Assembly (NCBI GenBank): GCA_021813325.1
Contig: JAKALA010000001.1
Location: 62,001 to 126,000, forward strand
DNA length: 64,000 bases
Source: a bacterium
GTDB taxonomy: Bacteria > Verrucomicrobiota > Verrucomicrobiia > Limisphaerales > UBA11358
Direction: 5' to 3'
Shown here: positions 1 through 64,000 of the stretch, piece after piece
Layout: the number at the start of each line of letters is the position of its first letter
Numbering within the stretch: the stretch's first letter is position 1
Program-made: the position numbers and the translations under genes
The notes under the pieces: generated by a model
Told to the model about the DNA's origin: nothing
What the model saw: only the letters and a program-made list of their open reading frames with translations
The model's database searches: none

Positions 1-102
1 GCAAGGTCAGCCGCGTGACCGTGCTCCTATCATCTGCGGAAAATGCTCATTAATCCGCCACGCCCACTGGCGAAATGCCCGGCCCCGGAGCGCTAAAGGC
101 CA

Positions 103-1050
103 TTACGACTGCGAAGCCGTCTCGGCCACAACCTTCCCGCCATTCACCAGAAACAGCACGGCCATGCGCACGGCCAGACCGTTGGTCACCTGCTCCAAAA
201 TCACCGAGCGATTGCAATCGGCGATTTCGCTGTCAATTTCCACCCCGCGGTTGATCGGGCCGGGATGCATGATGATGGCGTCCGATTTCGTTCTGGCGAG
301 GCGGGCCTTGTTCAGACCAAAGAGTTGTGAATATTCGCCGATGCTCGGGAACAGGGTCTTGCGCTGGCGCTCATGCTGAATGCGCAACAGGTTGATGACA
401 TCCGCATCACGAATCGCCTCATCCATGTCATGCGTCACCCGGCAGCCCATCTGTTCAAAAGTCTTCGGCACCAGTGTGGACGGACCGCACAAAGTAATGT
501 TCGCGCCGAGTTTGGTCAGCGCCCAGATGTCGGACCGCGCCACGCGGCTGTAAAGAATATCGCCGAGAATGGTGACATTCAGCCCGGCAATGCGGCCTTT
601 TTTTTCGCGAATGGTGAACGTATCGAGCAACGCCTGGGTGGGATGTTCATGCGCGCCGTCGCCGGCGTTGACCACGTGCGCATCCAGCACGCGCGATAAA
701 AAATGCGGCGCGCCGCTGGCGCTGTGGCGGATGATGATGAAATCCGCATTCAGCGCCTGTAGATTTAACGCGGTATCCTTGAGCGTTTCGCCTTTTTTGA
801 ACGAGGAGGCCTCGGCGGAAAACTGAATGACATCCGCGCTCAATCGCGTGGCGGCCAGCTCAAAGCTGGTGCGGGTGCGGGTGGAAGGTTCCACGAAAAG
901 ATTCACAACGGTCTTGCCGCGCAACGCGGGGACTTTCTTGATGGCGCGTTCGCCCACGGCCTTGAAACCGCGCGCCGTGTCCAGCACCGTGGTGATTTCC
1001 TCGGCGGTGAGTGATTCGATGTCGAGCAGATGTTTTTTGGTCCAGCTCAT
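103..1050 (-). CDS. pyrB: aspartate carbamoyltransferase catalytic subunit
   Basis: Carbamoyl-phosphate motif [25 protein letters not shown] and [12 protein letters not shown] are all present; directly downstream of pyrR. Confidence 0.97.
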
Positions 1051-1146
1051 AATTGGGAGGAGTTTATTGCCAAAGCCTGACGTCCGGTGGCGCGCTGTGG
1101 GAGCCGCGCGAACCGCGTCCCGCCCCGGTCAGCAGGGTTTGGCCAT

Positions 1147-1686
1147 TCAGTGTTTTTTCCGCAGCAACACCTGATCCGGCGCCGCGCCGGCTTCGGTGAG
1201 CAGCAGGGAAATGGTTTCATCCAGGGAAGTCGGCACGTTTTTGCCGACGAAATCCGCCTTGATGGGCAGTTCGCGATGGCCGCGATCGATGAGCACCGCG
1301 AGCTGAATTCGCTTGGGCCGGCCAAAATCATTGAGCGCATCCATGGCGGCCCGCGTGGTGCGTCCGCTGAACAAGACGTCGTCCACCAGCACCGCGGTTT
1401 TGCCGGTGACGTCAAAGAGAATTTCCGTGGGATGCACCGTGGGCGCAATGCGGTCGGACAAATCGTCGCGATGCATCGTCACATCCAGAATGCCCACGGG
1501 CACGGCATGGTTCCAAATGCCGGAAAGGATTTTTGCCAGGCGCAAGGCGAGATGGTCGCCGCCCACCGGGATGCCAATCAAAGCCACTTCGCTGCTCTGT
1601 TCATTGCGCTCGGCGATCTCGTGGGCGATGCGGGTCAAAGCGCGCTGAATGGCGTTGCTATCGAGGATGACAGTGGGTTCAGGCAT
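1147..1686 (-). CDS. pyrR: bifunctional pyr operon transcriptional regulator / uracil phosphoribosyltransferase PyrR
   Basis: PRTase motif AVLVDDVLFSGRTTRAAMDAL; IGIPVGGDHLA; adjacent to pyrB. Confidence 0.95.
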   Translation of the reverse strand: MPEPTVILDSNAIQRALTRIAHEIAERNEQSSEVALIGIPVGGDHLALRLAKILSGIWNHAVPVGILDVTMHRDDLSDRIAPTVHPTEILFDVTGKTAVLVDDVLFSGRTTRAAMDALNDFGRPKRIQLAVLIDRGHRELPIKADFVGKNVPTSLDETISLLLTEAGAAPDQVLLRKKH

Positions 1687-1800
1687 AAAAAAACACGAAC
1701 CGCACCCGCCGGACGGGGCTGATTCGCGTGTTTGGTTTCGTCTTCATTTTTCCTTGGCCACCTCGCTGGGCGACCTTAAAGGAATCATTAGCGGATTCGC
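1687..1800 (-). promoter_or_regulatory. putative PyrR-responsive attenuator leader of pyrR-pyrB
   Basis: On the minus strand GGTCGCC-CAGCGA-GGTGGCC forms a 7-bp stem (including G-U pairs) whose core CCAGCGAGG fits the PyrR-binding consensus CCNGNGAGG. It is followed by a hairpin (AAACACGCGAA...TTCGTGTTT) and seven T directly before the pyrR ATG. Confidence 0.65.
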
Positions 1801-1803
1801 GGG

Positions 1804-2025
1804 CTAATTCTGGGCGGCCGCGTGACGGGCGCGACGCCAGGAAGCACGGTGCTTAATGATCCAATCCGTCAAAGCGCGTTCAAAACCGACATCATAACCG
1901 GCCTTTTCTGATTCAAGCCATTTGTGGCGAAGAATTTCTTCCCGTTCAGCTTGAAACTCGCGGTAAAGCGTGGAGTTTTTCAGCAAATCGTTTGCTGACG
2001 ATGAGTCTTTTGCAGCGCTCGACAT
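1804..2025 (-). CDS. small conserved-looking hypothetical protein (73 aa)
   Basis: Complete ORF with charged helical composition, co-oriented with pyrR. Confidence 0.55.
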   Translation of the reverse strand: MSSAAKDSSSANDLLKNSTLYREFQAEREEILRHKWLESEKAGYDVGFERALTDWIIKHRASWRRARHAAAQN

Positions 2026-2411
2026 GGTTGGTTAATTTATAACGCTTAAAGCTAAATCCTAGTCCTGATTCTGGCAATTGAAATCTAATTCAGGAAACTG
2101 CTGAATAAAAGTAATTTATGGCTATATGGTTGGTTTTGGCGGAATTGTGGGTCTCAGCCAAACTAGGGGTTTGAATGCCAACTATGGCAACGGCGTGCCA
2201 GATTTGGTTCGTTTGCGTGACAAATCGTTCCACATGACCGAGTTCTCGGACGAAGCCCTGCCGCCGGGCGGGTGTCGCGCCCTGTCTCCGGCCTCGTGCG
2301 ACCCGTTCCTACGCGGGGTTGGCCGCCGTTGGCAACCATTTCAACGGCCTCGTTCCGTCTCAGAAAAGGCGCGAATAGCTCGCCACCTTGAAATATACTC
2401 AGGCCACGTTT

Positions 2412-2915
2412 ATGAGCGAAGAGATTTTTGATGTGGTCAATGAACGGGATGAGGTGATCGGCCAGAAGCCGCGCCAGGAGGTCCATGCCCGTGGACTTTG
2501 GCATCGGGCGGTGCATGTGCTGGTCTTCAACTCGCAAGGACAGGTGTTTCTGCAAAAACGGTCGGTGAAAAAGGACACCGCGCGCGGCAAGTGGGATTCG
2601 TCCGCTTCGGGTCATCTGGATACCGGCGAGGCTTATGACGCCTGTGCCGTGCGGGAACTGCGTGAAGAAATCGGACTCCATCTGGCCGCGCCGCCCGAAC
2701 GGCTGTTCAAAATTAATGCGTGTCGGGAAACCGGCTGGGAATTTTGCTGGATTTATCGCTGTGCCGGCGAAGGACCGTTCCAACTGCATCCGGATGAAAT
2801 TGAAACCGGCGAATGGTTTGCGCCCACGGTCGTAACCGCTTGGGTGGATGCCCGCCCGCAAGATTTTGCCAGCGCATTTGTTCTGATCTGGAAAATGCTT
2901 CCGTCCCGGGCCTAA
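2412..2915 (+). CDS. NUDIX hydrolase (isopentenyl-diphosphate isomerase-like / YfcD-like)
   Basis: Nudix-box-like SGHLDTGEAYDACAVRELREEIGL; N-terminus FDVVNERDEVIG. ATG chosen at 2412. Confidence 0.9.
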   Translation: MSEEIFDVVNERDEVIGQKPRQEVHARGLWHRAVHVLVFNSQGQVFLQKRSVKKDTARGKWDSSASGHLDTGEAYDACAVRELREEIGLHLAAPPERLFKINACRETGWEFCWIYRCAGEGPFQLHPDEIETGEWFAPTVVTAWVDARPQDFASAFVLIWKMLPSRA

Positions 2916-3106
2916 TCCAGTTCAACCGCGCATTCATCTCAACTCCGCAGTTAAAACCGCGGAATAAACGAAATACGCGAACCGGCAAAACCTTCTGAAT
3001 CCTCGCGCCCGGTCCGGTGGCGAAAATGATTGGGAAAGCAAAATCTGGTTTTGTTTTTTGCGTGGTTCGTGTGGTTCGCGGTTCTGCCCAAAGGCGGGAT
3101 TTCGGT

Positions 3107-3502
3107 TCAAACGTTCGACACCTCGTATAATTCCAGCGGCAAACCGTCGGGATCGGCGAAAAAAGTAAATCGCCGGCCCGTCAATTCATCCACGCGCACC
3201 GGTTCCACCGTCACACCTTTCGCCGTCAAGTCGCGAATGCCATCAGCGATGTCGGCAACGGCAAACGCGAGATGCCGCAGGCCGCAGGCTTCCGGCCAGG
3301 ACGGGCGGGCCGGCGCGCCCGGAAACGTGAACAATTCAATCTGGCTGCCGTCCGGCAAGGCGAGGTCGAGTTTGTAAGAATCGCGGGCCGCGCGATAAGT
3401 TTCGGCCACGATGCGCAACCCCAGCGTCTCGGTGTAAAACCGTTTGGACCGTTCATAGTCCGAGGCGATGATGGCGGCGTGATGAATGCGCTGGAGTTGC
3501 AT
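3107..3502 (-). CDS. VOC/glyoxalase family protein
   Basis: IHHAAIIASDYERSKRFYTETLGLR...LRHLAFAVADI...FFADPDGLPLELYE. Confidence 0.92.
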   Translation of the reverse strand: MQLQRIHHAAIIASDYERSKRFYTETLGLRIVAETYRAARDSYKLDLALPDGSQIELFTFPGAPARPSWPEACGLRHLAFAVADIADGIRDLTAKGVTVEPVRVDELTGRRFTFFADPDGLPLELYEVSNV

Positions 3503-3599
3503 GATGGTCTGAGCCTAGCGCGCCGGCCACGAATTGTCCTCCCGAAATTTTGCCGCAAATCCGCATTTCATCCGCGGTCGGCCGCGCTATATTTTCAGC

Positions 3600-4130
3600 A
3601 TGAACAGCGCATCACTTCACATCGGCATGACGGTTCGTCATCCGCAATACGGGTTGGGCACGGTCAAGTCCATTTCGGAAATCACGGCGGAAATTCAATT
3701 CAACGACGGCAAACGGACGATTGAACCGGCGGCGGCCGGCCTGGAAACCGCCGAACCCCAGGCCGCTGTCAGCGGACTCGCCGTGCCGTTGCAACAATTT
3801 GTGGAAGAAACCGTGGCGTCCACCGTGGCCAAAATGGGATTGCAAAAGCCCGATTCCGTGGTGGAACAGCTCGGCATCCGCTGGCACGGCGGCAAGGTGG
3901 TTTTGCATCCCTCCGATCCGACCCTGCAGACCAAGGAAGTGCCGCTGGAAGTTTTCTTCCACAAAATTGTGATGATGCGCAACAACCTCCGCGTGCTGGA
4001 GCAGAAGATCAACGCCCACGAAAAACTCACCGGCGGCGAAAAAGTCGAGATGCAGCAATACATCACCAAAAGTTACGGCTCCATGACCACTTTCAACGTG
4101 CTGTTCAAGGAGAAGGAAGATCAGTTTTAA
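3600..4130 (+). CDS. hypothetical protein
   Basis: Complete ORF; N-terminus [15 protein letters not shown] resembles a small SH3-like/CarD-like fold. ATG chosen at 3600. Confidence 0.7.
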
Positions 4131-4146
4131 AAGCGGATGGCTGGTT

Positions 4147-4264
4147 GGCCCCAGTGTGGTGAGTGAGAAATGCGTTTAAGAATTATCCCCGCTGTTTCCA
4201 GGCAAAGCCGCCGTCTTGCGCTTTCGGCGTTATGCAACGAACTAATCGCTCACCACACTAGGGA
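4147..4264. repeat. MITE-like inverted-repeat element (~115 bp)
   Basis: Terminal inverted repeats CCCCAGTGTGGTGAGTGA / TCGCTCACCACACTAGGG match at 16 of 18 positions, in an intergenic region. Confidence 0.5.
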
Positions 4265-4538
4265 GACCGAATCAAGCGCGCCGGGGCCGATCACCGCTCG
4301 AAATCCGGGCAGCACTCTCCAACCTGGAATCATGCAGTTGAATTGAGATGTGAAGCGGGCAATGCCGCGTGGGGCCGGCGTCGCGCCGGTCTCCCTCTTT
4401 TCAACTTCCAGCCACGGAACGGCGGGATGCGTTGAATGCGCTCAACCGGTTGCCTCTGGGAGTTAGAGCCAGGCGCGAGGCCGGTCCTACGGCTCGGTTC
4501 ATCTTGACGCCGCCGAAAAAGCAGCATTTCATTTCCGC

Positions 4539-5123
4539 ATGAGAATGATTTCGCTTTGGTTGCTGGCCATGACCTTGATCGCGGGCGCGGCGCGCGCCCA
4601 AGATTCCGCCACGCAGCAGCAGATGGACAAATTGGCCGGGCAGATTCAGGACATCCTGGCCACGCAGGAACAGCAGGGCAAACAGCTCGCCGCGCTCTCC
4701 AAGGACCTTGCCGACCTGCGTGACAAGGTGAACGCGCCAGCCGCCACCGACACCGTCAGCCGCGATGATTTAAAAGCTTTGGCGACGCAGGTGCAGGAAA
4801 TTGACAAGAAGCGTCAGGCCGACCGTGATTTGATCCTCAAGGAAATCGAAAGGGCCGTCAAAGTTGGCAGCGCGCCGTCGCGGCACCCAACGCCAGCCGC
4901 CAGCGACAATAACGAGCCGGCACCGACGGCGCCACAGAAAGCACAGAAAGGTTACGAACACGTCATTGAATCCGGGGAAACTTTGTCGGCCATTGCCAAG
5001 GCCTACAACGACCAGGGCGTCAAAGTGACCACGGCCCAGATTTTGAAGGCGAATCCCAAGCTTGATCCCCGAAAGTTGTATGTGGGTCAGAAAATTTTCA
5101 TTCCCGATCCCAACGCCAAGTGA
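4539..5123 (+). CDS. secreted LysM domain protein with coiled-coil N-terminal region
   Basis: Signal peptide MRMISLWLLAMTLIAGAARA; C-terminal LysM (YEHVIESGETLSAIAKAYNDQGVKVTTAQILKANPKLDPRKLYVGQKIFIP). Confidence 0.9.
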   Translation: MRMISLWLLAMTLIAGAARAQDSATQQQMDKLAGQIQDILATQEQQGKQLAALSKDLADLRDKVNAPAATDTVSRDDLKALATQVQEIDKKRQADRDLILKEIERAVKVGSAPSRHPTPAASDNNEPAPTAPQKAQKGYEHVIESGETLSAIAKAYNDQGVKVTTAQILKANPKLDPRKLYVGQKIFIPDPNAK

Positions 5124-5174
5124 TTGCCCGAAGGCGGGCGCAAACCGGCTTCGAGTGACTGACGGTGAAGAACG

Positions 5175-5969
5175 TCACCTTGCCAGCAGGATCAAAATGA
5201 CCAGGCCCAAGGCGATCCGATACCAGCCAAAGGTGTTGAACGTGTGGGTTTGCACGTAGCGCAGCAGCCACTTGACGGCGATGAAGGAAATAACGGCCGC
5301 CACGACCGTGGCCAGCAGCAGCAGGCCCCAATCTTCCGCCGGCGCGCCGGGCGCCGGATGCCGCACGTGCTTGAGAACCTCCCAGCCGCCCGCCGCCAGC
5401 ATGGTCGGAATGCCGACGAGGAAGGAAAACTCCGTCGCCGCCGAGCGATTTAACCCCAGCAGCAGGCAGAAGACAATGGTGGCGCCGGAACGCGAGGTGC
5501 CCGGGCAGGTGCCGGCCACGAGCTGGCCGATGGCGACCGCGATAGCCACGGTCCAAGTGATGTTTTCGCTGAGTTTTTTTCCGCGCAGAAAAAATTCCGC
5601 GCCGAGAAACGCCACACCGCCCAGCAGCATGGCCCACGCGATCGGCAGGGGATTGTCTTTGAGCTTGAAACCCATTTTATCAATCACCAGCCCGGCGGCG
5701 CCGGTGATGCAGAAGGCGACGAAGATTTTCAGCAAATAATCCCGCGTTTCCCGTTCGCGGAATTCAAAGATGAATTTGTAGATCCGCTGCGGAAAAAGCG
5801 GCAAAACGGCGATGACGGCGCCGCATTGGATGACGATGTTGAAGAGGTCGGATTCGCTGACCTTCAAAACATGTTCAGCCACGAGCAAATGGCCGGTGGA
5901 GGAGACGGGGATGAACTCGGTGATGCCTTCAATGATTCCGAGCACCAGGGCGACAATCCAGTGAGGCAT
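5175..5969 (-). CDS. uppP: undecaprenyl-diphosphatase UppP/BacA
   Basis: ALVLGIIEGITEFIPVSSTGHLLVAEH and GTCPGTSRSGATI signature motifs. Confidence 0.96.
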   Translation of the reverse strand: MPHWIVALVLGIIEGITEFIPVSSTGHLLVAEHVLKVSESDLFNIVIQCGAVIAVLPLFPQRIYKFIFEFRERETRDYLLKIFVAFCITGAAGLVIDKMGFKLKDNPLPIAWAMLLGGVAFLGAEFFLRGKKLSENITWTVAIAVAIGQLVAGTCPGTSRSGATIVFCLLLGLNRSAATEFSFLVGIPTMLAAGGWEVLKHVRHPAPGAPAEDWGLLLLATVVAAVISFIAVKWLLRYVQTHTFNTFGWYRIALGLVILILLAR

Positions 5970-5972
5970 AAA

Positions 5973-6362
5973 TTATTTCTTGCCCCAAAAAGCTTTGTGC
6001 TCTTCGGAGAGTTGCTTGACTTTGAGCTGGCCCAGAATGGCGTGCCAGCCGATGTAAATCTTGTGCCATTGGGATTCCAGACCGCGCAGGGCGCCTTCCC
6101 CCGCTTCGCTTAAATAGCGGAGGGACGGGGCGTTGGTGATGAGGGCATGGATTTCCTCGCGCGTGGGCGATTGCACTTCAATCGAGGCGTAAATGATTTC
6201 CAGCTCCTGAACGATGATGCTCTTGATTTCCAGAAAATGATTGTCGTCGGCGGCCGTGAATTTTTTGGCGCGGGCCACGGCGATAAAGTGGTTGAACTGT
6301 TTCCAGCATTCGATGTGCGACTCGATCTGGGTGACCAGTTGGTTGATTTCCTTGGTGTTCAT
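5973..6362 (-). CDS. hypothetical protein (129 aa)
   Basis: Complete ORF, directly downstream of the regulatory genes on the same strand. Confidence 0.65.
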   Translation of the reverse strand: MNTKEINQLVTQIESHIECWKQFNHFIAVARAKKFTAADDNHFLEIKSIIVQELEIIYASIEVQSPTREEIHALITNAPSLRYLSEAGEGALRGLESQWHKIYIGWHAILGQLKVKQLSEEHKAFWGKK

Positions 6363-6676
6363 GAGCGTGAGACAGAAGGCGTCGGCAACGACGCGGTTTG
6401 CGGGAGGAGAAAAATGATGGCGCCGCCGCGTAATTCGCGGGCGGTGATGTGCAGGCTGCCAAAATGCAGGCTCACTTCCGCCAGGGGCATGTGCGCGGTG
6501 CGGGCTTCGCGCAGCAATTTGAGAACGTCCAACCCAATGTCGCTCAACAAACCCTGGGGATACGCCGACGACACCGTGGAGGCGACGATCTGGCCGCGCC
6601 GATCAATGGTGATGGTGCCGGCCGGCAACTGCTGGACCGAAGGGTGGCTCCGGAATAATCGTTTCAAGAATTCCAT
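6359..6676 (-). CDS. small protein, possibly Roadblock-like
   Basis: TITIDRRGQIVASTVSSAYPQ...; ATG at 6676 overlaps the end of the response regulator ORF. Confidence 0.6.
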   Translation of the reverse strand: MEFLKRLFRSHPSVQQLPAGTITIDRRGQIVASTVSSAYPQGLLSDIGLDVLKLLREARTAHMPLAEVSLHFGSLHITARELRGGAIIFLLPQTASLPTPSVSRS

Positions 6677-7731
6677 GATGCGACAAGTTTTCGGCTTTTC
6701 TCCAAGAGATTCCCGTGGGCATCGGCTGGCCAGCCAACCAGGAAAAGTTTGTTTTCGTGGTGCAACACCAGCACTTGACGTTCCAGATTCTGACCGTTGA
6801 CCTGGAGGACCGGGCCGGCTTCCAGCCGTTCGCCCAGGCGGCGGGCAACGGCGTCGGCGTGGCGGGTCCATTGCACCAGCGGGGTGACGCTTTGAATGCC
6901 GATGGCTTCCGGTTCGCCGTGGCCTTCGGGCGGAACGGCAATGATGAATTCCGCGCCCTCGCGGGTCAGCAGGGAAAGCTTCCAGATTGTCTTGCGATGC
7001 TCCGCTTGTTCGAGGGATTCGACCGGCACCGGTCCGCTGGTTTCATCGATGTTTTGGGCCGTCTCCAGCAGCAACGCATTGATCGGTTTGAGGATGGTGC
7101 GTTCGCGATTGGGTTCGGCGGGCAAATTTTCAAACGTGCCGGATTTCCAGGCCAGCAGCCGGTGAAACGCCGCTTCGCCCCGCGCGCCCTCGGCTTCGGC
7201 GTCCACCAGCTCGCCATCCTGCAGCCATAATTTGGCCACCAAGGGGCCGCGGCTGATGCGCAGCACGGTGGAGCTGCGCGAAAGGCATTCCATCTGGATG
7301 ATGTCCATGAGGCTCTTGCTTTGCACGCCGCGAAAACCGGTTTCATCGTCCCGTCCAAGCAGCGATTCCAGACACTCGATGAACATCTTGGTGTTGCTCT
7401 GCATCTCCATTTTGAGCCAGAACAAATCCACGCCCAACGCATAGGCGCGGGAGCGAAACTCTTCATCTTCCAGGGCGCTCAACACCACGGTGCGCAATTC
7501 GGGATAGCGCCGGCGCACAATCGCCAGGATTTGCAGCCCGTCGATGCGCGGCATTTTGAGGTCGCAGATCAGCAGGCGCACCGGTTCCGATTCCAGCAGC
7601 GACAAGGCGCGTTTGCCCGAGTTGGCGGTGAGGATGTCCGGACGGCTCGGCAAAGCCGCCAGCATCTCCCGGCTCAGGGCGAGCCAGTCATTGTCGTCGT
7701 CGAGCAGTAAAATTTTATGTCGTTTCTCCAT
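6664..7731 (-). CDS. response regulator with C-terminal PATAN/DUF4388-like domain
   Basis: REC domain KILLLDDDNDWLALSREM...LLICDLKMPRIDGL...VVLSA; then SLMDIIQMECLSRSSTVLRIS...LWLQDGELVDAEAEGARGEAAFHRLLAWKSGTFE, typical of DUF4388. Confidence 0.88.
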   Translation of the reverse strand: MEKRHKILLLDDDNDWLALSREMLAALPSRPDILTANSGKRALSLLESEPVRLLICDLKMPRIDGLQILAIVRRRYPELRTVVLSALEDEEFRSRAYALGVDLFWLKMEMQSNTKMFIECLESLLGRDDETGFRGVQSKSLMDIIQMECLSRSSTVLRISRGPLVAKLWLQDGELVDAEAEGARGEAAFHRLLAWKSGTFENLPAEPNRERTILKPINALLLETAQNIDETSGPVPVESLEQAEHRKTIWKLSLLTREGAEFIIAVPPEGHGEPEAIGIQSVTPLVQWTRHADAVARRLGERLEAGPVLQVNGQNLERQVLVLHHENKLFLVGWPADAHGNLLEKSRKLVASWNS

Positions 7732-7997
7732 CGTGACCCGGCATTACGGCTAACCGCGCCGGCGGCAAAAGACAAGTTTGATTTGTGTTGAAGTCATTTA
7801 TAAGCAATCTGCGTTCCCACTTGCGAGTGGATTTTTAAGCCATTCCCGGCCATAAATCGAGACATTCCGGCGCAGTCCAGTCCAGCCGTGGGACAAAAAC
7901 GGGGCGAATCTTCCCAGCGGCCGGCGGTGGCGTGCTTTCTGCTTGGACTTCCCGCGCCTGTCAATCATTATGGATGGGCAACCCAAATACATTCACC

Positions 7998-9767
7998 ATG
8001 TCGAAAACGGTCAAATCGAAGGTTGTGGGCTTGTTCCGCTGGTTCCGCGGATCAGATCGCGACAACCCTGTGCCGGAAACCACCCGGACGGTGTCTGCCA
8101 ATGCTCAACCCGTGCCTGTCGCCGGGATTCGGCAGCCCAACCTCGCTCCTCAACCGGCATCCGCCAATGTCGTCACCATCGACATTCCGCTCGCGCCCAT
8201 CCTGGCCAACCTGGCCCCGGAATTTCGGGCCAAAGCCGTGGGCGTGCCACATCCCCATGCCAGCGTCAGCCTGCCGGTGGAGACCGTCACTGCCCAGTTG
8301 GCGTCCGGCGCGGTTAAAATTTCCTTTGGCGATCTGCGCCACTTGGCTCCGGAAATATTTTCGGCGGCGGCGGCCGAGTTGGATGGCAAACCCATCACGC
8401 TACCCTTGGGAGAAATCCTCCCGCGCTTAAGCCCCGCGCATCTCACCCGGCGGAATCGTCAACGCGTAGAAGTCTCCAATGAAATCGCCGGCCCCTTCGG
8501 TTCGCAGGGAACCGGCGTGGCGTTCACGACCCAACCGCTGAAGGCCGCGCCAGCGCCAGCACCGGCACCGGTTGCGCCCGGCGCCCCCAGCCCGGCCCCG
8601 GCTCCCAAAACTTCCAGTCCGCACTTGCCGGGCATGGCTCCCGCCAGCCCCCGGATGAGTCCGTCGCCCGCGCCTGCGGCCCCGGCTTCACCGCTGGCGC
8701 CCAAGCCCGCGCCCGCAGCTCCGGCGCCGGCGTTTGGAGGATTGAGAATGGCCGCGCCCGCCGCCGGCCCCGCGCCGGTTCGGATGGCGCCCCCTCCGGA
8801 ACCGGCCAGTCCCGCCATTTTTGTGGCATTGCATCAGCTTTCAGAAAGCTGGCCGCCCGAGCTGCAGGATGAAATTGCCCGCCACGGAATGACCGATGAC
8901 AAGGTGGCGTTGCCGCTAAATTCCCTGGAGGCCGGATTGAAGCGCGGGCGGGTGACTCTGACTTGGCAGCAAATTCGCACCAGCGCCCGGCCGAATTCCG
9001 CCCCGTCGCCACAGGACAGCGCCATGTTGGAATTGCCGCTGAAGGTCATCACCCCGCTGTTTTTAACGGCGCGGCAAAAGCTGTCCGCCGCGCCCCAGAA
9101 AGCCACGACGGTTTCCTCGGAGATTCCCAATTTGTTCTTTGGCTTTCCGCAACCAACCCCGCCGCCCGCTCCCGCCGTGCCGCTGGCGCCGACAGAGCCA
9201 ACGACAACCCCGCCACCGGTGCGTTCGGCGGCGCCCGTCGGCAAGATGCCGTCGCTGCCACTGCCCAAAGCGCCGGAGTCCCGACCGTTGGAGCGACTAG
9301 AAACCAAGCCGGCGGATTCAAACTTCTATTTTCGCAGCGATTATGTTGATCCGACTAAAGCACTGGACGACGAGTATCTGCCGCCGTCCATTCCGCAGAC
9401 CGATTTTACCAGCCGTCACGCGCCGCCGAAGGATGTGGTGGCCCGGGCCAAAGCCATCGAGGGCGTGGCGGGCGTGATCATCGCGCTGGCGGATGGGTTG
9501 CGCGTGGCCAGCGCAGTGCCGCCGGAGTTCAATGCCGACACTTTGGCGGCCTTTATTCCCCAAATTTTCGAGCGGATGAACCAAAGCGCGCGGGAGTTGC
9601 GGATGGGCGCGTTGAACAACGTCAGCTTTACCGTGGGCAATATTCCCTGGCGCATTTTCCGGGTGAATGCCGTTTATCTCGCGGCGTTTGGCCGCGCAGG
9701 CGAAAGGCTGCCAACCGCCCAACTGGCGATATTGGCAGGCGAACTGGACCGGAAAAAACCCGCATAA
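7998..9767 (+). CDS. proline/alanine-rich multidomain protein with C-terminal Roadblock/LC7-like domain
   Basis: Repeated small domains at the N-terminus, long PAPAPAP linkers, C-terminal VVARAKAIEGVAGVIIALADGLRVASAVP...; immediately upstream of mglA. ATG chosen at 7998. Confidence 0.8.
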   Translation: MSKTVKSKVVGLFRWFRGSDRDNPVPETTRTVSANAQPVPVAGIRQPNLAPQPASANVVTIDIPLAPILANLAPEFRAKAVGVPHPHASVSLPVETVTAQLASGAVKISFGDLRHLAPEIFSAAAAELDGKPITLPLGEILPRLSPAHLTRRNRQRVEVSNEIAGPFGSQGTGVAFTTQPLKAAPAPAPAPVAPGAPSPAPAPKTSSPHLPGMAPASPRMSPSPAPAAPASPLAPKPAPAAPAPAFGGLRMAAPAAGPAPVRMAPPPEPASPAIFVALHQLSESWPPELQDEIARHGMTDDKVALPLNSLEAGLKRGRVTLTWQQIRTSARPNSAPSPQDSAMLELPLKVITPLFLTARQKLSAAPQKATTVSSEIPNLFFGFPQPTPPPAPAVPLAPTEPTTTPPPVRSAAPVGKMPSLPLPKAPESRPLERLETKPADSNFYFRSDYVDPTKALDDEYLPPSIPQTDFTSRHAPPKDVVARAKAIEGVAGVIIALADGLRVASAVPPEFNADTLAAFIPQIFERMNQSARELRMGALNNVSFTVGNIPWRIFRVNAVYLAAFGRAGERLPTAQLAILAGELDRKKPA

Positions 9768-9773
9768 AAAATT

Positions 9774-10388
9774 ATGGCGATCATCAATCAAGCGACGAAG
9801 GAGTTGCAGGTCAAAATCGTGTATTACGGTCCGGCGATGGGCGGCAAAACGACGAATCTCGTGCAGGTGCATGACCACGTGCAGACGGCTGCCGGCAACA
9901 AGGGCAAGCTGGTTTCGCTGGCCACCAGCTCGGATCGCACGCTGTTTTTTGACTTTCTGCCCATCGAGGCGATGACCATCAAGGGCTTTAAAACCAAGTT
10001 TCAGCTCTACACCGTGCCCGGCCAGGTGATCTACAACACCACGCGCCAACTGGTGCTGCGCGGGGTGGATGGCATTGTTTTTGTGGCGGATTCGCAGTAT
10101 GAGAAGATGCCGGAAAATGTGGAAAGTTTTCAGAATCTTTTGGACAACTTGAACACGCTCAAGTTGAATATCGCCGACATTCCTTACGTGTTGCAATATA
10201 ACAAGCGCGATCTGCCCAACGCGGCACCCATGGAGTATCTGGAATATCTGCTGAACAATCGCGACGTGCAGGTGCCCGCGTTCCCCGGCACGGCGCACAA
10301 ATGCGAGGGCGTGTTTGAAAGTCTCAACATGATTACGCGGATGTTGCTACAGAAATACATCAATCAGACCGCCCCGCAATCCGTCTAA
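9774..10388 (+). CDS. mglA: MglA-type small Ras-like GTPase
   Basis: P-loop YYGPAMGGKTTN, VPGQVIYN switch region, YNKRDLPN; very close to MglA. Confidence 0.95.
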   Translation: MAIINQATKELQVKIVYYGPAMGGKTTNLVQVHDHVQTAAGNKGKLVSLATSSDRTLFFDFLPIEAMTIKGFKTKFQLYTVPGQVIYNTTRQLVLRGVDGIVFVADSQYEKMPENVESFQNLLDNLNTLKLNIADIPYVLQYNKRDLPNAAPMEYLEYLLNNRDVQVPAFPGTAHKCEGVFESLNMITRMLLQKYINQTAPQSV

Positions 10389-10389
10389 A

Positions 10390-10872
10390 ATGGCCACTCT
10401 GCCCCAGCTTATTGAGGAAGATGTTCAGCGGCTCAATGAGACGCTGCAGCAATTTCTCACGCAGACCGAAGCCACCTCCGCCTTGATTATCGACAAGGGC
10501 GGTTTTCTCCTGGCGCACCAAGGCGACGCGTCGCAGTTTGATCTGACGACGATCGGCGCGCTGGCTTCCGGCGCCTTTATGGCCAACCAGACCATTGCCG
10601 GGCTGGTGAACGAAAGTAATTTCAACAGCATTTATCAGCAGGGCGAAAAGTTCAGCATGTTTGCCATCAACGTGGATGAGTATTGTCTGCTCGTGGTCAT
10701 TTTTCTTTCGCAGGTGGGCGTGGGCGTGGTCAAGTTTTACGCCGCCGCGGCCGTGAAACAAATCGCCAGGCACATGGCGGCGGCGCAGGCGCGCGATCCG
10801 GGCGCGGGGCTTGATTTGTCGGTGCTGAACACGGCCAATCCGCAGGAATTGTTTCACAAAAAAGCGGCCTGA
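10390..10872 (+). CDS. Roadblock/LC7 domain protein (MglB-like)
   Basis: TEATSALIIDKGGFLLAHQGDASQFDLTTIGALASGAFMA; directly follows mglA. Confidence 0.88.
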   Translation: MATLPQLIEEDVQRLNETLQQFLTQTEATSALIIDKGGFLLAHQGDASQFDLTTIGALASGAFMANQTIAGLVNESNFNSIYQQGEKFSMFAINVDEYCLLVVIFLSQVGVGVVKFYAAAAVKQIARHMAAAQARDPGAGLDLSVLNTANPQELFHKKAA

Positions 10873-10961
10873 GTTGCCGCCGGCGGATTCGCTGATTTTT
10901 TTCTGGTCTGCCCCGGCGGGCGGACTTAGGCTGGCTAAAACCTAGTTTAGCCGATTGCCAT

Positions 10962-11468
10962 ATGGATATTATTTTCAACTGCCCCAATTGCGACCAGGAA
11001 CTGGCCGTGGACCAGTCCGGGGCCGGCTCGCAAATTGACTGTCCAAGTTGCGGCGAGCATCTCACCATTCCCGCGACCGGCAAGGTGACAACCGGCGAGC
11101 TGCCGCAGGTGCCCCCGCCCTCTTCCGCCTTGGTCAGCCCCATCCTAGCCAGCGCGGCGGCCAAGGTGCCGCTGCATCTCAAGGTGCCGGTGCGCGACAC
11201 GCCCAGCGAGTCATTGATCGACAAACCCAAGCCGCCGTTGGAAGCCGTGCAAAAAGGCGCCGGCAAACGGCTGCGCGTCCGCACCGTCCGCCGGGCCAGT
11301 TGCATTGAGGGTGGGCATGACAAGTTCGATGAAATTGTGTCGGCCTTTCTTCAGGAAGTCACCGAAACCAACATCATCGGCATTCATCCGATCAATTACG
11401 AACATTTTGATGTCGGGGTTCAAAAGATCATGACCGACTACGGTTTGGTCATCATTTACCGGGGGTGA
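10962..11468 (+). CDS. zinc-ribbon-containing hypothetical protein
   Basis: N-terminal FNCPNCDQELAVDQSGAGSQIDCPSCGEHLTIP (two CxxC). Confidence 0.8.
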   Translation: MDIIFNCPNCDQELAVDQSGAGSQIDCPSCGEHLTIPATGKVTTGELPQVPPPSSALVSPILASAAAKVPLHLKVPVRDTPSESLIDKPKPPLEAVQKGAGKRLRVRTVRRASCIEGGHDKFDEIVSAFLQEVTETNIIGIHPINYEHFDVGVQKIMTDYGLVIIYRG

Positions 11469-11509
11469 ATGATTTTGACTTGCCGGAAGCTGGTCGTTAC
11501 CGTTCGCGC

Positions 11510-12499
11510 ATGACTCGTCGGTTCGGATTCTGGTTTTTGATTGTCTTCGTGCTGGTGTTGCTGCCGGCGCGATCCCCCGCCCCTTTGATGTATGTGCCGG
11601 GCGAAGGCTGGTATTACGAACCTTACGGCGAGACGGCCAAATGGCAGCGCCCCCGCGCCAAAGACCAGTTACAGATGGCCGAGGATGCGTTTGCGCAAAA
11701 AGATTATTCGCTCACCGTGCGGGCGGCCAACCGGGTGCTGCGCGTCTGGCCGTTATCAGACTATTCACCTCGCGCCGAATACCTGATCGCGCGTTGCCAG
11801 GAGGCCAGGGGCAAGGATGAAGCCGCCTTTAATTCCTACCAGAAGATCATTGATAAATATCCGAAAAGCGCGGAATACACCGAAGTTCTCTGGCGGCAAT
11901 ATCTCATCGCCGGGCGTTTTCTGGACGGGGAATTTTTCAAGCTGTGGAACCTTATTCCGCTGTATCGCTCCATGGACAAAACGGCCAAGCTCTACAAGCA
12001 AGTGGTCGCCAACGGCCCCTACAGCGAGGTGGCGCCCCATGCGCAGTTGAACATCGGTGCCGCGCGGGAAAAGGGCGGCGACTACGCGGAAGCCGTAAAA
12101 GCCTACGACACCGCCGCCGACCGCTATAACAATCAGCCGCTGGTCGCCGCCGATGCCATGTATCGCGCCGCCCTTGCCTGGCAAAAACAAGCGGAGACCG
12201 CGGAATACGATCAGAGCGCCGCCACGCAGGCCATTGGAGCCTACACCGATTTTGCCACCGTGTTTCCGGATGATCCGCGCGTGCCGGCCGCGCAGGCCGC
12301 CATGACCAAGCTCAAAGCTGAACAGGTGCGCGGGAATTTTGAGATCGCCAAATACTACGAAAAAAACCGCAAATGGGCGGGCGCCATCATCTATTACAAC
12401 GCTGTTTTGCAGCTCGATGCCAATTCACCGCTGGGCACTCAGGCCCGCAAGCGGATCGAAGTTTTAAAGCCCCGGTTGCAGGGCGCGCCCCAAGAATAG
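11510..12499 (+). CDS. TPR outer-membrane assembly lipoprotein-like protein (BamD-like)
   Basis: N-terminal hydrophobic segment and YSPRAEYLIARCQEARGKDEAAFNSYQKIIDKYPKS TPR-like repeats. Alternative start at 11465. Confidence 0.75.
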   Translation: MTRRFGFWFLIVFVLVLLPARSPAPLMYVPGEGWYYEPYGETAKWQRPRAKDQLQMAEDAFAQKDYSLTVRAANRVLRVWPLSDYSPRAEYLIARCQEARGKDEAAFNSYQKIIDKYPKSAEYTEVLWRQYLIAGRFLDGEFFKLWNLIPLYRSMDKTAKLYKQVVANGPYSEVAPHAQLNIGAAREKGGDYAEAVKAYDTAADRYNNQPLVAADAMYRAALAWQKQAETAEYDQSAATQAIGAYTDFATVFPDDPRVPAAQAAMTKLKAEQVRGNFEIAKYYEKNRKWAGAIIYYNAVLQLDANSPLGTQARKRIEVLKPRLQGAPQE

Positions 12500-12503
12500 C
12501 CAC

Positions 12504-13016
12504 ATGCGCGTTTCAACCACATTTTTGGCCTGCCTGATGGCGTTGCTCTGGACCGGTTGCGCCGGGTATCATTTGGGCGCCGTCAATGGCGCGGCGGCGG
12601 GGGCCAAAACGGTGGAAGTCCTGCCCTTCAACAATCTGACGCTCCAGCCGCGTTTGGGCGATGCGGTCACGCAGGCGTTGCGCGAGCGCTTGCTGGTGGA
12701 TGGCACTTATCGCGTCGTGACCGGCGAACCCGGCGACGTGGTGATCAGCGGAGTCATTCGCAGCTATGACCGGGAGGGGCTGGGTTATTTGAACCAGGAC
12801 GCCGCGACGCCGCAAAATTTGCGCGTTGGCATTACCGCCCATGTAGTGGTGCGCGAACGGGCCAGCGGCAAACGGCTGCTCGAAAAGGATGTCACAGGGC
12901 ACACGCTGATCAGCATCGGTTCCGATCTGGCCAGCGCGGAACGTCAAGCCGCGCCGCTGTTGGGCGCGGATCTGGCCAGCAATATCACCGCCCTGCTCAC
13001 CGAAGGTTCCTGGTAA
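12504..13016 (+). CDS. lptE: LptE-like lipoprotein
   Basis: Lipobox LLWTGCAGYHLG; VEVLPFNNLTLQPRLGDAVTQALRERLL, typical of the LptE family. Confidence 0.82.
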   Translation: MRVSTTFLACLMALLWTGCAGYHLGAVNGAAAGAKTVEVLPFNNLTLQPRLGDAVTQALRERLLVDGTYRVVTGEPGDVVISGVIRSYDREGLGYLNQDAATPQNLRVGITAHVVVRERASGKRLLEKDVTGHTLISIGSDLASAERQAAPLLGADLASNITALLTEGSW

Positions 13017-13076
13017 CCTGAACCCATTTCCCAAAGGGCATTCAATTGGGAAAATCAACAAACACAAAAACAACCT

Positions 13077-13466
13077 ATGAAAAACATCGTTCTGTTCATC
13101 ATGCTTGCCGCTGCGGTAGTGACGGCACCCCTCAATCTGCGCGCCCAAGAAAAAGCGGCCAAGAAACCCGCTGCCTCGGAAACGGCCAAACCGGCCAAAA
13201 AACATGCGACGCCGTTCCATGGCACTGTGACCGCCGTGGACGTCAATGCCATGACCGTGACCTTGTCCAACCGGGTTTTAAACGTCACCTCGGAAACCAA
13301 GATCATGAAAGCGGGCCAGCCGGCAATGCTGGCCGACATCAGCGTCGGGGAGAAAATCACCGGCCAGTTCAAGAAGAATGAGGGCGGCCAACTTGACGCC
13401 ACGGTCATCCACATTGGCGGCAAGGCCAAACCCGCCAAAAAAGAAAAGAAGAAGACTCAGGAATAA
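13077..13466 (+). CDS. secreted Lys-rich hypothetical protein
   Basis: Signal peptide; FHGTVTAVDVNAMTVTLSNR...GEKITGQFKKNEGG. Confidence 0.7.
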   Translation: MKNIVLFIMLAAAVVTAPLNLRAQEKAAKKPAASETAKPAKKHATPFHGTVTAVDVNAMTVTLSNRVLNVTSETKIMKAGQPAMLADISVGEKITGQFKKNEGGQLDATVIHIGGKAKPAKKEKKKTQE

Positions 13467-13500
13467 GCGGCTTCTCAAAAAACAGAAACTGAGATTACCT

Positions 13501-13548
13501 GCCGTCAGTGCGCGCCCAAGCCGGCCCGCGCTGACGGCGCTTCATTTT
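13501..13548 (+). terminator. putative intrinsic terminator
   Basis: GCCGTCAGTGCG / CGCGCTGACGGC hairpin followed by GCTTCATTTT. Confidence 0.45.
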
Positions 13549-13655
13549 GGTGCCGGCGGCCATCGAGCCAGAACCCGTTCCAGTGGCGCGCCGCCGGAGC
13601 CGTTGTCACCCATTTGTAACTTTGCCGGCCGCAATTCGTGCATATAATGCGGAAA

Positions 13656-13931
13656 ATGAATCCGGCTGATCTTTTTGCCCGCGAGGAAAATCCCGTCGCT
13701 TTGGAAACGGGAGGTGTTTTGTTTCGCGCCGGCGAACCGGGCGATTGCATGTTCATGCTGTTGGCAGGAGCGCTGAATGTGATGGTGGCGGCCGCGCCCA
13801 GCAAATTGGCCCGGATTGATCAGCGCCGGTTTCACCGGGTGGTCGCGCAAAATCCCTTTTTCGCCATGCACATCATGAAGGAATTGGCGGACCGCATCCG
13901 CTCCATGAACACCCTGCTGGCGCAACGGTAA
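13656..13931 (+). CDS. short cyclic-nucleotide-binding-like domain protein (91 aa)
   Basis: LETGGVLFRAGEPGDCMFMLLAGALNVMV...RIDQRRFHRVVAQNPFFAMHIMKELADRIRSMN; the middle of the domain is missing. Confidence 0.7.
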   Translation: MNPADLFAREENPVALETGGVLFRAGEPGDCMFMLLAGALNVMVAAAPSKLARIDQRRFHRVVAQNPFFAMHIMKELADRIRSMNTLLAQR

Positions 13932-13989
13932 ACTTCGGTGCATGGCGCCCGCCTCAATCCTCAATCGACAAAACGCGGTTGCCTGGCGA

Positions 13990-15045
13990 TTAATACTTTT
14001 CCAACCCCCAATGTTCGGCGAGCCGTTTTGCCTCCGCCGCCGTCAGGGAAATGACCGCGCCGTGCTTGGGCGAAGTGAAGTTGGTGGTCTTCATCACGCC
14101 ATCGTTGAAATAGCCGAGCTTGGTGAAGGTCTTGAAATCCGTGGTTTCGCTGAAGCCCATGTTGTTGGGATGCAGCCCGAACACGTCATACATCAGCACC
14201 CATTTATTTTCGCCGTTGCGCTTCCAGAGATTGGGCGCCTCGCAACCCACCGTTTCCGGGTCCACCTTGGCCGGATCAAAGACATAGTCGCGATTGATCT
14301 TGTCCGAGACGGCTTGCTTGATGCCGCCGTCGCGCTCCTGCGCCACATAAAACAGGTGATATTTGTCGCCCACCTTGGTGATGTCGGCGTCGAGAATTTG
14401 GACCCCGGGACGAGGATATGTGAAGAGCGCTTCGGGATAGGTCTCCAACTCCGTAAATGCGTCGTCCGTGTAACTATAATACAGGCCGGTTTTTCCGTGG
14501 CCCAGGCGCATGGTGAAATAGATCATCATCTTGCCTTTTGCCGCATCGTAAATCGTCTCGGGCGCCCAGACACAGCCGACCTCGGCCAGGCCGGGGAACG
14601 CTTTATCCACGCGCAGATCGGTGCAGGACCAGTCGATGAGATTCTTGGACTTCATGAGCACAAGCGCGCGGTTATTGCCCCAGTCATATTTTTCCGCCGG
14701 CCGCTGCCATTCCGTGGTGCGATAACCCGCCTGTTTGCCAAAAATATGCAGATCGGTCATCGCCAGATAAAACGCATTGTCCGGGCCGCGAACGATGTGC
14801 GGATCGCGAATGCCTTTTTGCTCCGCGATATCGGCGCCGTTGATCACCGGCTGGCCGTGGTTGACATCGGTGAACGTGTAGCCATCCGAGCTGAGTGCAA
14901 AATGGAGGCTGTGATCTTGATCCTTGAAATAGACCAACAGATAGGCGGTCATGTCTTTATCGGTGGGCAACGCGGCTTTCCGGGGGGAGACACAGCCGGT
15001 GGCGAGCAACGTTGCGGTCAGGAACAAGGGCAAAACGGTTTTCAT
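13990..15045 (-). CDS. glycoside hydrolase family 43-like secreted lipoprotein
   Basis: Lipobox TATLLATGC; GIRDPHIVRGPDNAFYLAMTDLHIF..., SKNLIDW, VWAPETIYDAAKGKMMIYFT. ATG chosen at 15045. Confidence 0.85.
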   Translation of the reverse strand: MKTVLPLFLTATLLATGCVSPRKAALPTDKDMTAYLLVYFKDQDHSLHFALSSDGYTFTDVNHGQPVINGADIAEQKGIRDPHIVRGPDNAFYLAMTDLHIFGKQAGYRTTEWQRPAEKYDWGNNRALVLMKSKNLIDWSCTDLRVDKAFPGLAEVGCVWAPETIYDAAKGKMMIYFTMRLGHGKTGLYYSYTDDAFTELETYPEALFTYPRPGVQILDADITKVGDKYHLFYVAQERDGGIKQAVSDKINRDYVFDPAKVDPETVGCEAPNLWKRNGENKWVLMYDVFGLHPNNMGFSETTDFKTFTKLGYFNDGVMKTTNFTSPKHGAVISLTAAEAKRLAEHWGLEKY

Positions 15046-15121
15046 GATGGCAGCCCATCCTGCCACAGAACGGGGTGGCGGCGAAAACAGAAAATGCCCG
15101 GCGCGAAGCCGGGCGGGCGGG

Positions 15122-15736
15122 TTACAAAGGCATGAAATAAAGCACGCGAAGCATCTGCCCAACCGCCAGGGCCGCGAGAATCATGGAACCGATCCACAAC
15201 GGCTTTTTCTTCACAATCAGGCACATGGCGCCCAGCGCGATGGCGATTTGAAAAACGGTGATGGCCAGTCCCATTTCCTTGGAATGTTCCGCGGCGCCCG
15301 TCGCATTCTGACGCGCCCGATCGCGGACGGTTTCAAACTTCCTGGCACTGGCCGCAATGTCGGCCTTGTCCTTGTCGTATTTGTCCACCTTGGCTTTGAT
15401 TTTCGCCAAGCCCGCCGCGTCCGGCGGCGAGGCGGAATGCAATCGTTCCAGTTCAATTTCATAGAGGTTTTCCTTGATGGATTTGGCCTCGAAGAATGAC
15501 CACTGATCCGACGCCTGGGACTGGGCGAACGTGGCCTCGTTCATTTCCTTGAGCGACCGGGTGGAAAAGCCGCCACCCCGCATCGTTGCAAACGCCGCCA
15601 GCACGGCGACGAGCACCATGCTGAGCGACACATATTTGGTCCAGCGCTCGCGTTTTTCTTTTTCCTTTTGCGCCACATGCTCGGCGCGCAGTTCCGCGAC
15701 CAGGTCTTTCAACTCGTTTAAATCGGATGATGGCAT
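15122..15736 (-). CDS. DUF4337-like membrane protein
   Basis: RWTKYVSLSMVLVAVLAAFATMRGG...TFAQSQASDQWSFFEAKSIKENLYE and C-terminal TM helices. Confidence 0.8.
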   Translation of the reverse strand: MPSSDLNELKDLVAELRAEHVAQKEKEKRERWTKYVSLSMVLVAVLAAFATMRGGGFSTRSLKEMNEATFAQSQASDQWSFFEAKSIKENLYEIELERLHSASPPDAAGLAKIKAKVDKYDKDKADIAASARKFETVRDRARQNATGAAEHSKEMGLAITVFQIAIALGAMCLIVKKKPLWIGSMILAALAVGQMLRVLYFMPL

Positions 15737-16032
15737 ACTTCAAATCAGGGAACCCCCTGACAAAACGGGCGGAAGCATAGGCATTTTTCCCCGGTTGTCC
15801 AGCCGCCGCGTGCCTGTGCAAATACCGCGCGTTGGCATGACCAAACTGCCAAAGGCGCTTGAACTTAAACTCCGCCGTGCAACGAACCGCGCAGCCCTGG
15901 ACATCAAAAGTTTGGCACACGGTTTATCCCGCTCGACCGCCCTTCAGTCATCATTCTCCCCGGGAGAGAAGTGGCCGGAATGCGGGGCCAAGACAGTCAA
16001 AGGAGAGGCTGAAAATACCGAGCAACAACAAA

Positions 16033-17073
16033 TCACTTCAGAAATTTCCGCAGGTTTTCCGCGATCTGAATAAACGCCTTGCTGGCGGGGTGGTTCGGCG
16101 TGGAAACGACCATCGGCGTTCCGCGATCACCGGCTTCACGGATTTCCGGGAAAATTGGCACTTCGCCCAAGAAGGCAACGTTCTGACGGGCCGCTTCTCG
16201 CTTGCCGCCGCCATGACCGAATATTTCAATCCGCTCGCCATTGGGAGCGGTAAAATAACTCATGTTTTCCACGATCCCCAGAATCGGCACATTGACTTTG
16301 TTGAACATGGCAATGCCTTTGCGCACCACGCCCAGCGCAGCCTCCTGCGGGGTGCTGATCACCACGCCGCCATCCAGCGGGACCGTCTGACAGAGGGTTA
16401 ATTGCGCGTCGCCGGTGCCGGGCGGCAGATCGACAAGGAGAAAATCCAGATCACCCCAGGCCACGGCGAAAAGGAATTGCTGAATGGTCTTGGTGATCAT
16501 CGGTCCGCGCCAAATGACGGGCTGGTCGTCGTTCAGCAACAGGCCCATGCTCATGACTTTCACGCCATGGCTGACCGGCGGGACGAGCTGCTCCTTTTCA
16601 CTGACGGCGGGCCGCTCGTAAACGCCCATCATGAGCGGAATGCTCGGACCATAAATATCGCAGTCCAACAGGCCAACGCGGGCGCCGAGGTGTTTCAAGG
16701 CACAGGCCAAGTTCGCCGAGCAGGTGGATTTGCCGACCCCGCCTTTGCCACTGGCGACGGCAATGATGTGTTTCACGCCGGGAACTTTGGTTTGATTGGC
16801 GAAGGATTTGCCGGTTTCCGCCTGACCGGAGGTTGGCTGTTTGACGTCAACCAGCACATGATTCACGCCGGAAAGCCCCTTCAAGACCTGCTCGCACTCC
16901 CCTTTGATTTGACGCGCGGCGTCCGGATTTGGCGACGTCAGTTGCAGCATCACGCTGACCGCGCCATTGGCAACGGAAATTTCCCGGACCAAACCAAATG
17001 AGATAATGTCGCGCGAAAAGCCGGGGTATTTGACGGCTTTCAACGCGTTTTGAATAACTTCCTGTGACAACAT
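16033..17073 (-). CDS. mrp: Mrp/NBP35 family Fe-S cluster carrier ATPase
   Basis: VASGKGGVGKSTCSANLACAL deviant Walker A; DLPPGTGDAQLTL; N-terminal MIP18-like domain. Confidence 0.95.
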   Translation of the reverse strand: MLSQEVIQNALKAVKYPGFSRDIISFGLVREISVANGAVSVMLQLTSPNPDAARQIKGECEQVLKGLSGVNHVLVDVKQPTSGQAETGKSFANQTKVPGVKHIIAVASGKGGVGKSTCSANLACALKHLGARVGLLDCDIYGPSIPLMMGVYERPAVSEKEQLVPPVSHGVKVMSMGLLLNDDQPVIWRGPMITKTIQQFLFAVAWGDLDFLLVDLPPGTGDAQLTLCQTVPLDGGVVISTPQEAALGVVRKGIAMFNKVNVPILGIVENMSYFTAPNGERIEIFGHGGGKREAARQNVAFLGEVPIFPEIREAGDRGTPMVVSTPNHPASKAFIQIAENLRKFLK

Positions 17074-17279
17074 GCCGGACAGGTTGCCAGCGGGATGCCG
17101 CCCAAGGCAAGTGGCTTCCTATTCGAAGACACTCCTTTTGCGATTCGCCTGACGCAACCTGCCGGTCAAGGCGTTTTGATTTTGCAGTCCAGGCCGGCGG
17201 ATTTGGCCGGTTAAATCAGTTGCCCTCCCCGGCGAGTTATGGCACTATATTGCCGTTACAACAACAATTATTGCTCATC

Positions 17280-17606
17280 ATGAACAAGCCGAAAATCATC
17301 GCCTATTTGAAGCCCACGTGCGGCTGGAGCAACGGGGTTCGCGCCATTTTTAAAAAATACGACCTGGCTTACGAAGACCGCGACATCATCAACGACCCGG
17401 CTCAACGCCAGGAAATGGTGGAAAAAAGCGGTCAAATGTTAAGCCCATGTGTTGTGATTGACGGCCATATGCTCGCGGACGTCAGCGGGGATGAGGTGGA
17501 AGCCTGGATGCTGGCGAAAAATATTGTGCAGCCAAACGATCGTATGCCCGATGTGCCGACCAACGAATCCTGTAGTCGCCACACGCATCTTTACGCCAAG
17601 ATTTGA
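17280..17606 (+). CDS. glutaredoxin-family protein
   Basis: IIAYLKPTCGWSNGVRAIFKKYDLAYEDRDI thioredoxin-like fold with CGWS; ATG at 17280. Confidence 0.85.
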   Translation: MNKPKIIAYLKPTCGWSNGVRAIFKKYDLAYEDRDIINDPAQRQEMVEKSGQMLSPCVVIDGHMLADVSGDEVEAWMLAKNIVQPNDRMPDVPTNESCSRHTHLYAKI

Positions 17607-17748
17607 TTGACCATCAAGGTGGGGAGCCAAGCCGCGCTGGAATTTCTGGCGCGGCGTTTCCATTATTGACGCCAGCCCGCGGCCGGCGCCGACATTTTCC
17701 CGGAACAATTGCATTGATTGGCTTCGCCGCCCCGCTAAGTTTCCCGCT

Positions 17749-18609
17749 GTGAGAATCATCTCGTCAGCGGCCGCCATGCAAAAGCTGGCCCGGCAGCAAA
17801 ACCGCAAAGGCAGCAAAATCGGCTTTGTGCCAACCATGGGTTACCTCCATGCAGGCCATGTCAGCCTCGTGCATGAAGCCCGCAAACGCGTTGGGAAAAA
17901 TGGCTTTGTCGTGGTCAGCATCTATGTCAACCCGACTCAATTTGGCCCCAACGAAGATCTTTCCCGCTATCCCCGCGATTTGAAGCGTGACTTGACCATG
18001 TGCCGCGCCGCCGGGGTAAATGTTGTTTTCACACCCAGCGACCCAGAAATGTATCCGGGCAAACAGGAAAATCGCCACTGCACTTATGTGTCGGAAGAGT
18101 GCCTGTCGCGCGGCATGGAAGGCTCATCCCGCCCAACCCATTTCCGGGGCGTCACCACCGTGGTGGCCAAATTATTTAATCTGGTGCTGCCCGACGTCGC
18201 GGTATTTGGCCAGAAAGATTTCCAGCAGGCCGCCGTCATCCGGCGAATGGTGAGGGATTTGAATTTCCCCATACGAATCGTCGTCGCCCCCACGCATCGC
18301 GAACCTGATGGGCTGGCCATGAGTTCGCGCAATAAATATCTCAATCCGGAAGAACGGGCTCAAGCGGTGATTCTTTTTCATGCGCTGCAAGCAGCCAGTG
18401 CGGGTGTCCGGAAAAAGGCCGTCCCCGCAAGCCAGATGCTGAAAGATCTGAGTGCGTTCATAACCGTGGCACCATTGGCACGGCTGGATTACATCGAATT
18501 CTTCGATCCAGAAACCCTCACCCCCGTGGACAAGGTCAAGCCCGGCACCCAAATGGCGCTGGCGGTGTTCTTTGGTAAAACGCGGCTGATCGACAACGCG
18601 CGACTCTGA
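17749..18609 (+). CDS. panC: pantothenate synthetase
   Basis: [44 protein letters not shown] start. Confidence 0.96.
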
Positions 18610-18610
18610 C

Positions 18611-20212
18611 ATGAAACATTTCGACTTCCTCATTCTGGGCAGTGGCATCGCCGGATTGTCGTATGCCCTCAAAGTGGCACCACACGGTCGCGTGGCCATT
18701 GTCACCAAAAAGAATCGGGCTGAATCCAACACCAATTACGCGCAGGGTGGTATCGCTTCCGTCACCAGCAAGGAAGATTCGTTTGAACTGCACGTGCGCG
18801 ACACCTTGGAAGCCGGCGCAGGGCTGTGCAAAGAAACGGTCGTCCGCATCATCGTTGAGGAAGGTCCGGCGCGCATCCAGGAACTGATCGAATTGGGCAT
18901 GAAATTTTCCGAGCGGGAAGCGCCCAGTGAAGACGGTGGCAAGGAACTGGATCTCGGTCGCGAGGGCGGTCATTCCAAACGGCGAATTCTCCATGCGAAA
19001 GATGTGACTGGCCGCGAAATTGAACGTGCGCTGTTAACTGCCATTGCCCGTCAACCGAACATTGAAATCTTCGAGAATCATATCGCGATTGACCTGATTA
19101 CCAGCCAGAAACTGGGTTATGTTGGTGAAAACCGCTGCCATGGCGCGTATGTCTTCGACAAGAACGGAAACCGCGTTTTTGGCTTTATCGCCCCGGTAAC
19201 CCTGCTGGCCACGGGTGGTTGCGGCAAAGTCTATCTCTACACCACGAATCCGGATATCGCCACAGGTGACGGCGTGGCCATGGCGTATCGCGCCGGGGCT
19301 TCCATTGCCAACATGGAGTTCATCCAGTTTCACCCGACCTGTCTTTATCATCCCAAGGCAAAGTCGTTTCTCATCAGCGAAGCGGTCCGCGGCGAAGGCG
19401 GTGTCTTGAAAACGCTGGAAGGCAAGGAATTCATGGATGCACATCATCCGCTGAAATCGCTCGCACCGCGTGACGTCGTGGCGCGCGCAATCGACAGTGA
19501 AATGAAAAAAACGGGGGCTGATTGCGTTTTCCTGGACATCACGCACAAACCGGCGCGCTTTATCATTGAGCGGTTCCCCAATATTTATCAAACCTGTCTG
19601 AGCTACGGCATCGATATTACCAAAGAGCCGATTCCGGTGGTCCCCGCCGCGCATTACCAATGCGGTGGAGTTGCAACCAACGTGGATGGCGAAACGGGCA
19701 TTGCGGGACTTTATGCCGTGGGCGAAGTGGCCAGCACCGGCCTGCACGGAGCCAACCGGCTGGCCAGCAATTCGCTGCTTGAGGCGGTTGTTTGCGCGCA
19801 TCGGGCGGCGATAAAAATTCTGGCCGCACCTGTTTCCAAAACCGACATCCGGATTCCGTTCTGGCAATCGGGCAATGCCATCAATGCCGATGAAATGGTC
19901 GTGGTTTCGCACAATTGGGATGAAATCCGCCGGCTGATGTGGGACTACGTGGGCATCGTGCGCACCAACAAACGACTGCAACGCGCCCAGAAACGGCTCG
20001 CCAATTTGCAGGAGGAAATCCACGAATATTACTGGAATTTCATCGTCAGCGCGGACCTGTTGGAATTGCGCAACATCGCCACCGTGGCGGAGCTCATTGT
20101 GCGCTGTGCGCTCATGCGACCGGAAAGCCGCGGGCTGAATTACAACCTGGATTTTCCCGGTTTGAATGCAGACTGGTCGCAGCGCGACAGCATGGTCCAG
20201 AAACTTATTTGA
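18611..20212 (+). CDS. nadB: L-aspartate oxidase
   Basis: [18 protein letters not shown] motif, [49 protein letters not shown]. Confidence 0.96.
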
Positions 20213-20777
20213 TGGCGTCCAAAGTGGATTTGGCCTGCGTCACCAAATTGCGTAGCTGATTTAATTGCTCCGTGGTGAGCAGGACTTTTTGTCCGTCGCC
20301 AAACCGGACGGATTGTTGGATGCCTCCCTGACGGCGCTCGCTGTGCGCGCTGAAACGAATGCCCGAACGCGTGGTAAAGCTGGCGTCAAAACCCGTTAAC
20401 GGCGTCACTTCATAGGTGATTTTCCCCAAATATTCCAAGGCGCTCGCCAAGGCATCCAGTTCGTCATAATCCACCACCATGACCTCGCGTGAAGCCGCGC
20501 CACCGGACTGGGAGCCGGCGCGGGTCAAAACCATTTGTATCCCGTAAACCTTTTGCGTGTGCCAAACGTCCGCGGTGGCTTTCACGCGAACAGAGACCGT
20601 CGAATCTCCCAATGAAACGGAGCCCACCGGACTGAATCCCTTTATCAGGATCGTGCCGGTTTGGAGCTCAAAATTTTCAATATACGTGGTGGGAGGATTG
20701 GTGGTTTGAGCTCCGGCCGAAGCGATTAAAAAAAGGCCGACGCCCATTCCCGCCAAGAGTGTTTTGCAAGCGCGCAT
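20205..20777 (-). CDS. secreted hypothetical protein
   Basis: Signal peptide [24 protein letters not shown]; complete ORF. Confidence 0.7.
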
Positions 20778-20861
20778 AGGTTTTGTGTTCCAGAACGGAG
20801 TCCAATGTCACTGATCAAACTCCAGTTCCACCAAAAAGTTGCGGGCAACCTCATCATCCGC

Positions 20862-23800
20862 CTATGGCAACAGCAAACGGTAGAATCCTTGCGGCCAGTC
20901 TGGATCAATTTGATTGGTGAAATTGAAATCGCCACGGGCATCGAACTGATTGGTGATCAGCCGGGTCCAATTCGTAAAAGGCGTCGCCAAATTGGTTGTG
21001 CCCACCAAATAGTAATCCCCGGCGGGCACGCCGCCTGTGCCGCGAAAAATCAACGCATTTCCAGATACCTTCACCGAACCGAGCTCCGGAGGATTTATTG
21101 GCGCCACGGAAATCATTCCCGCGCTTGGTAATTGGCTCACATCCCAGGCCAGGCCGGCTGGCAGCGCAGGCAAATCCACAGTGGCAAATGCCAGATTATA
21201 AGCCGTCGCATTGAACAGCCTGAAACGATCGCCGGCGGCCAAAATGCCACTGCCTTGATCAAGGACCGCAAGCGTTCCACCGCCGCTCAAAATTCCTTGG
21301 ACGTTCAACGCATCATTGGTCAGCGGCGAATGGCTGATTTCCATGAAATTTGTGGCGCCCGCCGCCAAGGTCAAATTACCGCCAAACGTCAACGCGCCGA
21401 TCGCGTTCACGCCCGGGGCAACGGTTGCTCCCGGGCGGATTATTGCGTCTCGGCCGATTGAACCGTTTCCCTCCAGCATTCCGCCAGCGGCGACAACGCC
21501 GCCGGCGAACGAGCCATTAACCACCAACGCACCGTTGCTCAATACACAGCTACCGCTGGCCGGACTGTCGCCGGAAAGCACCAGTGAACCGGTGCCGACT
21601 TTCACAAAACTGTTCGTCCCATTGAGAATTCCCGCGAACGTGGTCGAGGCATTGCCAGAACCAGCCGTCAGGCCGCCGTTGGACAATTTCACCTCACTGC
21701 CCGTGACCCCGGAAAGCGAGCCAACTGTTTGCATATGCCCGCTGCTATTGTCAAAAACCGCCGTGCTGCCATTCAGATTCAACGCGGTGTTCGCCGGTAA
21801 AGTTGCGGCAAAAACCGCGTCCGGTCCGCTGACTTGAAGCGTTTGCAATTCATCGGCAGACAAAGCCCGGTTCCAGATCCGCACTTCGTTGTAGCTGGCG
21901 CTGGCGGTGTTGTCGCTGGTGTATGCGGAGCGGCCCAGCCAGAAATTGGCGTTCAGGAAATTGACCAACGTGTTGGCCGAATCGAAACTGCCCCGCGCAT
22001 TGCCCAGCGTGCTGCCAGCGGCGGCGGCCCGATACCAGGTCACACGCGTTGTGCCGTTCGTTCCTGCGCCCGGCTCAATCACCAGGGCAATATGAAATTC
22101 CGTTCCGAGCGAATACGGCTGGCACGTGTTGTCGGCCGTGGAAGTGACGCTGTCTTTCCACTCGACGCGATCGGAAGCCAATGTCGTGCCTTGGGTCCAG
22201 CTCATCAACAGGTTTTCGGAGGTTGACGTTCCCACATCGATGATGCGCGACCAGTTTTGGATGGCATTGGGCGTCGCCCAGATTTCGATGGTCACCGGCG
22301 AGGTCGCGTTCGGCAACAAGTTCGCGCCCAGACTCACATAGCCTGAGGTCGAACGAGCACCACCCACCAGGGTGACGGAATTGGCATTCAAAGTGGCGTT
22401 GTTGCCGCCCAAATTCACAATGGCCGCTGTCTGCCCGCCGACGGAGTCCGCGAGGGTTCCATTAAAACTCCAACGATGCACCAAGCCATCCATGCCCAGC
22501 AATTTGAGCGTGCCCGCATTGATGCTGGTATTGCCGGAATACGTGTTGGAATTCATCAGGGTCAACGTGCCACTCCCGGCTTTGATCAGCGAACCCGCGC
22601 CGGCAACCGAGCCCGGCCCGGTAAAAATATAATCCTTGCTGGCAGTGATCATCAGCGTGCCAGGTTGAACATTAGTGAGCAGCGTCACGGGAATGGCATT
22701 TGATCCGGTGTCATCAAAAACGGTCGGCAACGCATTGGTAAAAACGGTTTGAGCGCCATTTTGCGCCAGCCAATTGGCCGACTGATTCACATCCCAAATG
22801 TTGCTGATTCCATCGCCGTGCCAGGTCAGCGAAGTGGCAGTCGAACCACCTGCAATCGCGGAGACCGTTCCAGCCACCGTCAGATTGCTCGTGTTCCAAG
22901 TTGCGTTGACCAATGGCGGCAGATTGATCGCATTAAACGAGCCGGCGTAACTTGCCGCGTTCAAAATTTTAAAACTGTCACCCGCGACAATTTGCCCGCC
23001 AAGATTATTCACTGTGAGCGTGCCGGCACACGTCAGGGTTCCACCAACATTCACCGGATCATTGGTGCCATTGGCCTTGTCCAATTCAATGACCATCGCG
23101 CTGCCGGTGTCACAAGTAAGATCGCCGGTGAAGGTCAACTGGCCAGCACCATGATTACCGGGCGTCAGCGTTCCTTTTACCGAGGTCGTGCCGCCAATGA
23201 TGCCGGAGCCGCCCAACGTTCCCGAGGCGTTGACGGTTACCGCTCCAGTCGCGGCGGAATCGTCGCCATCAATCAACAGCGCACCGGCATTAATCGTAGT
23301 GGCGCCGGTGTAGGAATTGGTGCCGGCCAACGTCAAGGTGCCCGTGCCGGTTTTGGTCAAGATTGTTCGCGAACTGGAACTATAACTGCCATCGATAATT
23401 CTACCGTGGAAAACCGAATCAAAGTCGTTGCCACCAATCGTGTAAGTGACCGAATTGCCGGAGGAATTGTCGCCAGACAAGGTGGTGTTGCTGCCACCCG
23501 CGAGCGCGCCCAGGGCAATGGAGCGTGGTGCGTTGCGCAAGCCCATGCCAACCGTTCCGGAACCCAAATCAAACGTGGCCTGCGAACTGCCAGAAGTGCC
23601 ATTCAACCGCACGCCATTGGCCGAGCCAAACGTCAAGCGGCCGCTGAATCCGCTGAGATCACCGATCAAATCGAATACGCCCGTGGTGATATTGATATTG
23701 ATGTTGTTTGCGCCGGTGACTTTGCCGACGCCGGCCAAGCCGCCGCCACTGCCACCGCTGATGGTGCTGTTGGCCAGCGTGCTGATGAGATTGGTCGGCT

Positions 23801-26800
23801 TGGTGGCACCGATATAAAATGTTCCGCCCGCCAGCCAGACGGTGCCCGATCCGACCGCGCTGATTTGCGTAGCGGTAAAGGTGCCGTTGCTGATGACCGT
23901 GCCGCCGGCGTAAGTGCTGCCCGCTCCGGGTTGAAAGGTGCCCGGACCAGTTTTAATTAGTGTCCCCGGACCGGTAAAAATACCGCTCATGGTCAGACCC
24001 GAAGAACTGGTGGCCACTTCAAACGTGGCCCCATTGGCGCCCACCGTGGCGCCGCGAACCACACTGGCGGAAATACCGGTGTAACGGAACGTGCCACCGT
24101 CGATGACAAGATTGGTGGGATCGCTGGAGGATGCCCCGATGGCGCTCGGCGAACCGCCGTCACTGACATCGGCAACGCTTAACCCGCCGCCATTGATGGT
24201 TGTGACCCCGGTATAACTATTCGTGGCCATGGCGATGGTCAATGTGCCCGAGTTTTGCTTGGTCAAGCTGGCATTGCCGCCGATGCTGCCACTGCCGGCA
24301 AATGTATAATCGTTGGTGGCGTTGATGATGACGGAGTTGGGATTCAAAGTTCCGGTTAAATTCACTGCGGGTGTGGTGGAACCCGAATCATCAAAAGTGA
24401 CAGCATCTCCCGTCACAAAATAATCACGCACCGAACCGTTCAGCCAATTGCTGGTAATTTGGGTGTCCCAGGTATTGGCGAGCAAGCCACCTTTCCAAAC
24501 CACGTTGGTCGGAAACCGTTTATCGCTCACCACGAGAGTAATGGCGCCAGGTGGATTGGCCAGCGAGCCGGGAACGCCAACCAGTTTTAGATTGGCGAGT
24601 GAACCGTTGAAGCTGCCGGCATATTTGATGAGCGTGTAAGTGCCAACACCCAGTTCACCGGCGAGCGCTTTGACGTCGATCACATTGGCGCCAGACAAAT
24701 TTAAATCGCCGAGGATGTTCAACTCATCGTTCGTCCCGCTCACGCCAGCAGGATCATCGGACAATTCAAACAAATTGGTCGCGCCACCCGATTCCGTCAT
24801 GGAATTGGCAATGTTCAAAGTGCCAGCCGCGTTTCCCGGCGCCACCATTCCGCCCGCTTCAACCAGCAAGCCTGCCCCCAATGTTCCCGAGCCGCCAACC
24901 GTCGCTCCGGCTTTCACGGTCACAACACTGGAACTCAAACCGCCATTCACCCGCAGCGTGCCATTGCTCACGGTCGTGCTTCCGCCAAAGGTGTTGGTGT
25001 TGGCCAAAGTCAGCGTGCCGAGGCCACCCTTGCCCAAAGCCATGGAACCGGTCAATGCGCCCACGCCGTTTATTTCGTAGCTTTTATTGGCCCAAACCGT
25101 CACGGCACCCGGAGCCAGCGCCGTGGTAATATTAACCGGCATTGAATTATTGCCGTAGTCATCAAAGAACACACGGTTGCCGCTGGCAAACACTTTGGGG
25201 CTGCCGTTGGTGTTCCAATTGGCCGTTGCACCAATGTCCCAAGCATTGTTATTGGTGCCACCGCGCCAGTCCAAATCATAACCCGACACCAGCGGCGGCA
25301 CGCCCGGCAACTCCAGGTTCAGATAGTCATACATGACATGCTCGGTGGCGCTGCCGGTGAAAACGCGACCTTGAACCAGCGTGATGGTGTTGGTGCCGGG
25401 ATGCAGTTTGGCGACCGGAATGGAAACCGCATCCGTGCCGTATTTGGCATGAATGCCTTCGCGAATCAGCGCGTTGCCATCGCTCATGGACGGATAAAAA
25501 CTGGTGAACATGGAAGATTCGCCGTTTACATACATGTCGATGCGGGCGTGATCCGCGCTGGCCCAGGCAAAATTCATCGTGGCATTGCCGCTCGCCGGCA
25601 CGGTGGGCAGAATGAAATTGATGCGCCATTTCCAGGCCGACCAATCGCCCGGCCAGGCACAGTGCGCATAGTTCCAATCATTCGATTCCACGCTGGCCCC
25701 GATGTTGAATTCGAGCGGATTGGAAAATTCGCCGGGAAAGTTCAGCCAGTTGTAAGGCTCAAACCAGTCGGTGCTGCCATGTTTGAATTCGCTGGCGCTG
25801 CGATTGGGTTTGCCAATCTCCCACGCAATAAAATCACCCGTATGAGCGATGTTCCAAGTAAAAATTCCGAGATCATTGGTGGCGCCCGCGGTGACCGTGA
25901 TGTTGTTGGTTGAGAATTCCTTCATTGCGCCATCGTTGAACGCGTAAAGCGTGTATTTGCCCGGACGAACATGGGGAATGGTGAACTGTCCAGCGGCATC
26001 GCAATGCGCCCAATATTCGTAATTGAATCCCTGAAATTGCCAGCCGGTATAAGCATTTGCGGGATCGGTTGGATCCGCCAGCCCGATCCAGGCGTTGGAC
26101 GAATTGACGGAGGATTTGAGCGGGTCGTGCATCAAGAAAGTTCCCGAAACGGCTCCGCGCTGGCCGGCCAGCGGATACAGCGCGTTGGTCACCCAGGCAT
26201 AAGGCCAGGCCGATTCTTCCGCCGCCGCCTGGGCTTTCGCATCGGCCCAGCACGCGTCACCGCCCGCGGCATTGGTATTGCAGTAAAGCAGGAACGGGCC
26301 GTAGCACTTTCCCCAGTATGTGTTCGTGGCGATGACGAAATCCGGCGTGTTGTAATGCAGGCCGTTAAATGTGACGTGAATAATGCCGGCAGCCGCATTC
26401 AAATCGGCAAACGTCGGGCCGCAATTGAAAAACTCGTGGCTGCCGAAAACACACCATTGCCCGATTTTGTTGACATCGCTCGCATGGCCATCGCAGGGCA
26501 AATCCCAAAGGTTGGCGGAGTATTCATATTTGCAATCATATTTGCCGGCGCGAACACCCGTCGTCAGTTTGATCACCTCCGCGATGCCCGTGGCCAGACC
26601 GGCGGCGTAATCAGCGGGACTGGGCATTTGCCAATGGCGCACGTCATCGACATAAATTTTTTCGCAGACATTGGTGCCGGCATTGTTGCCAATCCACCAG
26701 ACCATGCGCCAGGAACCCAGACTGACGGCCGGATAGGCGGGTTGATGTTCCAAAACGGAATAACAATAAAGCCCGGTGTTGCCGCGCCGCAAAACCCAGT

Positions 26801-27233
26801 GCAAATCAATGTCGGCCGGGATGGTGTTGACGGCGGGATTGTAGGTGCGCTTGAAGCTCAAATCCACCATGTCGGCGTTGATCACATTTGTCGTAAACAC
26901 ACAGCCAAACATGGTTTCAAAGGCGCCCCCTACCGATGTGCCGGTGGAAGCATCCCAACCCGTGCCGGTCCAGTCGTGGTAAATCTTGGTTTTGGAACCG
27001 GATGTGGCTACGAGTTCTTTGCCGCCGTATATGAGCGATGTAATGTCGCCGCTATCTTTATCAATGGTCGCGGTGACAAATCCATTGGCAACAATCACCG
27101 ATCCGCCATTCACCGTCACCGTTACGTCGGGGCCGGTATTCCCGCCGCCAGGAACATTTCCCCAAGCCGATACGGCCAGCCACATTACTTCCACCAAAAT
27201 GAAAAAACTGAATCGGCGCGGCAAAATATTCAT
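20862..27233 (-). CDS. 2123-aa secreted protein: N-terminal rhamnogalacturonan lyase (PL4)-like region, autotransporter-associated beta-strand repeats, LamG-like domain
   Basis: Signal peptide; N-terminal VTATIDKDSGDITSLIYGGKEL..., RGAVSGTFLMHDPL...GQFTIPHVRPGKYTLYAFNDG (PL4-like); repeated GTLTLANTNTFGGSTTVSNGTLRVNG / GTLTLAGTNSYTGATTINAGALLIDG motifs; LVHRWSFNGTLADSVGG LamG-like. Confidence 0.88.
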   Translation of the reverse strand: MNILPRRFSFFILVEVMWLAVSAWGNVPGGGNTGPDVTVTVNGGSVIVANGFVTATIDKDSGDITSLIYGGKELVATSGSKTKIYHDWTGTGWDASTGTSVGGAFETMFGCVFTTNVINADMVDLSFKRTYNPAVNTIPADIDLHWVLRRGNTGLYCYSVLEHQPAYPAVSLGSWRMVWWIGNNAGTNVCEKIYVDDVRHWQMPSPADYAAGLATGIAEVIKLTTGVRAGKYDCKYEYSANLWDLPCDGHASDVNKIGQWCVFGSHEFFNCGPTFADLNAAAGIIHVTFNGLHYNTPDFVIATNTYWGKCYGPFLLYCNTNAAGGDACWADAKAQAAAEESAWPYAWVTNALYPLAGQRGAVSGTFLMHDPLKSSVNSSNAWIGLADPTDPANAYTGWQFQGFNYEYWAHCDAAGQFTIPHVRPGKYTLYAFNDGAMKEFSTNNITVTAGATNDLGIFTWNIAHTGDFIAWEIGKPNRSASEFKHGSTDWFEPYNWLNFPGEFSNPLEFNIGASVESNDWNYAHCAWPGDWSAWKWRINFILPTVPASGNATMNFAWASADHARIDMYVNGESSMFTSFYPSMSDGNALIREGIHAKYGTDAVSIPVAKLHPGTNTITLVQGRVFTGSATEHVMYDYLNLELPGVPPLVSGYDLDWRGGTNNNAWDIGATANWNTNGSPKVFASGNRVFFDDYGNNSMPVNITTALAPGAVTVWANKSYEINGVGALTGSMALGKGGLGTLTLANTNTFGGSTTVSNGTLRVNGGLSSSVVTVKAGATVGGSGTLGAGLLVEAGGMVAPGNAAGTLNIANSMTESGGATNLFELSDDPAGVSGTNDELNILGDLNLSGANVIDVKALAGELGVGTYTLIKYAGSFNGSLANLKLVGVPGSLANPPGAITLVVSDKRFPTNVVWKGGLLANTWDTQITSNWLNGSVRDYFVTGDAVTFDDSGSTTPAVNLTGTLNPNSVIINATNDYTFAGSGSIGGNASLTKQNSGTLTIAMATNSYTGVTTINGGGLSVADVSDGGSPSAIGASSSDPTNLVIDGGTFRYTGISASVVRGATVGANGATFEVATSSSGLTMSGIFTGPGTLIKTGPGTFQPGAGSTYAGGTVISNGTFTATQISAVGSGTVWLAGGTFYIGATKPTNLISTLANSTISGGSGGGLAGVGKVTGANNININITTGVFDLIGDLSGFSGRLTFGSANGVRLNGTSGSSQATFDLGSGTVGMGLRNAPRSIALGALAGGSNTTLSGDNSSGNSVTYTIGGNDFDSVFHGRIIDGSYSSSSRTILTKTGTGTLTLAGTNSYTGATTINAGALLIDGDDSAATGAVTVNASGTLGGSGIIGGTTSVKGTLTPGNHGAGQLTFTGDLTCDTGSAMVIELDKANGTNDPVNVGGTLTCAGTLTVNNLGGQIVAGDSFKILNAASYAGSFNAINLPPLVNATWNTSNLTVAGTVSAIAGGSTATSLTWHGDGISNIWDVNQSANWLAQNGAQTVFTNALPTVFDDTGSNAIPVTLLTNVQPGTLMITASKDYIFTGPGSVAGAGSLIKAGSGTLTLMNSNTYSGNTSINAGTLKLLGMDGLVHRWSFNGTLADSVGGQTAAIVNLGGNNATLNANSVTLVGGARSTSGYVSLGANLLPNATSPVTIEIWATPNAIQNWSRIIDVGTSTSENLLMSWTQGTTLASDRVEWKDSVTSTADNTCQPYSLGTEFHIALVIEPGAGTNGTTRVTWYRAAAAGSTLGNARGSFDSANTLVNFLNANFWLGRSAYTSDNTASASYNEVRIWNRALSADELQTLQVSGPDAVFAATLPANTALNLNGSTAVFDNSSGHMQTVGSLSGVTGSEVKLSNGGLTAGSGNASTTFAGILNGTNSFVKVGTGSLVLSGDSPASGSCVLSNGALVVNGSFAGGVVAAGGMLEGNGSIGRDAIIRPGATVAPGVNAIGALTFGGNLTLAAGATNFMEISHSPLTNDALNVQGILSGGGTLAVLDQGSGILAAGDRFRLFNATAYNLAFATVDLPALPAGLAWDVSQLPSAGMISVAPINPPELGSVKVSGNALIFRGTGGVPAGDYYLVGTTNLATPFTNWTRLITNQFDARGDFNFTNQIDPDWPQGFYRLLLP

Positions 27234-27297
27234 GAGCTAGCGGAGCAAATTAATCAAAATAGCAGGCACCCGCCATCCACAGAACTGGTGAGCAAAT

Positions 27298-27326
27298 AAA
27301 AAACCGCCGCCCAAAGACGACGGTTT
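27298..27326 (-). terminator. intrinsic terminator downstream of the nucleotidyltransferase gene
   Basis: Minus strand AAACCGTCGTCTTTGGGCGGCGGTTTTTT: GC-rich hairpin plus T-run. Confidence 0.7.
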
Positions 27327-27352
27327 GAAAGCAACTGCTGAGAGAACTGGAA

Positions 27353-28261
27353 TTAAGTCCAGAGTTTCCCCGGATACTTGCCTGCCGCGACCAGTTTACG
27401 AATACTCTCGACCACTTGCGGACGATCTTCACGATAGGTCACCCCAAACCAGGAATCCGAAGAGCGCAACACCTTGCACTTAGCCTGCCCGGCAGTTACC
27501 AACTCACCCACGGTAGCTGGAATGTAACATTCCGACTTGAGCTCGTTGCCGGCGCGTTTGAGGAATTGCTCAAACGCCAATTTGAGCTGTGGGAACAGCG
27601 CCGGGGTGAATCCCCAAAAATTCATCGAAACGGCCTCGTCGCCCGTGAGCTTGGTGATTTTGCCGTCCGGACCGTTGTCTTTCGCGCCGCCGCCGTCGCG
27701 CTCGATCTTCATCAATTCGACGATGTGCGTGAGGTAATTATTCGCATCCACGCGGGAAACACCCCGCGCCACGCTGCCAAATTCCGACAGAGTATTTTTC
27801 AGGATAAACCCGACCATGGCGTAGTCAGGCGAACCGGAATTCAGGTGTTCGGCCAGGACTTTGTAGGCCTGCTGACCATAGAAATCATCGGCGTTGATGG
27901 CCGCAAAAGGTTCTTTGATGGCGTCTTCGGCCATCAGGATGGCGTGCGTCGTGCCCCACGGCTTGGTGCGTCCCTCCGGCAAGCGGTAGCCCGCGGGTAA
28001 TTTATTCAGCTCCTGGAAAACGTATTCCACGGCAATGCGCTTTTCAAATCGCGCTCCAACAATTTCGCGGAATTGTTGTTCAATGTCCTTGCGGATGACA
28101 AAGACCAGCTTGCCGAAGCCGGCGCGCATGGCGTCAAAAATGGAATAATCAATAATGGTTTCGCCGGAGGGTCCGACGGGATCAATTTGTTTCAGTCCAC
28201 CGTAGCGGCTGCCCATGCCAGCCGCGAGAACGAGCAAAGTCGGTTTCGTCATGGACGGCAT
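27353..28261 (-). CDS. sugar-phosphate nucleotidyltransferase family protein
   Basis: LLVLAAGMGSRYGGLKQIDPVGPSGETIIDYSIFDA; NADDFYG. ATG at 28261. Confidence 0.88.
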   Translation of the reverse strand: MPSMTKPTLLVLAAGMGSRYGGLKQIDPVGPSGETIIDYSIFDAMRAGFGKLVFVIRKDIEQQFREIVGARFEKRIAVEYVFQELNKLPAGYRLPEGRTKPWGTTHAILMAEDAIKEPFAAINADDFYGQQAYKVLAEHLNSGSPDYAMVGFILKNTLSEFGSVARGVSRVDANNYLTHIVELMKIERDGGGAKDNGPDGKITKLTGDEAVSMNFWGFTPALFPQLKLAFEQFLKRAGNELKSECYIPATVGELVTAGQAKCKVLRSSDSWFGVTYREDRPQVVESIRKLVAAGKYPGKLWT

Positions 28262-28409
28262 TTTAATTTCCTCAAGTTGGCTGTCCAGAAAATGCGGGAA
28301 ATAATTCCGCCACGGTATTGTCATCAAGGCCATTAATCCCTATGCTGCCGTTACCGAAAGCCGCCTCAGATCAAAACCGGCGGCAATTGTCTCTTATCAA
28401 TCAAAGTCT

Positions 28410-29459
28410 ATGGAACAAAACAAACGTGTTGTAGAAAAGGACGCCCCGCTGAAAAAAAATGACCTGATCGTCATCACTGGCGCGGGCGGTTTCATCGGCG
28501 GCAATCTGGCGCTGTATTTCACCAAGAAAGGCTTTACCAACATTCGGGCGGTGGACAAAAAACCCCTTTATGAATGGTATATTCATGTTCCCGGCGTGCA
28601 GAATCTTTGCCTCGACGTGAGCATTGAGGCCAACTGCCACCGCGTCTGCGAAGGCGCCGTGGAAGTCTATAACCTCGCCGCCGACATGGGCGGCATGGGC
28701 TTCATCGAACGCTTCCGCGTCGAATGCCTCCGCTCCATTCTCATCAACACCCACATGGTCGAAGCCGCTTACAAAGCCGGCGTGCGCCGTTATTTTTACT
28801 CCAGCTCCGCCTGCGCCTACAACACGCTCCTCCAAAAAGACCCGAACGTGCGCGCCTTGAAGGAATCCGATGCCTATCCCGCCATGGCCGAACGCGGCTA
28901 CGGCTGGGAAAAATTGGTTTCCGAAATGTTCTGCCAGGAATACTGGCATGAACGCGGCATGAAAACTTTCATCGCCCGTTTCCACAACGTTTATGGTCCG
29001 AACGGCACTTGGGACGGTGGCCGTGAAAAGGCGCCCGCCGCCATGTGCCGCAAGGTCATCGAAGCCATTGATAAAAACGACCTGACCATCAACATCTGGG
29101 GCACCGGCGAACAAACCCGCAGCTTCATGTATATCGACGACTGCGTGAAGGGCATCGACATGATCACGCATTGCGACAAATTAATTGCCACGCCGATCAA
29201 TCTGGGTTCCAGCGAACTGGTCTCCATCAACACGCTTCTGAGCAAGGTGGAGAAAATCGCCGGGGTGAAATGCAAACGCACGCACAAGCTGGATGCGCCG
29301 TTGGGCGTGGCGGGGCGCAATTCCGACAACACGTTCATCAAGCAGATGCTCAAATGGGAACCGAGCACGACTTTGGACAAGGGCCTGGCGGCCACCTACA
29401 AATGGATCAAAGCCCAATACGAAGCCCGCAAAGCCGGCAAACGCGTCGGCATTGGCTGA
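28410..29459 (+). CDS. NAD-dependent epimerase/dehydratase (GDP-mannose 3,5-epimerase-like)
   Basis: VITGAGGFIGGNLALYFTKKG, YNLAADMGGMGFI, NVYGPNGTWDGGREKAPAAMCRKV. Confidence 0.9.
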   Translation: MEQNKRVVEKDAPLKKNDLIVITGAGGFIGGNLALYFTKKGFTNIRAVDKKPLYEWYIHVPGVQNLCLDVSIEANCHRVCEGAVEVYNLAADMGGMGFIERFRVECLRSILINTHMVEAAYKAGVRRYFYSSSACAYNTLLQKDPNVRALKESDAYPAMAERGYGWEKLVSEMFCQEYWHERGMKTFIARFHNVYGPNGTWDGGREKAPAAMCRKVIEAIDKNDLTINIWGTGEQTRSFMYIDDCVKGIDMITHCDKLIATPINLGSSELVSINTLLSKVEKIAGVKCKRTHKLDAPLGVAGRNSDNTFIKQMLKWEPSTTLDKGLAATYKWIKAQYEARKAGKRVGIG

Positions 29460-29482
29460 AATCCACCTGGCTGACTTATTAT

Positions 29483-29514
29483 GCCGTCGGTGGTTTAGGC
29501 CATCGGCGGCTTTT
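29483..29514 (+). terminator. intrinsic terminator after the epimerase gene
   Basis: GCCGTCGGTGG TTTAGG CCATCGGCGGC TTTT; 11-bp stem with two G-U pairs. Confidence 0.65.
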
Positions 29515-29544
29515 CCATTTAAACCCTCCACTTAAGAACACCCC

Positions 29545-31512
29545 ATGTCCTGCATCCAACGTTTCTTTCCTATGCTGTTCCTCCTGGCGACAGTGCCTGG
29601 CCTTCAATCGGAACCCGCTTCCACCAACAGCCTGCCCATCACCCCCGGCAAATACGTGGGCACGATGGATTCGCTGACCAACTACACGTGTCCGGATTGG
29701 TTTCGAGACGCGAAATTTGGCATTTGGGCGCACTGGGGGCCGCAGGCCGTGCCGATGGAAGGCGACTGGTATGCGCGGAAAATGTATCAGCAGGGTTCAC
29801 CGGATTACGAAGACCATTTGAAACGCTATGGCCATCCTTCCACCAACGGCTGGAAAGACATCATTCCCTTGTGGAAAGCCGAAAAGTGGAATCCGGAGGC
29901 GCTAATGGAACTCTACAAAAAGGCCGGCGCGCGCTATTTCGTCAGCATGGGCACACATCACGACAATTTTTTCCTGTGGAACTCCAAGCTGCATAAATGG
30001 AATTCAGTGAACTACGGGCCGCACCGCGACGTCGTGGCTGAATGGCAAAAAGCCGCGGCAAAAAATGGATTGCCCTTCGGCGTTTCGGAACATCTTGGCG
30101 CCAGTTTCACCTGGTTTCAAGACGCCCACCAGGCCGATAAGACCGGTCCGCTCGCCGGCGTGCCGTATGATGGCGCCAATTCCAACTACTGGGATTTGTA
30201 TCATTTCCCGGCGCAACCGGGCGACAACGGCTGGTATTCCAACGACCCGCGCTGGCAGCACCAATGGTATGCGGAAATCAAAGAGCTGGTGGACAATTAC
30301 CATCCCGACCTGCTTTACAGCGACGGCGGCGTGCCGTTCGGCAATGAAGTTGGCCTGAGCCAGATTGCCAATTTCTACAACGACAGCCTCGCCCGGCACC
30401 ACGGCAAGCAAATGGCTGTTTACAACTGCAAACAGCCGTCCGGAGGCCGCTGGGTGCAGGACTATGAACGTGGCGTCAATGGCGGCATCAACCCGTATCC
30501 GTGGCAGACCGACACCTCGATTGGCGACTGGTTCTACAACCGGCACTGGAAATATCAGCCGTTGAGCTGGACCGTTCACATGCTCGTCGATATCACCAGC
30601 AAAAATGGCAATCTCCTGCTGAATGTTGTCTTGCGCCCCGACGGCTCCCTCGATCCCGAAGTGGAAACCATGCTGCATCAGCTCGCCGCTTGGACCGCTG
30701 TGAATGGCGAAGCCATTTACGGAACGCGCCCCTGGCGGGTGTATGGCGAAGGTGCGGTCAATGCCAAGGGCGGCATGTTCCAGGAAGATTTCAAATACAC
30801 CGCCCGCGATATTCGCTTCACCACCAAAGGCAAGATGCTCTACGCCATTGCGCTGGGCTGGCCCGACCGTGACGAAATGCTCATTCGCTCGCTGGCCAAA
30901 ACCGGCGACTCCAGCCAGAACCAAATCGAGCGCGTGCAATTGCTGGGGCACGACGGAGATTTAAATTTCACCCAAACCACCAACGGATTGAGCGTCCAGT
31001 TGCCGCCGGAAAAGTTGGGCGATTTGACCTGTTCACTGCGCATCACCGGCCGGGATCTCCGTCCGGCGCCAGTGCCGGTGATTCCGCTAATTATTCAACC
31101 AGACGCCCGGGGACGACTGATACTAAGTGCGGATGACGCCACACTTCATGGAGACCAACTGAAAATCGAAGAACGCGGCGGCAAATCGAACATTGGCTAT
31201 TGGGACAAGGCCGACGAATGGGCTTCCTGGAATGCGCAAATCCGTCAGTCTGGCAAATATAACCTCGCCATTACCGTGGCGGCGGCGGCGGGCGATGGCG
31301 AAATTGTTGTGGAAGCCGGCAATGAAACTTTCACCAGCGCCATTCCGCGGACCGCCGGCTGGGATCAATTTATCACGATTGATCTGGGCACAGCGGAATT
31401 GAAACCAACCGACAATTTATTGGTCAAAGTCCGCGCCAAAGACGCCGCCAGTTGGCGGGCCATCAACCTGCGGTCCATCCAAATAACGCCTGCCAACCGG
31501 TGGAACCGTTAG
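29545..31512 (+). CDS. alpha-L-fucosidase (GH29)
   Basis: WFRDAKFGIWAHWGPQAVPMEGDWYARKMYQQGSPDYEDHLKRYG...; HHDNFFLW; LLYSDGGVPFGNE. Confidence 0.93.
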   Translation: MSCIQRFFPMLFLLATVPGLQSEPASTNSLPITPGKYVGTMDSLTNYTCPDWFRDAKFGIWAHWGPQAVPMEGDWYARKMYQQGSPDYEDHLKRYGHPSTNGWKDIIPLWKAEKWNPEALMELYKKAGARYFVSMGTHHDNFFLWNSKLHKWNSVNYGPHRDVVAEWQKAAAKNGLPFGVSEHLGASFTWFQDAHQADKTGPLAGVPYDGANSNYWDLYHFPAQPGDNGWYSNDPRWQHQWYAEIKELVDNYHPDLLYSDGGVPFGNEVGLSQIANFYNDSLARHHGKQMAVYNCKQPSGGRWVQDYERGVNGGINPYPWQTDTSIGDWFYNRHWKYQPLSWTVHMLVDITSKNGNLLLNVVLRPDGSLDPEVETMLHQLAAWTAVNGEAIYGTRPWRVYGEGAVNAKGGMFQEDFKYTARDIRFTTKGKMLYAIALGWPDRDEMLIRSLAKTGDSSQNQIERVQLLGHDGDLNFTQTTNGLSVQLPPEKLGDLTCSLRITGRDLRPAPVPVIPLIIQPDARGRLILSADDATLHGDQLKIEERGGKSNIGYWDKADEWASWNAQIRQSGKYNLAITVAAAAGDGEIVVEAGNETFTSAIPRTAGWDQFITIDLGTAELKPTDNLLVKVRAKDAASWRAINLRSIQITPANRWNR

Positions 31513-31524
31513 CCGCCGCCAAAA

Positions 31525-32397
31525 TTAATTGGCAAAGTTGTGCAGCTTGAGCCAGAAAAGGCAGTCATTCGCCCACGGATGCGGATGCGCAAAGGGCGGC
31601 TTGTCGGCCAGGCCCATGCCGTGTCCGCCTTTTTCGTAAATGTGCAGCGCGAATGGCACATGATTTTTTCGCAAAGCCTCCGCAAACATCATCGTGTTCT
31701 CCATTGGCACAACATTATCCTCATAAGTGGTCCATAAAAAACATGGCGGCGTGTCCGGCGTGACTTGTTGCTCGTTGGAAAGCAACTTGACCAGTTCAGG
31801 CGACGGATTTTTGCCGAGCAAATTTTCCCGGGAACCGCGATGAGTAAAATGCCCCATCGTGATGACTGCGTAGCACAAAACCCCCAAATCAGGACGTGAA
31901 CTCTGCCGCTCAATCACGTCGGCGGAATTGGTGTTCCCCGCATCGTAATGCGTCAGCAGCGTGGACGCCAAATGACCGCCCGCGGACGAGCCCATGATGC
32001 CGACACGGTGGGTGTCCACCTGGTATTCTTCGGCATGCGCGCGCACCCAGCGCACGGCGCGGGCGGCGTCATTGATCATGGCCGGATGCCGGTAGCCGTG
32101 TGAGCCGAGCCGGTATTTCAACACGAAACAGGTCACACCATGCTGATTGAGCCACAGCGCGTAGTCATTGCCCTCGTGCGCCGCCAGACCGGCGTAGCCG
32201 CCGCCGGGACAGATCACCACCGCCGCGCCGGTGGCGTTGGATTCGCACAAATAGGGCGTAATCGTGGGAATATCGTAATCGGCCTTGCCCAAGGCTCCGG
32301 GAGCGCCTTCAGGCCAGAGAGGGATGGCGGTTTGCATTTCAGCACGGGTGGTCATGAGCGAAACAAATAAATAAAGCGCGGCAATCGTAACTTTCAT
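31525..32397 (-). CDS. secreted alpha/beta-hydrolase esterase
   Basis: VVICPGGGYAGLAAHEGNDYALWLNQHGVTCFVLKYRLG...GIMGSSAGGHLAS; ATG at 32397 with signal peptide. Confidence 0.88.
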   Translation of the reverse strand: MKVTIAALYLFVSLMTTRAEMQTAIPLWPEGAPGALGKADYDIPTITPYLCESNATGAAVVICPGGGYAGLAAHEGNDYALWLNQHGVTCFVLKYRLGSHGYRHPAMINDAARAVRWVRAHAEEYQVDTHRVGIMGSSAGGHLASTLLTHYDAGNTNSADVIERQSSRPDLGVLCYAVITMGHFTHRGSRENLLGKNPSPELVKLLSNEQQVTPDTPPCFLWTTYEDNVVPMENTMMFAEALRKNHVPFALHIYEKGGHGMGLADKPPFAHPHPWANDCLFWLKLHNFAN

Positions 32398-32419
32398 TGA
32401 ATCAGGTTCTGGGTTGAAA

Positions 32420-33403
32420 TTATTTTTGAATCTTAGCTTCGCCCGTTTGCATGTCGAGCGTCCATTCCCGCGGCTTCGGCAAATGCATCTGGCCGTCGCT
32501 GATTGCCAGCGGCATCCACAAGTAGCGCGAATCCCATTGCGCGCGCGGTTTCCAAATATCGCCCATGAAGATGACGGTGTCCGTTTTGCTGCCAACGACC
32601 TTGAGCAACAAAGTGGATTGCGAGCCGTAAGTTTTCAGCTCCGGAGGCGCGAGGTCTTTGAATTCCGACCACGGCCCGCTGAGTGATTTGGCGGTGGCGT
32701 ATTTGTTCGGGTTCGGATTCCAGCCCGTCAGCGCCGAGCCTAAAACGTAATAAAGTCCGTGATAATGAACAATCGCCCCGCCTTCCATGTGTTCGGCAAT
32801 CAGGCAGACTTCGCTTTCCACGTTCAAATAATCCGCGGAGAGTTTGGCGATGTGAAATCCATTCGGTCGGTCTTCAAAAATTAAATACGCCGTGCCGTCA
32901 TCGTCCACAAATTGGCCGATGTCGCGGCTCTCGTGATCCAGTGGCCGAAAACTCTTCAGATAGTGATAATCGCCAGCCACCGTGTCGCACGTCAGCACGG
33001 CCACCCGGGCCAGTTTATAGCGCCGGTCGTCCAGATGCGCATACATCACGAACTTTTTGGTGGCCGCATTGTAAAAAACCTTGGGCCTTTCAAACACCCA
33101 ACCCGGACCGAGCTGCTCCGGATCGGCCAGCTTGACGACCTGATTCCGAAACGTCCACTGCGCCAAATTGGTCGAAGCGTAACAACTGACATAGCGCCGG
33201 CCCCGCTCGTTGTTTGGGGAGCGATCCTCGCCAAACCAATAATAAACCTCGCCCAGCCTGAGAATCCCGCCGCCATGCGCCTGGATGGGCTGGCCACGAT
33301 TATCCAGCCAGACTTCGCCCGGCTGGATGGACTCCGCGCCCCGCATGGCCGGGCAAAACCCGGCCACCGCGGCAAGGATTAGACTAGCAAGTTTCATGTG
33401 CAT
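32420..33403 (-). CDS. glycoside hydrolase family 43-like secreted protein
   Basis: PIQAHGGGILRLGEVYYWFGEDRSPNNERGRRYVSCYASTNLAQWTF...; five-bladed propeller-type composition; signal peptide. Confidence 0.82.
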   Translation of the reverse strand: MHMKLASLILAAVAGFCPAMRGAESIQPGEVWLDNRGQPIQAHGGGILRLGEVYYWFGEDRSPNNERGRRYVSCYASTNLAQWTFRNQVVKLADPEQLGPGWVFERPKVFYNAATKKFVMYAHLDDRRYKLARVAVLTCDTVAGDYHYLKSFRPLDHESRDIGQFVDDDGTAYLIFEDRPNGFHIAKLSADYLNVESEVCLIAEHMEGGAIVHYHGLYYVLGSALTGWNPNPNKYATAKSLSGPWSEFKDLAPPELKTYGSQSTLLLKVVGSKTDTVIFMGDIWKPRAQWDSRYLWMPLAISDGQMHLPKPREWTLDMQTGEAKIQK

Positions 33404-33610
33404 GGAGACGAAGTTTGCCGCGCCGGGTTACAGACGCAACGAGAAAGGCAGCGGATGATTTCAAAATCGGCGGGGCGAGCGCCCGCGCGAGTGTGAACCC
33501 AACACCGGTTCCAAGTTCTGACGGCTGGTGGAAACACTCGTCCATCAATTGGTTTGCGCTGGCCAAAGCCCGCGTTTGACGCTGTGGAAATGACGTTCTA
33601 ACTTCCCCGC

Positions 33611-35638
33611 GTGTTTGAACTCGTTTCTGATTACGCGCCCGCCGGCGACCAACCGCAGGCCATCGACAAGCTGACGGCGGAAATCCTCTCCGGCTCCAAG
33701 CATCAAACGCTGCTGGGCGTCACCGGCTCGGGCAAAACCTTCACCGTGGCCAACGTCATCAAAAACGTGGACAAACCAACGCTGGTCATATCGCACAACA
33801 AAACACTGGCGGCGCAGCTTTACGCTGAATTCAAAGGATTTTTCCCCAACAACGCCGTCGAATATTTCGTCAGCTACTTCGATTACTACCAGCCGGAGGC
33901 CTACATCCCGCGCACGGATACTTTCATCGAGAAAGATTCCAGCGTGAACGACGACATCGAACGGATGCGTCTTTCCACGATGGCTTCCCTGTTCACGCGC
34001 CGCGACGTGATCGTGGTGGCGAGCGTATCGTGCATCTACGGCATTGGCAGCAAGGAAGACTACGAATCGCTCGTGATTCCCGTGCGCGTCGGCATGGCGT
34101 TGTCGCGCGAACAGTTTCTCGCCCGGATGGTGGACCTGCAATATTCGCGCAACGACATTGCATTTGAACGCGGCAATTTTCGCGTGCGTGGCGACACGGT
34201 GGAAGTGTGGCCCGCCGGACGTGAAGACGGGTTGCGCGTAGAGTTTTTCGGCGATGAAATTGAACGCATTACCCGCTTTGAGCCATTGACCGGGCAAAAA
34301 ATCGAAGCGCTTCAAGGCAACATGATATTCCCCGCCAAGCAATTCGTCACCACCAACGAAAAGATGAAGCGCGCCATCCTGGCGATCCGCGAGGAACTGG
34401 GCACGCGCATCGCGGAGTTTGAGCGCGACGGGAAACTGCTGGAAGCCCAGCGCATCAAGATGCGCACGGAATTTGACCTGGAAATGATGGAAGAAATGGG
34501 ATTCTGCTCCGGCATTGAAAATTACTCGCGCCATATCGCGAATCGCCCGCCGGGCTCGCGTCCCACAACGCTCTTTGACTTTTTTCCCGATGACTTTTTG
34601 TTGGTGATCGACGAATCCCACGTGACCGTTTCCCAGATCGGCGGCATGTTCGAAGGCGACAAGTCCCGGAAAACCGTGCTGGTGGATCACGGGTTTCGGC
34701 TGCCCAGCGCCTTGGATAACCGGCCTTTGAACTTTCTCGAATTTCAAGGACTGCAAAACCAGACGATTTATGTCAGCGCCACGCCCGCGCCGCGCGAAAT
34801 CGGCTGGTCCCAAGGCAAAGTGGTGGAACTGGTGGTGCGCCCCACGGGGTTGGTGGACCCCAAAGTCACTATCAAACCTTTGAAAGGCCAAATTGACGAC
34901 CTGCTGGAGGAAGCGCGCAAACGCAGCGACCAAAAGGAACGCACGCTGGTCACCACGCTGACCAAGCGCACCGCCGAGGAACTGACCGACTACCTGCGCG
35001 ACATTGGCGTCAACGTCCGATACCTGCACAGCGAGATTGATGCGATCGAGCGGGTGGAAATTTTACGGGCGCTGCGCAAGGGCGAATTTGACGTGCTGGT
35101 CGGAATTAACCTGCTCCGTGAAGGCCTCGATTTGCCGGAAGTTTCGCTGGTGGCAATTCTGGACGCGGACAAGGAAGGTTTTCTGCGCAGCGAAACCAGC
35201 TTGATTCAGACCGCCGGACGCGCCGCCCGGCATCTTAATGGCGAAGTGATTCTCTACGCCGATGTCATGACGGACAGCATCAGAAAATTTCTCGCGGTCA
35301 CCGAATATCGCCGCCGCCGGCAACTGGCTTACAACTTGGAACACCATATCACGCCCCGCAGTGTGAGCCGCGCGGTGGAAGAAAGCCTGGCCGTGCAGGA
35401 GCAACCGCCCGCCGCCGCCACCGGGCTTATCCATGAAACCCAGACCGATCTGGATGTGACCGAAACCATCCGCGAACTCGAAGGCGAAATGCTCAAGGCC
35501 GCCGAGGAATTGCAGTTTGAGAAGGCCGCGCTGCTCCGCGACCAGATCAAGGAATTGAAGCGCATGGTCAGCGGCGAACCGCCCACGGCCAAATCCAAAC
35601 CCGTGAGTTACCTTAAATCCAGAAAGGCCCGCCGATAG
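33611..35638 (+). CDS. uvrB: excinuclease ABC subunit B
   Basis: [47 protein letters not shown], beta-hairpin and C-terminal UVR motif. Confidence 0.98.
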
Positions 35639-35761
35639 CACGAGGCAAAAACCGGACGGCCGTTGTAACTGGCGGCAACGGCCGCGAATCCAGCGCGGGA
35701 CCGGCGCGACGCCGGTCTGCGGCATCATTTTGGCTTTTCAAAATGTTTTCCGGCCGGCCGG

Positions 35762-35796
35762 ACAAAAAAACGAGGCCACGGTAACGTGGCCTCGTT
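35762..35796 (-). terminator. intrinsic terminator of the pseudopilin-like gene
   Basis: Minus strand AACGAGGCCACG TTAC CGTGGCCTCGTT TTTTT: perfect 12-bp stem, tetraloop and T-run. Confidence 0.9.
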
Positions 35797-35828
35797 GGCG
35801 TTAAAAAGCGGTTAAACGGTTTCCAAAA

Positions 35829-36635
35829 TCACGGGATATAGAACACGTTGCCAACCCCATTGTTAATTGGCGTCGGGGCGCTTTGGCCATTGACATTGCT
35901 TGAGTAATCGCCCGAATTGATGAGCGCGTCGCGCAGCGCCTTGGAAGACAACTGCTGGCAACTGCCGTCAGACATCGCCACGTTGCCGGCTTTGTCGTGC
36001 ATATAACCTCCGGCCCAGCCAATATTCAAGCCAGCGCCCGCAGTCACGTTGGTGCCGAAAGCATAGGCGGAACCATTGAAATTGCTGAAATTCTGAAGCG
36101 TTGCCCCCGTCGAAGCCGAACTCAACGAACGATCACCCGCGAGGATCATCTGGGGATTGGATTCAATCGTGTCACGGCCCACGAAATAGGAGCAGTTGCC
36201 ATTGCCGAAGTTACCTTGCCATTGAATGCTGGTAAAGTTGGTGTTGTTATAGGAACGGGTGTCCGAGGTGCAAGCTATGACCTTGGGAGTCGAAAGCTCG
36301 TTGGACATACATTGGTAGAAAGCATAAGTGAATTGGGCCGTCCCGCCGTTAGCCTGCATGGCGTTGTAAGTGGCCGTGGCGGTCGTGCCGGCGTTGCAGA
36401 AGGGTCCACCTTGAGAGCCAGGGACGGTTTGCGGATAGCGGTCGCCATTGTCGCCCGACCAGATGCGGACGGCGAGACCGATTTCTTTCAGGTTGTTGAC
36501 GCAGTTGATGCGTTGGGCTTTTTTCTTGGCCGCGGCGAGCGCGGGCAGGAGCATGGCCGCGAGAATGGCAATAATCGCGATCACGACGAGGAGTTCAATC
36601 AGCGTGAATGCACTTTTACGTTTTTGGTTTTTCAT
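35829..36635 (-). CDS. type II secretion / DUF1559-like pseudopilin (prepilin-type cleavage/methylation N-terminus)
   Basis: [55 protein letters not shown]. Confidence 0.93.
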
Positions 36636-36951
36636 AATTGATTGTTGTTTAGATCCAATTTCGAGTGGTGAGACAACGGTCAATGCATCCACGCGGAATT
36701 GGAGTTTGAGTTTACCATAGCCAATTCAATGCCAAGAAAAAAATTGCCAAAAATCCAGATATTTCTGAGATGTCCCCTCATCGGCCAAGCCTGGGGCGCA
36801 AAATTTTCACGCCGGAAGCGTGGTTTTCACGCGCGCGGCGAGGCCATGTCCGCCAAAACCTCGTTTCTGAACCTTCCGGGGGCGGCGGGCCGTCGTTTCA
36901 CGCTTGCCGCCCGGCGGAATCCACGGCACAACTTCCGCCGGCATCCATTCC

Positions 36952-37941
36952 ATGCGCAACCTGGTTGAAGATTTTTTGCAATACCTGCGCCACGAACGCG
37001 GGCAGTCAGACAACACGGCGAAAACTTACGCCGCGTTGCTCGGCAAGTTCGTCGCGTGGGCGGAGAAACAGCAACTGGCGGCCTGGCCCGCGGTGGAACT
37101 GAAGCATCTCATGGCTTTCCTTACGCACGAGCGCATGCGCAATCAACTTGCCGCCGGGCGGGCGAAAACGCCCGCCGCGAACGATTCGGCGCGAGCCGAT
37201 GACAACTCGCGGGAACGCCCGCCGCATCCGGTTTCCTCCAAACGGTTGAGCAGCGAAAGCGTTTACCTGGAAATCGCGGCGCTGCGGGCGTTTTACCGGT
37301 ATGCGGAAAATGAAAAACTGTTGCCGGCCAATCCGGCGGAAAATCTCTCCCTCCCACGCCGCTGGAAGCGCCTGCCCAAAGCCCTTTCCAATGATGAAAT
37401 CGGAAAAATTCTGACGCCCGAAACACCAGCAACTCCTGAATCCCTGTGCGATCAGGCCATCATTGAACTGGCCTACGCTTCCGGCCTGCGCCTGTCCGAA
37501 TTGAGGAATCTGCGCCTGGAGCAACTGCATCTTGAGGCCGGTTTTGTTAATGTCATCGGCAAGGGCAACAAGGAACGCGTGGTGCCCGTGGGTCGCAAAG
37601 CCATCGCGGCGCTCAACCGCTTCATGGAAGCGGGCCGGCCCAAACTCGTTTCGGCCAAATCGCCGGCGAACGTTTTTCTCAGCCAACGCGGCACGCCTTT
37701 CGCCGCCGTCACGTTGTGGAAACACATCAAGGACCGGGTTAAACGGGCGGGAATCGAGCGCAACATCACGCCGCACATGTTGCGTCATAGTTTTGCCACG
37801 CACTTGCTGGAACATGGCGCGGATCTGCGCGTCATACAGGAACTGCTCGGCCATGCGAACATCAGCACCACGGAAATTTACACGCATGTCACGGGCAACC
37901 GGCTGCGGGAAATCCACCGCAAGTTTCATCCGCGGGCGTGA
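36952..37941 (+). CDS. xerC: tyrosine recombinase XerC-like
   Basis: ALLASGLRLSELRNLRL-type motif (AYASGLRLSELRNL), HMLRHSFATHLLEHGADLRVIQELLGHANISTTEIYTHV. Confidence 0.93.
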   Translation: MRNLVEDFLQYLRHERGQSDNTAKTYAALLGKFVAWAEKQQLAAWPAVELKHLMAFLTHERMRNQLAAGRAKTPAANDSARADDNSRERPPHPVSSKRLSSESVYLEIAALRAFYRYAENEKLLPANPAENLSLPRRWKRLPKALSNDEIGKILTPETPATPESLCDQAIIELAYASGLRLSELRNLRLEQLHLEAGFVNVIGKGNKERVVPVGRKAIAALNRFMEAGRPKLVSAKSPANVFLSQRGTPFAAVTLWKHIKDRVKRAGIERNITPHMLRHSFATHLLEHGADLRVIQELLGHANISTTEIYTHVTGNRLREIHRKFHPRA

Positions 37942-38013
37942 AGCTTTCCCGCAGATGGCGCAGATTTTCGTAAACGATCCGAGCTGCGTTCATCAGTAAC
38001 GCCTGCGGGGAGT

Positions 38014-38343
38014 TTACTCAAAATCGTAAACCAAAACCTTCTTCACAAACGGCTTCACGCAGTGCTCGATGAATTCCAGATGCTGGGGATGCACCTGATA
38101 ATCATCCTGCGCCTTTTTGCTGGTGAACACCGTATTGAGCGCCACCTGATACGTTTGATCCACGACCGGACGATGGCTGCCCACCATTTTGCCGACGTGA
38201 AAATGCGTCATGCCCGGAATGCTTTTGAGAAATTGATTGGCGCCCGCGATCACCGCGTCGGCGGCCTCGGGTTTCGCCGGATCGGTCCAAAAAATGACAA
38301 TATGACTGAAACGGGTGACAACTTGTGATAAATTCGATTCCAT
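38014..38343 (-). CDS. Dabb (stress-responsive alpha/beta barrel) family protein with altered 5' end
   Basis: FSHIVIFWTDPAKPEAADAVIAG...HVGKMVGSHRPVVDQTYQVAL...HPQHLEFIEHCVKPFVKKVLVYDFE; the canonical N-terminus is replaced by MESNLSQVVTR. Confidence 0.85.
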   Translation of the reverse strand: MESNLSQVVTRFSHIVIFWTDPAKPEAADAVIAGANQFLKSIPGMTHFHVGKMVGSHRPVVDQTYQVALNTVFTSKKAQDDYQVHPQHLEFIEHCVKPFVKKVLVYDFE

Positions 38344-38345
38344 AT

Positions 38346-39923
38346 ATGCAAAATGCGATTCTCTACCTGCGCTATTCAACCCCAGAGCAGGCAGATGGTC
38401 AATCAGAACAGCGGCAAATTCAAGGTGCGCAGCGATGGTGCAAGGAACACGGTGAAAGGCTGGTCAAAACCTACAAAGATTTGGGTGTTTCAGGCGGCAA
38501 AAATTCAGACGATAGGAAAGCCTTGTCGGCTCTGTTGAATGATTTGACCCGTGGCAGCATTCCCAAGTATTTGCTCATTGAGGATGTTGACCGGCTGTCA
38601 AGAATGCTGCCGCTGGATTCGCTGAATTTGATTTCAAAAATACTCGATTACGGCGTGACCATTGTTTCGTTGCGAGACAATCAAACCCTGACCAAAGACA
38701 ACTGGCAATCGTCGCAGTCGTTTTTGATTCTCACGCTGAAAACCACTCTTGCAAATGAAGAACGGCAGAAGCGAATTTTCCGTGGTAGGTCGGCGTGGAA
38801 ACAAAAGCGGCTGGATGCTGCCTCCAAGATTTACACAAAGCGAGTTCCGGGTTGGCTGACCGTGAAAGACGGCAGAGTCGTCAAAATCCCTGAACATGCG
38901 GCAACCGTTAAGAGACTGTTCAAGTTGTCCAGCGAGGGTTTCGGTATTGTGGCGATAATCCGCATGTTCAATGAGCAACGGATAAAATCGTTTCGTGGCA
39001 ACGATTGGAACAAAGCAGTCATCTATAATACGCTGACGAGTGAAGCCGTTTTAGGATGTTTCCAGCCGAAAACTCTTATCAATGGCGAACGTGTTGACGA
39101 CGGGGACAAGATTCCCGATTATTTTCCACGCATCATCGAGGACGATTTGTTCTACTCGGTTCAAGCCAAGCTGAAACAGCGGAACACCTACAAAGGAGCT
39201 GGATACCGATACACGCTGAACCCTGCCAAAAATAATTTGTTTGCTGGCCTGATTAAGTGCGAAAAGTGCGGTGCAAGTTTGATTCACTTGGTCAGGTCAA
39301 GGCACGGTTACAGTTACTTGGTTTGCGCCAACGCTCACAAACACAAGAAATGCTCTTACAAGGTGGTTGCGACGAATGTTTTGGAAGATTGTTTTCAGGT
39401 GTTCTTAACCGATAATCGTATATTCAAAACGTTCGAGAAGCCGTCGAATACCGCTGCGGCGACACGATTACAGATTGAAGGGGTAAAAAAGCAGTTGGCA
39501 AAATTCATGTCGCTCATCGAAGGCTCGGATGGAACTCCACCAAAGACGATTTTGAAACGGCTTCAAGAATTGGAATTGCAGCAATCTGAACTTGAGAAAA
39601 AATTAGGCGCGGACATTGCCAAAGACAAACTCTCGGCGAGCATTCCCGGCAAGTTCGAGGAATTTTGCAAAGAGATGGAAGCGAACATTGGCAATCCAAT
39701 GGGACGGGCAAAAATCGCCTCAATCCTGAAAGACCTGATTTCAAAGATTGTCGTCAATCCGGCAAAATGCACGATGGCTGTTCATTGGGCGCATGGTGGC
39801 GCACAGAGCGTTGACCGCATTCAATGGGATAAGAAGTCGAAGGAATTTTGGCACCTGTTCTCAAATGGGCTGCGTGATTTCAGTCAGCCCACATACGATT
39901 TGATGTCGCTTCACAAGAAATAG
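38346..39923 (+). CDS. large serine recombinase / site-specific integrase
   Basis: AILYLRYSTPEQADGQSEQRQIQGAQRW resolvase N-terminus with catalytic Ser; recombinase domain; zinc ribbon LIKCEKCGASLIHLVRSRHGYSYLVCANAHKHKKCSYKVV; C-terminal coiled coil. Confidence 0.94.
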   Translation: MQNAILYLRYSTPEQADGQSEQRQIQGAQRWCKEHGERLVKTYKDLGVSGGKNSDDRKALSALLNDLTRGSIPKYLLIEDVDRLSRMLPLDSLNLISKILDYGVTIVSLRDNQTLTKDNWQSSQSFLILTLKTTLANEERQKRIFRGRSAWKQKRLDAASKIYTKRVPGWLTVKDGRVVKIPEHAATVKRLFKLSSEGFGIVAIIRMFNEQRIKSFRGNDWNKAVIYNTLTSEAVLGCFQPKTLINGERVDDGDKIPDYFPRIIEDDLFYSVQAKLKQRNTYKGAGYRYTLNPAKNNLFAGLIKCEKCGASLIHLVRSRHGYSYLVCANAHKHKKCSYKVVATNVLEDCFQVFLTDNRIFKTFEKPSNTAAATRLQIEGVKKQLAKFMSLIEGSDGTPPKTILKRLQELELQQSELEKKLGADIAKDKLSASIPGKFEEFCKEMEANIGNPMGRAKIASILKDLISKIVVNPAKCTMAVHWAHGGAQSVDRIQWDKKSKEFWHLFSNGLRDFSQPTYDLMSLHKK

Positions 39924-40015
39924 CAATTTTTTTGCTCCCCGCTTGCCGGTATTGCGCCCCCGTGTTCCAGTCCAGTCACGCCGAACGAATCGGCACGAAA
40001 CAACAAATCAAAACT

Positions 40016-40414
40016 ATGAAGACTGACACGAAGAACAAAAACAAGAACGCCACCGCCGCCCTCGCCGACATCAACGCTCAAATCGAGGCGTTGAACCAAA
40101 AGCGCATCGGATTGGCCGAACCGCTCAAAGCCCGCTACGCAGAACTCCGCACGGAACTGGCCGACATGGAGACGGAAATTCGTCAACTGGATCCCGTGTG
40201 GAAACCCGAACCAACGAAGCCGAAGGCCGAGACAACGATTGCCGAGATTCTCACGGCGCATGGTTCGCCGATGGCAGCCGAGGAAATCATTCAGGCGGTT
40301 GGCAACGTGTTCACGCCTTGGAAGGTGAAGAACACGCTGAAAAAGAAATCCACCGGCGCAAAAGCCGTGTTCACGTTTGCCGATGGCAAATACACGGTCA
40401 AGGCCACGGCCTAA
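40016..40414 (+). CDS. hypothetical protein with N-terminal coiled coil and C-terminal winged-helix-like (HARE-HTH-like) domain
   Basis: TTIAEILTAHGSPMAAEEIIQAVGNVFTPWKVKNTLKKKSTGAKAVFTFADGKYTV resembles HARE-HTH-type wHTH. Confidence 0.65.
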   Translation: MKTDTKNKNKNATAALADINAQIEALNQKRIGLAEPLKARYAELRTELADMETEIRQLDPVWKPEPTKPKAETTIAEILTAHGSPMAAEEIIQAVGNVFTPWKVKNTLKKKSTGAKAVFTFADGKYTVKATA

Positions 40415-40432
40415 ACCACGAATCCACTTCAC

Positions 40433-40460
40433 GACCCCGGCAAGTGGCCGGGGTCTTTTT
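40433..40460 (+). terminator. intrinsic terminator
   Basis: GACCCCGGC AAGTG GCCGGGGTC TTTTT; perfect 9-bp stem. Confidence 0.88.
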
Positions 40461-40698
40461 ATGCGGTCAAAGAATCCAAACCACGGTTTTTTTGCCTCTG
40501 CGGGGGTGTCCAGCACTTGACTTGTGATTTTCTCCTTTATTCATGCGGGGGAAAAAATTCAACAAAATTTTCCGCCCGGAAATCCCTGATATTTCAGGGG
40601 GTGGATTGAAATTCGCATTTAACGCCAATGGTTTTATGAAGTGGCCTTAACCAGCCCGCAGCGTTTGACTTGGTTTGAAAGTCTGATTGAATGGGAGA

Positions 40699-43600
40699 AT
40701 GGATAAAATATGCACACCACCACCAATAGCAGAAATTCAACCAGTAACGCCGCCCCCTGCGGCTCAACCCCAGATGACATTGGATGACTACGCCAAGGCC
40801 ATTAACGAGGCGCACCGGAATTGTGAGGCCATTGATAGGGAATCCAAAAAGAAAGGCCGTGAGGCTGTCCAATGGGCTTACAAGGCCGGTCAACACCTGA
40901 ATGTCATCAAAGACCTTGTTCCGCATGGTGAGTGGCTGCCTTGGTTAAAACAGAACTGTCCAGAAATCAAGGAACGGACGGCGCAACGATATATGGTGGC
41001 GGCCAAAAACGTCCGTGGGTCGGATTTGGAGCATTTTACAGGTGTCCGACAATACGAAATTGCGACTGGCGCACGGTCGCCCGAAAAAATTGATAAAGCC
41101 CCCGACGCCATGGACGGCGAAGCGGCCAAGCCTGACGACGCCAACACGCCGGACATCATCCTCGCTTCGATGCAACGAGGATTTGCTACCCTGCAAAAGC
41201 AATATACCAGTCTGGTAACACTTCATCCCAAATTGCAGCCGCATCTTTTGGGAATTGATTTGAATTGGTCATTGCCGATTTTATTGCAACGCTGGCAGTA
41301 TCCTCTCGGCGACGCCTTCGATTTTTTCAATTTTCCTTGGACTCCGGCAGTGTGTGTTCGGTGCGGCCATATCCGGCAAGACGAGGAAGTTTTTGTCCCG
41401 ATTCATCATTGGGTTCCCGAATACGCTCATCGTAACGAATGGTGCGATGTCTGCGCCGAGGAATACCATGACAAAGAAGAGACTTTCGACTTGGGCGAGG
41501 AAATTAAATTGCTCGTCAAAAATCTGAACGAATTGAAATCACTACCGGCGAAAGATTACACCCTCGCCCAAAAACTGTATCAGTTGCAGCAGACCAAAAT
41601 CGCCGAACCCGCCGCCATTACAGCCGCTGAAAACAATGTGTGGGTGCCGACGGATTTGAACAACGAAGAAGTGACGGTTGAAGAGATTGGGCGATTGTCG
41701 CCCAAGATTGTGATAGCGAATGACGATGAGACAAAGACGCTCTGGAACATTTACCGGCACTTCGTATCGTCAGCGGTCAACAATCTGCCACCAACTCGAA
41801 ATGTGCGATTTTTGGTGGTGGATGATTCAAAGCCAAACAAGCCGGTTCTTGGCGTCGGTAATATCAGTGGCGACTTCCTGGCTCTTGGTGAACGTGATGA
41901 GTTTATCGGTTGGACGGCAGAACAACGCAACGCTGGCAAATTGAAGCATACCGCTGTCGGTTCAACCATCATCGCCACACAACCTTTTGGCTCAAACTTC
42001 AACGGCGGCAAACTCATCGCTGCGCTCATCACCAGTCAGATGCTCGCCACCGCCACCGCGTTTGCGACGGTTCAAACCAAGTCCACGCAGGACAAACCGT
42101 GGCGGGTGTTCTTGTTGTCCGACGTGCAAAATTTGGACGCGACCACGCACTACCAAAGCGAGGTGTATGAAAACGCTGGCGGAGATTTCATCGGCGATGA
42201 CGATGACGGGTCTTCCGAAAGCCAGACGTGGGTTAATTACAACCACGTTTGGGTTGCAGGAATTGGCGGTGCCGGTTCTGAATACAACAACTGGCAAAAT
42301 GATTATTGGGATTATCAGGGAAACCACAGCGGCAGCGCAGGTGGTATGAATGGGAACATGGTTTGGGATTGGAGCGGTTGGGGTGAAGAAGTCGGCTCTA
42401 ACAATGACGGCACGACCACCACCGGATTCACGAACACGCTCTGGATTTGGGATAGAATCGGCAACGAGCATTGCAACGTCAGCGACCCCGTGAACAAAAC
42501 TTGGGACAATGATTATTCAGCTTGGGATGACGACAACGAAAAGGGCAGCCAGCATGACACCTATACGCGGACGGCGGACACCACTTGGCACGTTCAGACC
42601 GGCGGCAAGGCGATTCCTGGTCGTCAAAACTTGTGGCAGTTCAACGGCTCGGTTTGGGAGATACTTGACAAGCGGGCGGTGCCGCAGTTTGTTGGAGCAT
42701 CCATGCGTGAAGTCACCAACAAGACGCAGATTGCGATTGGCAGCCTCGGCAACTTGAAGGCCGACGGCAATCTATGGCTGACTTTGCCGGATGACGTGGA
42801 GAAGGACATCACGCCCACTGTCGGGGGAAAAGATTTCTTCACGTTCAGCGTGGGCGGGCAGAAATATCCGTTGACCATCTTGGCGAACGGCAATGATTTG
42901 TCTGTGACTAATCCTGAATTTTGTGCTGGGCAGCAAGTGAACTTCACATTTGACGGCCTGCCTATGGGTAGCGTTTCCAATATGCTTGGCAAGTGGAGCC
43001 TGCCGACCAAGTATGTCAACGAACAGTGGCAACATCTGCAATATGTCGTTACGGAGCCGATTAGCGGGGCTGGTTATTGGGAACCTTACGGTTCGGTGAA
43101 TTATCGAATCAACGCTGCCCTACTGGAAAACACCAATCAGACATCCTGCTGGTTTGTGAATGGAAACGGCGGACACGTTACCGTTGGTTTGAGCCTTCAA
43201 TTTCCAAATGGGCAGTTTGTAAGTGTTGCCGCCAATGGGGATTTTTCGGTTTTTCGCCCCACAGTTTCAAATTTTGTTCCAGACAATCCAATCAGTGTCG
43301 TGCTTGATACAAATGCTTTGCCAAGCATTTACTTGGGTTTGGGCGATGCGGGAGGTGGCGGTGGCGGTATGGGGTGGTCTTTAGACGTGCATTGGAAAAC
43401 AAATTTCAACGGGACATTTTTTTTCACGCAGTTGATTGACCGTGAATGGTCATGGGACATTACAACATTTCACCTGCCACGCTCACGTTCCACTGGCGGG
43501 TTTTGGCTCGACAATGGAAACCCATATACCGCAGCAAGCATTTTTGACACATCCGCATTGAGGAATCCCAAATATGTGGCGACACTATCTTTTGGTGATG

Positions 43601-43848
43601 GCCCGTCATTAACCGACTCCTTCTATTCGTTTGCTGATTTGAACGATTCGTTCAACACATATCTTGAATTTCAACCGCCGGGCGGAATTCCGGTAACAAT
43701 AGGACGAATTACTTGGGGATGGCACGGGCAAACCGCCGTTTCTGGTGGTATATGGTCTTTGGCCAGAGGCGACGTTACTGGGCCGAGTTTGGATTCTGCT
43801 GACGATACGTTTCCAGAATGGACAACCGTTTATTACAACTCGAATTAA
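40699..43848 (+). CDS. chimeric ORF: DUF3102-like N-terminus, DruA/DUF4338-like middle, extracellular-type C-terminal region
   Basis: INEAHRNCEAIDRESKKKGREAVQWAYKAGQHLNVIKDLVPHGEWLPWLKQNCPEIKERTAQRYM (DUF3102-like); VRFLVVDDSKPNKPVLGVGNISGDFLALGERDEFIGWTAEQRNAGKLKH (DruA-like); W/N/G-rich C-terminus. Confidence 0.7.
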   Translation: MDKICTPPPIAEIQPVTPPPAAQPQMTLDDYAKAINEAHRNCEAIDRESKKKGREAVQWAYKAGQHLNVIKDLVPHGEWLPWLKQNCPEIKERTAQRYMVAAKNVRGSDLEHFTGVRQYEIATGARSPEKIDKAPDAMDGEAAKPDDANTPDIILASMQRGFATLQKQYTSLVTLHPKLQPHLLGIDLNWSLPILLQRWQYPLGDAFDFFNFPWTPAVCVRCGHIRQDEEVFVPIHHWVPEYAHRNEWCDVCAEEYHDKEETFDLGEEIKLLVKNLNELKSLPAKDYTLAQKLYQLQQTKIAEPAAITAAENNVWVPTDLNNEEVTVEEIGRLSPKIVIANDDETKTLWNIYRHFVSSAVNNLPPTRNVRFLVVDDSKPNKPVLGVGNISGDFLALGERDEFIGWTAEQRNAGKLKHTAVGSTIIATQPFGSNFNGGKLIAALITSQMLATATAFATVQTKSTQDKPWRVFLLSDVQNLDATTHYQSEVYENAGGDFIGDDDDGSSESQTWVNYNHVWVAGIGGAGSEYNNWQNDYWDYQGNHSGSAGGMNGNMVWDWSGWGEEVGSNNDGTTTTGFTNTLWIWDRIGNEHCNVSDPVNKTWDNDYSAWDDDNEKGSQHDTYTRTADTTWHVQTGGKAIPGRQNLWQFNGSVWEILDKRAVPQFVGASMREVTNKTQIAIGSLGNLKADGNLWLTLPDDVEKDITPTVGGKDFFTFSVGGQKYPLTILANGNDLSVTNPEFCAGQQVNFTFDGLPMGSVSNMLGKWSLPTKYVNEQWQHLQYVVTEPISGAGYWEPYGSVNYRINAALLENTNQTSCWFVNGNGGHVTVGLSLQFPNGQFVSVAANGDFSVFRPTVSNFVPDNPISVVLDTNALPSIYLGLGDAGGGGGGMGWSLDVHWKTNFNGTFFFTQLIDREWSWDITTFHLPRSRSTGGFWLDNGNPYTAASIFDTSALRNPKYVATLSFGDGPSLTDSFYSFADLNDSFNTYLEFQPPGGIPVTIGRITWGWHGQTAVSGGIWSLARGDVTGPSLDSADDTFPEWTTVYYNSN

Positions 43849-43861
43849 ACACTCTCGAACT

Positions 43862-44512
43862 ATGAACACAGTGAACATTTTTTCAGGCAGCCACTGTTTT
43901 CGGCTGGCCATTGCAATTTGGATTTTTGTTGTCGGAATTATCCGTGCCGAACCGCCAGCGGGAGAAGGAACCGATTTTTCGGGAAGCAATGTTTTTTGGG
44001 GAAATGAAACAAATGGGGTTAGCATGGCATTATTGATTGCCCCCCTATCAAGTTCAAATCACATCCCGATTCATTGCACGCCAATCGTCAAAAACAGCCG
44101 GAGCCAAACAAACCATCTATGGGTTTGGTTTCCGCCGATAGAAAGCTGCTGCCAGATGAGCTTGATGGACGAAAAAGGCAATTCAGTTCCCAAGACAGCC
44201 AAAGGCAAATCACTTGGCAAACCCATTACCGAACCAATGATGTTAAAAGATGGCCCCAACATCAAAGCAGGCTACAAGATGCGACCATTGGCTCAAAACA
44301 AAGCAGAAATGCTTTCTGATTTCTCGTTTGACTTGCAGAATTATTTTGAAGTCACCAACTCTGGCAAATACCGACTGACATACGAAATGCGGGTTGTTCT
44401 GCCACAAAGCACCAAAGGAAATTACATGACGCTTCACACTACGAATTTGCCGACGACAGCCCTTCCGTCAGTGATAGCCGATGTAGAAGTTAAACCCTCT
44501 ACTGGAAAATAA
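43862..44512 (+). CDS. secreted hypothetical protein
   Basis: Signal-peptide-like MNTVNIFSGSHCFRLAIAIWIFVVGIIRA; complete ORF starting shortly after the chimeric ORF. Confidence 0.65.
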   Translation: MNTVNIFSGSHCFRLAIAIWIFVVGIIRAEPPAGEGTDFSGSNVFWGNETNGVSMALLIAPLSSSNHIPIHCTPIVKNSRSQTNHLWVWFPPIESCCQMSLMDEKGNSVPKTAKGKSLGKPITEPMMLKDGPNIKAGYKMRPLAQNKAEMLSDFSFDLQNYFEVTNSGKYRLTYEMRVVLPQSTKGNYMTLHTTNLPTTALPSVIADVEVKPSTGK

Positions 44513-44671
44513 TTTTCCCCGCCGCCTCAACGGCCAGAATGTTCTTAACCGGCTTCTGGCCGTTTTTGCTAACGACTTTGTGTTCTGGCTCGCTGCCGCT
44601 GTCGCCATCTTCAAAAGGCCACTTGGTTGTGACAATGAAGTGTGATGGATTGACTGCTGTAGGGTGGTTTG

Positions 44672-44702
44672 ACGTTCATCACTGTGATCCAGTGATGAAC
44701 GT
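44672..44702. repeat. perfect 12-bp inverted repeat near the element right end
   Basis: ACGTTCATCACT GTGATCC AGTGATGAACGT. Confidence 0.75.
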
Positions 44703-44939
44703 GGAATGGGGTTGGCCGTTGCGCCAGACGGTCTGGGGCGTATCGTCTTCCGTTGGGGATAGGGTTTTAGGGGTGGAGCGTCAGGAATCCAATAAAACCA
44801 AGGGGATTTAATTTATTGTCACTAAAGTAAAACATATTACGGTGTGTGAAAACATGTTAAAATTGAATCAATAAACATTCCGAGCTTAAAGGAATTTTTC
44901 TTTCGTGAGTTTCGCGCACTTCGCCACTAAAATCGCTCC

Positions 44940-45869
44940 ATGAGCAAAACCGCATTGTTATTCGCTGGTCAAGGCGCCCAAGTCGTCGGCATGGGCAAAG
45001 ATCTGGCCGAGAAATTTCCCGGCGCCAAGGCGTGGTTCGACCGCGCCAACGCCGCCCTCGGCTACGATCTCGCCAGCGTCTGTTTCAACGGCCCGGAAGC
45101 CGATCTCACCAAAACCGAGAATGCGCAGCCCGGGATTTTTCTCGTCAGTTGGGTTTGCTTTGAACTGCTCAAAGAGCAGGTGCCGAATTTGAAATTCGAC
45201 GCCACCGCCGGCCTTTCGCTCGGCGAATTCACGGCGCTCACGGCGGCGGGCGCGATGAGTTTTGAGGACGGACTGCGCGTGGTGCGCCAGCGCGGCAAAT
45301 TCATGCAGGAAGCCTGCGATGTCACCCAAGGCGGCATGGCGGCCATTATCGGTCTCGACGAAGCGCTCACGCGCGAAGCCTGCGCCGAAGCGGGCGTGGT
45401 GCTCGCCAACTTGAATTGTCCCGGCCAGCTCGTGATTTCCGGTGAAGCCGAGAAGATTGCCAGGGCCTGTGAAATCGCCAAAGCCAAGGGCGCCAAACGC
45501 GCTTTGCCGTTGACCGTGGCGGGCGCTTACCATTCGCCGCTCATGGCCAGCGCGCAGCCGAAATTGCAGGCTGAATTGGAAAAAGTCACCCTGAACACGA
45601 CGAATGTGCCGGTGATTTCCAACGTCAATGCGCGGCCGCATGGCGTGCCCAGCCGCATCACCAGCCAGTTGGTGGAGCAGGTTTGCGCATCGGTGCGTTG
45701 GGAGGAATCCATGCGCGTCCTGTTGTCGCAAGGTTTCACGCGATTCATTGAACTCGGACCCGGCACGGCGTTGAGCGGCTTCATGAAGCGCATCGACAAA
45801 ACGGCGCCCCTGCTCAACATTGCTGACGCCGCCAGCTTGGAAGCCACGGCCAACGCACTTTCGGGTTAA
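44940..45869 (+). CDS. fabD: malonyl-CoA:ACP transacylase
   Basis: ALLFAGQGAQVVGMGKDLAEKFP, GLSLGEFTAL, GAYHSPLM. Confidence 0.96.
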   Translation: MSKTALLFAGQGAQVVGMGKDLAEKFPGAKAWFDRANAALGYDLASVCFNGPEADLTKTENAQPGIFLVSWVCFELLKEQVPNLKFDATAGLSLGEFTALTAAGAMSFEDGLRVVRQRGKFMQEACDVTQGGMAAIIGLDEALTREACAEAGVVLANLNCPGQLVISGEAEKIARACEIAKAKGAKRALPLTVAGAYHSPLMASAQPKLQAELEKVTLNTTNVPVISNVNARPHGVPSRITSQLVEQVCASVRWEESMRVLLSQGFTRFIELGPGTALSGFMKRIDKTAPLLNIADAASLEATANALSG

Positions 45870-45883
45870 CCCTGATTATAAAA

Positions 45884-47245
45884 ATGAAACACAGATTAAA
45901 GCATACCCCGTTCGGTGTTTCTATTTCAGTCATAGCATTGGTCGTTTTCTGGGGTGCCGCTTCAAATGTAAATGCCGATGTCAATGCAGACAGAACGGCG
46001 CTATTCAAACAGTTCGTCAACGGCGAAGTGCCCATCAAGGAAGCGGTTGTTTATCGCGAGATGTCCAGCACCAATGGCACGGTCCTAAACCGGGAATGGT
46101 GGCGCTTCGGATATCAAAAGGACACTTGGTTTGTGCAATGCCTGACACCCAACCCCACCAATCAAGCGCAGCTCATTCCCAAGAATTCTGGCGTATATGG
46201 CCAATCCTTTAACCAATTCTGGTTCGTCACTGACAATTCCCTTATCACCGCAGCCAAAGAGGTTGCCGCTGGCAGTTGGGTAGCCACTTCCAGCCGGTTC
46301 GAGCGCAGCCTGATATTTGAGGCTCTCTCACTCGGTGTTCCGCGAAATTACAGCACTCTGTATCTCACCAATGCCACCGTGAAATGGGAGGATATGAAGT
46401 TTGAGACTTCTGTTGTTAGCAAACGCGATCATCAGGGGAATGCCTTAATCACAAGCACGCTGGTTGGTCAGTTGAACATCGGAACCAACGGTTTCGTTCA
46501 CTCAGTTGAGTATCCTAGTATTGGAGACTTTATGGGCGACTGTATCATTTTTGAATACGCGGCCGACTCGCTCGGCATACCGGACAGTTACACAGAGCAT
46601 ACCCCACAACATATATTCCGTTACCAACTTTTATCCTTGGTTTTGGGAAAAAACGCGTTGGCGATGCCCAATGGTTATGAGCCGGCAGCATTCGTGGACA
46701 TGAAATTGAATCGAAACGTATGTTTCTGCACAAACGAATTGAGCTACTCGCAAAGGGACGGTAAAAGTTACCCGATGTTTAGACCACCTGAGCCTAAATT
46801 GGGTGAGCCTCCACCCAAACTTCAAGCGGCTCAATGGCTGAACACAACGAACGCCCTGAGTCTGGATGATTTGCGCGGCAAAGTGGTTTTACTGGATTTC
46901 TGGACTGTTAATTGTCCCCAGTGCATCGAAGACACGCCCAAGCTGGAAGCGCTTCACAACAAATTTAAAGATCAAGGCTTGGTTGTCATTGGCGTCAGCT
47001 ATAATGAAAAGCGCGTAGCACGGATTCTCAAAGAACGCGGCACAACTTATCCAACCATGTTAGACAAAGACTTACAAATCGCGGATTTGAAGACGGGTTA
47101 CACTACTGAAAACTATGTGCTGGATGCCAGCCCTTCTTACGCCCTGATTGATCGGGCCGGTAACCTCGTTTGGAAATCCACCCTGAGCAGTTTCCCTGAA
47201 GAGTCTCAAATCAAAAGCCTCCTCGGTTTGGTCCCGTCGAAATAA
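45884..47245 (+). CDS. TlpA-like thioredoxin/redoxin domain protein with long N-terminal domain
   Basis: DDLRGKVVLLDFWTVNCPQCIEDTPKLEALHNKFKDQGLVVIGVS (CPQC); signal peptide. Confidence 0.87.
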   Translation: MKHRLKHTPFGVSISVIALVVFWGAASNVNADVNADRTALFKQFVNGEVPIKEAVVYREMSSTNGTVLNREWWRFGYQKDTWFVQCLTPNPTNQAQLIPKNSGVYGQSFNQFWFVTDNSLITAAKEVAAGSWVATSSRFERSLIFEALSLGVPRNYSTLYLTNATVKWEDMKFETSVVSKRDHQGNALITSTLVGQLNIGTNGFVHSVEYPSIGDFMGDCIIFEYAADSLGIPDSYTEHTPQHIFRYQLLSLVLGKNALAMPNGYEPAAFVDMKLNRNVCFCTNELSYSQRDGKSYPMFRPPEPKLGEPPPKLQAAQWLNTTNALSLDDLRGKVVLLDFWTVNCPQCIEDTPKLEALHNKFKDQGLVVIGVSYNEKRVARILKERGTTYPTMLDKDLQIADLKTGYTTENYVLDASPSYALIDRAGNLVWKSTLSSFPEESQIKSLLGLVPSK

Positions 47246-47318
47246 CTTTGCATCCGGTCAGGCAGATTCCGCTTTGAATCTGCGTTCAATCGGTGTTTCA
47301 TCTGTGGCTGATAAATCT

Positions 47319-48062
47319 ATGAGCCAACTAGCCAATCAAATTGCCGTTGTTACCGGTGCCGGCCGTGGAATCGGTCGCGCCATCGCCTTGAAATACGCCC
47401 AGGCAGGCGCGGCGGTCGTGGTCGTTTCCCGCACGCAGGAAAATTCCGAAAAGGTCGCCGCCGAAATCCGCGCGCTCGGTCGCCAGGCCTGGGCGCATGC
47501 CGTGGACGTGGCGGAAGCCACCGCCGTCAATGCCGCCGCCGAAAAAATTTTGGCCGACTGCGGCAAAGTGGACGTTTTGGTGAACAACGCCGGCGTCACC
47601 CGCGACGGCCTGCTCATGCGCATGAGCGATGCCGATTGGGACACGGTTTTGAACACTAACCTTAAAGGAGCGTTCCTCGTCACCAAGGCTTTTAGCCGCG
47701 CCATGATCAAGGCGCGCACTGGCCGGATCATTAATATTTCATCCGTCATTGGCCTTATCGGTAACGCCGGCCAATGCAACTACGCCGCCAGCAAAGCCGG
47801 GTTGATTGGGTTCACCCAATCGGCCGCCAAGGAACTGGCCGGACGCGGCATCACGGTGAACGTGATCGCGCCGGGATTCATCCAAACGGACATGACGTCG
47901 GAATTGAAGGAAGATATGAAGACGGCATTGCTCAAACAGATTCCACTGGGTTCCTTTGGCGAAGCGGAAGACATCGCTTCGGCGGCGCTGTATCTCGCCA
48001 GCCCGGGAGCGCGTTACGTTACCGGTCAAGTGCTCACGGTGGACGGTGGAATGGTGATGTAA
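47319..48062 (+). CDS. fabG: 3-oxoacyl-[ACP] reductase
   Basis: AVVTGAGRGIGRAIAL, NNAGVTRDGLLMRM, YAASKAGLIGFTQSAAKELAGRGITVN; ATG at 47319. Confidence 0.95.
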   Translation: MSQLANQIAVVTGAGRGIGRAIALKYAQAGAAVVVVSRTQENSEKVAAEIRALGRQAWAHAVDVAEATAVNAAAEKILADCGKVDVLVNNAGVTRDGLLMRMSDADWDTVLNTNLKGAFLVTKAFSRAMIKARTGRIINISSVIGLIGNAGQCNYAASKAGLIGFTQSAAKELAGRGITVNVIAPGFIQTDMTSELKEDMKTALLKQIPLGSFGEAEDIASAALYLASPGARYVTGQVLTVDGGMVM

Positions 48063-48183
48063 TTGCCGTTTTTTCGGCCGATTTGAAAAAGGCATCGTTA
48101 CTTTAGCTAAAGGTCTTGGCAGAGAAATTTATGATTCGAGCTTGACGCCGACGGCGATTGCAAGCTAGATAAGCGGACATATT

Positions 48184-48426
48184 ATGTCAGACAAACCTAT
48201 TGATCAGCGCGTAAAAGACATTATCGTCGAACAGCTCGGGGTAAAACCCGAACAAGTCGTTCCGGCGGCCAAGTTTATTGAGGATCTCGGTGCCGATTCG
48301 CTCGACACTGTGGAATTGGTCATGGCGCTGGAAGAGGAATTCGGCATCGAAGTGCCGGATGAACAGGCGGAAAAGCTCCAAAGCGTCGGTGACGTGATCA
48401 AATACGTCGAGGAAGCCCAAAAATAA
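48184..48426 (+). CDS. acpP: acyl carrier protein
   Basis: [30 protein letters not shown] phosphopantetheine site. Confidence 0.98.
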
Positions 48427-48440
48427 GTGAAATTTGCGCG

Positions 48441-48488
48441 ACGGGGCAGTTTAGGCTGGACACAGCCCGAACTGCCCCGTTTGATTTT
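48441..48488 (+). terminator. hairpin terminator/attenuator between acpP and fabF
   Basis: ACGGGGCAGTT ... AACTGCCCCGT perfect 11-bp stem with inner GGCTG/CAGCC, followed by TTGATTTT. Confidence 0.75.
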
Positions 48489-48491
48489 GCC

Positions 48492-49751
48492 ATGGTAAAC
48501 AACTATTCAGAACGCCGGGTGGTCGTCACCGGCATGGGTTTGGTAACCCCATTAGGACATGACCTTGACACGTTTTGGAAAAACTTGATCGAAGGACAGT
48601 GCGGGGTGGACAAAATCACCGCCTTTGACGCCACGGCGTTTGATACCCAGATCGCGGCGCAGGTTAAAGAGTTCGACATGGCGCCCGCCTTCCCGTCGCC
48701 CAAAGAAATCCGCCGCACGGATCGCTATTCGCAGTTTGCCATTTATGCGGCCTGGAGCGCGTTGAAGAATTCCGGGCTGGAGCTGGAAAAGGAAAATTGC
48801 GACGAAATCGGCGTAATGATCGGCTCTGGCATCGGCGGCCTGGCCACCACAACGGATCAGCACAACATCTTGTTGCAGCGCGGCCCCGGCCGCATGTCGC
48901 CGTTCACCATTCCGATGCTCATCGGCAACATGGCCTCGGGCTTGATCTCCATGTATTTCAATTTACGCGGGCCAAATTTTGCGACCTGCTCCGCCTGTGC
49001 CACGGCCAATCACGCCATTGGCGAAGCCTGGCGCACCATCAAGGCGGGCGATGCCCAGGTCATGTTTGCCGGCGGTTCCGAAGCGGCCATCATTCCCATC
49101 GGCATCGGCGGATTCTGCGCCATGAAAGCCATGAGCACCCGCAATGACGACCCCAAAACGGCTTCGCGTCCGTTCGACAAAGATCGCGACGGATTCGTCA
49201 TGGGCGAAGGCGCCGGCGTGCTGGTGTTGGAAGAATGGGAACACGCCAAAAAGCGCGGCGCACAGATCGTCTGTGAAATTGTCGGCTACGGCAACACGGC
49301 CGACGCGCATCATCTCACCGCGCCTTCACCCGGCGGCGAAGGGGCCGCCCGCTGCATGAAGATGGCGTTGCGAAGCGGGGGACTGAATCTCACCGATATT
49401 TCCTACATCAACGCCCACGGCACTTCCACTTCGCAAGGCGACATCTGCGAAACGCAGGCGGTCAAAACCGTTTTTGGTGATCATGCCCGCAAGCTGGTGG
49501 TCAGCTCCACCAAAGGCGCCACCGGACATATGTTGGGCGCGGCGGGCGCGGTCGAGATGGCAATCTGCGCGCTCGCTCTGAAAAATAACCTTGTGCCTCC
49601 GACCATCAATCTGCAAAACCCCGATCCAGAGTGCGACTTGGATTACGCGCCCAACGCCGCCCGCGAGATGACGGTCAATGCCATCGTCAACAATTCGTTC
49701 GGCTTCGGCGGCCACAACTCCACCATCGCGGCGAAGAAGTTCAACGGGTAA
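48492..49751 (+). CDS. fabF: 3-oxoacyl-[ACP] synthase II
   Basis: RRVVVTGMGLVTPLGHDLDTFWKNL, ACATANHAIGEA, HGTSTSQGD, NSFGFGGHNS. Confidence 0.97.
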   Translation: MVNNYSERRVVVTGMGLVTPLGHDLDTFWKNLIEGQCGVDKITAFDATAFDTQIAAQVKEFDMAPAFPSPKEIRRTDRYSQFAIYAAWSALKNSGLELEKENCDEIGVMIGSGIGGLATTTDQHNILLQRGPGRMSPFTIPMLIGNMASGLISMYFNLRGPNFATCSACATANHAIGEAWRTIKAGDAQVMFAGGSEAAIIPIGIGGFCAMKAMSTRNDDPKTASRPFDKDRDGFVMGEGAGVLVLEEWEHAKKRGAQIVCEIVGYGNTADAHHLTAPSPGGEGAARCMKMALRSGGLNLTDISYINAHGTSTSQGDICETQAVKTVFGDHARKLVVSSTKGATGHMLGAAGAVEMAICALALKNNLVPPTINLQNPDPECDLDYAPNAAREMTVNAIVNNSFGFGGHNSTIAAKKFNG

Positions 49752-49773
49752 ACCCAAATCATTCACGGGCTAT

Positions 49774-50115
49774 ATGGCAAAACCGGATATCGTCTATATC
49801 GGCATCCGCGGTTCTGTCGTGGCAACGGACCAACAGTCGGGCACCCGACGCTGGGAAACCAAGCTCAAAGGCGGTTCTTTTGTTACGTTGATGGTGGACA
49901 ATGATCGCGTATTTGCCGGCACACAGGGAAAAATTTTTTGCCTGGATGCAGCAACCGGGCAGATCCTTTGGCATGATGGCTTGCGCGGATTCGGCTACGG
50001 CCTAATCAGCATCGCCACCGCGAATGGAAGTTCCAACAACACTGGCCCGGCCGCTGAACAGAAACGTCGGGAGGATGAGTCATCTTCCGCCGCCACATCA
50101 GCCGCCAATATGTAA
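49774..50115 (+). CDS. short PQQ-like beta-propeller-blade protein (114 aa)
   Basis: DIVYIGIRGSVVATDQQSGTRRWETKLKGGSFVTLMVDNDRVFAGTQGKIFCLDAATGQILWHDGL. Confidence 0.75.
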   Translation: MAKPDIVYIGIRGSVVATDQQSGTRRWETKLKGGSFVTLMVDNDRVFAGTQGKIFCLDAATGQILWHDGLRGFGYGLISIATANGSSNNTGPAAEQKRREDESSSAATSAANM

Positions 50116-50118
50116 CGC

Positions 50119-51429
50119 GTGAACTTCCTCCCGCTCATCGAAGCCAAGCGCGAGGGTAAAACCCTTACGGCGGAACAAACCCGTGAATACGTCCACGAAT
50201 TCACGGCCGGCGAAATCCCCGATTACCAAATGTCGGCCATGCTCATGGCCATCTATTTTCGCGGGTTGAACACTGAGGAAACCACGGCGCTCACGCTGGC
50301 CATGCGCGATTCTGGTGATGTGTTAAAATTTCCCGCCGACAGTAGGCCCATTGTGGACAAGCATTCCACCGGCGGCATTGGCGACAAGGTGTCCTTGCCG
50401 CTCGCGCCATTGCTCGCCTGTTTAGGTTTCCGGGTGCCGATGATTTCAGGTCGCGGCCTGGGCATCACCGGCGGCACGCTGGACAAACTGGATTCCATTC
50501 CGGGCTTCCAAACGCTGTTGCCGGCGCCAAAGATCATCCAACTGGTTCAACGCGTTGGCTGCGTTATTTGCGGGCAAACCCAAAAAATGGTGCCGGCGGA
50601 CAGGAAAACTTACGCGTTGCGCGACGCCACCGGCACCGTGCCCAGCATCCCGCTGATCACCGCTTCCATTCTTTCGAAGAAACTGGCGGAAAGCCTGAAC
50701 GCGCTCATTCTCGACGTAAAATTTGGAACGGCCGCCTTCATGCCAACCCAAGCCGATGCCCGCAAACTCGCCCGGGCCATGGTCACTTTGGGCCATCAAT
50801 GCGGCACGAACACCCGCGCGGTGCTCACCGACATGAACGCGCCGCTTGGCCGATCTGCCGGCAACTGGCTGGAAGTCACGGAGAGCGTCGCTTGTCTCGA
50901 TGGCCAAGGCCCGGAAGATTTGCGTGAATTGGTGATCGAATCCGCCGCTCACCTGCTGCTGCAAACTGGAAAAAGCAAATCCATCACAGCGGCCCGAAAA
51001 CAGGCGGCCGATTGCCTGGAATCCGGTGCGCCCCGCAAGAAATGGGACGAAATGATTGTCGCCCAGGGAGCCGATTTGCCGGTGTTTAATCGCAAGCTGA
51101 AACTTGATTCAACCGCCCAGGTTACCGCTGAAGTGCTTTCGCAAAAGAACGGGTTCATTTCAAAGTGCGACGCTCGGATTATTGGCGAGGTGATCCGGGA
51201 TTTAGGTGGCGGACGCTTTACGAAAGAATCCCGCATCAACCACGACGTCGGCGTGGATCGCATCGCCAAACCCGGGGAACGGATGAAAAAGTCCGGCGCG
51301 CTCTGCCGCGTTCACGCAGTTGATCTGAACCAGGCAACCAAGGCTGGTGAGCAACTCAAATCGGCTTTTGAAATCTCGGCCCAACGTCCGGCCAAAAGCC
51401 CGTTGGTGGTGCGGGTTGTTTCAGCCTAG
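50119..51429 (+). CDS. deoA: thymidine/pyrimidine-nucleoside phosphorylase
   Basis: DKHSTGGIGDKVSLPLAPLLACLGFRVPMISGRGLGITGGTLDKLDSIPGF; GTG start. Confidence 0.95.
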   Translation: MNFLPLIEAKREGKTLTAEQTREYVHEFTAGEIPDYQMSAMLMAIYFRGLNTEETTALTLAMRDSGDVLKFPADSRPIVDKHSTGGIGDKVSLPLAPLLACLGFRVPMISGRGLGITGGTLDKLDSIPGFQTLLPAPKIIQLVQRVGCVICGQTQKMVPADRKTYALRDATGTVPSIPLITASILSKKLAESLNALILDVKFGTAAFMPTQADARKLARAMVTLGHQCGTNTRAVLTDMNAPLGRSAGNWLEVTESVACLDGQGPEDLRELVIESAAHLLLQTGKSKSITAARKQAADCLESGAPRKKWDEMIVAQGADLPVFNRKLKLDSTAQVTAEVLSQKNGFISKCDARIIGEVIRDLGGGRFTKESRINHDVGVDRIAKPGERMKKSGALCRVHAVDLNQATKAGEQLKSAFEISAQRPAKSPLVVRVVSA

Positions 51430-51437
51430 GCGATCTT

Positions 51438-52589
51438 TTAGACTTTCGCTTTTTCCCGCAGGACTTCCCGATAAATCTCCAGATGCCGCCGGGCAATGGT
51501 CTGGGGATGAAAGCGCCGAAGGGCTTCCATTTTTGCGTTCTCTGCCAATCGGCGGGCAAGATCAGGATTTTCCAGCAATCGCGCAACCCCTTCGCGGAAA
51601 CTGTCCGGATGTTGTGGATCACAGAAGATTCCGGTTTTTTCATGGGTGATCAAGTCCGGCAGGCCGCCGACGTTTGAGGCCAGCACCGGCACTCCCGCCG
51701 CCATGGCTTCCAAGACCACCATCGGACAATTGTCCTCCAGCGTCGGCAAGGCAAGGATGGAAGCCCTGCTGAACAGCTCACGAACCCGGTCGCGGTCAGC
51801 TTGGCCAACATATTCACACCAGTCACGGGCTTTGACGAGTTCAAGAAACTCCGCCCCATAAGCTCCCCGATCCGGAAGTCCTAGAAAAATGAGTTTGAAT
51901 CGAAGCCGCTTGGCCAACGGATCAAGTGCCTTAATAAAGGCATTCTGGTTTTTGAGCGGATAAATTGTTCCCACGCATAAAATGACCGGTGGCTGCTCTG
52001 GAAGACGCGCGGCATTCAGGTCAAAAAACGCGGCATCCACGGCATTGGGCAGCAGCCAGGTTCGCCGTGCCAGCGCTTGCACGGCGGCACGAGTGTAACT
52101 GGTGATGCACACCACGCCATCCGTGCGTGGCAAGGTGAAGGATTCCAGTCGGGCAGCCAGCCAGTGAAATGAAAAGGGGCGGCCCCCGACAACCTGTGCC
52201 ACCTGCCGCATGTTGCCATGGACGGTGACCACATTGGGAAATCCGCCAAATAGCGCGCTGAGAGCACAGTCGCGCTCGGTCCCTTGCCCATGGACAATGT
52301 CTGGTCGGATTTCATGAAGTTTCTTGCGCGTGGCGCGGATGCAGCCTTGATAGCCGGTGCGTAACCAGCCCAGCTTGGGCACCAGAAGACTGTGGTAAAA
52401 AATGTTGGAAGCGAGTTTTTCCGGCGCGGTCACCGGACGTTGCGTGCAGGAAATGGCATGGACTTCCACTTCAGGAATCCTTGCAAGGCCCTGAAGCAGG
52501 GCCGCGACAGCAGTATGAAATAGCGGCTCAGGCGCGGTGTAATTCCGGCCGTTTTCCCGGAAGTCCATATTTAACATCGCTACTTTCAT
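51438..52589 (-). CDS. glycosyltransferase family 4
   Basis: ILCVGTIYPLKNQNAFIKAL...RASILALPTLEDNCPMVVLEAMAAGVPVLASNVGGLPDLI. Confidence 0.92.
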   Translation of the reverse strand: MKVAMLNMDFRENGRNYTAPEPLFHTAVAALLQGLARIPEVEVHAISCTQRPVTAPEKLASNIFYHSLLVPKLGWLRTGYQGCIRATRKKLHEIRPDIVHGQGTERDCALSALFGGFPNVVTVHGNMRQVAQVVGGRPFSFHWLAARLESFTLPRTDGVVCITSYTRAAVQALARRTWLLPNAVDAAFFDLNAARLPEQPPVILCVGTIYPLKNQNAFIKALDPLAKRLRFKLIFLGLPDRGAYGAEFLELVKARDWCEYVGQADRDRVRELFSRASILALPTLEDNCPMVVLEAMAAGVPVLASNVGGLPDLITHEKTGIFCDPQHPDSFREGVARLLENPDLARRLAENAKMEALRRFHPQTIARRHLEIYREVLREKAKV

Positions 52590-52717
52590 GATTTAATAAG
52601 TGCAAACCGGTAAAACATTTTAGTGGCCGACAAGCTATTTTTGGGATGCGAACTTGGAAAGTATTTTTATTTTGGTTGTTATGGCCCCTCCTAAATGGGG
52701 AACCGGCGGAGAATAGT

Positions 52718-54004
52718 TCACTTCCTTGATGAGCGCCCTTCCGTCCGGATGCCGCGGCGCAGATAAAACACCAGATAGGAGTTGGCCAGCAGACAAACGA
52801 CCATGGAGATGACGGCACGCAGCCAAGCCACCCGTTCTAGCGTCAATTCCGATTGCGGAATGCAAAATCCAATCAGGAAGAAAGCCCCCAACGCACAAGC
52901 CATCATGATGCCATAGATCCGGTTGTGTCCGGTGACGTTGAAAACAAAGGCGGTGCCGCAATAGCAGAAGACCACCGAAGCGATGCAGGCGATCCGTGCA
53001 GCGGCGATGCCGGGGACATATTTTGGCAAGAGCCAGGGAACCACGACTGGCAGGCTAAAGTAGATTATGGCGGCCAGCGGAACTACTGTGGCTGTGATCA
53101 AAATCAGGAACCGGTTTAAAGGCGGCACTAGGGCGGCGAGGCGGTGCGATTGTCCGTAAGCGTGGTTTGCCTTGGAATACATGGCGACAGCCAGCGGCGT
53201 GTAAACGCTTTGGATGGCCGCAATCGTCAATCCAGCCAGGGAATAATAACCGACCGCTTGAATTCCTTTCACTGATGCCACCAGCGTGCGGTCGGCCACT
53301 GAAAAAATGGAAGCCGTATAGCCGATAACCATGATAGGGGCGCCTATTCGCACAAGCTGTCGAATCTGATCGAAGTCCCAGCGCCAATGGCGGGCTTCCC
53401 CCGTTTTCAAATGATACAACAACCAGGTCGCCACGGCGATGATAACCAGGCGGACACATTGACCCACCACCGCAAATTTCCAGACGAACAGCAGCGACGC
53501 CAGCGTCAGTATGACCATGACAAGCTGGGTGCGCCCGATCCACCCGAAAGCCTGGCGTCCCGTCAGGATGGCGAACTGCACGGCAGCTAACTGTCCAATC
53601 ACGGCCACGGGAATCACGGCGGCGGCCGCCAGGATTAATGCCGAATCCTGGCCGGTTTCCCAAAACAGGAATAATTGTCCCACACTGAGAGCCGCCGCCA
53701 CAATGGCGGTGATACACGACACAGTGTAGCCGGTTTGCGACAATCCGATAGCTGCGTCGCTGTCGCCCTTTCCGAGCAGGTAGGGATATTGACGGTTGAA
53801 CCCGTTGAATGTGCCTAGCGGTAGAAATGCCAGATAGGTGACGAGCAATTGCGCCGTCTGGAAAGCTCCCAGTTCCTTCGGCTCCAACAGGCGGGCGCAG
53901 ACAAAACTGCCGAGAAAGGTGGCCGCTGCCAACATGGAGTTGGAGCCCGTGTAGAGCAACATGCCCTTGCGCTTCATGACATGAGATTTTAGCGCCGAGA
54001 ACAT
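52718..54004 (-). CDS. polysaccharide/oligosaccharide flippase (MOP superfamily)
   Basis: Multiple TM helices; GSFVCARLLEPKELGAFQTAQLLVTYLAFLPLGTFNGFNRQYPYLLGKGD. Confidence 0.85.
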   Translation of the reverse strand: MFSALKSHVMKRKGMLLYTGSNSMLAAATFLGSFVCARLLEPKELGAFQTAQLLVTYLAFLPLGTFNGFNRQYPYLLGKGDSDAAIGLSQTGYTVSCITAIVAAALSVGQLFLFWETGQDSALILAAAAVIPVAVIGQLAAVQFAILTGRQAFGWIGRTQLVMVILTLASLLFVWKFAVVGQCVRLVIIAVATWLLYHLKTGEARHWRWDFDQIRQLVRIGAPIMVIGYTASIFSVADRTLVASVKGIQAVGYYSLAGLTIAAIQSVYTPLAVAMYSKANHAYGQSHRLAALVPPLNRFLILITATVVPLAAIIYFSLPVVVPWLLPKYVPGIAAARIACIASVVFCYCGTAFVFNVTGHNRIYGIMMACALGAFFLIGFCIPQSELTLERVAWLRAVISMVVCLLANSYLVFYLRRGIRTEGRSSRK

Positions 54005-54107
54005 TATGCGGTGGAAGCAGGAGAATTTGTGCTGGCGTCTTTTGCCGGTTCGCCATCAACGTCTAGGCCAATGTCCTCTCCGGTATTCATGAGAGCACAT
54101 TCCCGCA

Positions 54108-54845
54108 CTATGTGTTTGGCTGGAACACGCCCAGAACGGATATTCCATGGAAGGGAAATAAACGACGAAAGACGCCTGTTTCAAGCCGGATGGTTGTTCT
54201 GACGCCCATGATTTTCTCCGACCAATTGCTCAACAGCGGCAGAATGGTTGCGTCTGTTCCCCATTCGACCAGTTTTAGTCCGCAATGCCGCTGGGCAAGA
54301 TTTAGCAGATGTAAATGATCCCACGATTGAAGGTGTCCTTCATTGAAGGAGGAGAGATCAAAAGAACGTCTCACTATCCCCTGTAAATTTCGCAAATTTG
54401 GGACGGCAAGGACAACGTATTTCCGTGCAATGGTGGCAAGCGTCGTCAGCACCTGTTTGGGATTGTCAACGTGTTCCAGCACGTGAAAACACGTGACAAC
54501 ATCGAACGATTTTGGCCCAAGCTGAGACAAGGGATCATCTATCCTAAGCACCTCTGTCGGACCAAAACGGGCTCCTAATTTCACGCATTCAGGATCAACA
54601 TCCACTCCCAACACTTTAAATCCTGCGGCGGCGGCCAGTTGGAGACATTCCCCTCGACCGCAACCATAATCCAACAAGGTCATACCGCGTGGATCACAAT
54701 GCTTTAAGAGAAGATCCAATCCCCGGCTCTTCCAGTAATTTTCGTAATATGCGAAGCGATTCGTTTTTTCGTTAATCTCATATGGAAGGTGGCAAATGCT
54801 CATACAATAATGCAAATGAGCGTAATTATTTCGGATAAAATCCAA
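54108..54845 (-). CDS. class I SAM-dependent methyltransferase
   Basis: MTLLDYGCGRGECLQLAAAAGFKVLGVDVDPECV...FDVVTCFHVLEHVDNP. Confidence 0.9.
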   Translation of the reverse strand: MDFIRNNYAHLHYCMSICHLPYEINEKTNRFAYYENYWKSRGLDLLLKHCDPRGMTLLDYGCGRGECLQLAAAAGFKVLGVDVDPECVKLGARFGPTEVLRIDDPLSQLGPKSFDVVTCFHVLEHVDNPKQVLTTLATIARKYVVLAVPNLRNLQGIVRRSFDLSSFNEGHLQSWDHLHLLNLAQRHCGLKLVEWGTDATILPLLSNWSEKIMGVRTTIRLETGVFRRLFPFHGISVLGVFQPNT

Positions 54846-54920
54846 GAAGCAAGCTATAGCTAAAAGCGTATTAACCAGGTGCGCTATTTCGGGGCGGAAG
54901 GGACCGTCGCTATAGGATAT

Positions 54921-56183
54921 TTATGCGTCCACATCGAGACAGATGCCCTCTTGAATCAGCATCTTGGTGGCACTCGCATATTTCACCCAAAATGGATTGT
55001 CCCGCCAACCGTTGTCGAAGAAGCAGGCGGCGATGGGACTGGTATAGTGCGGCATGCCGAAACCTAATCCCGGTGGCAACGAACAGGAACCCAGCGAACC
55101 GGCGGCGGCGAATTCTCCCGTCAAGGCCAGAGCCTCCACCGGCAGGCCGGACAGTGCTTGGGGAAGAATTTCGATGTTCCATCCGGGCTTGCGCGACTTA
55201 AGAAAACCCGCGAGCCATTTCGCGGCGGAACCATCGCTCCGGACGTGCGCCTTGAGGACAATGTGCTCCAATCCGGTCTTCTGCACCATCTTTTGGAGCA
55301 ACTGCAAATGGGCGTCGCCAAAATGACGGTTTTCCTCCCAAATCGGATGACGGTTACATTCGCCCAACAATAACAACAATGAACCACCCTGGACATGGTG
55401 TTGCCTTGCTTGCAACACTCCCGCCCATGCCGGCAATCGAAGCAGCCATTCGAAGATTTCCTTAAGTCCCGTGACGCAGGTGACTTGGTTGGGAATGTAA
55501 TCAATGTCCGACCGAAACGTCAGCACGCGGTCCACCCCCGTAAAGGGGAGACATATCGTGGATGTCCTCCCCGGGATTCGCCCTAAAAAACCTAGAACCA
55601 GTCCACCCCATCCAAAAAGTTTCTTCTGCTGCGCAAGCGTCCTCAACAGGGTCCACCATGAACGACGGTCCACCAGATAAGCATATTCCCCAACGTGCTG
55701 ACGGCGTGGATGATCCAACCCGTGAGGATAGAAAATGCGTTCTGCTGGGGGACTCGCCGCCAAAAACACGCTGACATAATCATGCAGTGCGGTGAAATAA
55801 ACAGATTGTAGGGACTGGCCAAAAGCCGTCAGACTCATCCCAAAATTCGCCCGGCAAACTTCATCCAGTTGCTCCCGGATGGTTTGGATATCTTGCAAGC
55901 GCTGGGCGAAAGAAAGTATCCGATCTCCGTTGTAAGATTTGCCCGCAGCATGCCGTCGAATTTCAATTTCAATGAATTTCACATATGGAAAACGATTCCG
56001 GGCCGCTTCCAGCAGTGAATTTGCTGTCTTCATTTCTGAAGACATGCTTCGCTCAAAGAAAACAATGGCTTCGCAGATATTGAGGCTACCGAGACAAGCC
56101 ATCACCGCGGTAAGTTGTGGAGTGGTTTCTGCTAGAAAAACTGTGCGCGGAACTTCGTTGACCATGAGGACAGATTGAGGCAA
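54921..56183 (-). CDS. polysialyltransferase-like protein (putative)
   Basis: IFYPHGLDHPRRQHVG..., LGECNRHP..., LEHIVLKAHVRSDGSAAKWLAGFL, PVEALALTGEFAAAGSLGSCSL: layout like bacterial sialyl/polysialyltransferases; next to pseI. Confidence 0.6.
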   Translation of the reverse strand: MPQSVLMVNEVPRTVFLAETTPQLTAVMACLGSLNICEAIVFFERSMSSEMKTANSLLEAARNRFPYVKFIEIEIRRHAAGKSYNGDRILSFAQRLQDIQTIREQLDEVCRANFGMSLTAFGQSLQSVYFTALHDYVSVFLAASPPAERIFYPHGLDHPRRQHVGEYAYLVDRRSWWTLLRTLAQQKKLFGWGGLVLGFLGRIPGRTSTICLPFTGVDRVLTFRSDIDYIPNQVTCVTGLKEIFEWLLRLPAWAGVLQARQHHVQGGSLLLLLGECNRHPIWEENRHFGDAHLQLLQKMVQKTGLEHIVLKAHVRSDGSAAKWLAGFLKSRKPGWNIEILPQALSGLPVEALALTGEFAAAGSLGSCSLPPGLGFGMPHYTSPIAACFFDNGWRDNPFWVKYASATKMLIQEGICLDVDA

Positions 56184-56205
56184 AAGCCAGGCGAAAGAAA
56201 GTCCC

Positions 56206-57255
56206 TTACTGCAAGGCTTCCCAGAGCAATGGTTCGCCCCGCCGAAGCTCCTTTCTGGTCTTGCGGCCTAGGACGCTCTCCCAATGTTGCGGTGCCAGCC
56301 CATGACTCGGACGGATGATGCGCACATTTTCCGGCGTGATCTCGCCGCCGTCGGGAATGTCCTTAACCACAAAAATCGAACGGCGAAACACCCGGCTGGC
56401 TTTTTCTTTTTCCGTGAGATTGTAGCTCACCCGGCCCAACGCCTTTTCCGCCGCGCGGACGTCGGCAACCATCGCCTTGAATTCGGCGGGTTCCATTGAG
56501 AAGGCGCTGTCTGGCCCCGGCACGGCGCGTGATTGGGTGAAGTGTTTTTCGATGATGCATCCGCCCAGGCAAACCGACGCCACGGCGGCGGCGCTGCCCA
56601 TCGTGTGATCGCTCAAGCCTGACGGAACGCCAAACGCCTCGGCCAGATGCGGGATGGTTCGCAAATTGGCTTCCTCTGGCGGGGCGGGATAGGCGCTGGT
56701 GCATTTGAGCAACGCCAGTTCCTTGCAGCCGGCCTCGCGCGCTGCCGCCACGGCCTGGGCAATCTCCTCCAGGCTGCCCATGCCGGTGGACATGATCAAT
56801 GGCTTGCCGGTTCGCGCCGCCCGGCGGATGAGCGGTAAATGAACCAGTTCGAACGAGGCGATTTTGTAAGCCGGCGCATTCAGTTTTTCCAGCAGGTCCA
56901 CGGCTGTTTCATCGAACGGCGAGGAAAACAAGGTGATGCCAACATTGCGCGCGTGGGCGAACAGTTCGGCATGCCATTTCCAGGGCGTATAAGCTTCGCC
57001 GTAAAGCTGGTATAAATTCTTCCCCTCCCACAGCGTTCCTTTGCCTATGCGGAAACACTCGTTGTCACAATCAATCGTGATGGTGTCTGGGGTGTAGGTC
57101 TGGATCTTGACGGCGTCGGCGCCGCATTCCTTTGCCAGCGTGATCAGTTCCAGCGCCGAGGCGAGCGACTGATTATGGTTCGCCGAAGTTTCGGCAATGA
57201 TATAGGCCGGTTTTCCGGGGCCAATCTCGCGTCCATGAATGTGAAGGTGCCTCAT
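56206..57255 (-). CDS. pseI: pseudaminic acid synthase (NeuB family)
   Basis: PAYIIAETSANHNQSLASALELI..., MSTGMGSLEEI, GLSDHTMGSAAAVASVCLGGCIIEKHFT, C-terminal SAF domain. Confidence 0.93.
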   Translation of the reverse strand: MRHLHIHGREIGPGKPAYIIAETSANHNQSLASALELITLAKECGADAVKIQTYTPDTITIDCDNECFRIGKGTLWEGKNLYQLYGEAYTPWKWHAELFAHARNVGITLFSSPFDETAVDLLEKLNAPAYKIASFELVHLPLIRRAARTGKPLIMSTGMGSLEEIAQAVAAAREAGCKELALLKCTSAYPAPPEEANLRTIPHLAEAFGVPSGLSDHTMGSAAAVASVCLGGCIIEKHFTQSRAVPGPDSAFSMEPAEFKAMVADVRAAEKALGRVSYNLTEKEKASRVFRRSIFVVKDIPDGGEITPENVRIIRPSHGLAPQHWESVLGRKTRKELRRGEPLLWEALQ

Positions 57256-58868
57256 CAGATGATGTTAATCAGTTTGCAGACCAGAACGCAACAATCCGGG
57301 TTGGCGCGGGTAGAGTCATCGGCAAATCCCGCTGCCCGGAACAATTTCAAGGAAGCCGCGTTGGCAGGTTTGATGCGCGCGAGGATTGTCGCCGACTCGT
57401 TTTCTCTGGCAAACTGTTGCAGCGCCAGTTTGACCAGCCGAAGTCCCATTCCCCGGTTACGGGCCGCCGCATCCACGGCTACGCCTATTTCCCATGCGGC
57501 ATTGTCCCGGCGGTGGAGCCGCACGTAGCCCATGGGCTTGTCCAAAATATCAAATCCAATCCAAAGTCGGGAATCTGGTGAGAGCCGGTGATGTTCGAAC
57601 CATTTCTGGTGAACTTCCCAAGTGACGGGGTCAGGATGAAAGCCGTTGGCGCGCACGGCGGGATCGTTGGCCCATTGAAACCATAACTGCGCGTCTCCGG
57701 CGCTGGCGCGGCGCAGCCAGACATGGGTGCCATCCAGCACTGTAGCGACCCGGTCTGCCCCCAGCGCGTCCACCGCCAGATTTGCCGGCGGTTTGGGCCG
57801 GTGTTTGCCAGCGCATTTCAGCCAGCCTCGCAGCTTCGCCGAGACGAAAGTGGGGTCAAGGTTTTCATGCCAGCCAAGGTCCATCGCGAGTTGATGTTTC
57901 ACCAGTCCGGCAATGACCGGGCGTTGGTTATCAGCGATGCAGACCACGGCGGCAGGCAACCGATAAAACAACCATTCCCAGCAAGTGCTGCCGCCGGCAC
58001 TGATGATGCCATCGGCCCAGCGATACAAGGCCGGCATGTCCAGGACATGGTGAAGCACTTCAATGGAATGGGGCGAAGCGGCAGTCAGTTGCCGCAAATA
58101 TTCCAAGTGCGGATTTCCACCGCCAACCAGCGCCTTGATTTCCAGACGAAATTCCGCCAACAAATTCAAGGTTGACAACAATCGCCCGGTGACGTTGTCC
58201 GGGTCCGCGCCGCCGAGCGTTACCAGCAAGCGGTGGATGGGACGAGGAGTTTCCTGAACTGTAGGAGCCGACGCAAGGAGGCTCTGATCTCTTTCAACGC
58301 AAACAGAATGAGACTCCTCACGTCGTCTCCTACAAGATTCATCAGGAGCCTCAAACCGGTGGCTTCCCGCTGCCTGCCGGAATTCCCGGCGCAATAGCGC
58401 AAAGCGCGTGCCCAGCAGGAACTGACAGCCTTCAACCTCGCTCTGATATTTCAACTCCGGCGCAAAAATATTCTGGTTCAAGACGGCATCGGCTGCCCAA
58501 GTTTCGCAATGCCCGTAATCATCCACCGCCAGCACTCGTAAGCCCGCTTCCCGCAAGGCTCGTTGATAGGTGAGATCAAAATGATAGCCATCGAGCACCA
58601 CCCACCTGGCCCCCAACGATTTGGCGCGGGCGATGGTGTGCTGCCAGTCCGTTTGCGATCCCGGCTCGCAATTTTCCAGGCGTTCGCAGGCGATTTCTTC
58701 ATGGCAAACCCGCTGCGCGACACTTTCGGGACAGGTGGCGCAGGCCATGGTCACCGGGCCGCCCCGGTCCTGATACGCCTGCGCCAGCGCAATCATGCGC
58801 ATCACATGCCCCGTGCCAATACGGGTGCTGGCGTCGGCACGAATGAACAAATGATCTGGCACCGTCAT
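57255..58868 (-). CDS. pseG: fused PseG (UDP-sugar hydrolase) - PseH (GNAT N-acetyltransferase)
   Basis: N-terminal FIRADASTRIGTGHVMRMIALAQAYQDRGG and LLVTLGGADPDNVTGRLL; C-terminal GNAT VWLRRASAGDAQLWFQWANDPAVRANGFHPDPVTWEVHQKWFEHH. ATG at 58868. Confidence 0.9.
   Translation of the reverse strand: MTVPDHLFIRADASTRIGTGHVMRMIALAQAYQDRGGPVTMACATCPESVAQRVCHEEIACERLENCEPGSQTDWQHTIARAKSLGARWVVLDGYHFDLTYQRALREAGLRVLAVDDYGHCETWAADAVLNQNIFAPELKYQSEVEGCQFLLGTRFALLRREFRQAAGSHRFEAPDESCRRRREESHSVCVERDQSLLASAPTVQETPRPIHRLLVTLGGADPDNVTGRLLSTLNLLAEFRLEIKALVGGGNPHLEYLRQLTAASPHSIEVLHHVLDMPALYRWADGIISAGGSTCWEWLFYRLPAAVVCIADNQRPVIAGLVKHQLAMDLGWHENLDPTFVSAKLRGWLKCAGKHRPKPPANLAVDALGADRVATVLDGTHVWLRRASAGDAQLWFQWANDPAVRANGFHPDPVTWEVHQKWFEHHRLSPDSRLWIGFDILDKPMGYVRLHRRDNAAWEIGVAVDAAARNRGMGLRLVKLALQQFARENESATILARIKPANAASLKLFRAAGFADDSTRANPDCCVLVCKLINII
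58260..58334. repeat. palindromic element inside the pseG ORF
   Basis: TGTAGGAGCCGACGCAAGGAGGC (58260-58282) pairs with GACTCCTCACGTCGTCTCCTACA (58312-58334) at 19 of 23 positions. Confidence 0.8.
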
Positions 58869-59560
58869 TTGCCTTTCTGAATGGCTGCAAACATGCGTTC
58901 GGCTTTTTCCCAATCTTCCAGGGTGTCAATGTCTTGAACCAAGTGACGCGGGATTGTAACCGGATAAGAACGGGCAGAATAAACTCCCCGATATTTTGCA
59001 AAAGATTCTGGACATCCCCAATAAAACTGGCCGGCGTCATGCCATGCCTCGGGTAAATCCTGTGACCGCTTCAATTCGTTCTCGGGCCAAAACATGGCGA
59101 TTGTGCCATCCGGATTGCGTTTCAAAGAGCGGAAGATGGTGAACGCGTATGAGGTCACGCTGAAGGCAAAATCAGCGTCTGCGCGCGTTTTTAACAGGTT
59201 TAAACCCTCGCGCAGAAACTGCGGTTTTAGGAACGGAGCTGTTGGGTAAATGCAGCAGGCGAAGCGAACCGGGCCGCGCTGGCTTTTCAGCCATTCAATG
59301 GCATGAGCCACTACCGGCAATGTTGGCGCATGATCATTGGCGAGCTCTGCCGGCCGCCGAAACGGAACTTCGGCACCATAGGCTTCAGCCACTGCGGCAA
59401 CTTCATCATCATCGGTGGAAACCAGAATGGCGTCAAAAATGCCGGCTTCCTTGGCCGCCTGGATTGGCCAGGCAAGCATGGGCTTGCCACAAAATGACTT
59501 GATGTTCTTCCGCGGAATTCGCTTGCTTCCACCGCGCGCGGGAATGACGGCTGCAATCAT
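58865..59560 (-). CDS. pseF: pseudaminic acid cytidylyltransferase
   Basis: IAAVIPARGGSKRIPRKNIKSFCGKPMLAWPIQAAKEAGIFDAILVSTDDDEVA. Confidence 0.95.
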   Translation of the reverse strand: MIAAVIPARGGSKRIPRKNIKSFCGKPMLAWPIQAAKEAGIFDAILVSTDDDEVAAVAEAYGAEVPFRRPAELANDHAPTLPVVAHAIEWLKSQRGPVRFACCIYPTAPFLKPQFLREGLNLLKTRADADFAFSVTSYAFTIFRSLKRNPDGTIAMFWPENELKRSQDLPEAWHDAGQFYWGCPESFAKYRGVYSARSYPVTIPRHLVQDIDTLEDWEKAERMFAAIQKGK

Positions 59561-59577
59561 GATCGCAAAAATTTAGC

Positions 59578-60798
59578 TCATGCCAGACCACGCACCGCCT
59601 GAATGACCCGTGAAATCTGTTCATCCGTCATGGCCGGAAACAGCGGCAGGCTCAAGGCGCGGGTATAGTATGTTTCGGCCACCGGGCATTTACCCGGGCC
59701 ATAGCCATAAGTTTTTCGATACCACGGCTGCAGATGCACTGGAATGTAAAGCACCTGGGTGCCGACACCATGCTGTTTCAGCGCGGCCATGACTTCCGTC
59801 CGGGTTTTTCCGATCTGTTGGAAGTCCATCTGCACCGTGTAAAGATGCCAGGAAATTTGCGAAGGCTGAGAGCGCCTCGCGAGTTGAGGGGGCTTGACAA
59901 ACTTCAAACCAGCGAATGCCTCGTTGTAGCGGGCCACGATTTCACAGCGGCGGGCAATGAATTCATCTAGACGGTCCAGTTGTGAAAGCCCCAGCGCACA
60001 CTGGATGTCAGTGAGACGATAGTTGTAGCCCAGTTCCTGCATTTCGTAATACCAAGGGCCGCGTTCCGAAAGCTGAGATCTGAAATCTGGGAGCGGAAAT
60101 TCCGAAGGCGTAATTAAGCCAACAAAGTCGGCGGAGCTGCGCACCATGCCGTGGGAGCGCAACTGCCGGGCGCGTTGCGCCCATTTATCATTGTCGGTTA
60201 CGAGCATTCCGCCTTCGCCGGTGGTCATGGTTTTAACGGGATGAAAGCTGAAAATAGTCATGTCCGCCCACGGATGTCCCCCCAGCTTCCATGAACGCCC
60301 ATCGTGGACCAAGCCGCCGCCCGCGCCGTGGCAGGCATCTTCAATCACCACGGCCCCGTGTTTGCGCGCGATTCCAGCAATGGCCGGCATGTCGCAGGGC
60401 TGTCCGGCGTAATCCACTGCCACCACGGCCTTCACATCCGGCTTCCACGCCTGTTCCAACGCTCCGGGATCCAGATTGTAACTGGCCGGATCAATATCCG
60501 CGAAATCCGGTGTGGCCCCCACATAAGCGGCGCAGTTGGCCGAAGCCAGAAAAGTGTTGGGCGAAGTAATGACCCGGTCACCCTGCCCGATCCCGGACAC
60601 CAGCATGGCCAGATGCAGGGCGGAGGTGGCGCTGTTGACGGCCACGGCATGTTTTGCGCCCACCTTTTCCGCGAAGCGGGCTTCAAATGCCTCCACCTTT
60701 GGCCCGCAAGTCAAATAGTCTGACCGAAGCACTTGGCAAACGGCTTCAATATCAGCCTCGCTGATGCTCTGCCGGCCATAAGGAATGAATTGAGACAT
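59578..60798 (-). CDS. pseC: UDP-4-amino-4,6-dideoxy-N-acetyl-beta-L-altrosamine transaminase
   Basis: YGRQSISEADIEAVCQVLRSDYLTCGPKVEAFEARFAEKVGAKHAVAVNSATSALHLAM; FSFHPVKTMTTGEGGMLVTDN. Confidence 0.95.
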   Translation of the reverse strand: MSQFIPYGRQSISEADIEAVCQVLRSDYLTCGPKVEAFEARFAEKVGAKHAVAVNSATSALHLAMLVSGIGQGDRVITSPNTFLASANCAAYVGATPDFADIDPASYNLDPGALEQAWKPDVKAVVAVDYAGQPCDMPAIAGIARKHGAVVIEDACHGAGGGLVHDGRSWKLGGHPWADMTIFSFHPVKTMTTGEGGMLVTDNDKWAQRARQLRSHGMVRSSADFVGLITPSEFPLPDFRSQLSERGPWYYEMQELGYNYRLTDIQCALGLSQLDRLDEFIARRCEIVARYNEAFAGLKFVKPPQLARRSQPSQISWHLYTVQMDFQQIGKTRTEVMAALKQHGVGTQVLYIPVHLQPWYRKTYGYGPGKCPVAETYYTRALSLPLFPAMTDEQISRVIQAVRGLA

Positions 60799-60805
60799 TT
60801 GGAAA

Positions 60806-61825
60806 TTACGGCGTGAAAGTCGGGTCCACGTGCTTGCGAATCAACTCACGAATTTGATCCACCGTCAGCCATTCTTTATTGGTGCCGCTATTGTAACAAA
60901 AGCCATATTCGCAGCGTTTCCCGTTGAACGTGCGGCAAAACTCATCCGGATCCCACAAGCGCGTGGAGGGCAAAATAACAAATTGGTTGGGCAACTCAAT
61001 GGTGTTCAGGCCATCGGTTTCGGTGACCATTTCCTCGTGCAGTTTTTCGCCGGGCCGGATGCCGGTGACCACGCGTTTGCAGCCGGGGGCAAGGGCTTCG
61101 GCCACATCGGTGATGCGGTAGCTGGGGATTTTGGGCACGAACAATTCGCCGCCCCAGGCGTTGGCCAGGGCATTGAGCACCATGTCCACCCCTTCTTCCA
61201 ACGAAATGTTGAACCGAGTCATGCGTTCGTCGGTGATGGGCAGCACGCCGGTTTTGCGCTGTTCCAGAAAGAAGGGGATGACACTGCCGCGACTGCCCAT
61301 GACGTTGCCATAACGGACAACGGAGAATTTCAGGTCGCGATGGCCTTTGTAATTGTTGGCGGCAATGAACAGCTTGTCCGAGCAAAGCTTGGTGGCCCCA
61401 TAGAGGTTGATCGGCGCCGCCGCCTTGTCGGTGCTCAAGGCGACGACACGTTTGACGCCCTTGTCCATGGCGGCATCAATTACGTTTTGCGCGCCAAGCA
61501 CGTTGGTCTTGATAGCTTCAAACGGGTTGTATTCCGCAGCGGGGACTTGTTTCAACGCGGCGGCATGCACCACGGTGTCAATGCCTTCCATGGCGCGCGT
61601 CAGCCGCTCTTTGTCGCGCACGTCGCCAATGAAAAAGCGGATGGAATGCTTTTTATCCTGATAATGCTGCGCCATTTCGAACTGCTTGAGTTCGTCGCGC
61701 GAGTAAATGACCAGGCGTGCCACTTTCGGATATTTCTTGAAGACGGTTTCGGCAAATTTTTTTCCGAAAGAACCGGTGCCGCCGGTAACCAAAATATGAC
61801 GGTTGTTGAGATCAAGTGTGTTCAT
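60806..61825 (-). CDS. pseB: UDP-N-acetylglucosamine 4,6-dehydratase (inverting)
   Basis: HILVTGGTGSFGKKFAETVFKKYPKVARLVIYSRDELKQFEMAQ...; ATG at 61825. Confidence 0.95.
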   Translation of the reverse strand: MNTLDLNNRHILVTGGTGSFGKKFAETVFKKYPKVARLVIYSRDELKQFEMAQHYQDKKHSIRFFIGDVRDKERLTRAMEGIDTVVHAAALKQVPAAEYNPFEAIKTNVLGAQNVIDAAMDKGVKRVVALSTDKAAAPINLYGATKLCSDKLFIAANNYKGHRDLKFSVVRYGNVMGSRGSVIPFFLEQRKTGVLPITDERMTRFNISLEEGVDMVLNALANAWGGELFVPKIPSYRITDVAEALAPGCKRVVTGIRPGEKLHEEMVTETDGLNTIELPNQFVILPSTRLWDPDEFCRTFNGKRCEYGFCYNSGTNKEWLTVDQIRELIRKHVDPTFTP

Positions 61826-61911
61826 TGCTATGACTGCGGGCGATTGCGTGCTGCGTTCGAGCAGAATAAACGCCGTGATGTTGAAATCAAGAATTGTATC
61901 TGAACAGCAAG

Positions 61912-62094
61912 AGCTTTGGGCGCATCTTGACACGGCCCCGAAATGGCAAAGAACGGCGCGCTGGTTTCCAAGCCGGCTTTGGGCTGGCGCATTCCCATGC
62001 GCCCCGGCTTGCTTTTCAAATATGGCCACCGCGGCAGTTCATTCCCTTTGGGACGCCTGCGCTCCAGGGCAGTGTCCAGATGCGCCCAAGAGCT
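61912..62094. repeat. inverted-repeat-bounded intergenic element (~180 bp)
   Basis: TTGGGCGCATCTTGACAC (61916-61933) / GTGTCCAGATGCGCCCAA (62072-62089), 17 of 18 complementary; inner palindrome CAAGCCGG...GGCGCAT TCCC ATGCGCC..CCGGCTTG. Confidence 0.6.
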
Positions 62095-62400
62095 GGTCGG
62101 GACGGGAGCGTCAGATCATTTTTAAACCACGAAGAACCCAAACGAGTTTGGCCACAGAGGCACAGAGAAAATGAGGGGTTGGAAGAAGAATCTGAGATCG
62201 GAAAAGTGAACTATTGTAAGCGCTGAAGGCGCAAACAGAGATGTGAACATGGAAACACTGAAACGCAGAGGGCGATTAACGGCATCCAAATGACCATATC
62301 GACCACGAAGGTCCAGGAAGCTTGAACTTCCGGCGGGCTGCCGGAAGCACTTTGACCGGACGCCTTTGGATTTGCGCAGTCATGGTTTTCCGATTTAACT

Positions 62401-63543
62401 GTGCCGGTGATTATCAAACGTGCATGCAAGGTGATCCTCTGGCTGGTCATTCTGGCTGGCTGGCTCCCCTGCCGGGCAGACGACACGAACGATCCGTCCG
62501 TGCTCTGGAAGTTCAGGCTGCCGGATCTCCGCTCCGATTCGTCGCCGGCGGTTGGCCTCGACGGCACGATCTTTCAGGGGACTTTTTTCGGCTGGATGTG
62601 GGCAGTCACCCCGGACGGGAAGGAAAAATGGCGCTTCAAGGCCGGCCTCGAAATCATGTCCTCACCGGCGGTGGCAGACGATGGCACCATTTATTTCGGC
62701 TCAAGGGACCGTTGCTTTTACGCGTTGACACCCGCCGGGAAATTAAAATGGAAATTCAAGACGGGTGCCTGGGTGGATTCTTCCCCCGCCATCGCCAAAG
62801 ACGGCACGGTTTATTTCGGTTCCTGGGACCAGCAATTTTATGCGCTCAATCCAGATGGGGTGCTGAAATGGAAATTCGCCACGGACGGCATCGTGTTTTC
62901 CTCGCCCGCCATCGGTGCGGACGGGACGATTTATTTCGGGTCTTTTGATAAACAGTTCTACGCGCTGACGGCTGAGGGCAAATTGAAATGGAAATTTGCC
63001 ACCCAAGGCGAAATCAAGTCGTCGCCGGCCATCGGGCCGGATGGCGCGGTGTATTTCCAGTCCGGCGACGGCAACTTTTACGCCTTGAACAGCGACGGCA
63101 CCCGGCGCTGGCAACTGCGCACTGGCGACTATCAAGGAGCCTCCCCGGTGCTGGACGAAACGGGAATCCTTTACTTGACCATTAACCGGAAGCTGGCATC
63201 CATCCAGGCCGGCGGGCAACTGCGGTGGCAGACCTCCCTTCCGGAACCATTGTTCCCCAGTGTGGCGGGCGTTGCCCTGCCCAGCGGCCGGTCCGCCTTT
63301 GGATTCCCTTGGGGCTGTTTTGGCGTGAGGGATGACAGGGGATATCCCGTCTGGCAGGTCTGGCTGAAAGGCAGCGTGCATGCGGCTCCGAACATCACGA
63401 GTGACGGGATTGCTTATGTCTGCAACCAACAAGCGCTGTGGGCCATCAAGCCCGCCACCAATTCGCTGGTGCCCGCGAACAGTTCCTGGCCGCAATGGCG
63501 CGCCAACCCGCAGCACACGGGGCGGGTCAAGTCAATGGATTGA
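62401..63543 (+). CDS. PQQ-like beta-propeller repeat protein
   Basis: Tandem 40-aa repeats SSPAI..DGT(I/V)YFGS.D..FYAL...GKLKWKF.T; signal peptide; GTG start. Confidence 0.9.
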   Translation: MPVIIKRACKVILWLVILAGWLPCRADDTNDPSVLWKFRLPDLRSDSSPAVGLDGTIFQGTFFGWMWAVTPDGKEKWRFKAGLEIMSSPAVADDGTIYFGSRDRCFYALTPAGKLKWKFKTGAWVDSSPAIAKDGTVYFGSWDQQFYALNPDGVLKWKFATDGIVFSSPAIGADGTIYFGSFDKQFYALTAEGKLKWKFATQGEIKSSPAIGPDGAVYFQSGDGNFYALNSDGTRRWQLRTGDYQGASPVLDETGILYLTINRKLASIQAGGQLRWQTSLPEPLFPSVAGVALPSGRSAFGFPWGCFGVRDDRGYPVWQVWLKGSVHAAPNITSDGIAYVCNQQALWAIKPATNSLVPANSSWPQWRANPQHTGRVKSMD

Positions 63544-63639
63544 TCTACCTCGGCGCCTCTGTGGCAACCTTTTCAGGGTTCAGGTTCCCCGCTTGTTTCT
63601 TGAGTCCCGCCGGCTTTCCGTGTATTCGTCTCCCGCCAA

Positions 63640-64000
63640 ATGAAAGTCCTCGTCACCGCCTATGCCTGCCATCCCCATTGGGGTTCGGAGAATGCCATCG
63701 GCTGGACAGCGGTCAACACGCTGGCCCGGGATCATGAGCTGTGGGTGCTCACCTGCGGGCGAAACCGGGAAGGCTTGACCCGCGCCGCCGCCGATGGTTT
63801 GGTGCCGCCCAACGTGCATTTTGTCTATGCGGGGGATTACCGGGAATGGCACCCCAACCGGCTGCGCGCCCGGCTCCAGGGCTGGCGGGAATATGCGCAA
63901 TTTTCCAAAAACCTGATGCCAACGGCGCGCGAGCTGCACGCCGCCGAGCATTTCGACCTGGCGCACCATATAACTTATGCCACGTGGCGGGTAGCCTCGC
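63640..64000 (+). CDS. glycosyltransferase N-terminal fragment (runs off the window)
   Basis: MKVLVTAYACHPHWGSENAIGWTAVNTLARDHELWVLTCGRNREG; no stop before the window end. Confidence 0.75.
   Translation, partial: MKVLVTAYACHPHWGSENAIGWTAVNTLARDHELWVLTCGRNREGLTRAAADGLVPPNVHFVYAGDYREWHPNRLRARLQGWREYAQFSKNLMPTARELHAAEHFDLAHHITYATWRVAS

Follow-up and report, generated by a model that had tools for sequence, protein, structure and literature searches.

A large serine recombinase element at the 5' end of a Dabb gene, probably supplying the gene with a replacement start

Integration into the 5' end of a conserved housekeeping gene, which thereby receives a new promoter and an altered N-terminus, is known for tyrosine-integrase elements, i.e., the SXT/R391 ICEs inserting at the 5' end of prfC and the dusA islands (PMC8409611, PMC4482086). 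The latter are diverse, with the integrase being their sole universal feature (PMC4482086). For large serine recombinases (LSRs), the accessible part of the survey by Durrant et al. 2022 reports diverse LSRs having one conserved coding attB in common and regards the LSR targets as disrupted genes (PMC10083194). The attP of the A118 integrase (Listeria) comprises two ~25-bp half-sites around a central dinucleotide with conserved outer motifs, and in the attB of the Listeria integrase the zinc-domain motif is shifted 5 bp inward (PMC3783163). A further intragenic case, as far as the accessible part of the report describes it, is SPbeta/spsM, a prophage with a serine recombinase inside a coding gene that is restored by excision (PMC4191935).

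We compared these systems with a locus in a 64-kb stretch of DNA (the window), which is part of a 228-kb contig from a draft genome of 123 contigs (G000); all compared genomes are draft assemblies as well. Within the window, an LSR element very probably inserts into the 5' end of a Dabb gene and supplies a replacement start, so that the gene would stay open. It resembles the SXT/R391 elements and dusA islands in its 5'-end target, which is given a new in-frame 5' coding end, and in combining diverse cargo with a common integrase and site. It differs from these in its recombinase, a serine recombinase in place of an SXT- or dusA-family tyrosine integrase, as well as in the target gene, the lack of transfer genes and the presence of relics in sister species. 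With the elements in the accessible part of Durrant et al. it shares the LSR domain architecture and a coding attB common to diverse LSRs; unlike the targets described there, among which Dabb was not encountered, the gene is kept open by an element-borne 5' end. Likewise, SPbeta/spsM, to the extent described in that part, also involves a serine recombinase at an intragenic site, whereas Dabb is open in the integrated form. A search of the open literature, with subscription journals mostly outside it, revealed neither a serine-integrase case with a replaced start nor a Dabb target. Given this coverage, it is weak evidence of novelty, on which the use of a serine integrase and of Dabb as target for such a 5'-repair appears to be new.

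Attachment sites and recombinase

The following features define the locus:

38014-38343, minus strand: Dabb gene in its present readable form (109 aa, PF07876; Pfam 4.4e-19)
38297-38298, minus strand: predicted attL core dinucleotide GT, within a Dabb Val codon, at the peak of the centre scan
38299-38321, minus strand: predicted attP half-site kept at attL, TTGTCACCCGTTTCAGTCATATT, encoding Dabb residues V-T-R-F-S-H-I
38346-39923, plus strand: LSR, 525 aa (Resolvase 3.3e-25, Recombinase 3.5e-16, Zn_ribbon_recom 7.1e-11)
38374-38402, minus strand: candidate outward promoter TTGACC-N17-TTGAAT, in LSR codons 10-20, directed at Dabb
44816-44838, minus strand: predicted attP half-site kept at attR, AATATGTTTTACTTTAGTGACAA; the spacing GT-16-GTGACAA is also found in G032 and in the G003 relic
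44839-44840, minus strand: predicted attR core dinucleotide GT, centre of the attP inverted repeat
44841-44855, minus strand: displaced original Dabb start ATGTTTTCACACACC, like the ATGTTTTCACAC start of empty sites
44940-45869, plus strand: fabD (acyl transferase; Acyl_transf_1 5.6e-36), chromosomal gene flanking attR, beside Dabb in many relatives

A preliminary description of this DNA had proposed a ~6.5-kb integrated element with attL and attR, based on a Dabb gene reading MESNLSQVVTR and then FSHIVIFWTDP (minus strand, from 38343) and on a displaced ATG TTT TCA CAC ACC at 44855-44841 (minus strand). Both sequences are present as described, the latter now heading an orphan 15-codon ORF. 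The comparison with relatives, which provides empty sites and related LSRs at the same site in G032 and G061, established the boundaries of an element of 6,542 bp (38,297-44,840) splitting the start of the Dabb gene. The initial observation is therefore more than a chance coincidence, and its reading as an integration is supported by the compared sequences. The GC content of the element is 0.46-0.54 versus 0.54-0.59 in the adjacent bins on both sides. As the 64-kb window holds no tRNA gene, a tRNA attachment site is not involved.

Joining the inner ends at GT rebuilds an attP of ~48 bp, TTGTCAC-CCGTTTCAGT-CATATT-GT-AATATG-TTTTACTTTA-GTGACAA (predicted sequence TTGTCACCCGTTTCAGTCATATTGTAATATGTTTTACTTTAGTGACAA), which is an inverted repeat of 23+2+23 bp with GT exactly in its centre. 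The 23-bp arms match at 15 of 23 positions (shuffle p ~2e-5), and a scan of the dyad centre over 41 positions gave the best value exactly at GT. For the related element in G032, 12 of 23 arm positions match (p ~0.004), with TTGTCAC and GTGACAA both located 16 bp from GT. These properties, i.e., ~48-50 bp, inverted-repeat arms, and a central dinucleotide common to attL and attR, are those of an LSR-type attP. The flanks joined at GT, ATGTTTTCACACACC-GT-CATTTTTTGG, encode MFSHTVIFW and yield the predicted attB ATGTTTTCACACACCGTCATTTTTTGGACCGATCC, the relatives' version being ATGTTTTCACACGTTGTCATTTTTTGG. The attP resembles that of A118 in its half-sites, central dinucleotide and outer motifs; unlike A118, no clear TTGTCAC shifted by ~5 bp inward was apparent in attB by eye, where a TTTTCAC is located ~11 bp inward.

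The LSR, which would catalyze the recombination and presumably also allow the element to excise, carries an LRYST motif whose S11, invariant in three members, we take to be the catalytic serine of the N-terminal motif. The next-closest LSRs are 35% (G043) and 32% (G038) identical. These two are arranged back-to-back with a YifB/ComM-type gene (by eye), the front end of which is seemingly replaced (L060:9143-9410, L061:11383-11448), an arrangement suggesting that the back-to-back, 5'-replacing layout may reach beyond Dabb.

Empty, occupied and decayed sites in relatives

Many genomes of the same genus share the gene order xer-Dabb-fabD, in the closest cases with the Dabb start within ~100 bp of fabD. 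The uninterrupted fabD-Dabb junction to be expected for an integration site was thus found within the genus, its Dabb start ATG-TTT-TCA-CAC adjoining fabD, and relatives without the element carry a matching empty site instead of a differing sequence. Empty-site starts read ATG TTT TCA CAC GTT GTC (MFSHVV), with ATGTTTTCACACGTTGTCATTTTYTGG or close variants. The Dabb start was readable in 36 genomes of the genus, of which 26 display the canonical M(F/L)SH start; with nine genomes from other families of the order, which are canonical too, this results in 35 canonical Dabb genes for comparison. The other 10 of the 36 have a non-canonical start, and most of them apparently represent occupied or decayed sites.

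Recurrent occupation is evident from two other species. In G061, an LSR with 93% identity is located beside Dabb with the same attP arm, and the element departs from that of the window after the gene for a 132-aa protein. In G032, the LSR beside Dabb is 65% identical and attR lies 9,789 bp away, so that both ends are bounded; its cargo comprises a small serine resolvase, a truncated HsdR, a Cro/C1-type regulator and a lectin/Ig-domain protein. The small resolvase-type enzyme, a second serine recombinase, was observed in the elements of both G032 (L047:4056-4664) and G061 (L063:3256-3918). DNA identity between G000 and G061 amounts to 98% from the core through the attP arm to the LSR start and 87.7% in the LSR, compared with 79.3% in Dabb. 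The mobile part being more alike than Dabb, it appears younger than the host divergence, which argues for separate acquisitions and points to horizontal spread.

Decayed sites were recognized by remnants of the LSR. G070 retains LSR residues 1-29 beside Dabb (52-59% identity, E down to 1.6e-4), adjoining ORFs that resemble an IS66-type element by eye, and G026 an N-terminal remnant RYSTVEPAGGQSE, likewise read by eye. Shorter and weaker traces were found in G033 and G063, and a weak one in G002, with z values of 3.5-4.5 for these three. G003 (L048:5066-5139) harbors a relic of the attR arm only, with its spacing kept and a new ATG and Dabb ~30 bp further on. A Dabb extension was also seen in G029 (L011:762-792), reading MKTSTPKASG with Asn replacing Ser and having no recognizable LSR trace; it could not be tied to the element.

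Dabb start, candidate promoter and alternative readings

The preliminary description had seen Dabb as interrupted. The split itself is confirmed; a plain interruption does not apply because the element equips the gene with another start in frame and with recoded initial residues. The attP half beside Dabb provides an in-frame ATG and a recoded F-S-H-I reaching the Val codon that holds GT, so that positions 38299-38343 (ATG through the Ile codon) are element-derived, while relatives begin directly with MFSH. The start codons of Dabb and LSR stand back-to-back, 2 bp apart. Between ATG and Phe, the extension measures 33 nt in G000, G061, G033, G063 and G002, 42 nt in G032 and G070, and 30 nt in G026, and it is in frame and stop-free in every case. 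The Ser codon of the Dabb start is AGT in G000 and AGY in six of the 10 extended genes (G000, G061, G026, G033, G063, G002), compared with TCN in 35/35 and AGY in 0/35 canonical genes. Since TCN and AGY are not joined by one synonymous change, this supports the element origin of these codons.

A promoter-like sequence in the first LSR codons probably transcribes Dabb, as judged from conservation between loci. TTGACC-N17-TTGAAT, together with one base flanking each hexamer, is invariant in seven occupied or relic loci (G000, G061, G032, G070, G026, G033, G063), most spacer positions being variable. The motif is kept even where the LSR has decayed, is absent from 20 canonical same-genus sites, and has a single exact match in the 64-kb window. 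It emerged only from the cross-locus comparison, as a scan with the sigma-70 consensus gave no promoter. As the hexamers overlap codons for the conserved YST and GQS of the LSR, the protein may account for their invariance wherever the LSR is intact. Upstream of a canonical Dabb gene in another family (G057, L017 upstream of 1794) we observed the similar motif TTGACC-N17-TTAAAT, which could not be tied to the element, and the candidate promoter may accordingly reflect ordinary promoters of this group.

Regarding the core, the preliminary description had joined the flanks at a shared CA, resulting in MFSHIVIFW, and mentioned GT as an alternative. An in-frame Dabb start is indeed restored by joining, reading MFSHTVIFW at GT, and it is this alternative that falls exactly on the attP dyad. 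The same element and mechanism with a CA core (38303-38304/44845-44846) appears clearly improbable, even though CA is common to both ends in the same register, gives the same element length of 6,542 bp with GT 6 bp further along, and restores a sequence closer to the family. CA is 6 bp away from the dyad of the attP arms and would require the hosts of both G000 and G061 to have had CAT ATT, whereas in canonical relatives whose Dabb is at least 80% identical the fifth codon is GTN and the fourth mostly CAC. The Thr in the rebuilt MFSHTVIFW counts against GT, with only Val or Ile occurring in 35/35 canonical relatives; the displaced copy must therefore have drifted or the codon have been unusual. 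Because of the attP symmetry and the codons common to G000 and G061, GT and not CA is the most likely core dinucleotide.

That the integration is site-specific but silences Dabb, its in-frame start being incidental, is unlikely. The consensus promoter scan without a match is in its favor, but the in-frame ATG and the stop-free extensions in 10 genomes, the intact gene beside decayed elements and the promoter motif kept in relics argue against it. An assembly chimera is highly improbable: the 123 contigs of the genome and a chimeric ORF within the element would fit, but G061 and G032 independently show the attL junction, and the one at attR recurs in G032 and, in part, in G003. We assign hardly any probability to a vertically inherited block without insertion, in which Dabb would be naturally N-terminally extended. 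Extended starts in 10/36 same-genus genomes would agree with it; against it stand the close relatives with an empty site, the displaced start at attR, and two intact elements that occupy the same site with differing cargo. Vertical conservation of the whole block, which the preliminary description had named as a counter-case, was thus not found, relatives having different cargo or none.

In the preferred reading of an LSR element replacing the Dabb start, a small integrative element would encode a large serine integrase recombining attP (~48 bp, GT core) with attB in the first dozen Dabb codons. Upon insertion, the first codons with their original ATG would end up next to fabD, at a distance of 6.5 kb, and Dabb would stay open by means of the attP half-site on its side, which would offer an ATG in frame, followed by a short extension and a recoded F-S-H-I that is joined to the host at the Val codon. 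Transcription would probably start from the promoter-like sequence located in the initial LSR codons, with the outward promoter presumably working and Dabb protein being made, and after decay of the element the host would retain the element-derived start as a scar. The wider interpretation, with attP as a gene-repair cassette, an outward promoter in the codons of the integrase catalytic site, neutral insertion and domesticated N-termini after decay, has in our view about even chances. The well-bounded new LSR with its predicted attP, attB and GT core is ready for an integration assay. Judging from this locus, a conserved gene may be hit at its 5' end by a serine integrase and yet not be silenced, as with the SXT-type tyrosine integrases, and insertions of this kind may lastingly alter the N-termini of host proteins. 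Owing to the decayed sites, the fate of borrowed start codons is traceable across sister species.

Cargo genes

Behind the LSR, the element of the window carries the following features:

40016-40414, plus strand: 132-aa protein, long helix and a low-confidence small C-terminal part
40699-43848, plus strand: 1049-aa chimeric ORF, with a weak DUF3102 match at its start, then the front portion of DruA (PF14236) and finally a secreted protein body
42039-42048, plus strand: point of fusion in the chimeric ORF, located within the signal peptide that belongs to the downstream gene
43862-44512, plus strand: 216-aa protein with an N-terminal hydrophobic stretch and no Pfam family, gene order as in G013:C79

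Pfam, PHROGs and NCBIfam scans of the element ORFs yielded no transfer, relaxase or virion genes. A phage, viral or plasmid origin was considered and dismissed, with no close relative among viral contigs, phages and plasmids. The 1049-aa ORF looks like an illegitimate fusion and probably does not work as a Druantia gene. Stand-alone genes in G013:C79 and G032:C100 are homologous to it from exactly 42039 onward, and in both the second part forms a gene of its own, which starts with MKKIIFSIGLML or MKKIFLSIGLML.

The 132-aa protein, poorly modeled by AlphaFold from the single sequence (pLDDT 62), has a homologue of 89% identity behind the LSR of G061, and its gene also follows the LSR of G043 and a second LSR of the window's own genome. 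Its candidacy as an LSR-specific directionality factor was weakened by homologues (L099-L109) located directly after tyrosine-integrase-like genes (by eye) in this order. Occurring beside both integrase types, the gene appears to accompany integrase modules generally in this group, and members of the family are sometimes followed by DUF3102 or DruA genes (L103, L105).

What the first reader, a model, noticed from the sequence alone, without database searches (positions are those of the whole stretch)
40699..43848. Chimeric ORF: intracellular DUF3102 + DruA-like domains fused in frame to an extracellular-type protein
Residues ~30-120 look like DUF3102. Residues ~360-460 (WNIYRHFVSS...VRFLVVDD...VLGVGNISGDFLALGERDEFIGWTAEQRNAGKLKH...PFGSNFNGGKLIAALITS) share the RDxxIGWxxEQR core of DUF4338/DruA proteins of the Druantia anti-phage system. 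Around residue 455-465 the sequence switches, via a hydrophobic signal-peptide-like stretch (LIAALITSQMLATATAFA), to ~580 aa of W/N/G-rich material typical of secreted proteins. The DruA-like domain appears to be cut before its C-terminus. Either a deletion fused two cargo genes, or this is a genuinely new effector architecture carried by the integrative element.
Basis: partly seen in the sequence, partly recalled or inferred. Interest (0 to 1): 0.72.

Follow-up and report, generated by a model that had tools for sequence, protein, structure and literature searches.

The report
Accidental two-gene fusion in mobile element
A small mobile DNA element in this bacterium carries one long gene that looks like an accidental in-frame join between a half-deleted phage-type (DruA/GNAT-like) protein and a secreted protein that lost its own start, and it is seen in only this one of 320 related genomes, so it is most likely a deletion by-product rather than a new defence effector.

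Summary
The ORF is real (40699-43848, 1049 aa, no stops). HMMs confirm DUF3102 (weak) and DruA/DUF4338 (clear). The DruA match stops at profile position 162 of 297. The switch is exact: DruA homology ends at ...LIAALITS (residue 446), and from Met448 (base 42040) on the sequence is a separate gene. In a related genome that gene is a free-standing 612-aa ORF (91% identical) with its own ribosome site and signal peptide; the window has lost its first 10 codons. In 65 complete viral relatives the DruA domain always continues 196-206 aa further; here 0 aa remain. In 320 genomes of the order each half occurs alone; the combination occurs only here. Both halves lie inside one ~6.5-kb serine-recombinase element (about 38,320-44,841) inserted in the start of a Dabb-domain gene beside fabD. 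Best reading: an internal deletion in the element's cargo fused the two genes in frame and destroyed the GNAT-like fold. The DruA-like part belongs to a stand-alone phage family, not to a Druantia operon: PADLOC finds no DruB-E in neighbouring genes. Not a widespread new effector. More interesting in passing: the element family supplies a replacement start codon for the Dabb gene it interrupts.

The parts
38017..38343 (-). Dabb-domain gene (target of integration); its first codon is replaced by an element-derived N-terminus MESNLSQVVTR before FSHIVIFW
   Evidence: Homologues in 36 of 49 genomes of the genus; in empty sites the protein starts M-FSHVVIFW
38320..44841 (.). Integrative element: left end beside the Dabb gene start, right end ...TTGTCACTAAAGTAAAACATATTACG followed by GTGTGTGAAAACATG (copy of the native Dabb start). 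Ends good to a few bases
   Evidence: Dabb and fabD are divergent neighbours about 60-100 bp apart in several relatives; the same right end is left as a short relic in G003; the same left end plus recombinase in G039 and G032, and remnants in G026 and G043
38346..39923 (+). Large serine recombinase (resolvase, recombinase and Zn-ribbon domains)
   Evidence: PF00239, PF07508, PF13408; phrog_95 integrase E 1e-82; beside the Dabb gene in G039 (93% aa) and G032 (65% aa)
39932..40414 (+). Small ORF of the element core (160 aa; by eye coiled coil plus winged-helix-like C-terminus)
   Evidence: Kept in G039 after the recombinase and in a tyrosine-integrase element of G003 upstream of DUF3102
40699..41088 (+). 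DUF3102 domain (residues 1-130 of the fused ORF)
   Evidence: PF11300 25.4 bits; free-standing 170-aa relative in G003
41089..41478 (+). Linker with two CxxC pairs, likely Zn ribbon (residues 131-260)
   Evidence: Sequence CVRCGHI...CDVCAEEY
41479..42036 (+). DruA/DUF4338-like GNAT domain, N-terminal half only (residues 261-446); last ~200 aa missing
   Evidence: Alignment with the 409-aa G008 protein and phage homologues; fold model m5b81dc233214
42037..42039 (+). Fusion junction (codon CAG, Q447): DruA homology ends before it, secreted-gene homology begins after it
   Evidence: DNA alignment with G013 and G032 native genes
42040..43848 (+). Secreted-protein gene without its ribosome site and first 10 codons (residues 448-1049)
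   Evidence: 612-aa native gene in G013:C79, 91% aa identity, own ATG and signal peptide
43745..44512 (+). Downstream ORF (255 aa as called), stays next to the secreted gene in G013
   Evidence: BLAST and tblastx against G013 contig C79

Best explanation
The ORF is an accidental in-frame gene fusion inside the cargo of a serine-recombinase integrative element. Shown by sequence: a DUF3102 - Zn-ribbon-like - DruA/GNAT protein loses its last ~200 residues at exactly the point where a secreted-protein gene, minus its ribosome site and first 10 codons, begins in the same frame. Inferred: the element once carried both genes on one strand, and an illegitimate deletion removed everything from the middle of the DruA domain to codon 10 of the secreted gene. 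Inferred: the element promoter now drives one long product. Its GNAT fold lacks 3 of 7 core strands and should be inactive; the secreted domain sits behind about 450 cytoplasmic residues with only a weak hydrophobic join, so it is probably not exported. Before the break, the DruA-like part most likely worked as a phage-type GNAT-fold enzyme acting on DNA or protein, and DUF3102 belonged to the element's own upkeep.
For: Each half is a complete separate gene elsewhere: secreted gene in G013:C79 with its own start; full-length DruA in G008 and in phages. In 65 complete viral homologues 196-206 aa always follow the break point; here 0. Search with the whole fused protein in 320 genomes of the order: only G000 matches across the join; other hits stop at about 450 or start from about 444-463 or later. 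No second DruA and no DruA C-terminus found in the host genome. Both pieces lie between mapped element ends. AF2 model of full-length DruA, pLDDT 89: the break is at residue 211, and strands 228-233, 248-258 and 318-329 are lost. Best PDB matches are GNAT proteins, first phage Mu Mom; a paper calls DUF4338 a GNAT domain (PMC10853773).
Against: No genome with the pre-deletion element (both genes whole, in this order) was found, so the deletion is inferred; capture of the secreted gene by recombination at the join is equally possible. All 1049 codons are open, so decay has not set in, or the protein is used. The first 140 codons of the secreted part differ much from G013 at both silent and amino-acid sites, which looks like recombination with a diverged copy. 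The genome is a draft and read coverage over 42000-42080 could not be checked.
Confidence: 0.8

Rival explanations
1. A working new effector: the DUF3102-DruA half anchors or regulates, and the join acts as an internal signal anchor that presents the secreted half outside the cell.
For: The frame is kept over 1049 codons; the join is the most hydrophobic 15-residue stretch of the protein (mean hydropathy 1.54) and ends in the old signal-peptide tail MLATATAFA.
Against: Unique in 320 genomes. The intact DruA helix of G008 at the same place is equally hydrophobic (1.55), and the native signal peptide is clearly more so (2.09), so the join needs no selection to look like this. The GNAT fold is cut in half.
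Confidence: 0.07
2. Assembly artefact: two loci were joined wrongly in the draft genome.
For: The genome is in 123 contigs; the G032 contig with a relative of the secreted gene starts exactly at its ATG.
Against: The join lies inside a 228-kb contig, between matching element ends, with the element core upstream as in G039 and the gene pair downstream as in G013. The missing parts of either gene were not found elsewhere in the genome.
Confidence: 0.08
3. The fusion comes from integration of the element into the secreted gene, with 42039 as its right end.
For: The recombinase and its core ORF lie directly upstream on the same strand.
Against: The lost 5' part of the secreted gene is not at the left end; the left end lies in the Dabb gene and the right end at 44841, as shown by empty sites and the G003 relic.
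Confidence: 0.03

Closest known systems
DruA / DUF4338 (PF14236), stand-alone phage type (e.g. Pelagibacter phages HTVC008M and Mosig EXVC030M)
   Same: Same N-terminal half: RDxxIGW, GGKL..ALxxS; 33% identity over 186 aa
   Different: Phage proteins are 390-437 aa with ~200 aa after the break point and no DUF3102; here the second half is gone
Druantia DruA
   Same: PADLOC DruA models hit (E 9e-9)
   Different: No partner genes found in the element or neighbouring genes tested; domain incomplete
Phage Mu Mom and other GNAT proteins
   Same: Fold of the intact relative resembles GNAT proteins; Mom ranks first (probability 0.90, E 0.075)
   Different: Weak match, 8% sequence identity; activity unknown
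Secreted proteins with glucodextranase-B/Ig-like domains in the same order
   Same: Second half is 38-91% identical to them
   Different: Relatives are free-standing or joined to Ig-like domains, never to DruA
Serine-recombinase integrative elements
   Same: Large serine recombinase at one end, target gene restored, variable cargo
   Different: Target is the start of a Dabb gene; one narrow paper search found no description

Membership tests
DruA (PF14236) | HMM score above the gathering cut-off | tested here: met
   41.9 bits against 27
DruA (PF14236) | Full-length domain | tested here: not met
   Profile 48-162 of 297 only; ~200 aa missing against all 65 complete viral homologues
Druantia system | DruB-E partner genes, above all the helicase DruE, next to druA | tested here: not met
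   No PADLOC match to Druantia partners in the element ORFs or ten flanking genes
GNAT fold | GNAT-like topology of the intact relative | tested here: inconclusive
   AF2 pLDDT 89; top PDB matches Mom and acetyltransferases but E >= 0.075; literature states GNAT
DUF3102 (PF11300) | HMM score above the cut-off | tested here: met
   25.4 bits against 24.4 with the N-terminal half alone; 23.8 (just below) with the whole ORF
Exported protein (second half) | N-terminal signal peptide | tested here: not met
   First 10 codons and ribosome site of the native gene are absent; no ribosome-site-like sequence seen before ATG 42040
Integrative element with site-specific serine recombinase | Recombinase, defined ends, empty sites in relatives | tested here: met
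Integrative element with site-specific serine recombinase | Excision and circular form | not testable with these tools
   Needs PCR or reads

The most novel reading that the evidence does not exclude
The fused protein is made and useful: the half GNAT-like and DUF3102 part keeps a secreted domain inside the cell or anchored in the membrane under control of the element, a new effector made by deletion.
Probability: 0.05. Interest if true: 0.6.

Novelty: new member of a known kind. Interest (0 to 1): 0.27.

Why it matters
It shows that an eye-catching domain architecture in one draft genome can be the scar of a deletion, which matters for automated calls of defence genes (this ORF scores as DruA). 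It also exposes a family of integrative elements in this genus that use the start codon of a Dabb gene as target and put a new start codon in its place, and it places a DruA-like GNAT family as a very common stand-alone phage gene of unknown function.

Tried and rejected
Integration right into the secreted gene (ends do not fit). A general recombinase hotspot in the Dabb-fabD gap: other relatives have unrelated genes there without a recombinase. Lost gene parts elsewhere in the genome: none found. A fused relative in viral contigs: none with the whole N-terminal query, no relative of the secreted half. DUF3102 beside or in other DruA genes: none among 115 ORFs and their surroundings. Fold of the secreted half from a single sequence: useless (pLDDT 30). 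Relaxed selection on the secreted part of the window lineage: 23 amino-acid against 41 silent codon changes, versus 14 against 57 in the two relatives, Fisher p 0.053; not decisive, since silent differences are high in the same stretch.

Full report
Observation. The ORF runs from TTG 40687 or ATG 40699 to the stop ending at 43848. Pfam gives DruA (PF14236, E 9e-11, profile 48-162 of 297) and a marginal DUF3102 (23.8-25.4 bits, cut-off 24.4) in the first half and nothing in the second. PADLOC DruA models agree; PHROGs give phage families of unknown function.

The two halves are two genes. Searching relatives with each half separately gave a free-standing copy of the second half in genome G013 (contig C79): 612 aa, 91% identical, 84% at DNA level, with a ribosome-site-like GAGGA and the start MKKIIFSIGLMLATATAFA. 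Homology to the window begins at base 42039. The first half matches a 409-aa protein in G008 up to LIAALITS; that protein continues with EIIRNEWQLRFG and about 198 residues in all, and so do phage homologues. In 65 complete viral ORFs the part after this point is 196-206 aa long. A search of 320 genomes of the order with the fused protein found no second genome whose match crosses the join.

What the DruA half is. None of 115 ORFs carries DUF3102. An AF2 model of the intact G008 protein is confident (pLDDT 89, pTM 0.87). Its best PDB matches are phage Mu Mom and several GNAT acetyltransferases, with weak E-values. A published analysis names DUF4338 a GNAT domain (PMC10853773). The window protein ends at residue 211 of that model and lacks the strands at 228-233, 248-258 and 318-329. 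I infer that it cannot form the fold. There is no sign of a Druantia operon in the element or in ten neighbouring genes.

What the secreted half is. It belongs to a family in the same order, often joined to or next to Ig-like/glucodextranase-B domains. The family is modular: the first ~275 residues also occur with a different C-terminal module of about 165-185 aa (GHAWW...TDAP...NC; G032, G045, G003, G002). The native first 10 codons and ribosome site are gone in the window; ATG 42040 has no ribosome-site-like sequence before it. The first part of the secreted half differs from G013 at many silent sites (dS near 1 or above over the first 200 codons, against 0.2-0.5 further on), which suggests recombination with a diverged copy.

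The element. In several relatives a Dabb gene and fabD stand back to back with about 60-100 bp between them. In the window 6.5 kb lie between them: serine recombinase, 160-aa ORF, the fused ORF, a 255-aa ORF. The right end TTGTCACTAAAGTAAAACATATTACG is repeated as TTGTCACTAATGTCAATCACATCACG in a short relic at the same site in G003. The recombinase beside the Dabb gene recurs in G039 (93%) and G032 (65%), with remnants in G026 and G043. G039 shares the left 2.4 kb (85% DNA identity) and then carries other cargo. In all of them, and in the G003 relic, the native start of the Dabb protein (M-FSHVVIFW) is replaced by a new in-frame N-terminus (MESNLSQVVTR, MESNVSQVVTR, MKEQIQDSGKVVTY, METIPQAATR, MKNQTPDSGKSAAS, MNQKA). 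Thus the join at 42039 is inside the element and not one of its ends.

Mechanism and limits. Shown: two truncated genes joined in frame inside one mobile element, seen once. Inferred: an internal deletion (or capture by illegitimate recombination) made the join; the frame is kept by chance (one in three). A functional fusion is not excluded, because the frame is open throughout, but nothing supports it. Coverage of the draft genome at the join could not be tested.

Verdict. Real sequence feature, ordinary cause. The useful by-products are the element family with its unusual target and the reminder that the DruA-like family is mainly a phage gene with a probable GNAT fold.

Noticed in passing
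window 38017-38350 and 44815-44860; L145, L160, L134, L136, L117: Serine-recombinase elements of this genus insert at the first codon of a Dabb gene next to fabD and supply a new in-frame start and N-terminus; the old start is left at the far end. GTGACAA occurs inverted at both ends.
   Followed up: partly
window 42040-42900; L017, L020, L031, L034: The secreted family has a shared front part and at least two unrelated C-terminal modules, one with GHAWW...TDAP...NC motifs, as in variable-tip secreted effectors.
   Followed up: partly
L199-L278: DruA/DUF4338-like stand-alone proteins of 390-437 aa are very common in viral contigs, including relatives in marine Pelagibacter phages; function unknown, fold GNAT-like with phage Mu Mom as best PDB match.
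   Followed up: partly
window 39932-40414; L038:4501-4914: The 160-aa ORF recurs beside integrases of two unrelated types (serine and tyrosine), so it may be a core gene of such elements.
   Followed up: no
window 20865-27233, minus strand: 2123-aa ORF with a rhamnogalacturonate lyase front, autotransporter-type PATR repeats and a laminin-G domain.
   Followed up: no
L145:8906-10291: The related element in G032 carries other cargo, among it a 461-aa protein that by eye could be a replication protein.
   Followed up: no
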